From Acetobacteraceae bacterium (GTDB lineage: Bacteria; Pseudomonadota; Alphaproteobacteria; Acetobacterales; Acetobacteraceae): a stretch of 33,321 nt of DNA. Every line of letters starts with the position of its first letter. Within the stretch, counting starts at the first letter, position 1. The stretch is taken from the NCBI GenBank assembly GCA_019750465.1, contig JAIEOP010000089.1, positions 1-33,321 of the forward strand, written 5' to 3'. The notes under the pieces are model-generated. The model searched no databases. It was given only the letters and a program-made list of their open reading frames with translations, and was not told the origin of the DNA. Positions 1 through 33,321 of the stretch are shown in pieces. The translations under genes and the position numbers were made by a program.

Positions 1-543
1 GCCTTCGCCGATAGCGGCTACACCGCGGACCGGGTCGCCCTCGCCACCCGTATCCGCATCCAGATCGTCCGCAAGCCGGTCGTGCCGATCCGCTGGGGGC
101 TGCTGCGCGATCCCTGCCGGCGCTTCGATCCGCAGGCCCTGCTCTGCACCGATCCAGCCCAGGAGCCGGTGCAGGTCATTCGCTGGTTCGTCCAGCGCCG
201 GCAGCTCGAAGTCACCTTCCGCGAGGTCCGCGGCCATCCCGGCATGGAAACCCAGCGTCAGTGGCCGGGCAAAGCCATCGCCCGCACCACGCCATGCCTG
301 CTCGGGCTGTTCTCGATCGTCACCCTGTTGGCGTCTCGCCTCAACGGCCGTGCCCGCGCCCAGGCCTCGGCCAGCGCTTGGTACCACAAGCAGCGGCCAA
401 CCTTCGTCGACAGCCTTGCCGCAGTACGCCGTGCGATCCGGAGTGAGCAGGGTTTCGCCGTGTCCCGGCACTCCGCCGACACCGCGAAACCCCCGCCAGC
501 CCTCCGCGAGGGCATCGCCTATGCCCTCCGCCATGCCGCTTGA
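1..543 (+). pseudogene. Transposase 3' remnant, apparently chimeric
   Basis: The frame is open from the first base of the window to TGA at 541-543, so the 5' end lies outside. The first ~26 residues (AFADSGYTADRV, then QIVRKP) look like the DDE domain of IS5-type transposases. From about base 80 the text changes to VPIRWGLLRDP, then QLEVTFREVRGHPGMETQRQW and IARTTP-LLGLFSIVTL, which resembles the C-terminal catalytic half of a different, IS701-like DDE transposase common in Acetobacteraceae. The E of the EVTF motif would be the last acidic residue of that catalytic triad. The C-terminal tail (HKQRPTFVDSLAAVRRAI) is also typical of the second type. I read it as a non-functional fusion or nested-insertion scar. 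Family names come from recognition, without a search. No terminal inverted repeat could be assigned. Confidence 0.7.
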
Positions 544-568
544 ATGGCGAAAGTCGAGCTCAGGCTTC

Positions 569-1822
569 CTATTCGGCCGCGACCGGCGGCGCGGCGCGCC
601 CGGTGCCCGGCGCGCGCCGCGCCCAGAGCTCGGGCTGCAACTCCTCCGGCCGGTTCGGGAAGGCCAGGGCGCAGACCAGGATGATCACCGCGAAGCCGGC
701 CAGCACCAGCATGCCCAGGGACAGGCTGCCGGTGGCCTTGTGCAGGAAGCCGATCAGCGGCGAGGCCGCGGCGGCGCCGAGGAACCCCACCGTGAAGCGG
801 ATGGAGTAGAGCTTGGCGCGCAGCGCCGGCGCGACGTAGCGCGCCGTCATGGTCTCGTTCACCGTGACCTGGCCGAACACCGCCGCCGCCACCAGCGCCG
901 AGAGCGGCAGCACCACCCATCCCTGGGCGAAGGAGAGCATGGCCAGGCAGGGCGCCAGCACCAGCGCCAGCGGCATGAACACCACCTTCAGCGTGTGCCG
1001 GTCGATCATGTGGCCCACGGTGAACTGCGTCAGGCCCCCGCAGAGCGTGGCGGCGAAGGCGAGCAGCCCCACCACCGGCAGCAGGTCCGGCGAGGAGGCC
1101 AGGCGTTCCTCCATCAGCTTCGGGATCAGCAGGGTGAAGGCGTTGAACACCAGCCCCGAGACCGCGGCGATGGAGAGCAGCACCACGACGGCGCGCTTCA
1201 CCACCGGCGCCGGGATGGTCGGGAAGGGCTTCTGCCCGGCCGCGGCCTTGGCCGAGTCGAAGGCGGGTTCGCGCAGGTAGAGCAGGCCGATGCCCATGCA
1301 GAGCAGGCCCGGCAGCACGAAGGCCCAGTGCCAGCCCGCCTTGGCGGCGAGGAAGGCGGTGACCACCGGCGCCAGCGCCACGCCGAGGTTGCCGAAGACG
1401 CCGTTGATGCCGACGGCGCGGCCGACCCGCCCGCCGGTCGCGGCCTCCACCAGCATCGCGGTGCCGATCGGGTGGTAGATCGCCGCGAAGGCGCCCATCA
1501 GCGCCAGCGCCAGCCCGAGCGTGAGGCGCGATTCGGCGAAGCCCGCCAGCACCATGCCGGCGCCGGTGCCGAGGAAGAAGGCCGCCATCATGCCCTTCCG
1601 CCCGAAGCGGTCGGCCAGCCAGCCCATCGGCAGCGAGCCCAGCCCGTAGAGCACGAACATCGCCGTGCCGATCGCCAGGATCGGCCCGTATTCCGTGCCG
1701 AACTCCACCGGCGACTGCGCCACCATGCCGAGCACGGCGGTGGCCAGGATCAGCAGGCTGTAATGGGTGAAGACGTGCGCGGCGTTGATGAAGACGACCT
1801 GCCGCGTCGCGGGATCCTGCAT
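569..1822 (-). CDS. MFS transporter
   Basis: A 417-residue protein with about 12 hydrophobic segments, the usual length and layout of the major facilitator superfamily. The loop after the second membrane segment carries motif A (GWLADRFGRKG), the best family signature. It probably exports or imports a small molecule across the inner membrane; the substrate cannot be told. The frame is open to a TTG at 1834, but the ATG at 1822 (MQDPATRQVVFINAAHVFTHY) is the better start because the usual N-terminal helix begins right after it. It is divergent from an AraC-type regulator, with about 76 bases between starts, the classic layout of a regulator controlling a transporter. Confidence 0.9.
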   Translation of the reverse strand: MQDPATRQVVFINAAHVFTHYSLLILATAVLGMVAQSPVEFGTEYGPILAIGTAMFVLYGLGSLPMGWLADRFGRKGMMAAFFLGTGAGMVLAGFAESRLTLGLALALMGAFAAIYHPIGTAMLVEAATGGRVGRAVGINGVFGNLGVALAPVVTAFLAAKAGWHWAFVLPGLLCMGIGLLYLREPAFDSAKAAAGQKPFPTIPAPVVKRAVVVLLSIAAVSGLVFNAFTLLIPKLMEERLASSPDLLPVVGLLAFAATLCGGLTQFTVGHMIDRHTLKVVFMPLALVLAPCLAMLSFAQGWVVLPLSALVAAAVFGQVTVNETMTARYVAPALRAKLYSIRFTVGFLGAAAASPLIGFLHKATGSLSLGMLVLAGFAVIILVCALAFPNRPEELQPELWARRAPGTGRAAPPVAAE

Positions 1823-1898
1823 GGCGCTGCCCAATCGGTGACTGTCTGTTCCCTGCCCGCCATCCTATCCTGGCCGGGTTGAGACGGAAGGCCAGTTC

Positions 1899-2702
1899 AT
1901 GTCTGCATCCGGCCATAGCCGCGTGGCCCCCCCGCCGCGCCCTTCCGCCCTGCCGGAGGAGGCGGCCGACCGGCCGCTGACCGGCTACGCGCACGATTAC
2001 GCCCAGGGTCACGCCACCGGCCGGCACCGGCACGACCGGGCCCAGCTTCTCTACGCCACCCAGGGCGTGATGCGCATCGAGACCGACGCCGCCGCCTTCA
2101 TCGTGCCGCCGGGCCGCGCGCTCTGGGTGCCGGCGCGGCTGCCGCACGGGGTCACCATGCAGGGCACGGTGGCGATGCGGGCGCTGTTCCTGCGCGCCGA
2201 CGCCGCGGCCTCCCGGCCCGCCGCGACGACGGTGATGGCGGTCTCGCCCCTGCTGCGCGAGCTGATCCTGGCGGCCTGCGCCGAGCCGGCGGAATGGGAT
2301 CCGGCCGGGCGGGCGCCGCACGTCGCCGCGTTGATCCTCGATGAGATCGCCCGTGCCCCGCCGCTGCCCTGGCTCGGCCTGCCGGTGCTGCGCGACGCGC
2401 GGCTCAGGCGCCTGGCGGCGGCGCTGGAGGCCGACCCGGGCAGCGACCTGACCCTGGAGCGCTGGGCCGAGCGCTGCGGCGCCAGCCCGCGGACGCTCAC
2501 CCGGCTGTTCCGGCGCGAGACGGGCATGAGCTTCGGCCGCTGGCGCCAGGCGTTGCGCCTTGCCGAGGCGGCCGCGCTGCTGGCGCAGGGGGTGCCGCCG
2601 GCGCGCGCGGCGGCGGCGGTGGGCTATGCCAGCGCGCCAGCCTTCGGCGCGGCCTTCCGTGCGGCGCTGGGCGTGACGCCTGGGGCGCTGGCGGGCGGAT
2701 GA
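1899..2702 (+). CDS. AraC family transcriptional regulator with cupin sensor domain
   Basis: A 267-residue DNA-binding regulator. Residues ~25-110 form a small cupin-like sensor (TGRHRHDRAQLLYATQGVM, then a VPPGRALWVPARLPHGV motif). The C-terminal ~100 residues form the double helix-turn-helix of AraC proteins: LTLERWAERCGASPRTLTRLF, then ETGMSFGRWRQALRLAEA and the second helix pair with VGYASAPAFGAAFR. The ATG at 1899 follows a weak GGAAG ribosome site. It faces away from the MFS gene and probably controls it. Its last 79 bases overlap the 3' end of the convergent DMT transporter gene. Confidence 0.9.
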   Translation: MSASGHSRVAPPPRPSALPEEAADRPLTGYAHDYAQGHATGRHRHDRAQLLYATQGVMRIETDAAAFIVPPGRALWVPARLPHGVTMQGTVAMRALFLRADAAASRPAATTVMAVSPLLRELILAACAEPAEWDPAGRAPHVAALILDEIARAPPLPWLGLPVLRDARLRRLAAALEADPGSDLTLERWAERCGASPRTLTRLFRRETGMSFGRWRQALRLAEAAALLAQGVPPARAAAAVGYASAPAFGAAFRAALGVTPGALAGG

Positions 2703-3490
2703 GGCGGCGCCATCGCCGCGTCGCGCCGCCGGGCGCGCTGCCCGGCCACCAGGTCCAGCGCCAGTGCCAGCGCCACGATCGCGCCACCGATCCAGATCCC
2801 CTCCGGCGGCACGCTGCCGAAGGCAAGCCACACCCAGAGCGGCGCCAGCGGCAGCTCGACATTGCCGAGCAGGGCGGCACGCGGCCCCGGCAGCAGCCGG
2901 CTGCCCAGCGTGAGCAGCAGCAGGCCGAGTCCGAACTGCACCGCGCCGAAGGCCGCCAGCCCGAGGAATTCCGGCAGCGTGACACGGAATCGATCGGCGA
3001 AGGGCGGGGCGAGGGCGACGCAGGCGAAGGCCGAGAGGCTGGCGGCGGGCAGCATCGGCAGCGCGCGGTGGTGGCGGATGATCACCATCATCGCCGCGAT
3101 CAGCACCGTCATGCCGAGCGCCAGCGCATTGCCCGCCAGGCGGCCCGAGCCCGCAGTGCCACCGGTCATCACCAGCAGGCCGCCGAGCGCCAGGCCGGCG
3201 GCGCAGAGCGTGGCGCGGCCCGGCCGCTCGCGCAGCCAGAGCCAGGCGATGCCCGTCGCGACGAAGGGCGCGGTCGCGTAGATGATGGTGACGTCGGCGA
3301 CGGTGGTCAGGCGCAGCGCGTGCAGGAAGCAGATGGTGCCCAGGGTGGAGCAGGCGGCGGCGGCCAGCCCCGGCAAGCCAGCCGCGCGCAGCAGCGCCAG
3401 GCTCGCCCTGCCGTGCCGCCAGGCGACGCAGGCGGCGATGAACAGACCGCCGAACACCCCGCGCCAGACCAGCAGTGTCCAGGGGTCCAC
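2624..3490 (-). CDS. DMT superfamily (EamA) transporter, 5' end uncertain
   Basis: A hydrophobic protein with two EamA-like halves (WTLLVWRGVFGGLFIA near the start, ATAPFVATGIAWLWLRERP closing the first half, WVWLAFGSVPPEGIWIGGAIV closing the second). The family exports metabolites; the substrate is unknown. The first possible start is the GTG at 3490, which cuts into the first membrane helix: the in-frame sequence upstream (RLAASAAIFSTAGLFTGPIPV, to about 3550) clearly continues the family pattern, but no ATG, GTG or TTG was found there. The 5' end is therefore probably truncated, replaced, or altered by a frameshift. The last ~28 residues are a low-complexity tail lying antisense to the araC-type gene. 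Confidence 0.75.
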   Translation of the reverse strand: MDPWTLLVWRGVFGGLFIAACVAWRHGRASLALLRAAGLPGLAAAACSTLGTICFLHALRLTTVADVTIIYATAPFVATGIAWLWLRERPGRATLCAAGLALGGLLVMTGGTAGSGRLAGNALALGMTVLIAAMMVIIRHHRALPMLPAASLSAFACVALAPPFADRFRVTLPEFLGLAAFGAVQFGLGLLLLTLGSRLLPGPRAALLGNVELPLAPLWVWLAFGSVPPEGIWIGGAIVALALALDLVAGQRARRRDAAMAPPHPPASAPGVTPSAARKAAPKAGALA

Positions 3491-3865
3491 CGGGATCGGC
3501 CCGGTGAACAGGCCCGCTGTGCTGAAGATCGCGGCGGAGGCGGCGAGACGCTGCTCGCCGAGGTCTTCACGACCGATGGCGGCAGGCTGACGCGGGAGTG
3601 GTTCGCCCTGCCGGGGCGGCCCCCCGCCGCGCAGCCATCCGCCTGACGCCGCGTGGCGGGGAAGGCGTGCAGCCCGGCCGCGCGGCGCTGCGGCGACACC
3701 GCCGGCAACGCTCCGCCCACATCGCGCGAGTCTTCGTCCAGCGATCCGGCGACGACGAGGACATCCAGCGGGGCCGGCCTGGTGCCCCCCGGGCGGGGCG
3801 GCGATTGCCCTCGGCCGTTCCCAGCCGGTGCGGTGCCGGAGGATCGGGGTGCGCAGGCATGCCGC
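3491..3865. other. 375-base stretch without a clear gene, with possible gene remnants
   Basis: No complete gene is visible. On the plus strand, 3542-3646 reads as a likely protein C-terminus (ETLLAEVFTTDGGRL, then TREWFALPGRPP, stop TGA) with almost every codon ending in G or C, but it has no matching upstream part. On the minus strand around 3640-3790 a short frame (DVLVVAGSLDEDSRDVGG) also has good codon bias. Both may be leftovers of genes broken by a rearrangement at the 5' end of the DMT transporter gene. I assign no function. Confidence 0.35.
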
Positions 3866-5746
3866 TCATCCCCCCGCCGCCTCCAGCACCTCCCGGAACA
3901 GCCGCGCCGGCAGCGTGCCGCCGCGCACGTCGTCCATCGGCCGCGCGTCGTCGTTGCCCAGCCACACCCCCAGCACCAGCACGCCGCCGCGCACCGGGGC
4001 GAAGCCGATGAACCAGGCGTCGCGGTTGTCCTGCGTCGTCCCCGTCTTGCCGCCGACGCCGGCCCGCCCCGGCAGCGCCGCGGCGCGGCCGGTCCCGCGC
4101 GCCACCGCCGCCTCCAGCATGCGCCGCATCATCTGCGCGTGCTCCGGCGCGATGGCCTGGCGCGGCGCGGCATGCGGCGCCGGCAGCGCGCGGCCCTCGG
4201 CGGTGGCCCCCGTGATCCCCCAGGGCTCCACCCGGCGGCCGCCATTGGTGAAGGCGGCGTAGGCCGCCGCGAGCTCGATCAGCGTCACCTCCCCGGTGCC
4301 CAGCGCGAGCGTCGCGTCGTTCGGGAAGCGCCCGTGCAGCCCCAGCCGCTCCGCCGCGGCGATCGCCGCGCGCGGGCCGCCCTGCGTCCCCCGCACCAGC
4401 ACCCGCACCGCGGCGGTGTTCACGCTGCCGGCCAGCGCCTCCTCGAAGGTGAGGTCGCCGCGCGGCAGGTAGCGCGGCCCGTTGCCCGGCGACCAGCCGC
4501 CCAGCGTGATCGGCGCGTCGGAGACGATGTCGTCCGGCATGTGCCCGCGTTCCAGCGCGGCGAGGAAGACGAAGGGCTTGAAGGCCGAGCCGGGCTGGCG
4601 CTGCGCCTGGGTGGCCCGGTTGAAGGGGCTGGCGCGGTAGTCCCGCCCGCCCACCATGGCACGGACCGCCCCCGTCGCCGCGTCGATCGCCACCACGGCG
4701 CCCTGCGTCACGCCCGCCCGCGCGCCCGGCCCTTCCAGCAGCGCGAGGAGCCGCGCCTCCGCCACGCGCTGCAGCCGTGGATCGAGGGTGGCGCGCAGGA
4801 CCAGGTCGGCGTTGCCGGGAAAGCGCTCGGCCAGGTCGTCCAGCACCCAGTCGGCGAACCAGCCGGCGCCGAGCGCCGGGCGCAGCACCCCCTGCGCCCG
4901 CATCGCCGCCAGCGCCGCGTCCATCTCCGCCCGCGTGATGGCGCCGGTTTCCAGCATCGCCTCCAGCACCTCGGCGGCGCGGGCGGCGGCGAGGTCGGGC
5001 GAGGCGCGGGGATTCAACCGCGACGGCGCCTTGGGCAGGCCCGCCAGCAGCGCCGCCTGCCACAGACCCAGCCGCCGCGCCGGGATGCCGAAATACTGCC
5101 GCGCCGCCGCATCCACCCCGAAGGCGCCGGCGCCGAGATAGACCCGGTTGAGGTAGATCTCGAGCAGCTGGTCCTTGGAGAAGCGCCGCTCCAGCCAGAG
5201 CGCGAGCAGGGCCTCCTGCCCCTTGCGGCGCAGCGTGCGCTCGGGCGTCAGGAACAGGTTCTTCGCCAGCTGCTGGGTCAGAGTGGAGCCGCCCTGCACG
5301 ACCTCCCCGGCGCGCCAATTGGCCAGCGTGGCGCGCAGGATGCCGACGGGGTCGATGCCGGGGTGGCTGCGGAAGCGCCGGTCCTCCACCGCGAGCAGCG
5401 CGGCCGGCAGGGCAGGCGGCAGGTCGCGCAGCCGCACCGCCTCGCCGAACAGGTCCCCCTGGGTCGCCAGCACCGATCCATTCGCGGCGAGCAGCGTGAC
5501 CGAGGGCCGGCGCGTCGCGGCCTGCGCGGCGTCCGGCCGCGGCAGGTCCCAGGCCAGCACCAGCACCAGCCCTGCCAGCGCCACCCCACCCCAGATGCCG
5601 AGCAGCAGGACAAGCTTCATCGCGCGCAGCGCCAGGGGTCTGCGGCGGGAGCGGGGGGCCGAGGAGGTGCCGGGGCGGCGCGTGGTGCCGGCCGCCGGCG
5701 GGGGGGTGCCGGCGCCACGCGCACGCCCGGCCTGGATCGGCGGCAT
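3866..5746 (-). CDS. Class A penicillin-binding protein (glycosyltransferase/transpeptidase)
   Basis: A 626-residue bifunctional cell-wall enzyme that polymerises lipid II and cross-links the peptides in the periplasm. After a basic cytoplasmic tail there is one membrane anchor at about 43-66. The GT51 domain follows with EDRRFRSHPGID (catalytic Glu ~121), GGSTLTQQLAKNL, RRKGQEAL (second Glu ~178) and KDQLLEIYLN. The transpeptidase domain has all three active-site motifs: SAFK (Ser ~387, Lys ~390), SVN (~441) and KTGTT (~567). It is shorter than typical PBP1A (700-850 residues) and lacks extra C-terminal domains, so it is nearer the short PBP1/MrcB-like forms. It is divergent from the luciferase-like gene at 5989, with two palindromes between them. 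The ATG at 5746 is the longest start; a later Met at residue 43 would remove the basic tail. Confidence 0.93.
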   Translation of the reverse strand: MPPIQAGRARGAGTPPPAAGTTRRPGTSSAPRSRRRPLALRAMKLVLLLGIWGGVALAGLVLVLAWDLPRPDAAQAATRRPSVTLLAANGSVLATQGDLFGEAVRLRDLPPALPAALLAVEDRRFRSHPGIDPVGILRATLANWRAGEVVQGGSTLTQQLAKNLFLTPERTLRRKGQEALLALWLERRFSKDQLLEIYLNRVYLGAGAFGVDAAARQYFGIPARRLGLWQAALLAGLPKAPSRLNPRASPDLAAARAAEVLEAMLETGAITRAEMDAALAAMRAQGVLRPALGAGWFADWVLDDLAERFPGNADLVLRATLDPRLQRVAEARLLALLEGPGARAGVTQGAVVAIDAATGAVRAMVGGRDYRASPFNRATQAQRQPGSAFKPFVFLAALERGHMPDDIVSDAPITLGGWSPGNGPRYLPRGDLTFEEALAGSVNTAAVRVLVRGTQGGPRAAIAAAERLGLHGRFPNDATLALGTGEVTLIELAAAYAAFTNGGRRVEPWGITGATAEGRALPAPHAAPRQAIAPEHAQMMRRMLEAAVARGTGRAAALPGRAGVGGKTGTTQDNRDAWFIGFAPVRGGVLVLGVWLGNDDARPMDDVRGGTLPARLFREVLEAAGG

Positions 5747-5757
5747 GCGCGGGGACC

Positions 5758-5809
5758 CTAGAGCAATATCCGATCAGATGGAATCATCTGATCGGATTTC
5801 TTGCTCTAG
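5758..5809. repeat. Large intergenic palindrome 1
   Basis: The arms 5758-5780 and 5785-5809 are almost perfect inverted repeats (core ATCCGATCAGATG facing CATCTGATCGGAT) around a 4-base loop, with a mismatch and small bulge near the AGAGCAA/TTGCTCT end. It is AT-richer than its surroundings. Palindromes of this build, with AGAGC-type ends, are dispersed in alphaproteobacterial intergenic DNA. Here it could end transcription on either side or be a mobile REP-like unit. Confidence 0.8.
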
Positions 5810-5823
5810 AGAACGCAAGAGCT

Positions 5824-5885
5824 AGAGCAGCTTATCTCCGACCGGGTGGACCGCATGCGCGGTCCACCCGGTCGGAGGCTGCTCC
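5824..5885. repeat. Large intergenic palindrome 2
   Basis: The left arm (5824-5854) and right arm (5859-5885) share GAGCAG ends and a perfectly paired TCCGACCGGGTGGACCGC core around an ATGC loop; the left arm has about 5 extra bases as a bulge. It starts 14 bases after palindrome 1 and has the same AGAGC-type border but a different, GC-rich core. Confidence 0.8.
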
Positions 5886-5988
5886 AGCCGAAACGCGGCG
5901 CCGTTGCACCCGTGCCGCCGGGGCACGGCTTGTGTCCCGCGGCCGCCCCGGCGACAGTGCCGTGCGGCAGACCTCGGGAGTGGCGGCC

Positions 5989-6849
5989 ATGAACCTCGGA
6001 CGGCTCGGCATCTGGTATCCCACGGACCGCCTCGACGCCGACGGGCTGGGCGCGCTGCTGCACCTGGTCGAGGAACAGGGCTACGGCACGCTCTGGTACC
6101 CGGAATCGCGCGGCTACGAATCCCTGGCGCTGGCCGGCTGCATGCTGGGCGCCACGCGGAGGCTGCACATCGGCAGCTCGATCGCCAGCATCTATGCGCG
6201 CGACGCCTTCACCGCGCGGCGCGGCATGGTGACCCTGAACGATCTCTACGGCGGGCGCTTCGTCCTCGGCCTCGGCGTGTCGCACGTGCCGATGGTGGAG
6301 GGCATCCGCGGCCATGTGTACGAGAAGCCCGTCCCCGCCATGCGCGCCTATCTCGACGGGATACAGAAGGGCGAGCCGGGGTCGGAGGGCTGGCCCCTGC
6401 TGGTGGCGGCCCTCGGGCCGCTGATGCTGAAGCTCTCCGCCACCCATGCCCGCGGCGCCGTGCCCTACAACGTGACGCCCGGGCACACGGCGGAGGCGGC
6501 GAAGATCCTCGGGCCGAACAAGGTCCTCGCCGTCGAGCAGAAGGTCTGCCTGGAGACCGACCCGGCCAAGGCCCGCGCGCTGGGGCGGAAGGAGCTGCAC
6601 CGCTACATGGGGCTGCCGAATTACCGCAACAACTGGCTGCGCATCGGCTTCACCGAAGCGGAGCTGGAGGGCGGCGGCAGCGACCGCTTCATCGATGCCA
6701 TGGTGCTGCACGGCGACGCCGCGGCGATCCGCGCAGGGCTGCGCGCGCATTTCGCCGCGGGCGCGACGCATGTCTGCCTCCAGCCCGTGCACGCCGAGGG
6801 AGACATCGCAGCGCGGGACGCGATGATCCGGGCGCTGGCGGATACCTGA
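5989..6849 (+). CDS. LLM-class F420-dependent oxidoreductase (MSMEG_4141-like)
   Basis: A 286-residue TIM-barrel flavin/deazaflavin enzyme of the luciferase-like monooxygenase superfamily. The pattern LGRLGIWYPTDRLDA, then GYGTLWYPESRGYE, IGSSIASIYARDAFTARRG and DLYGGRFVLGLGVSH matches the TIGR03620-type subfamily of probable F420 enzymes known mainly from actinobacteria. The substrate is unknown. The frame is open to 5932, but the ATG at 5989 is chosen because a GGGAG ribosome site lies just before it and homology begins there. The full F420 pathway downstream makes F420, rather than FMN, the likely cofactor. It stands alone on the plus strand, convergent to the PEP-CTERM gene. Confidence 0.85.
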   Translation: MNLGRLGIWYPTDRLDADGLGALLHLVEEQGYGTLWYPESRGYESLALAGCMLGATRRLHIGSSIASIYARDAFTARRGMVTLNDLYGGRFVLGLGVSHVPMVEGIRGHVYEKPVPAMRAYLDGIQKGEPGSEGWPLLVAALGPLMLKLSATHARGAVPYNVTPGHTAEAAKILGPNKVLAVEQKVCLETDPAKARALGRKELHRYMGLPNYRNNWLRIGFTEAELEGGGSDRFIDAMVLHGDAAAIRAGLRAHFAAGATHVCLQPVHAEGDIAARDAMIRALADT

Positions 6850-6898
6850 TGCCGGGCTGGCCCGGTCGGATACGGCGCCGCCCGCTGGCCGGGGATGG

Positions 6899-7663
6899 TC
6901 AGCCGGCGCTTGCTGGCCTGATCCGGCGCGCGGCGCCCAACGCCAGCAGCGCAGTCCCGAACAGGGCGATGGACATGGGCTCCGGGATGGATGTCAGCTC
7001 GTGGAAGGCCACATACGTCAGGTTGACGGTGAGGTCGGGCGGCGTTCCGGTGAACCCGCTCCCGGGCGTGTAGGTCAGCGGGGTTGTGCTGAAGGTATAG
7101 GGCAGCAGCGCGGCGAGCGCGCCGATGGAGAAGGTCTGTCCGAAGCTGAAGCTGGCGGTGAAGGTCGAAGCGAGCATGTCGGCGAGGTTGACGCCGTAGT
7201 AGATGGTGGACAGCCCCGAGCCGGGGGCCGGGAAGAAGTCTGGCAGCAGGATGGGAGCACCAAGCCCCGCCACGTAATCCGTGAGTGGATCCGAACTCAT
7301 CACGCCACCGGAGAACACGCCCGCGTACAGTACGCCCGGATCGAGCGGATCACCCGGGTTGCCCGTCGTCTGGATGAAGTCCGTCACCGCGAGCCCGTTG
7401 ATCTTTTCGGGCACCGTGAAGGTGACGGTGTTCCTGTTGCCGGGGATCCTGTCGACGAAGCGCGGCGCCTGCCCATTGGCGTTGAGGATCGGGTTGCCGT
7501 TGTTCGTGAAGGAGAGGGTGATCGGCGCGCCGTTCGGGCCGGTTTCCGTGATTCGCAGCCCCTTCCCGAGCACAACGCTGTCGGGAGGAATCGGGTTGGC
7601 CGACGCGGGGAGCACCCAAAGCAATCCCACCAGCGCGGCACCGCACCAAGACACAGGCCTCAT
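6899..7663 (-). CDS. PEP-CTERM sorting domain protein
   Basis: A 254-residue secreted protein. It begins with a signal peptide (MRPVSWCGAALVGLLWVLPASA), then a Gly/Thr/Asn-rich body of unknown fold, and ends with the exact PEP-CTERM layout: IPEP, a hydrophobic helix (IALFGTALLALGA) and a basic cluster (RRIR). In this class an exosortase cuts at the PEP motif so the protein reaches the cell surface or exopolysaccharide. No exosortase gene is in the window. The ATG at 7663 is preferred over 7696 because of a strong GAGGAGGAC ribosome site at 7667-7675. The body composition is less GC-extreme than its neighbours, as is usual for secreted surface proteins. Confidence 0.88.
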   Translation of the reverse strand: MRPVSWCGAALVGLLWVLPASANPIPPDSVVLGKGLRITETGPNGAPITLSFTNNGNPILNANGQAPRFVDRIPGNRNTVTFTVPEKINGLAVTDFIQTTGNPGDPLDPGVLYAGVFSGGVMSSDPLTDYVAGLGAPILLPDFFPAPGSGLSTIYYGVNLADMLASTFTASFSFGQTFSIGALAALLPYTFSTTPLTYTPGSGFTGTPPDLTVNLTYVAFHELTSIPEPMSIALFGTALLALGAARRIRPASAG

Positions 7664-7995
7664 TTTGTCCTCCTCGAATCGAGATTCACGGGACACCGGG
7701 GCACATGTTGTCTTCGGTTAGATGCATAGACGACATTTCGTGCAAGATCAACATAAATCGGAAAATCCATGAAAATGTTCGGGAGCACATGGGCGCGCCG
7801 GGCCCGCCTCCACGACGAAGCGGGCCGGCCGGTGCATGATGCCCCCGTGCGGAAGAGTGTCAGCATGCACGACGAGGATGCGGCGTCGCGTCCGGGGCGC
7901 CCGTCCTTTCCCGGCGTGGCCTGCCGGTGCCAAGCCGCATGACAGCGAGGCGGGTCGGACCTAGGCTCCGGCAAAGGCATTCAAGGACCACGGAC
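7664..7995. other. 332-base intergenic region between divergent genes
   Basis: It separates the minus-strand PEP-CTERM gene from the plus-strand fgd-like gene. The part at about 7705-7790 is clearly AT-richer than the rest of the window and carries a possible promoter for the PEP-CTERM gene. No convincing gene is seen. The reading frame of the fgd-like gene stays open back to 7927, but that part lacks homology to the family. Confidence 0.5.
7723..7751 (-). promoter_or_regulatory. Possible sigma-70-type promoter of the PEP-CTERM gene
   Basis: Read on the minus strand, TTGATC (7746-7751) and TATGCA (7723-7728) are separated by exactly 17 bases in the AT-rich stretch upstream of the gene, about 60 bases from its start codon. 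Both boxes are imperfect, so this is only a candidate. Confidence 0.3.
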
Positions 7996-9000
7996 ATGCT
8001 CAGGCTCGGCTACAAGGCGTCCGCGGAGCAGTTCGCGCCCGCACCGCTGCTCGACTTCTCCGTCATGGCGGAGGAGGTGGGGTTCGACAGCGTCTTCATC
8101 TCCGACCACTTCCAGCCCTGGAAGCATACGGACGGCCACGCGCCGAACTCCCTGGTCTGGCTCGGCGCGCTGGGGGCGCGGACGACGCGGGCGGTGCTCG
8201 GCACCTCGGTGCTGACGCCGACCTTCCGCTACCACCCCTCCATCGTGGCGCAGGCCTTCGGCACGCTGGGGTCGATGTTCCCCGGCCGCGTCATCCTCGG
8301 CATCGGCACCGGCGAGGGGCTGAACGAGGTGCCCTCCACCGGCCAGCCCTGGCCCGAGTTCAAGGAGCGCTTCGCGCGGCTGCGCGAATCCGTCCAGCTC
8401 ATGCGCCGCCTCTGGGCCGAGGAGCGCGTCAGCTTCGAGGGGCAGTACTACCGGACCGAGAAGGCGACGATCTACGACCGCCCGGCCGAGCCCGTGCCGA
8501 TCTACGTCGCCGCCGCCGGCGCGCTGGTGGCGAAGTATGCCGGCCGCAGCGGCGACGGCTTCATCTGCACCTCCGGCAAGAAGCCCGAGCTCTACACCGA
8601 GACGCTGCTGCCCAACCTGGCTGCCGGCCTCGAAGCCGCGGGCGCGCCGAAGCCGGGCTATGACCGCATGATCGAGGTGAAGGTCTCCTTCGACACCGAC
8701 CGGCGGCGCGCGCTGGAGGATACGCGCCACTGGGCGGCGCTGGCCCTCTCGCCGGAGGAGAAGATGTCGGTCGAGGACCCGGCCGAGATGGAACGCCTGG
8801 CCGACGCGCTGCCGCTGGAGCGTGCCGCCAGCCGCTGGATCGTCTCCGACGACCCGGAGGAGCAGGTGGAGCGGATCGGCGACTACGTGAAGCTCGGCTT
8901 CAACCACCTGGTCTTCCACGCCCCCGGCCCGGACCAGGCGCGCTTCCTGAAGCTCTATGGCGAGCGCGTCCTGCCGCTGCTGCGCAAGCGCTTCGGCTGA
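7996..9000 (+). CDS. fgd: F420-dependent glucose-6-phosphate dehydrogenase homologue
   Basis: A 334-residue LLM-family enzyme closely following mycobacterial Fgd1 along its whole length: [12 protein letters not shown] at the start, [61 protein letters not shown] and [16 protein letters not shown]. The catalytic His and Trp (38 and 42 here) and the Glu of GTGE (107) are present. So are the phosphate-binding Lys after FICTSG (~195-196), the Lys of [10 protein letters not shown] and the Arg of ASRWIV, which correspond to Fgd1 Lys198, Lys259 and Arg283. It should oxidise glucose-6-phosphate, or a related sugar-6-phosphate, and reduce F420 in the cytoplasm. ATG 7996 is chosen because family homology starts at MLRLGYKAS. 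It lies just upstream of the cofEDC operon. A related sugar-phosphate or alcohol dehydrogenase activity is the main alternative. Confidence 0.88.
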
Positions 9001-9052
9001 CGGGGGCGGCGTCCCGCTGTCCCCGGGGGGCAGGTTCGGCTAGTCTCGCGCC

Positions 9053-9628
9053 ATGTCGCACGCCCACGCAGCGCCCGGGCGCATGACCATCGCGGAATTC
9101 CTGCGCTGGCACGAGGACCGGGACGAGACGGAGCATTACGAGCTGGAGGACGGGGTTCCCGTCCTGATGGCGCCGGAACGGCTTGAGCATGCGGCGGCCA
9201 AGTTCCGCGCGGGGCGCGTGCTGCAGGACGCCGCCGATGCGGCCGGCCACGCCTGCCAGGCCTATGTCGATGGCCCGATGATCCCGGTTTCCGATCACCG
9301 CGCCTACCAGCCGGATGCGGTCATGCGGTGCGGCCCGCCGCTGCCGCCCGAGTCCATGCTGATCCCCGATCCCCTCGTGGTGGTGGAGGTGGTTTCGCCG
9401 AACACGGGAAGGCAGGACCGCGTGCTGAAGCTGGAGGGCTACTTCGCCGTGCCCTCGCTGCGGCACTACCTCGTCGTGCTGCTGGAACGGCGGCGCGTCA
9501 TCCATCACCGGCGCGTTGCGCCGGATGCCGTGATCGAGACGCGCATCCTGGCCGAGGAGGCGGGCATCGCGCTCGATCCGCCCGGTCTTGCGCTGCCGGT
9601 CGCGGCGCTGCTCGGGCCGGCTCCGTGA
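9053..9628 (+). CDS. Uma2 family (DUF820) PD-(D/E)XK nuclease-fold protein
   Basis: A 191-residue protein with the Uma2 pattern: MTIAEFLRWHEDRDETEHYELEDG at the N-terminus, YQPDAVM with the first catalytic Asp, VVVEVVSPNTGRQDRVLKLEGY with the Glu and Lys of the PD-(D/E)XK core, and LRHYLVV after it. The family has a restriction-endonuclease fold but almost no member has a known role; copies are abundant in cyanobacteria and some alphaproteobacteria. Its stop overlaps the GTG start of cofE, so it would be translated with the F420 genes. Whether this is functional coupling or a chance insertion is unknown. Confidence 0.85.
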   Translation: MSHAHAAPGRMTIAEFLRWHEDRDETEHYELEDGVPVLMAPERLEHAAAKFRAGRVLQDAADAAGHACQAYVDGPMIPVSDHRAYQPDAVMRCGPPLPPESMLIPDPLVVVEVVSPNTGRQDRVLKLEGYFAVPSLRHYLVVLLERRRVIHHRRVAPDAVIETRILAEEAGIALDPPGLALPVAALLGPAP

Positions 9629-10395
9629 ACGCTGGGCGGCTCGAAGCCGTCGCCCTGCCCGGGCTGCCGATGGTGCGGCCCGGCGACGACCTGGCCGCGC
9701 TGGTGCGCGCCGGGCTGGACGCGGCGGGGCTGCTGCCGCTGCGGTCCTTCGACGTGCTGGTGGTGGCGCAGAAGATCGTCTCCAAGGCGGAGGGCCGCAT
9801 CTTGGAGGTGCCCTCCGTCGTGCCCTCCGCCGAGGCGGTGGCGGTCGCGGCGCGCTGCGCCAAGGACCCGCGCCTGGTGGAGGTGATCCTGCGCGAATCG
9901 GTGCGCGTCGTGCGCGCCCGGCCGAACCTGCTGATCGTCGAGCATCGGCGCGGCTGGATCATGGCCAATGCCGGCGTCGACCATTCCAATGTCGGCCCCG
10001 AGGACGGGGTGGAGCGCGTGCTGCTGCTGCCCGAGGACCCGGATGCCAGCGCCGCCCGGCTGCATGCCGCCCTCGCCCCGCCTGGGCAGGTTTTGGGCGT
10101 GGTGATCAACGACAGCTTCGGTCGCGCCTGGCGACGCGGCACCTGCGGGGTCGCGATCGGCGCGGCCGGGCTGCCGGCGCTGCTCGACCTGCGCGGCAGA
10201 CCCGACCTGTTCGGCCGCACATTGCAGGTCAGCATCAGCGGCTTCGCCGACGAGATCGCCGCCGCCGCCTCGCTCGTGCAGGGCCAGGCCGCCGAGGCGC
10301 AGCCCGTGGTGCTGCTGCGCGGGCTGCGCTGGGCGGTGCCGGCGGCCAGCGCGGCGGAGCTGGTGCGGCCGGCGGCGGAGGACCTGTTCCGGTGA
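9625..10395 (+). CDS. cofE: Coenzyme F420-0:L-glutamate ligase
   Basis: A 256-residue enzyme that adds glutamates to F420-0 with GTP to form the oligoglutamate tail of F420. Family landmarks are present: DVLVVAQKIVSKAEGR (~43-58), RESVRVVRARPNLLIVEHRRG, NAGVDHSNV (metal and nucleotide site) and NDSFGRAWRRGTCGVAIG. The GTG at 9625 overlaps the Uma2 stop as GTGA and homology starts right after it. Unlike actinobacterial FbiB it has no C-terminal nitroreductase-type FMN domain; it is the single-domain archaeal/proteobacterial form. Its stop overlaps the cofD start. Confidence 0.94.
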   Translation: MNAGRLEAVALPGLPMVRPGDDLAALVRAGLDAAGLLPLRSFDVLVVAQKIVSKAEGRILEVPSVVPSAEAVAVAARCAKDPRLVEVILRESVRVVRARPNLLIVEHRRGWIMANAGVDHSNVGPEDGVERVLLLPEDPDASAARLHAALAPPGQVLGVVINDSFGRAWRRGTCGVAIGAAGLPALLDLRGRPDLFGRTLQVSISGFADEIAAAASLVQGQAAEAQPVVLLRGLRWAVPAASAAELVRPAAEDLFR

Positions 10396-11342
10396 GCGGC
10401 CCCGTGGTGGCGCTGTCCGGCGGCGTCGGCGGGGCGAAGCTGGCGCTCGGCCTCTCCCGCGTGCTGCCGGCCGAGGCGCTGATCGTCGTCGCCAACACGG
10501 GCGACGACTTCGAGCATCTCGGTCTCTCCATCTCGCCCGACATCGACACCCTGACCTATGCGCTGGGCGGCGTGGACAACCCCGCTACGGGCTGGGGGCG
10601 GCGCGACGAGACCTGGCATTTCATGACGGCGCTCGCCGAGCTCGGCGGCGAGACCTGGTTCCGCCTCGGCGACCAGGACCTGGCGACGCATGTCGAGCGC
10701 ACGCGCCGCCTGCGCGCCGGCGAGACGCTGAGCGCGGTGACGGATGCCTTCCGCCGCGCCTTCGGCATCGCCGCGCGCATCCTGCCGATGAGCGACGACC
10801 GCGTGCGCACGCGCGTGCGCACCGAGGAGGCGGGCTGGCTCGACTTCCAGGACTGGTTCGTGCGCCTGCAATGCCGCCCCGCCGTGCGGGAGCTGACCTT
10901 CGACGGTGCCGCGGCGGCGCGCGCACAGCCGGAATTCCTGGCGGCACTGGCCGATCCCGCATTGCGCTGCGTGGTGATCTGTCCGTCCAACCCCTTCATC
11001 AGCGTGGCGCCGATCCTGGCGTTGCCCGGCGTGCGGGCGGCGCTGGAGGCATGCCGCGCGCCGGTGGTCGGCGTCTCGCCCATCATCGGCGGGCGGGCGG
11101 TGAAGGGGCCGACCGCGAGGATGTTCGCGGAGCTGGGCCTCGGCGCGCCGAGCGCAGCCGGCGTCGCCGCGCATTACGGCCGCCTTCTGGATGGCTACGT
11201 GATGGATGCGATGGATGCCGCGGAGGCGGCGACCATGCAGGGTCCGCGCGTGGCGCTGGCGCAGACCCTGATGGCGACGCTCGACGACCGCGAGGCGCTA
11301 GGGCGCGCGGTGCTGGACCTGGCGGACAGCCTGCGCGCATGA
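10392..11342 (+). CDS. cofD: 2-phospho-L-lactate transferase / FO transferase
   Basis: A 316-residue enzyme that joins FO to the phospho-organic acid part of the activated intermediate made by CofC, giving F420-0 or its dehydro form. Signatures: VVALSGGVGGAKLALGL at the N-terminus (nucleotide loop), NTGDDFEHLGLSISPDIDTL-type motif with the Asp residues that bind metal and FO, WFRLGDQDLATHV, ILPMSDDRVRT and SNPFISVAPILA. The GTG at 10392 overlaps the cofE stop (GTGA), and the stop overlaps cofC (ATGA), so the three genes form one tightly coupled operon. The exact acid donor (phospholactate, PEP or 3-phosphoglycerate) cannot be read from sequence by eye. Confidence 0.95.
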   Translation: MSGPVVALSGGVGGAKLALGLSRVLPAEALIVVANTGDDFEHLGLSISPDIDTLTYALGGVDNPATGWGRRDETWHFMTALAELGGETWFRLGDQDLATHVERTRRLRAGETLSAVTDAFRRAFGIAARILPMSDDRVRTRVRTEEAGWLDFQDWFVRLQCRPAVRELTFDGAAAARAQPEFLAALADPALRCVVICPSNPFISVAPILALPGVRAALEACRAPVVGVSPIIGGRAVKGPTARMFAELGLGAPSAAGVAAHYGRLLDGYVMDAMDAAEAATMQGPRVALAQTLMATLDDREALGRAVLDLADSLRA

Positions 11343-12085
11343 GCGCCGGCATCTGGGCCGTGCTGCCGGTGAAGGAGCTGGCGGGGGCGAAGCAGCGCCT
11401 CTCGCCCCTGCTTTCGCCGGAGGAGCGCGTTGCGCTGGCGCGCGTCATGTTTTCGGAGGTGATGGAGGCCGTCGCCGCCGCGCGCGGCCTGGCCGGCGTT
11501 CTGGTGGTGACGCTCGACCCCTGGGCGGCGGAGCAGGCGCGGGGCATCGGCGCGCGGGTGGTGACGGAGGGCGCGCGGGATGGGCACACCGGCAGCGTCA
11601 ATGCCGGCATCCGCGCGCTGCTGGCGGAGCGGCACTTCGGCATGCTCGCCATGCCCGGCGACATCCCCGCCGCCACCCCGGCCGAGATCGAAGCCGTGCT
11701 GGCGGCGCATGATCCGCGCGAGGGGCGCGGCTTCACCATCGCGCCGGCGCATGACGAGCAGGGCTCGAACGCGGTGCTGCTCTCGCCGCCCGATGCGGTG
11801 CCGTTGCGCTTCGGCGACGACAGCTACTTTCCGCACTTGGACGCGGCACGGCGGGCCGGGCTGGAGCCGGCGATCGTGCCCCTGCCGGGGATCGCCATGG
11901 ACATCGACCACCCGGCAGACCTGGCGATGTTCCTGGCGCTGCCGCAGTCGCGCGGCACGCGGACGCGGGCTTGGCTGGAGGCGAGCGGGATCGCAGCGCG
12001 GGTGCGACGACTCCATCGCCTTCCCGACTTCACCCCGCCGGTGGCGGGAGGAGCGTCCCCTCCCCCGCTGGCGGGGGAGGGTTAG
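11339..12085 (+). CDS. cofC: 2-phospho-L-lactate (or analogue) guanylyltransferase
   Basis: A 248-residue nucleotidyltransferase that activates the phospho-organic acid with GTP for CofD. It begins with the family signature WAVLPVKELAGAKQRLSPLLSPEER, then GHTGSVNAGIRAL, MPGDIPAATPAEIEAVL (metal-binding Asp), QGSNAVLLSPPDA and FGDDSY-PHLDAA. ATG 11339 overlaps the cofD stop. The family fold ends near ARVRRLHRL; the last ~20 residues (FTPPVAGGASPPPLAGEG) come from a dispersed GC-rich hairpin repeat inserted at the gene end, so they are probably not part of the working enzyme. Confidence 0.93.
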   Translation: MSAGIWAVLPVKELAGAKQRLSPLLSPEERVALARVMFSEVMEAVAAARGLAGVLVVTLDPWAAEQARGIGARVVTEGARDGHTGSVNAGIRALLAERHFGMLAMPGDIPAATPAEIEAVLAAHDPREGRGFTIAPAHDEQGSNAVLLSPPDAVPLRFGDDSYFPHLDAARRAGLEPAIVPLPGIAMDIDHPADLAMFLALPQSRGTRTRAWLEASGIAARVRRLHRLPDFTPPVAGGASPPPLAGEG

Positions 12086-12100
12086 GGTGGGGGTGGTGCT
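12059..12100. repeat. Dispersed hairpin repeat, copy 1
   Basis: CCTCCCCCGC (12059-12068) and GCGGGGGAGG (12071-12080) form a perfect 10-bp stem with a 2-base gap, followed by a GGTGGGGGTGG tail. A second copy with the same stem and tail lies at 21829-21866. Here it overlaps the end of cofC, supplies its stop codon, and lies between convergent cofC and cofGH, where it could act as a transcription stop. Confidence 0.8.
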
Positions 12101-12142
12101 ATCGACTGGTGGGGGTGGTGCTACCGACTTGTTGGGGTGGCC
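12087..12142. repeat. 22-bp tandem repeat
   Basis: Unit GTGGGGGTGGTGCTANCGAC plus two bases: copies at 12087-12108 and 12109-12130 differ at two positions, and a 12-base partial copy follows at 12131-12142, ending at the cofGH stop codon. It seems to have grown from the tail of the hairpin repeat. Confidence 0.75.
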
Positions 12143-14547
12143 TACACCGCCTCCACCGCCGCCCGCTTCCGCGGCGGCGTCATCACCATCGGCGTCAGCG
12201 CGGCGGCGCCGAAGCTCACGCGGCGGCGCTCCGCCGGCACTGGCCCGTACAGCGTGTCGCGCTGCTGCGGCACGCGGCCGATGCGCAGGATCAGCCTCTC
12301 CATCGCCTCGGGCGGGAATTCCTGGCCGTGCTGCGTGCCGGCGGCGCGGCTGATGCTCTCGTTCATCAGCGTGCCGCCAAGGTCGTTGGCGCCGGCATCG
12401 AGGCACATCGCCACGCCCTCCGGCCCCATCTTCACCCAGCTCACCTGGATGTTGGTGATCAGCGGGTGCAGCGCGAGGCGCGCGACGGCATGCATCAGCA
12501 CGGCTTCCCGGAAGGTCGGGCCCTTTCGCGCGCGGCCCTTCAGGTACATCGGCGCCTCCATGTGCACGAAGGGCAGGGGGACGAATTCGGTGAAGCCCCC
12601 GGTCTCGGCCTGTGCCGCGCGCAGCCGCAGCAGGTGGCGCGCCCAGTGCAGCGGCCCCTCCACATGGCCGAACATGATGGTGGAGGTGGTGCGCAGCCCG
12701 ATCGCGTGCGCCGTCGTCACCACCTCCAGCCACTGCGCCGTGTTCACCTTGTCGGGCGAGATGACCGCGCGGATCTCGTCATCCAGGATCTCGGCGGCGG
12801 TGCCCGGCAGCGTGCCCAGCCCTGCATCCTTCAGCCGCGCGAGGTACTCCCGCAGCGGCAGCCCGAGCGTCGCCGCGCCCTGCGTCACTTCCAGCGGCGA
12901 GAAGGCGTGGATGTGCATCGCCGGCACCGCCGCCTTGATGGCGCGGCAGATCGCCTCGTAGGTGGCGCCGGTGTAGTCCGGGTGGATGCCGCCCTGCAGG
13001 CAGACCTCGGTCGCGCCGCGCCCCCAGGCCTCCACTGCGCGGCGCACGATCTCCGCGTGGTCGAGGTCGTAGGGCGTGCCGCGCAGGGCTTCGTGCGTCC
13101 TGCCCTTGCTGAAGGCGCAGAAGGTGCAGCGGTAGGTGCAGATGTTGGTGTAGTTGATGTTGCGGTTCACGACGTAGCGCACCGTCTCGCCGCTGACCGC
13201 GCGGCGCAGCGCGTCGGCGGCCTGCGTGACGTGGCGCTGGTCGGCGTCGCGCGCGGCGAACAGGCGGATGATGTCGTCCTGCCCGATGCCCGCGCCCGCG
13301 GCCGCGCGCTCGACGATCCGCGCCACGCCGGCATCCACGCTGGCCAGCCGCACCGGCGGCAGCGGCGGCGGCACCAGCTCGCCGGGCGACCAGGCGCCGT
13401 CCTCCCGCGCCAGGCCCGTCGCGTCCGAGAGGCGCAGCGCCCCTGTCGCCACCCTCGGCGCCAGCCAGCGCACATCGTCGCGCACATACGCGGGATAGGC
13501 CGGCAGGCGCTGCACCAGCACCTTGCCCGTCTCCGCCGTGCGGCGCGCCAGCTCCTCCAGGTGCGGCCAGGGCGCCTCCGGGTTCACGTGGTCCGGCGTC
13601 ACCGGCGAGACGCCGCCCCAGTCGTTCAGCCCCGCGCCGACCAGGCGCTGGTAGACCCCGGGCGAGAGGTTGGGCGGCGCCTGGATGTTCATCGCCGGCC
13701 CCAGCAGGATGCGCGCGACGGCGATCGTCCAGAGCAGCTCCTCCAGGCCCGGTTCCGGCGCCAGCACCATCCTGGTGCCCGGCTTGGCGCGGAAATTCTG
13801 GATGATGACTTCCTGGATGTGCCCGTATTCCGCGTGCAGGTCGCGGATCGCGCGCAGGCTCTCGATCCGCTCGGCGCGCGTCTCGCCGATGCCGATCAGG
13901 ATGCCGGTGGTGAAGGGCACGGCCAGTTGGCCGGCCAGGCGCATCGTCTCCAGCCGCGCCGCCGGGTGCTTGTCCGGCGAGCCATGGTGCGGCCCGCCGG
14001 GCCCGCAGAGCCGCTCGCTCACGCTCTCCAGCATGATGCCCTGGCTGGCCGAGACCGCGCGCAGCGCAGCGATCTCGTCGCGCGTCATCACGCCCGGGTT
14101 GGCGTGCGGCAGCAGGCCGGCCTCACGCAGCACCAGGGCGGACATGGCGACGAGGTATTCGATGGTGGTCGCGTGCCCCATCGCGCGCAGCGCCTCGGCC
14201 GCCTGCGGCCAGCGCAGTTCCGGCTTGTCGCCGAGCGTGAACAGCGCCTCCGTGCAGCCGGCCGCCGCGCCGGCGCGGGCGATGGCCAGCACCTCCTCGG
14301 CCGCGAGGTAGGGGGAATGGCCCGGCCGCGGCCGTTGTTCCGCGAAGGTGCAATAGTGGCAGACATCGCGGCAGAGCCGCGTCAGCGGTATGAACACCTT
14401 GCGCGAATAGGAGATCAGCCGGCCGTGCCCGGCGTCGCGCAGCGCCGCGGCCTCCGCCATCAGCGCGGCAAGCGGCCTCCGTTCCAACTCCGCCGTATCC
14501 ATCCGTCCCGCCCCCGACCCTTGCCCAACCGGGCCCATCGGCTGCAT
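12142..14547 (-). CDS. fbiC: Bifunctional FO synthase (CofG-CofH fusion)
   Basis: An 801-residue fusion of two radical-SAM enzymes that builds the deazaflavin FO from 5-amino-6-ribitylaminouracil and tyrosine. The N-terminal CofG half has its 4Fe-4S motif CRDVCHYC (Cys ~59, 63, 66); the C-terminal CofH half has CTYRCTFC (Cys ~470, 474, 477) after NINYTNI. Domain order and length match actinobacterial FbiC rather than the separate archaeal proteins. The start is uncertain: ATG 14547 leaves only 42 bases to the divergent gene at 14590, while ATG 14502 (MDTAELERR) would leave 87. It is convergent to cofEDC, so it must have its own promoter. Confidence 0.95.
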   Translation of the reverse strand: MQPMGPVGQGSGAGRMDTAELERRPLAALMAEAAALRDAGHGRLISYSRKVFIPLTRLCRDVCHYCTFAEQRPRPGHSPYLAAEEVLAIARAGAAAGCTEALFTLGDKPELRWPQAAEALRAMGHATTIEYLVAMSALVLREAGLLPHANPGVMTRDEIAALRAVSASQGIMLESVSERLCGPGGPHHGSPDKHPAARLETMRLAGQLAVPFTTGILIGIGETRAERIESLRAIRDLHAEYGHIQEVIIQNFRAKPGTRMVLAPEPGLEELLWTIAVARILLGPAMNIQAPPNLSPGVYQRLVGAGLNDWGGVSPVTPDHVNPEAPWPHLEELARRTAETGKVLVQRLPAYPAYVRDDVRWLAPRVATGALRLSDATGLAREDGAWSPGELVPPPLPPVRLASVDAGVARIVERAAAGAGIGQDDIIRLFAARDADQRHVTQAADALRRAVSGETVRYVVNRNINYTNICTYRCTFCAFSKGRTHEALRGTPYDLDHAEIVRRAVEAWGRGATEVCLQGGIHPDYTGATYEAICRAIKAAVPAMHIHAFSPLEVTQGAATLGLPLREYLARLKDAGLGTLPGTAAEILDDEIRAVISPDKVNTAQWLEVVTTAHAIGLRTTSTIMFGHVEGPLHWARHLLRLRAAQAETGGFTEFVPLPFVHMEAPMYLKGRARKGPTFREAVLMHAVARLALHPLITNIQVSWVKMGPEGVAMCLDAGANDLGGTLMNESISRAAGTQHGQEFPPEAMERLILRIGRVPQQRDTLYGPVPAERRRVSFGAAALTPMVMTPPRKRAAVEAV

Positions 14548-14589
14548 CGTGTGGCATCACCGGTGCCCGTGCAACGGGGGAGGAACGCC

Positions 14590-15543
<954 letters not shown>

Positions 15544-15547
15544 TCCC

Positions 15548-16585
15548 ATGAAGCTCGGCATCACCATCGGCATGATCCGCGGCGCCACGCCGCAGCTCGA
15601 GATGGACGTCGTGCTGGAGGCCGAGCGCCTCGGCTACGACGCCGTCTGGTGCGGCGAGTCCTACGGCACGGACGCGGTCACGCCGATCGCCTGGGTGCTG
15701 GCGCGCACCACGCGCATCCGCGCCGGCACCGGCATCATGCAGATGCCGGCGCGCACGCCGACCTGCGCGGCGATGACCTCCATGACGCTGCAGGCGCTCT
15801 CGGGCGACCGCTTCCTGTGCGGCGTCGGGCCATCCGGCCCGCAGGTCGCCGAGGGCTGGTACGGCGTGCCCTACGGCAACGGCCTCGGCCGCACGCGGGA
15901 ATACATCGAGATCATCAGGAAGATCATCGCCCGCGAGGCGCCGCTGACCCACGAGGGCGAGCACTACCAGATCCCCTATGCCGGCCCCGGCGCCTCCGGC
16001 CTCGGCAAGCCGCTGCGCAGCATCATCCACGGCAAGCCGCTGCCGGTCTATACCGCCTCCATCACGCCGGGCGGGCTGCGCCTCTCGGGTGAGATCGCCG
16101 ACGGCAACCTGCCGATCTTCATGTCGCCGGAGCGCGCGGACGTGGTGACGAAGCCGACGCTGGAAGGCCGTGCTCGGATGGGCAGGACGGACCTCGCGGG
16201 CTACGACATCGCGCCCTACACCAAGATCCGGATGGGCGACGACCTGCAGGCCTGCCGCGACGCGATCAAGCCCGAGCTCGCGCTCTACATCGGCGGCATG
16301 GGCGCGCGCGGCAAGAATTTCTACAACGACTACGCGAAGAAGCTCGGCTACCCGGATGCCGCGCGGGTGATCCAGGATCTCTACCTGGACGGCAAGAAGC
16401 GGGAGGCGGCGGCCGAGGTGCCGGACCGGCTGTGCGACGAGGTCGCGCTGCTCGGGCCCGCGGACCGCATCAGGGCGCGGCTGCAGGACTGGAAGGCGGC
16501 GGCGAAGGACGGCAGCGTCGGCACCATCGTCTTCACCGGCGCCACCGTCGAGGCGCTGCGGGTGGCGGCGGAGGCGGTGCTGTAG
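15548..16585 (+). CDS. LLM-class F420-dependent oxidoreductase (Rv3520c-like)
   Basis: A 345-residue luciferase-like enzyme with the marks of the TIGR03559-type group: EAERLGYDAVWCGESYGTDAV, IMQMPARTPTCAAMTSMTLQ, LSGDRFLCGVGPSGPQVAEGW, GVPYGNGLGRTREYIEIIRKI, and YAGPGASGLGKPLRSIIHGK. It follows the previous LLM gene by 4 bases in the same operon. The family is F420-binding in mycobacteria but its reaction is not settled; fatty-acyl, terpenoid or quinone-like substrates are possible. It is convergent to the P450 gene, 39 bases away. Confidence 0.88.
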   Translation: MKLGITIGMIRGATPQLEMDVVLEAERLGYDAVWCGESYGTDAVTPIAWVLARTTRIRAGTGIMQMPARTPTCAAMTSMTLQALSGDRFLCGVGPSGPQVAEGWYGVPYGNGLGRTREYIEIIRKIIAREAPLTHEGEHYQIPYAGPGASGLGKPLRSIIHGKPLPVYTASITPGGLRLSGEIADGNLPIFMSPERADVVTKPTLEGRARMGRTDLAGYDIAPYTKIRMGDDLQACRDAIKPELALYIGGMGARGKNFYNDYAKKLGYPDAARVIQDLYLDGKKREAAAEVPDRLCDEVALLGPADRIRARLQDWKAAAKDGSVGTIVFTGATVEALRVAAEAVL

Positions 16586-16624
16586 GGACGCAGCGCATCG
16601 CCCTTGCAGCACCGCCGTCCGGCC

Positions 16625-17878
16625 TCACGCCGCCAGCTTCACCGGCAGGTGCGTGATGCCGTGCACGAAGGGGGACATCACCCGCTGCGGCGGGCCCAGC
16701 ACCTCGATCTTCAGGTCGCGCTTCAGGATCTCCTCCCACAGGATCTTCAGCTGCATCTCCGCCAGGCGGTTGCCGACGCAGCGGTGGATGCCGAAGCCGA
16801 AGGAGAGGTGCTGGCGCGGCCGGGCGCGGTCGATGATGAAGCGCTCCGGCTCCTCGATGGCCTCCTCGTCGCGGTTGCCCGACAGGTACCACATGATCAC
16901 CTTGTCGCCTTCGCGGATCTTCTGGCCGTTCAGCTCGAAGTCGGCCACCGCGGTGCGGCGCATGTGCGACAGCGGCGTCTGGTAGCGGATGATCTCCGGC
17001 ACCGCGCTGTCCACCAGGGCGGGGTTCGCCTTCAGCTTGGCGTATTCCCCCGGGTTCTGGCTGAAGAACCAGACGCCGCCGGAGATCGAATTGCGCGTGG
17101 TGTCGTTGCCGCCGACGATCAGCAGCACCAGATTGCCCATGAACTCGCGCGGCGGCATGTTCCGCGTCGCCGGCGCGTGCGCCATCATGGAGATCAGGTC
17201 GGGCGCCGGCTCGGCGTTCACGCGCTGGTTCCACAGGTTGATGAAATAGGCCGCCATCTCGCGGAACTTCGCCTCGCGCTGCTCCTCGTTCTCGATGAGG
17301 CCGCCGGGCATCGGCAGCGCCGTCGCGCAGTCCGACCAGTGCGACAGCAGGCGGCGGTCCTCCTGCGGGAAGTCGAACAGGGTGGCCAGCATCTGCACGG
17401 TCAGCTCGATGGAGACCTTGTCCACCCAGTTGAATTCCTCGCCCCGCGGCAGGCCATCCAGGATCGTGCAGACGCGTTCGCGGATGATGCCTTCCATCTT
17501 CGCGAGGTTGCCCGGCGCCACGATCGGCTGCACCGCCTGGCGCTGGATGTCGTGCTTCGGCGGGTCCATGGCGATGAACATCGGCAGCTCGAGCTCCTTC
17601 GCCCGGTCGCGGATGGTGATGCCGCCGAACTGCGAGGAGGAGGAGAACGCCTTGTGGTTCACCTCCACCGTCATGATGTCCTTGTACTTCGTCACCGACC
17701 AGAACGGCCCGTACTCGCTCTCGGCCGTGTAGTGCACGGGGGCGTCGCGGCGCAGGCGCCGGAAATAGGGATGGACGGTGTCGTCGCGGAACAGCTCGGG
17801 CCGGCTCGGGTCGATCTTGTCGAGCGGCAGGCTGAAGGCGAGCGCCTCGTGGTCCTCGAGGTTGACGGGTGCGTTCAT
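16625..17878 (-). CDS. Cytochrome P450, CYP153-like terminal hydroxylase
   Basis: A 417-residue soluble P450. The I-helix oxygen-binding motif is GGNDTTRNS (~256), ExxR is EIIR (~295-298) and the haem loop is FGFGIHRCVGNRLAEMQL with Cys ~367. The NDTTRNS helix, the HLSFGFGIHRC loop and the N-terminal text PVHYTAESEYGPFWSVTKYKD strongly resemble CYP153, whose members hydroxylate the end carbon of medium-chain alkanes, fatty acids or terpenes. It is last in a reductase-ferredoxin-P450 set, the three-part electron chain CYP153 needs. The assignment to CYP153 is by eye; CYP124/125-like steroid or branched-lipid hydroxylases are the closest alternatives. ATG 17878 follows a GGGAGC ribosome site. 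Confidence 0.9.
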   Translation of the reverse strand: MNAPVNLEDHEALAFSLPLDKIDPSRPELFRDDTVHPYFRRLRRDAPVHYTAESEYGPFWSVTKYKDIMTVEVNHKAFSSSSQFGGITIRDRAKELELPMFIAMDPPKHDIQRQAVQPIVAPGNLAKMEGIIRERVCTILDGLPRGEEFNWVDKVSIELTVQMLATLFDFPQEDRRLLSHWSDCATALPMPGGLIENEEQREAKFREMAAYFINLWNQRVNAEPAPDLISMMAHAPATRNMPPREFMGNLVLLIVGGNDTTRNSISGGVWFFSQNPGEYAKLKANPALVDSAVPEIIRYQTPLSHMRRTAVADFELNGQKIREGDKVIMWYLSGNRDEEAIEEPERFIIDRARPRQHLSFGFGIHRCVGNRLAEMQLKILWEEILKRDLKIEVLGPPQRVMSPFVHGITHLPVKLAA

Positions 17879-17991
17879 GGCGGTTCGTGCTCCCAGCGGG
17901 CCGGGGCGACCCGGCGGCGGTTCTGGGGGCGGAGACTACAGCCTCCGCCCGGTCGGATGCGAGCAAAACGGCTCCAGGCGGCGTCGTTGCG

Positions 17992-18312
17992 TCAGTGCTG
18001 CGCTTCCGGCATGCGCACCACCAGCCCGTCCAGCGCCGCGGTCATCTCGATCTGGCAGGAGAGGCGGGAGTTGTCCTGCTTCGTCGCGGCGAAGCTGAGC
18101 ATCGAGGCCTCCTGCTCGGACGGCGTGCCGGTCCTGGCCTCCCAGGCCGGATCGACGAAGACGTGGCAGGTGGCGCAGGCGCATTCGCCGCCGCAATCGG
18201 CATCGATGCCGGGGACGTTGTTGTCCACCGCGCCGCGCATGACGGAGAGGCCCACGGGCACCTCCACCGCATGCTCGGTGCCGTTGTGCTCGATGTAGGT
18301 GACCTTGGGCAT
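17992..18312 (-). CDS. 2Fe-2S ferredoxin (putidaredoxin/adrenodoxin type)
   Basis: A 106-residue electron carrier. The cluster ligands fit C-x5-C-x2-C plus a distant Cys: Cys 40, 46, 49 and 86, with an extra Cys 44 inside the loop ([14 protein letters not shown]). The ending [20 protein letters not shown] is typical of P450-linked ferredoxins. A strong AGGAAGGA ribosome site at 18318-18325 supports the ATG at 18312. It lies between the reductase (24 bases upstream) and the P450 (113 bases downstream) and should pass electrons from one to the other. Confidence 0.95.
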
Positions 18313-18336
18313 GGGTATCCTTCCTGGCGAATAGGG

Positions 18337-19560
18337 TCAGGCCGTGGCGAGGGCGGCAAGCGGGGTGGCGGGATCGGCGAGGCGCGCGGCCGGCACCGGC
18401 CGGCCGAGGGCGATCAGGCGCTTGCCGGCCATGAATTCCGGCGCGGCGTTCACCGCCTCGACGGCCTGCACCGCGCCGGCGGCGTCCAGGTGGAAGACGG
18501 CGAGCCGATCCCCGGCCGCCGGGTCGCCGCGGACGACCCCCTGCGCCGCGCCTTGCGCAAGCCCCGCGACCTGGATGCGCAATTCGTACTGGTCCGACCA
18601 GAACCAGCAGACCTCCGGCGCCGGCACGGGGCGGCCGCACAGGTCGGCGGCGGCCTGCTTGGCCTGTTCCGTGGCGCTCGGCACGCTTTCCAGCCGCCCC
18701 ATCGCGCCGCCCGGCAGCGGGCGGATGGTGCAGTCGCCGATCGCATGGATGGCCGGGTCGGCGGTGCGCGCGCTGCCGTCCACGCGGATGCCGCCGCCCG
18801 GCTCGGCCAGGCCGGCGGCCCGGGCGAGGGCGTCCTCCGCCACCGCCCCGACGCCCAGCAGCACCAGGTCGGCCGGGATGCGCGTGCCGTCCGCCAGCCG
18901 CACCGCGTCGGGCTCGATGGCCTCGATGCCTACCCTCAGGCGGAGATCGACGCCGCGCCGCCGGTGCGCCGCGTCCACGAAGGCCGAGAGGGCGGGGCTG
19001 GCGACGCGGGCCAGCACCCGGTCCTGCGCCTCCAGCACCGTCGCCGCGGCACCCAATGCCCGGGCGGAGGCCGCGACCTCCAGCCCGATCCAGCCGGCGC
19101 CGATCACCACGACGCGGCGCCCCGGCCCGATGCCCGCCTTCAGCCGGTCCGCATCCGCGGCATTGCGCAGGGTGTGCACAAGCGGCAGGTCGGCGCCCGG
19201 CAGCGGAATGCGGCGCGCCCGCGCCCCGGTGGCCAGGATGAGGTGGTCGTAGGCAAGCGCCTCGCCGCCGGCCAGGCGCAGGGTTTTCGCGCCGCGGTCG
19301 ATCGCCTCCGCCGGCGTGCCGAGGTGCAGCGTGACGTGCTGCTTGCCGTAGAACTCCGCCGGGCGCAGCGCCAGGCTCTCGGCCGTCGCCTCGCCCTTCA
19401 GCCAGGCCTTGGAGAGCGGCGGCCGGTGATAAGGCAGCACCGGCTCCTCGCCGAGCAGGATGATCTCGCCGGGCCAGCCGTACTGGCGCAGGAAGGCCGC
19501 GGCATTGCTGCCGGCATGGCCCGCCCCGATGATCACCACCCGCGCCGTTGCAGGCTCCAC
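18337..19560 (-). CDS. NAD(P)H-dependent ferredoxin reductase (FAD), P450 redox partner
   Basis: A ~407-residue flavoprotein of the putidaredoxin-reductase type. It has the FAD-binding GAGHAG motif near residue 12, LPYHRPPLSKAWL, the LATGAR motif, a second GAGWIGLEVAASA motif for NAD(P)H, and IHAIGDC near the C-terminal FAD site. It moves electrons from NAD(P)H to the 2Fe-2S ferredoxin downstream. The start is probably GTG at 19560 (or 19575), since the longer frame to 19677 lies over the end of the ABC ATPase gene and has no homology. It follows that ATPase gene by about 50 bases on the same strand and may share its transcript. Confidence 0.9.
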   Translation of the reverse strand: MEPATARVVIIGAGHAGSNAAAFLRQYGWPGEIILLGEEPVLPYHRPPLSKAWLKGEATAESLALRPAEFYGKQHVTLHLGTPAEAIDRGAKTLRLAGGEALAYDHLILATGARARRIPLPGADLPLVHTLRNAADADRLKAGIGPGRRVVVIGAGWIGLEVAASARALGAAATVLEAQDRVLARVASPALSAFVDAAHRRRGVDLRLRVGIEAIEPDAVRLADGTRIPADLVLLGVGAVAEDALARAAGLAEPGGGIRVDGSARTADPAIHAIGDCTIRPLPGGAMGRLESVPSATEQAKQAAADLCGRPVPAPEVCWFWSDQYELRIQVAGLAQGAAQGVVRGDPAAGDRLAVFHLDAAGAVQAVEAVNAAPEFMAGKRLIALGRPVPAARLADPATPLAALATA

Positions 19561-19612
19561 CCGCCCTGTCCCCACCCGTTGCAGGCATGTAGGCCGGGGG
19601 GCAGGGGCGGCG

Positions 19613-20551
19613 TCAAGCGGCGCGGGGCGGCCCGCCGCCGAAGGCCAGCAGGTCGTCCAGCGCCACCGAGCCGCCATCCGTCACCGGCAACGCCCGCACG
19701 CCGGCAGCCAGCATGGCGGCGAGCGCATCGCGCAGGTTCGTCCCCGGCGGCAGCGGCGTGCCGGAGGCCGCCTCCGGCCGGCGCGGCGCATCGGCCAGGG
19801 TGAACAGGCCGAGCCGCGTCAGCGCGCGGTCGGCGCCGAGGAATTCGGCGACGAAAGGGTCCCCCGGGTCGGCCAGGATCTCGGCCGCGGGCGCGTGCCG
19901 CAGCAGCCGCCCGGCGCGCAGCACGGCGACGGCATCGCCGAGGCGCACCGCCTCCTCCACGTCGTGCGTGACGATCAGCACGGTCTTGCGCAGGCTGCGC
20001 AGCAGGTGCAGCACCTCGTCCTGCAGCCGGGCGCGCACCACCGGATCGACGGCGCCGAAGGGCTCGTCCATCAGCAGCACGGGCGGGTCGCCGGCAAGCG
20101 CCCGGGCCACGCCGACGCGCTGGCGCTCCCCGCCCGAGAGCTGGTGGGGCCAGCGGTCCCGGAAGCGCCCCGGATCGAGGCCGACCAGGGACAGCACCGC
20201 CTCCACCCGGGCGGCGATGCGCGCGGCGTCCCAGCCCAGCAGGCGCGGCACGGTGGCGACGTTCTCCGCCACGGTGCGGTGCGGAAACAGCCCACCCTCC
20301 TGGATGACGTAGCCGATCCCCCGCCGCAGCGTGACGGCATCCATGCGCAGCGCGTCCTGCCCGCCGATCAGGATCTCGCCCGATGTCGGCTCCACCAGGC
20401 GGTTGACCATGCGCAACGTGGTGGTCTTGCCGCAGCCGGAGGGGCCGATCAGGGCGCAGCTCGTGCCCTCCGGCACGGTCAGCGTCAGGTCCGCGACGGC
20501 TGGCTGGGCGGCGCCGGGATAGGTCTTGGTCAGGCCGCGCAGGGTGATCAT
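19613..20551 (-). CDS. Osmoprotectant/quaternary-amine ABC transporter ATPase
   Basis: A 312-residue ABC ATPase of the OpuCA/OsmV type, powering uptake of compounds such as glycine betaine or choline. Walker A is GPSGCGKTTT, the Q-loop VIQEGGLFPH, the signature LSGGERQRVGVARAL, Walker B VLLMDEPFGAVD and the switch VTHD. After the core there is a short regulatory tail with a CBS-like piece (LRDALAAMLAAGVRALPV). ATG 20551 overlaps the permease stop as ATGA. The last of four transporter genes in transcription order. Confidence 0.92.
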   Translation of the reverse strand: MITLRGLTKTYPGAAQPAVADLTLTVPEGTSCALIGPSGCGKTTTLRMVNRLVEPTSGEILIGGQDALRMDAVTLRRGIGYVIQEGGLFPHRTVAENVATVPRLLGWDAARIAARVEAVLSLVGLDPGRFRDRWPHQLSGGERQRVGVARALAGDPPVLLMDEPFGAVDPVVRARLQDEVLHLLRSLRKTVLIVTHDVEEAVRLGDAVAVLRAGRLLRHAPAAEILADPGDPFVAEFLGADRALTRLGLFTLADAPRRPEAASGTPLPPGTNLRDALAAMLAAGVRALPVTDGGSVALDDLLAFGGGPPRAA

Positions 20552-21198
20552 GCGACGGCATCCCGGTAGCGCGCGGCGCGGCGTTCCAGCAGGCCGAAGC
20601 CGGCCTCGGCCAGCAGTGCCAGCGCGGCGATGGCGACGGCGCCGACCAGCATGCGCCCGGTGTCGAGCAGCGCCAGGCCCTGGGTGACCAGGTCGCCCAG
20701 CCCCCCGCCGCCGATGAAGGTCGCGAGCGCCGCCGCCGAGACCACCTGCACCGCGGCGATGCGCAGCCCGGCGAAGACCAGCGGCGCCGCCAGCGGCAGC
20801 TCGACGCCGATGGCCCGCTGCACCGGCGTGAGGCCGAGGCCGCGCGCCGCGTCCAGCGCCGCCGGGTCGGCGGTGTTCAGCCCGATGACCGTGTTCACCA
20901 GCACCGGCGGGATGGCGGTGATCGCCAGCGCGACGACGGAGGGCGTGAACCCGACGCCGAGCAGCGGCAGCAGCGCCGCCAGCACGGCAAGGCTCGGCAG
21001 GGTGCGCAGCAGGCCGGCAAGGGCGATGGTGGCCTCGGAAAGCCGCGGCCGGCGCGCCACCGCGACGCCGGCCGGCAGGGCGATCGCGATGCCGATCAGC
21101 AGGCCGGTCAGCGACAGCAGCAGGTGGTCCAGCACCGCGGTGCCGAAGGTGCCGGGGTTGGCGGCCAGCCAGGCCATGGCGCCGCCGAGGGTGCTCAT
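20548..21198 (-). CDS. Osmoprotectant ABC transporter permease 2
   Basis: A 216-residue inner-membrane permease with about six membrane segments and the binding-protein-dependent transport loop ARGLGLTPVQRAIGVELPLAAPLVFAGLRI, followed by FIGGGGLGDLVTQGL, both typical of OpuCB/OpuCD-like subunits. ATG 21198 overlaps the stop of the first permease gene (ATGA). The two permeases are homologous and should pair to form the channel. Confidence 0.92.
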   Translation of the reverse strand: MSTLGGAMAWLAANPGTFGTAVLDHLLLSLTGLLIGIAIALPAGVAVARRPRLSEATIALAGLLRTLPSLAVLAALLPLLGVGFTPSVVALAITAIPPVLVNTVIGLNTADPAALDAARGLGLTPVQRAIGVELPLAAPLVFAGLRIAAVQVVSAAALATFIGGGGLGDLVTQGLALLDTGRMLVGAVAIAALALLAEAGFGLLERRAARYRDAVA

Positions 21199-21824
21199 GG
21201 CGGCACCGCCCGCGACGCCGGCAGGCGCCGCTGCACCAGCGCCAGCCCCTGGTCCAGCACCAGCGCGAGCGCCGCGACCAGCCCGGCACCGACCAGGATC
21301 TTCTCCGTGTGCCCCTGGTCGAGGCCGGTGAGGATCAGCACGCCGAGCCCGCCCGCGCCGATCAGCGCGCCGACCGTCGCCGCCGAGACAAGGGTGACGC
21401 CGGCGATGCGCAGCCCGCCCAGCAGCGCCGGCATGGCCAGGGGCAGCTCCACCCGCCACAGGCGCTGGCGCGGCGTCAGCCCCATGCCGGTGGCGGCATC
21501 CAGCACGGCGGGCGGCACGGAGGCGAGGCCCGCGACCAGGGCGCGCAGCAGGATCGGCAGCGCGTAGGTGACGAGGGCGACCAGGGCCGGCCAGAATCCG
21601 AGGCCCAGGATGGGGACGAGCAGCGCAAACAGCGCCAAGGTCGGCAGGCTGTAGAGGATCGAGGCGCCGCCGAGCACCGCCGCGCGCAGCCGCGCCGCGC
21701 GCGCTACCGCAAGACCCAGCGGCAGCCCGATGATCAGCGCGACGGCGATGGCGGCGAGCACCAGCTCGACATGCACCAGCGTCGCCGCCGCCACGGTATC
21801 GAGGTTGCGCGCCGTCCAGCGCAC
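21195..21824 (-). CDS. Osmoprotectant ABC transporter permease 1
   Basis: A 209-residue permease with the same build as its neighbour: LIIGLPLGLAVARAARL, LYSLPTLALFALLVPILGLG, then the coupling loop ATGMGLTPRQRLWRVELPLAMPALLGGLRI and GAGGLGVLILTGLDQG. The start is GTG 21824. Its only purine-rich leader is GGGGGAGGGGG from a dispersed hairpin repeat lying directly upstream, so the repeat appears to provide the ribosome site. Confidence 0.9.
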   Translation of the reverse strand: MRWTARNLDTVAAATLVHVELVLAAIAVALIIGLPLGLAVARAARLRAAVLGGASILYSLPTLALFALLVPILGLGFWPALVALVTYALPILLRALVAGLASVPPAVLDAATGMGLTPRQRLWRVELPLAMPALLGGLRIAGVTLVSAATVGALIGAGGLGVLILTGLDQGHTEKILVGAGLVAALALVLDQGLALVQRRLPASRAVPP

Positions 21825-21828
21825 TACC

Positions 21829-21866
21829 CCCTCCCCCGCTCGCGGGGGAGGGTCGGGGTGGGGGTG
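21829..21866. repeat. Dispersed hairpin repeat, copy 2
   Basis: An 11-bp perfect stem, CCCTCCCCCGC (21829-21839) and GCGGGGGAGGG (21842-21852), followed by GGGGTGGGGGTGG, matches copy 1 at 12059-12100. It sits between the binding-protein gene and permease 1, 5 bases from the permease start codon. Confidence 0.8.
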
Positions 21867-21874
21867 GCGTCCAC

Positions 21875-21902
21875 TCTCAAGAAGCGGGTCTCAAGAAGCG
21901 GG
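21875..21902. repeat. 14-bp direct duplication at a gene end
   Basis: TCTCAAGAAGCGGG occurs twice in a row (21875-21888 and 21889-21902). The stop codon of the binding-protein gene falls in the first copy, so the duplication rewrote its last residues. Confidence 0.75.
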
Positions 21903-22746
21903 CCGCGACCTCGCGCGGCTCGTCGCCATCCTGGTCGACCTGGCGGTTGAGCCTCTGCATCACCGCATTATCGAGCCGGCGGTTCAGCGGGTCCAGCACC
22001 TCGACAAGGCGCGGGACGGTATCGAGAACCTGGCGCCGCACCACGGCGCAGAGCTGGTAGGGCGGCCAGAACGCCCTGTCGTCGGCCAGCGATACGAAGC
22101 CGCCGGCGGCGATCTGCCAGTCCGTCGCATAGCCATTCACCACATCGGCCTGGCCATGGCGCAGCGCGGCGTAGCGCAGGCCGAGCGCGCTGAACTGGCG
22201 CAGGCGGCGGAATTCCATGCCGTAGACGCGCTTCAGGCCGGGCAGGCCGTCGGCGCGGTCGGCGAACTCGCTGCCGGCGGACAGCGTGAGCCGCGGCGCG
22301 ACGCGGGCGAGGTCGGACAGTGTCGAAAGCCTGTGGCGCTGCGCGGTGGCGGGCAGCACCAGCAGGACATTGCCGTTGTCGATGCCGCTGGGCGCCACCC
22401 AGTCGAGGTTGAAGCGCGCGCGGTAGCCCTCCCGCACGCGGGCCAGCACCTGCTCCGCCGTGCCGGCGGTATCCTCCCGCAGCACCACGCCGAGGCCGGT
22501 GCCGGTGTATTCGGGGTAGAGGTCGATCTGGCCGGTGGTGAGCGCCCCCTGCGCGATGAGCGTGCCGCCGAGGTTCAGGCGGCGTTCGACGCGCGCGACG
22601 CCGGCGGCTTCGAGGGCCTGCGCCCAGAGCTCGCCGAGGACGAGCTGCTCGGTGAAGTTCTTGGAGCCGATGCGCAGCAGCGGTGCCTGGGCGCGCGCTG
22701 GCCGTGGGACAAGGGGCAGCGCGAGCGCGGCGCGGCGGGGGATCAC
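21877..22746 (-). CDS. Osmoprotectant ABC transporter substrate-binding protein (OpuAC family)
   Basis: A 289-residue periplasmic binding protein. A short signal peptide (RRAALALPLVPRPARA) is followed by LRIGSKNFTEQLVLGELWAQ, the classic start of glycine-betaine/choline-binding proteins, then YPEYTGTGLGVVL, NVLLVLPATAQR, ADVVNGYATDWQI and a C-terminal AVMQRLNRQVD. It captures a quaternary-amine-type solute for the two permeases. The start is GTG 22746, overlapping the VapC stop as GTGA, so translation is coupled to the toxin gene. Confidence 0.9.
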   Translation of the reverse strand: MIPRRAALALPLVPRPARAQAPLLRIGSKNFTEQLVLGELWAQALEAAGVARVERRLNLGGTLIAQGALTTGQIDLYPEYTGTGLGVVLREDTAGTAEQVLARVREGYRARFNLDWVAPSGIDNGNVLLVLPATAQRHRLSTLSDLARVAPRLTLSAGSEFADRADGLPGLKRVYGMEFRRLRQFSALGLRYAALRHGQADVVNGYATDWQIAAGGFVSLADDRAFWPPYQLCAVVRRQVLDTVPRLVEVLDPLNRRLDNAVMQRLNRQVDQDGDEPREVAARFLRPAS

Positions 22747-23183
22747 GCCGGCGGGTTCCAGGGGTTGACGACGGGGATGCCGACCTGGTGGAAGTCCGCG
22801 ACATTCCGCGTCACGACGCCGAGGCCGTGGGTTGCGGCCGTTGCGGCAATGAACAGGTCGGGCTGCGCGTAGGTACGCCGGCGCGCCTTGCCATCATCCA
22901 CCATGGCACGCCAGGCGAACACGACGGCCTCGTCGATGTCGAGGACGCGGCCGCGGAACCAATGTCGCAGCGTGCGGTCGAGCCATTCCTGCAACTCGTG
23001 GCGGAACGCGTCGTCCTCCGCAAGGGCTTCGATGCCGGCGCGGATCTCGGCGAAGGTCACGCAGCTGACGAAAAGCGGGGAGGCGCCGTGCTTCCGCGAC
23101 CATGCGAGGACGTTCGGATGGCAGCGCGGCTTGCGCAGCTCGGAGACGACGTTGGTATCGACGATCCAGCCCGCCGCCGTCAC
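22743..23183 (-). CDS. vapC: VapC-type PIN domain toxin
   Basis: A 146-residue PIN-domain ribonuclease. The acidic active-site residues are in place: Asp in IVDTNVVSELRK (~9), Glu in FAEIRAGIE (~46), Asp in QPDLFIAATA and the final TRNVADF. Toxins of this FitB/VapC group cut RNA and are held in check by the protein made just upstream. Its start overlaps the antitoxin stop (ATGA) and its stop overlaps the transporter binding-protein start. Confidence 0.93.
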   Translation of the reverse strand: MTAAGWIVDTNVVSELRKPRCHPNVLAWSRKHGASPLFVSCVTFAEIRAGIEALAEDDAFRHELQEWLDRTLRHWFRGRVLDIDEAVVFAWRAMVDDGKARRRTYAQPDLFIAATAATHGLGVVTRNVADFHQVGIPVVNPWNPPA

Positions 23184-23458
23184 AGCTCGACGTCGCGGAT
23201 CTTCATGCGGATGCCGGGCCGGCCGAACTTCAGGCGCCGCAGCGGGGAGTTCACGAGCACGTCGCGCAGGTTGGGGCGCTTCTCCCGCGGCCCAGCCAGC
23301 TTCGCGTACTCCTCGGCGGAAAGCACGACGACGGCCTCCCTTCCGTGCACCGTCACCGCCTGCGGGCCATGCGCGCGCGCCTCCCGCACAAGCTCGCTGA
23401 AGCGGGCCTTGGCGTCCTGGAGCTTCCAGGTGCGCGGGGTGGGGGTGCCATCGGGCAT
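23180..23458 (-). CDS. Phd/YefM family antitoxin
   Basis: A 92-residue protein with the Phd/YefM pattern WKLQDAKARFSELVREARAHG, then PQAVTVHGREAVVVLSAEEYAKL, which forms the DNA-binding and dimer part. The C-terminal ~30 residues (RDVLVNSPLRRLKFGRPGIRM) should wrap the VapC partner. Such antitoxins normally repress their own operon, which here extends into the ABC transporter genes. Confidence 0.92.
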   Translation of the reverse strand: MPDGTPTPRTWKLQDAKARFSELVREARAHGPQAVTVHGREAVVVLSAEEYAKLAGPREKRPNLRDVLVNSPLRRLKFGRPGIRMKIRDVEL

Positions 23459-23588
23459 GAGGGCAGGCTAGTCCGACTGGTCAGGTGCAGCAACCTCGCC
23501 GATCCTTGCCGCTGCATGCTTTATTCCGTTGGACAATGAATGCGGTGTCGGTTCAATCTCACCAAGGTTCGAGATGACGGAGAACGAC

Positions 23589-23988
23589 ATGCGCGCACTC
23601 TACCTCACACCGCTGCTCATTCTCGCCGCCTGCGCGGGGGGGGGGGGGACAACTCACCCCGATAGCAGGCGCAACGGCGGCGCTTGACGGCGCCTACAGG
23701 GGGACGGGGCAGGGTATGACAAACATCTGCGGCTCAACCACCCCCTTCCCTGTCACGACCACGGTCAAGGACGGTGTTGCGACCGTCGCGCTGCGAAGCG
23801 GACGGAGAGTGACCGGCCGCGTGGCGGCAGATGGAACGATTTCGAGCGTAAGCTCCTCGGACAGCCAGTTCATCGGCAGCGGCGACGGCAAGATCGAGAA
23901 CGGCCGCCTCACCATCAACCTGACCACGCAAGCAGCCGGCGGCTATGGCAGCTGCAGCTGGCGGTACAGCGGCGAGCGAGCGAGCTGA
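23589..23988 (+). pseudogene. Small lipoprotein gene out of frame at a G13 tract
   Basis: ATG 23589, after a GACGGAGAA leader, begins a textbook lipoprotein signal (MRALYLTPLLILAAC) with lipobox LAAC. The next codons run into 13 G, after which this frame stops at 23685-23687. The frame one base later (QLTPIAGATAALDGAYRGTGQ, then MTNICGSTTPFPV to stop at 23986-23988) reads as a normal continuation. A 12-G tract would join both into a ~132-residue outer-membrane or periplasmic lipoprotein with Gly/Ser/Thr-rich beta-like sequence and two Cys in the mature part. Function unknown. It is divergent from the antitoxin gene. The cause may be phase variation or a read error. Confidence 0.75.
23636..23648. 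repeat. Poly-G tract (13 G)
   Basis: Thirteen consecutive G lie directly after the lipobox cysteine codon and the following Ala codon of the small lipoprotein gene. Tracts of this kind slip easily during replication and would switch the gene on (12 or 15 G) or off (13 or 14 G). Confidence 0.9.
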
Positions 23989-24001
23989 AACAGGGGCCCA
24001 C

Positions 24002-25255
24002 CTACCCCCGCCGCACCCCATACTCCCCCGCCTCCAGCGCCGCGATGATCGCCGCGCCCTGCGCCGCGTCCCGCACCTCCACCATCAGGTGCAGCTCCGT
24101 GCTCTGCACCGTCGGCGCGCCGAACAGTTGCTGGTGCTGCACCTCGATCACGTTGCCGCCCAACGCGGCGATGCAGGCCGAGATGGCGGCCAGCATCCCT
24201 GGCCGGTCCGGGATGTCGAAGTGCAGCCGCAGGAGCCGCCCGTCGCGCAGCAGCTGGCGCAGCAGCACGTTGGACAGCGCCCGCGCATCGATGTTGCCGC
24301 CGCAGACCGGCAGGCCCACGGCCCGGCCCGCGAAGCGCCCGGGGAAGGCCAGCACCGCGGCCAGCGCGGCGGCGCCGGCGCCCTCCGCCACCACCTTCGC
24401 GCCCTCGGCCAGCAGGGCGATCGCCTCCTCCACCGCGCGCTCCGGCACGACGAGCACCTCGATGCCGTGGCGCTTCAGCCAGGCAAAGGGCAGCTCGCCC
24501 ACGTCGCGCACGGCGATGCCCTCGGCGACGGTCGGCCCGCCGACGCGCACGGGCTGGCCCGCCAGGCGCTGCGCCATGGCGGCATAGGCTTCGACCTCCG
24601 CCCCGAGCACCGTGATGCCGGGCCGCAGCTCGAGCGCTGCGGCGGCGCAGCCGGTCAGCAGCCCGCCGCCGCCCACCGGCACGACGAGCGTGTCGAGCGC
24701 CGGCGCGTCCTCCAGCATCTCCAGGGCCAGTGTGCCCTGCCCGGCGATCACGCCCGGGTCGTCATAGGGGTGGATGAAGGTCAGCCCGTCCCGCAGCGCG
24801 AGCTCATGCGCATGCGCCGCGGCCTCGGCCAGCGTCTCGCCATGCAGCACCACGCGCACGCCCCAGCCCTCCGTGCGCACGACCTTGGTCGCCGGGGTGT
24901 AGCGCGGCATGACGATGGTGGCGGCGATTGCGGCCAGTGACGCATGCCGCGCCACCGCCTGGGCATGGTTGCCGGCGGACATGGCGATGACGCCGGCCGT
25001 GCGCTCCCGCGGCGTGAGCAGGGCGATGCGGCTGGCGGCGCCGCGTTCCTTGAAGGCGCCCGTGGCCTGCAGGTTGTCGAGCTTCAGCCAGACCTTCGCG
25101 CCCGTCGCCCGGCTGACGGCGTCCGAGAACAGGGTCGGCGTGCGGATGACGGCGCCGGCAATGCGCGCCGCGGCGGCGCGCACCTCGGCCAGACCGATGA
25201 CCGGCATGGCCGCCGGCTCACGCGCGGCGACGGCAAGCGCCCCCCGATGCGGCAT
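24002..25255 (-). CDS. ilvA: Threonine ammonia-lyase (threonine dehydratase) with ACT domain
   Basis: A PLP enzyme of up to 417 residues that turns threonine into 2-oxobutanoate, the first step toward isoleucine or a degradative route. The PLP lysine is in TGAFKERGA (~69), the phosphate loop is VGGGGLLTG, and SAGNHAQAVA is the usual Asn-His motif. A single ACT domain (LHFDIPDRPGMLAAISACIAA, ~340-417) suggests amino-acid feedback control. The layout matches the ~400-residue IlvA/TdcB-ACT form common in alphaproteobacteria; a serine/threonine racemase is less likely. The start may be ATG 25255, 10 bases after greA, or ATG 25207 (MPVIGLAEVR), where homology begins. Confidence 0.9.
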   Translation of the reverse strand: MPHRGALAVAAREPAAMPVIGLAEVRAAAARIAGAVIRTPTLFSDAVSRATGAKVWLKLDNLQATGAFKERGAASRIALLTPRERTAGVIAMSAGNHAQAVARHASLAAIAATIVMPRYTPATKVVRTEGWGVRVVLHGETLAEAAAHAHELALRDGLTFIHPYDDPGVIAGQGTLALEMLEDAPALDTLVVPVGGGGLLTGCAAAALELRPGITVLGAEVEAYAAMAQRLAGQPVRVGGPTVAEGIAVRDVGELPFAWLKRHGIEVLVVPERAVEEAIALLAEGAKVVAEGAGAAALAAVLAFPGRFAGRAVGLPVCGGNIDARALSNVLLRQLLRDGRLLRLHFDIPDRPGMLAAISACIAALGGNVIEVQHQQLFGAPTVQSTELHLMVEVRDAAQGAAIIAALEAGEYGVRRG

Positions 25256-25264
25256 GGGATGGCC

Positions 25265-25738
25265 TCAGCGATAGGCGACGGCGGCGATCTCGTAGGCGCG
25301 GGCGCCGCCGGGGGCGGGCACCTCCACGCTGTCGCCCACCTTGCGGCCGATCAGCGCCTTGGCCAGGGGCGAGGTGATGGAGATGGAGCCCGCCTTCATG
25401 TCGGCCTCGTAGGCGCCGACGATGCGGTAGGTCTTCTCCTCCTCGGTCTCCTCGTCGATGACCGTGACGCGGGCGCCGAACTTCACCTGGTCGCCCGAAA
25501 GACGGGAGACGTCGATCACCTCGGCGGCGGGGACGATCGATTCCAGCTCCGCAATCCGGCCCTCGATGAAGGACTGCTTCTCGCGGGCGGCGTGGTATTC
25601 GGCGTTCTCGGACAGGTCGCCATGCGCGCGTGCTTCCGCGATCGCCCGGATGACCGCCGGACGCTCCACGGCCTTCAGCTGCTTCAGCTCCTCCTCCAGC
25701 TTCGCCAGACCCTCGGCGGTCATGGGGAACTTCTGCAC
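25265..25738 (-). CDS. greA: Transcription elongation factor GreA
   Basis: A 157-residue factor that enters the RNA polymerase channel and triggers cleavage of backtracked RNA. The N-terminal coiled coil carries the acidic tip ([20 protein letters not shown]), and the C-terminal FKBP-like domain ends with [23 protein letters not shown]. Full length. The start is GTG 25738, preceded by a good GAGGAAGGG ribosome site at 25745-25753. A terminator and two hairpins separate it from carB, so it has its own promoter or leader control. Confidence 0.96.
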
Positions 25739-25776
25739 GGCAAGCCCTTCCTCAACAGCGATGGAAGATGGGAAAT

Positions 25777-25812
25777 CCCCGCGTCGCGCGGGGCGGGAAG
25801 CATGCGCTTCCC
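25777..25812 (-). promoter_or_regulatory. Two perfect hairpins in the greA leader
   Basis: CCCCGCG/CGCGGGG (25777-25793, 3-base loop) and GGGAAGC/GCTTCCC (25795-25812, ATGC loop) are adjacent perfect stems between the carB terminator and the greA start. In the direction of greA the first-named stem is followed by ATTTCCC, a weak T run. They may attenuate greA; the same region should also contain its promoter. Confidence 0.5.
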
Positions 25813-25824
25813 GACGGCCGGGAT

Positions 25825-25862
25825 AAACGAAAATCGCGGGGGTCGCGCCACCGCGCCCCCGC
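25825..25862 (-). terminator. Rho-independent terminator after carB
   Basis: Read on the minus strand, GCGGGGGCGCG pairs with CGCGACCCCCGC (one bulged base) around a 4-base loop and is followed by ATTTTCGTTT. It begins 6 bases past the carB stop codon, a strong intrinsic-terminator layout. Confidence 0.75.
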
Positions 25863-25867
25863 TCCCG

Positions 25868-29113
<3,246 letters not shown>

Positions 29114-29119
29114 GGGGGG

Positions 29120-29407
29120 TCAGGCCTTGGTCGGAATCAGAAGGAGGGTCAGCGCGACGCCCTGCAGCGCCGCGGCGGAGGCGATGGCGGCAAGGGCGGT
29201 GCCTTCCAGGCGGAGCGCGGAGAAGCCGAAGGGCAGCGCGGCAAGCCCCGCCACCCCGATGCAGGCAAGGTTCGCCAGCAGCGCCCGTGGCACGCGCGAC
29301 AGCCCGGCCGCTGCACGCCACGCAAGCGGCGTGCCGAACAGCGCCACCGCCAGCGCGATGGCGGCGCCGCAGAGCATCGGGTCGAGATCCAGCGCGATGC
29401 TGCTCAT
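29120..29407 (-). CDS. Small membrane protein, unknown
   Basis: A 95-residue protein with about three hydrophobic segments (CGAAIALAVALFG, LLANLACIGVAGLAALPFG, LAAIASAAALQGVALTLLLI). I do not recognise the family. Its ATG overlaps the stop of the upstream small membrane gene (ATGA) and it ends 6 bases before carB, so it seems to be translated in a chain that runs into carB. Confidence 0.7.
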   Translation of the reverse strand: MSSIALDLDPMLCGAAIALAVALFGTPLAWRAAAGLSRVPRALLANLACIGVAGLAALPFGFSALRLEGTALAAIASAAALQGVALTLLLIPTKA

Positions 29408-29667
29408 GGCCGCGACTGCCGCCGCGCCGTCCAGAGCAGCAGCGGCAGGATGAACAGGTGCGGCACCAGCCAGAACAGCGTCAGCGCCAGCCAGCGGTCG
29501 GGCTCGGCCAGCAGGAAGGGGGTGGCGCCATGCACCGCCGAGGACAGCGCGAAGGCTGTCCAGGCCGCGCGCACCGGCGGGAAGAGCCGGCGCATCGCAT
29601 GCGCCAGGGCAAACAGCACGAGGCCCGAATAGGCGAGCGCGAACAGGCCGAGGGCGGGGATCGGCAT
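29404..29667 (-). CDS. Small membrane protein, unknown
   Basis: An 87-residue protein with three hydrophobic segments (LGLFALAYSGLVLFALAHAM, AAWTAFALSSAVHGATPFLL, LALTLFWLVPHLFILPLLLW) and a basic C-terminus (ARRQSRP). Family not recognised. It is joined by ATGA overlaps to both the deleted LysE gene upstream and the 95-residue membrane gene downstream, which supports it being a true gene despite its small size. Confidence 0.7.
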   Translation of the reverse strand: MPIPALGLFALAYSGLVLFALAHAMRRLFPPVRAAWTAFALSSAVHGATPFLLAEPDRWLALTLFWLVPHLFILPLLLWTARRQSRP

Positions 29668-30026
29668 CAGGTCACCGCATCCACGGTCAGCGCCACGGCA
29701 ACCACCGCCATCGCCACGCCGACGGCGCGCTGCTGCACCGCCGCCAGTGCCGGCCGGCGCCGCGGCAGCCGCGCGCATCGCTCGGCGCCGATCAGGCGGA
29801 TCGCCTCCCAGAGATGCGGCATGGCGGTCAGCAGGCCGGCGAGGCCGGCGACGGAGACCAGCATCAGCACCAGCAGCCCGGCATTGGTTCCTGCCAGCGA
29901 GATGAACCCCGCCACCCGGCCCAGTGCCATGCTGCGCGACATCAGGCAGGCCATGTTGGCCCCCGGCGTCGCCGCCAGCCCGAGCGTGATCGCCGCCAGG
30001 ATCAGCAGGGTGTGCGTCTCGGGCAT
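29667..30026 (-). pseudogene. LysE-family transporter with internal deletion
   Basis: A 119-residue frame. The N-terminal half is a normal LysE/RhtB start (LLILAAITLGLAATPGANMACLMSRSMALGRVAGFISLAGTNAG, first three membrane helices). After PHLWEAIRLIGAE the expected AYLLWLAWQ and the central NPKVALFF segments are missing, and the text jumps to a typical last helix (RPALAAVQQRAVGVAMAVVAVALTV). About 80 residues seem lost compared with the ~205-residue family, most simply by an in-frame deletion. It is unlikely to transport. The intact paralogue lies directly upstream. Confidence 0.7.
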
Positions 30027-30029
30027 GGC

Positions 30030-30674
30030 CTACCCGGTCGCCCGGCCGGTGCCGTCGGTGGCGAGCTTCACCGCGATCAGCGCCAGCGCCGCGCCAAGCA
30101 GCCAGCGCTGCACCGCCATCCAGCCCGGCCGCCCGCCCAGGAAGCGCGCGGTGCCGGCGGCACCCCAGACCAGCACGGCGTCGAACGCGGTGCAGACCGC
30201 GATCTGCACCGCGCCGAGCACCGCGCCCTGAAGGAAGACATCGCCGCGGCCTGGATCGATGAAGGGCGGCAGCACGGCCATGTAGAACAACGCGACCTTC
30301 GGGTTCAGCGCCGCCGTGGCGAAGCCGACGCCGAACAGCCGCGCGGCAGGCTCGCGTGGCATGGAGCGCGGGCTGAACAGCGGCTGGCCGCCGGGCTTCA
30401 CGCATTGCCAGGCGAGGAACAGCAGGTAGGCCGCGCCGCCCAGGCGCAGGATGTCCCAGGCATGGGGGATGGCCAGCAGCGCCGCGGTGATGCCGGCGGC
30501 GGCGCAGAGCATGATCGCCAGCGAGCCGGCCTGGCAGCCGAGGAGCGAGACCATCCCCGCCCCCGTCCCCTGCGCCAGGCTGCGCGAGACGAGGTAGAGC
30601 ATGTTCGGCCCCGGCGTCAGCGCGAGGCCGAGCGAGAGGGCGGCGAAGACGAGGAGGGTTTCCGAGGAGGGCAC
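30030..30674 (-). CDS. LysE/RhtB family amino-acid exporter
   Basis: A 214-residue inner-membrane exporter, normal for the family, with LALTPGPNMLYLVSRSLAQG, GGAAYLLFLAWQ, GFATAALNPKVALFYMAVLPPFIDP and a closing helix (ALALIAVKLAT). It likely exports an amino acid such as threonine, homoserine or lysine. The frame stays open to 30722 inside the DUF2283 gene; GTG 30674, 4 bases after that gene's stop, fits the family N-terminus (SSETLLVFAAL) best. Confidence 0.9.
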   Translation of the reverse strand: MPSSETLLVFAALSLGLALTPGPNMLYLVSRSLAQGTGAGMVSLLGCQAGSLAIMLCAAAGITAALLAIPHAWDILRLGGAAYLLFLAWQCVKPGGQPLFSPRSMPREPAARLFGVGFATAALNPKVALFYMAVLPPFIDPGRGDVFLQGAVLGAVQIAVCTAFDAVLVWGAAGTARFLGGRPGWMAVQRWLLGAALALIAVKLATDGTGRATG

Positions 30675-30678
30675 GGTC

Positions 30679-30891
30679 TCACGCTGCGGGCCGGGCGGCG
30701 AGAGAGGCACCGCCATCGGCAACGCGCGAGCGCACGTTCAGCACCTCGATACCCACCAGCCGTCCCCCGGCATCGAGGTCGAGGATGATGCCGGGTGCCA
30801 CCTCGCGCGTTGTGGCGACGACGATGCCTTCCGGCGCGAGCCGGACATAGGCCGCATCCGCTTCCTGGTCATAGGTGGTCGTGCTGCTCAT
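30679..30891 (-). CDS. DUF2283 protein, probable antitoxin-like partner
   Basis: A 70-residue protein with the DUF2283 pattern TYDQEADAAYVRLAP, then PGIILDLDAGGRLVGIEVLNV. The biochemical role of the family is not known; it often sits next to DUF4258 genes, as here, with a 4-base ATGA overlap. The pair has the size and layout of a toxin-antitoxin module, with this member as the possible antitoxin. Confidence 0.85.
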   Translation of the reverse strand: MSSTTTYDQEADAAYVRLAPEGIVVATTREVAPGIILDLDAGGRLVGIEVLNVRSRVADGGASLAARPAA

Positions 30892-31130
30892 GGTGTCGCG
30901 TCCCTGTCGAAGAAGGCGGTGATCACCAGCGTGTCGGGTCCGTCCGGCCGATGCACGACGCGCAGGATCCGGTTCCCGACCGCGGCGACTGTGCGGAAGC
31001 TGCGCATCAAGGTGGGATCGGCCGGATCCGGTTGCACCGCGTGGGGTCTGGCCAGCGCCTCCTCCACCCAGGCTTCCTCGATGCCCCGCTGTCGCAGGCG
31101 AGCGGCAGCATGCGCGCTGTATCGGATCAC
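30888..31130 (-). CDS. DUF4258 protein, probable RelE-like toxin-type partner
   Basis: An 80-residue protein with IRYSAHAAARLRQRGIEEAWVEEALARP and VGNRILRVVHRPDGPDTLVITAFFDR, the DUF4258 pattern of a small RelE/BrnT-like alpha-beta fold. GTG 31130 has a purine-rich GGAGGAGAGG leader. The first gene after the MITE-like element, whose end may provide its promoter. Toxic activity is an inference from pairing with DUF2283, not shown. Confidence 0.85.
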   Translation of the reverse strand: MIRYSAHAAARLRQRGIEEAWVEEALARPHAVQPDPADPTLMRSFRTVAAVGNRILRVVHRPDGPDTLVITAFFDRDATP

Positions 31131-31148
31131 GCTCCCGCCTCTCCTCCT

Positions 31149-31157
31149 CTTATACCA
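31149..31157 (-). promoter_or_regulatory. Possible extended -10 promoter at the end of the MITE-like element
   Basis: Read outward on the minus strand, the element end gives TGG followed by TATAAG, an extended -10 motif, about 19 bases before the DUF4258 start codon. No clear -35 at the right distance. The short leader would place transcription close to the ribosome site. Confidence 0.35.
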
Positions 31158-31312
31158 ACGCGCGTTGATGTTGACACATCAACGCCCCTCAGACGCCGGG
31201 CGCCGCGCATCCGCGCGGCTTGGCTTCGCGCCATTGGGCGCGGGCCGCGTCCGCGGCCTCGGCGCGCCATCTGGCGCGCCGCATGGGTCAGCCTTTGACC
31301 GAGTTGGTATTA
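31151..31312. mobile_element. MITE-like element, 162 bp, with inverted ends
   Basis: ATACCAAC (31152-31159) and GTTGGTAT (31303-31310) are exact terminal inverted repeats. The inside has no gene but several perfect hairpins, among them GCGTTGATGT/ACATCAACGC (31162-31185, 4-base loop) and GGCGCGCC units flanking 31261-31280. It lies between the DUF4258 gene and the SDR gene, and its right end forms the SDR stop codon. No transposase inside, so it would move only with help. I see no clear target-site duplication. Confidence 0.6.
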
Positions 31313-32068
31313 CCCCTGCACCGAGAACCCGCCATCCACCGGGATCGCCACCCCGGTGACGAAGGCGCTCGCGTCCGAGCCCAGGAAGGCGGCAATCCCC
31401 TCGAAGTCGCCGATCTCGCCCCAGCGCCCCTTCGGCGTACGCGCCAGCACGTTGGCGTCGAGCTGCGGCATGTCGACGCGCGCCTTGCGCGTCAGGTCGG
31501 TGTCGATCCAGCCCGGCAGGATGCAGTTCACCGTGATGCCGTCCGCGGCCCAGGCCACCGCCAGCGACCTGGTCAACTGCACCACGCCGCCCTTCGATGC
31601 CGCGTAGGCGATGTGGAAGGGCAGGCCGAAGATCGACAGCATGGAGCCGTTGTTGATCACCCGCCCCGCCCCGCCGCGCTTCAGGTGCGGGTGCGCCGCC
31701 TTGGCCGCCAGGTAGGCGCTGGACAGGTTGGTGTCGATCACGGTGTGCCAGTCCGCCTCGGCATAGACCTCCGGCCGGTTGCGGATGTTGGTGCCGGCAT
31801 TGTTCACCAGGATGTCCAGCCGCCCGAAGCGCGCGACGGTCGCGTCCACCATGGCCTGGACGCTGGCGGCGTCGGTCACGTCCACGATCACCGCGTCCGC
31901 CTCGGCGCCAAGTCCGCGCAGCTCGGCCACGGCGGCGGCGTTCTTCTCCGCGTTGCGCCCGGCGACCATCACCGCCGCGCCGGCCCTTGCCAGACCGCGG
32001 CCGAGTCCCAGCCCGATGCCGCCATTGCCGCCGGTCACCAGGCCGACGCGGCCCTTCAGGTCGAACAT
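31310..32068 (-). CDS. SDR family NAD(P)-dependent oxidoreductase
   Basis: A 252-residue classical short-chain dehydrogenase. The cofactor loop is TGGNGGIG, followed by NNAG, the catalytic Ser in NNGSMLSIFG, the YAASK active-site Tyr and Lys, and PGWIDTDL. The Arg in MVAGRN hints at NADP, though this is weak. The best guess is a gluconate- or hydroxyacid-type dehydrogenase, substrate open. It starts 4 bases after carA and so is translated from the carA transcript. Its TAA stop (31310-31312) is part of the MITE-like element's terminal repeat. Confidence 0.92.
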   Translation of the reverse strand: MFDLKGRVGLVTGGNGGIGLGLGRGLARAGAAVMVAGRNAEKNAAAVAELRGLGAEADAVIVDVTDAASVQAMVDATVARFGRLDILVNNAGTNIRNRPEVYAEADWHTVIDTNLSSAYLAAKAAHPHLKRGGAGRVINNGSMLSIFGLPFHIAYAASKGGVVQLTRSLAVAWAADGITVNCILPGWIDTDLTRKARVDMPQLDANVLARTPKGRWGEIGDFEGIAAFLGSDASAFVTGVAIPVDGGFSVQG

Positions 32069-32072
32069 CCGC

Positions 32073-33321
32073 TCATCCCCCCTTCTTGTTCGCCTCGATC
32101 AGTTCGACGAAGCGCTGGAACAGGTAGTGGCTGTCGGTCGGGCCGGGCGAGGCCTCCGGATGGTACTGCACGGAGAAGGCCGGCCGGTCGGTGGCCGCCA
32201 GCCCCTCGTTGGAGCCGTCGAACAGCGAGACATGCGTGACCACCGCGGTCGCCGGCAGCGTCTTCTCGTCCACCGCGAAGCCGTGGTTCTGGCTGGTGAT
32301 CTCGACCTTCCCAGTGGTGAGGTCCTTCACCGGCTGGTTGGCGCCGCGATGGCCGCGGTCGAGCTTGTAGGTGCTGGCGCCGAGGGCACGGCCGAGCAGC
32401 TGGTGGCCGAGGCAGATGCCGAAGACCGGCACGCGCCGCTCCAGGATCTCCTGGATGACGGGCACGGCGTATTCTCCGGTGGCCGCGGGGTCGCCGGGCC
32501 CGTTCGAGAGGAACACCCCGTCGGGACGGTGGCGCAGGATCTCCTCGGCGGTTGCCGTCGCCGGCACCACGGTCACGTCCAGGCCCGCCGAGGCCAGGCA
32601 GCGCAGGATGTTGCGCTTCGCCCCGTAATCCACCGCGACCACCCGGTGCTTCGGCGCCGCCTGGCGGCCGAAGCCGGCAGGCCAGGCCCACTCCGTCTCA
32701 TCCCAATGGTAGGACTGCCGGCAGGAGACCTCCCTGGCCAGGTCCATGCCTTCGAGGCCCGGCCAGCCGGCGGCCTGCGCGCGCAGCGCGGCGAGGTCGA
32801 AGCGACCCGGGTCGGCCGGGAAGCACAGCACCCCGTTCGGCGCCCCGCCGTCGCGGATGCGCGCCGTCAGCGCCCGCGTGTCGAGGCCGCAGATGCCGGG
32901 CACGCCGTGGCTCTTCAGCCAGTCATCGAGGTGGCGGGTGGCGCGGTAGTTGGAGGGCTCGGTCAGGTCCTGCTTCACCACCAGGCCGCGCGCGGCCGGC
33001 GTCGTCGCCTCGATATCCTCGAGGTTGGCGCCGACATTGCCGATATGGGGGAAGGTGAAGGTGATGATCTGCCCCGCATAGGAGGGGTCGGTCAGCGTCT
33101 CCTGGTAGCCGGTCATGCCGGTGTTGAAGCAGACCTCGCCCACCGCCGTGACCCCCCGCGCGCCAAAGCCGCGGCCCCAGAGCACGCTGCCGTCCCCAAG
33201 CACGAGGCAGGCGGTCGCACCCTCGGGTGCGCGGGATGACGTTCCACCCTCGGGTGCGCGGGATGACGTTCCACCCTCGGGTGCGCGGGATGACGTTCCA
33301 CCCTCGGGTGCGCGGGATGAC
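32073..33321 (-). CDS. carA: Carbamoyl-phosphate synthase small subunit (5' end outside window)
   Basis: The glutaminase subunit that feeds ammonia to CarB. Landmarks: EVCFNTGMTGYQE, DPSYAGQIITFTFPHIGN, the class I amidotransferase nucleophile Cys in VFGICLGHQLLG, TSQNHGFAV and VQYHPEASPGP with the catalytic His and Glu. A GTG at 33203 could serve as start, but the family pattern continues upstream in frame (GATACLVLGDGSVLWG), so the true start is further out. That upstream part is a tandem repeat giving SSRAPEGGT again and again to the window edge. The ATG lies beyond 33321. Confidence 0.95.
   Translation of the reverse strand, partial: SSRAPEGGTSSRAPEGGTSSRAPEGGTSSRAPEGATACLVLGDGSVLWGRGFGARGVTAVGEVCFNTGMTGYQETLTDPSYAGQIITFTFPHIGNVGANLEDIEATTPAARGLVVKQDLTEPSNYRATRHLDDWLKSHGVPGICGLDTRALTARIRDGGAPNGVLCFPADPGRFDLAALRAQAAGWPGLEGMDLAREVSCRQSYHWDETEWAWPAGFGRQAAPKHRVVAVDYGAKRNILRCLASAGLDVTVVPATATAEEILRHRPDGVFLSNGPGDPAATGEYAVPVIQEILERRVPVFGICLGHQLLGRALGASTYKLDRGHRGANQPVKDLTTGKVEITSQNHGFAVDEKTLPATAVVTHVSLFDGSNEGLAATDRPAFSVQYHPEASPGPTDSHYLFQRFVELIEANKKGG
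33220..33321. repeat. 27-bp in-frame tandem repeat in the carA 5' end
   Basis: Three identical copies (33220-33246, 33247-33273, 33274-33300) and 21 bases of a fourth up to the window edge. On the minus strand each unit encodes SSRAPEGGT; the copy nearest the enzyme core ends with Ala in place of the last Gly-Gly step. Copies are identical at DNA level, so the array is recent or kept uniform, and its length is not known. Confidence 0.92.

Follow-up and report, generated by a model that had tools for sequence, protein, structure and literature searches.

At positions 7996 to 9000 of the forward strand, the window (the whole 33,321-nucleotide stretch of Acetobacteraceae DNA analysed here) carries fgd, an ORF with an ATG start that encodes 334 amino acids. 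Comparing its product with PDB sequences by phmmer returned two FGD1 proteins over nearly the whole length, 5lxe from Rhodococcus (E 1.4e-135, residues 2-330) and 3b4y from Mycobacterium tuberculosis (E 2.2e-135, residues 2-331), with 9hav (1.5e-62), Adf 1rhc (3.7e-61) and hydroxymycolate dehydrogenase 9fp4 (6.6e-58) as runners-up. The NCBIfam model TIGR03554 scored 482 bits, above its cut-off of 420, and end-to-end alignment gave 61% identity to M. tuberculosis FGD1. The hydroxymycolate dehydrogenase model TIGR04465 reached 220 bits, under its cut-off of 470. Six residues of 3B4Y, which we take from the FGD1 structure papers to be catalytic (His40, Trp44 and Glu109) or phosphate-binding (Lys198, Lys259 and Arg283), align with H38, W42, E107, K195, K256 and R280, so that 6 of 6 are present. 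The original prediction of whole-length Fgd1 likeness, with the catalytic His, Trp and Glu and three phosphate-binding basic residues retained, stands on both counts. Judged by sequence, the ORF is a genuine FGD-family enzyme and a predicted F420-reducing dehydrogenase. A non-FGD LLM protein is ruled out by the PDB matches, the TIGR03554 score and tree placement; identity as hydroxymycolate dehydrogenase or Adf is ruled out by the TIGR04465 score and the retained phosphate residues.

The surroundings of fgd form an F420 island in Gram-negative DNA, as originally claimed: CofE, CofD, CofC and FbiC each exceed the cut-off of a curated model (bit scores are given here with the cut-off after the slash). 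Downstream on the forward strand lie cofE, encoding a single-domain F420-0:glutamate ligase (9625-10395; TIGR01916, 255/181 bits), cofD, encoding 2-phospho-L-lactate transferase (10392-11342; TIGR01819, 287/257 bits) and cofC, encoding 2-phospho-L-lactate guanylyltransferase (11339-12085; TIGR03552, 133/105 bits). Two further CofE models, NF009809 and NF009810, stayed below their cut-offs. Starts read by eye are a likely GTG at 9625 for cofE, 4 nt inside the stop of the preceding Uma2 ORF, a likely GTG at 10392 for cofD and a likely ATG at 11339 for cofC, the latter two each giving a 4-nt overlap with the stop of the gene before. Convergent to the cof genes, fbiC (cofGH) for FO synthase occupies 12142-14547 of the reverse strand (NF006687, 1135/1018 bits). 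The Uma2-family ORF between fgd and cofE (9053-9628, forward strand; PF05685, 78/27 bits) is probably a passenger; none of the 98 other FGD loci compared has one in that place, and L106 has one farther downstream.

Three LLM-class oxidoreductases, each a likely F420H2 user, are encoded on the forward strand: an F420-dependent one upstream of fgd (5932-6849; TIGR03620, 278/220 bits), a second at 14557-15543 (TIGR03619, 224/167 bits) and another F420-dependent one at 15548-16585 (TIGR03559, 360/335 bits). Among the genes searched for, a TIGR03620-type homologue comes next upstream of fgd in 14 of the best 80 named loci described below and in 10 of 18 family regions, many of the 80 being incomplete stretches. 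Adjoining the F420 LLM genes, a cytochrome P450 with its own 2Fe-2S ferredoxin and ferredoxin reductase is encoded on the reverse strand (16625-19677); these and the LLM genes possibly serve one degradation pathway. Between the TIGR03620 LLM gene and fgd, reverse-strand ORF 6899-7696 encodes a protein with PEP-CTERM features, for which only the short TIGR02595 domain was over the cut-off out of five PEP-CTERM-related models. A Phd/YefM-type antitoxin ORF lies at 23180-23449 on the reverse strand.

How common this arrangement is can be gauged from 200 genomes of the window's family, mostly draft assemblies and with the window's own genome counted. FGD over the cut-off occurs in 49 and fbiC in 50; 46 genomes have both and 147 neither. 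FGD without fbiC was found in G035, G080 and G143, and fbiC without over-cut-off FGD in G058, G133, G150 and G176, the last of which has an FGD fragment at a contig end. Where both occur, they share one contig in 26 of the 46 genomes, 19 of these within 6 kb. A scan for named loci in GTDB genomes found at least 585 relatives among 596 pattern-matching stretches, and the best 80 were used. In 65 of these 80, cofE comes directly after fgd, in 42 the order continues with cofD and cofC, and in 73 at least one cof or fbi gene is part of the locus; all three features recur in 18 of 18 family regions, which had been chosen because FGD and fbiC lie on one contig there. Among the best 80 are Dankookia rubra (91%), Siccirubricoccus, Caldovatus, Bradyrhizobium, Reyranella, Ancylobacter, Bosea, Roseibium and Devosia as well as gammaproteobacterial and Chloroflexi MAGs. 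Of the matches listed, the nearest named relatives belong to Roseomonadaceae, order Acetobacterales, where the window probably belongs as well. Because 49 of 200 family genomes and the named relatives carry FGD, fgd is ordinary for its lineage; a rare one-off transfer is ruled out by the same family count and the named stretches. The available text of Grinter and Greening (PMC8498797) already predicts Fgd in Alphaproteobacteria from genomes.

Within the window's genome, 32 places match the FGD model; only ORF 7996-9000 is over the cut-off, the others reaching 81 bits or less. No Fno exceeds its cut-off there (best 27.5 bits). With up to 14 candidates scored per genome, Fno at E 1e-25 or better appeared in 3 of 200 family genomes (G058, G082 and G133), all without over-cut-off FGD, and in none of the 49 with FGD, which makes FGD the only recognised F420 reducer found in FGD-bearing family genomes. 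Fno lies ~4 kb from fbiC on contig C3 of G058 (L191) and contig C111 of G133 (L192), both without over-cut-off FGD, as if it replaced FGD there as F420 reducer. G150, a further fbiC genome, has neither over-cut-off FGD nor Fno. The predicted role in F420H2 supply is strengthened by a single over-cut-off FGD in a genome with no Fno over the cut-off. Calling the island 'self-sufficient' for F420H2, as first proposed, goes too far: its CofE is a single-domain protein, which we take to be one without the C-terminal nitroreductase part of FbiB, and the window ORFs scanned, a part of the whole set, included no dehydro-F420 reductase. In the available portion of PMC8498797, alphaproteobacterial F420 producers are said to have Fgd in addition to Fno, and the F420-reducing dehydrogenases of these non-actinobacterial bacteria to have lacked experimental study at that time.

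Together, we consider it likely, with good confidence, that the window encodes a glucose-6-phosphate (G6P)-oxidising FGD of a mainly proteobacterial FGD/FSD branch, which leads an fgd-cofE-cofD-cofC block and is the main or only F420H2 supplier. The computed basis consists of family, residues, island, conserved order and no recognised Fno. What we infer is the reaction itself, its main substrate (G6P) and the way in which electrons flow: F420 is very probably charged with electrons that the enzyme draws from a sugar phosphate. As encoded at the head of the conserved block, it would oxidise C1 of G6P, yielding 6-phosphogluconolactone, and pass the hydride directly from that carbon to F420. The cell would draw its F420H2 mainly or only from this step and deliver it to F420-dependent oxidoreductases, three of which are encoded close to fgd. 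We know of no measured activity for any enzyme of this branch.

One competing explanation, plausible yet somewhat doubtful, is that in zwf-lacking members of the family FGD has replaced the NADP-dependent G6P dehydrogenase, with oxidative pentose-phosphate entry running on F420 and 6-phosphogluconate dehydrogenase (NAD type in the window's genome) acting next. We searched for the Zwf type of G6P dehydrogenase, for gnd by PF00393 and for the DevB-type lactonase by TIGR01198. The window's genome (522 contigs, 95% complete) has no zwf match, and zwf is absent from 23 of 49 FGD family genomes, this one included. All 23 have gnd, as against 13 of 34 zwf-lacking genomes without over-cut-off FGD (p 5e-7, for an association that is clade-structured). 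The difference persists at completeness of at least 90% (22 of 22 versus 10 of 25) and when genera are compared and G176 is placed with the FGD carriers (12 of 12 versus 6 of 21). Among genomes that have zwf, FGD makes little difference to how often gnd occurs (22 of 26 FGD genomes versus 93 of 117 others). The retention of gnd in zwf-lacking FGD genomes suggests oxidative pentose-phosphate entry on F420. In the window's genome, gnd is of the short NAD type and over the TIGR00872 cut-off (372/297 bits). Read by eye, zwf-lacking FGD members keep gnd in the genera that vary for zwf (g1, g21, g25, g36 and g63), and in g20, g76 and g80 the zwf-lacking, FGD-less member is also without gnd, two of these three genomes being 84% and 66% complete. 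Genomes of the named loci were searched for zwf in 23 cases: 20 have it, including Bradyrhizobium, Ancylobacter, Devosia, Acidisoma and Acidisphaera, and the isolates Siccirubricoccus deserti, Caldovatus aquaticus and Roseomonas sp. MO-31 gave no match. FGD carriers without zwf were thus seen only among Acetobacterales in the set examined.

Gene neighbourhoods speak on both sides of this replacement. gnd lies beside fgd or within ~5 kb of it in 5 of the best 80 named loci (L104, L111, L112, L118 and L073), but the 18 family regions show no gnd close to fgd, and in the window's genome the two lie on different contigs. On pRHL3 of Rhodococcus jostii, fgd is flanked by gnd and pgi, an arrangement also stated in the available text of PMC5352752; in Rhodococcus DK17, fgd is near glpX, tkt and tal. 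Further points argue against replacement. The 13 zwf-lacking genomes that keep gnd do so without over-cut-off FGD, although one of them, G176, has an FGD truncated by the end of its contig. In addition, zwf is present in genus-mate G035, and the completeness of the window's genome is 95%. By eye, gnd and zwf are neighbours in several genomes, and the two genes are separated in four of the five zwf-varying FGD genera, so that linkage may explain part of the gnd association. A phylogenetic control yielded 3 independent pairs (mean 1.6 for, 0 against), a number that cannot reach significance, on a tree of one marker, the best under-cut-off match to the edd model (presumably an IlvD-like dehydratase), for 27 of 57 zwf-lacking genomes. 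That tree is rough because of this coverage and because of deep paralogues on long branches (G095, G151, G170, G194 and G132). No TIGR01198 lactonase (pgl) was found in the window's genome, which also weighs against the preferred G6P-oxidising FGD, and none over the cut-off in the 23 zwf-lacking FGD genomes, where 3 weak matches occur; 6-phosphogluconolactone would therefore need another lactonase or spontaneous hydrolysis. Its spontaneous hydrolysis is possible. Use of the FGD product by the Entner-Doudoroff route is unsupported, with Edd over the cut-off in none of the 23 zwf-lacking FGD genomes (up to 6 candidates scored per genome). We put forward only tentatively, and on the doubtful side, the proposal that in zwf-lacking Alphaproteobacteria of this family, the window's included, FGD is the only G6P dehydrogenase, giving the first electron pair to F420 and, in the window's genome, the second to NAD.

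In the available text of Mascotti et al. (PMC6279831), the family to which the protein belongs is split into alcohol dehydrogenases, FGD and FSD; the phosphate residues are common to FGD and FSD, and position 177 is proposed to be Gly in FGD and Ser in FSD. By alignment, the window FGD has Ala (Ala174) at FGD1 position 177, neither Gly nor Ser, as do 30 of 30 family homologues retrieved. Across 110 non-actinobacterial ingroup sequences (the window, 30 family loci and 79 named loci), the residue is Ala in 96, Gly in 11 and Ser in 3; across 55 actinobacterial ones it is Gly in 43, Ser in 10 and Ala in 2. L115 and L127 are one gene. In each of the actinobacterial genomes G461, G582 and G510, a Gly copy is accompanied by a second copy with Ser or Ala, a pairing already published for orders that possess both FGD and FSD. 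A 96-sequence tree joins 21 of 22 Gly177 actinobacterial sequences in a clade (100/98) without the window FGD, L132 being the exception, and places the Ser sequence L161 as its neighbour (90/91), so that the 177 marker and the tree agree incompletely. The mainly proteobacterial sequences group together (88/96), neighbouring the Gly177 clade and two Chloroflexi sequences; rooting is uncertain because outgroup branches are very long. Alignment and tree place the protein in the FGD/FSD family and not among unrelated LLM proteins, but not inside the Fgd1 clade. The label 'mycobacterial-type' accordingly fails: Ala stands in for Gly177, and relatives are widespread in Alphaproteobacteria and include some gammaproteobacterial MAGs. 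With Gly177, the proposed marker of FGD sensu stricto (DH2), absent and the protein outside the DH2 clade, and with Ala174 in place of the proposed FSD (DH3) marker Ser177, sequence comparison sets the window FGD in a mainly proteobacterial FGD/FSD branch of its own, outside the mycobacterial FGD clade. Within the Ala branch, a Devosia/Hyphomicrobiales group (L114, L116, L117, L119-L122 and L124; three of the eight in the tree) has Gly177, apparently acquired on its own there, and offers a natural test of the specificity marker.

A second competing explanation, which we hold rather doubtful, is that the protein is an FSD, a broad sugar-6-phosphate dehydrogenase also using fructose- and mannose-6-phosphate and thereby tapping several sugar phosphates. 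Its 61% identity to M. tuberculosis FGD1 resembles the 59% reported for FSD-Noca in the available text of PMC6279831. The window FGD is 63-69% identical to actinobacterial Ser/Ala177 proteins such as L115, L136 and L139, and the genomes of L136 and L139 (G461 and G582) also carry a Gly177 FGD; however, the Gly177 sequences L129 (67%) and L130 (65%) are equally close. A tree constrained to unite the proteobacterial branch with 10 FSD-like sequences was not rejected by the AU test (p-AU 0.36), whereas the free tree sets that branch closer to the FGD and Chloroflexi sequences (99/96), with a very distant outgroup. TIGR03554 was over its cut-off in 5 of 5 FSD-like sequences tried, so that the NCBI name cannot tell G6P-only from broader use. 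Against the FSD assignment, position 177 is Ala and not Ser. For the G6P-oxidising FGD favoured above, G6P is the likely main substrate by analogy, since FGD and FSD both favour it in the available text of PMC6279831, and other 6-phospho-sugars are possible.

It is very improbable that the enzyme mainly serves another substrate or direction and that F420H2 comes from another, unrecognised dehydrogenase, for although the 31 sub-cut-off FGD-model matches in the window's genome point to other LLM proteins, perhaps F420 enzymes, the sugar-phosphate residues are all retained, fgd is linked to pentose-phosphate genes in other genomes and characterised FGD and FSD enzymes oxidise sugar phosphates, according to the available text of PMC6279831.

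The presence of fgd here is ordinary; what is new is that none of the 49 FGD family genomes has Fno at E 1e-25 or better and that 23 of them, including the window's, are without zwf. Part of the interest lies in a possible role as sole G6P dehydrogenase in zwf-less cells: in relatives lacking the usual G6P enzyme, a central pathway may be entered through FGD alone. If that is true, the central metabolism of a Gram-negative bacterium would include F420. In a lineage where no other recognised enzyme acts as G6P dehydrogenase or as F420 reducer, FGD would couple F420 to the metabolism of sugars and would allow a clean genetic test. With the Ala177 branch, the proposed FGD/FSD specificity switch gains a third state found in nature, and the NCBI name 'glucose-6-phosphate dehydrogenase (coenzyme-F420)' spans proteins of uncharacterised substrate range. 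Among the matches listed from titles and abstracts of open-licence literature, none describes a cell whose sole G6P dehydrogenase is FGD, or a proteobacterial FGD whose activity was assayed.

Compared with known systems, the window FGD is the same kind of gene as the alphaproteobacterial Fgd predicted in PMC8498797, and the lack of Fno at E 1e-25 or better across the family's 49 FGD genomes departs from the available text of that review. The F420-dependent hydroxymycolate dehydrogenase (9FP4, clade DH1) belongs to the same protein family, and the window FGD falls far below the TIGR04465 cut-off. Adf (1RHC), also of clade DH1 and the same family, has His40, Trp44 and Glu109 in common with the window FGD but is 34% identical to it and is without counterparts of Lys198, Arg283 and Thr195. 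FSD-Noca and FSD-Cryar (clade DH3), compared by published description with their own sequences outside our set, are reported in the available text of PMC6279831 to have the same phosphate residues and lie at a similar distance from FGD1, yet they carry Ser177 where the window FGD has Ala. Closest in kind are FGD1 (3B4Y) and Rh-FGD1 of Rhodococcus jostii (5LXE), both of clade DH2, which align over the whole length with the same catalytic and phosphate residues. From FGD1 the window FGD differs in its sequence (61% identity), in its place outside the FGD1 clade (100/98), in Ala for Gly177 and in being encoded with cofE-cofD-cofC.
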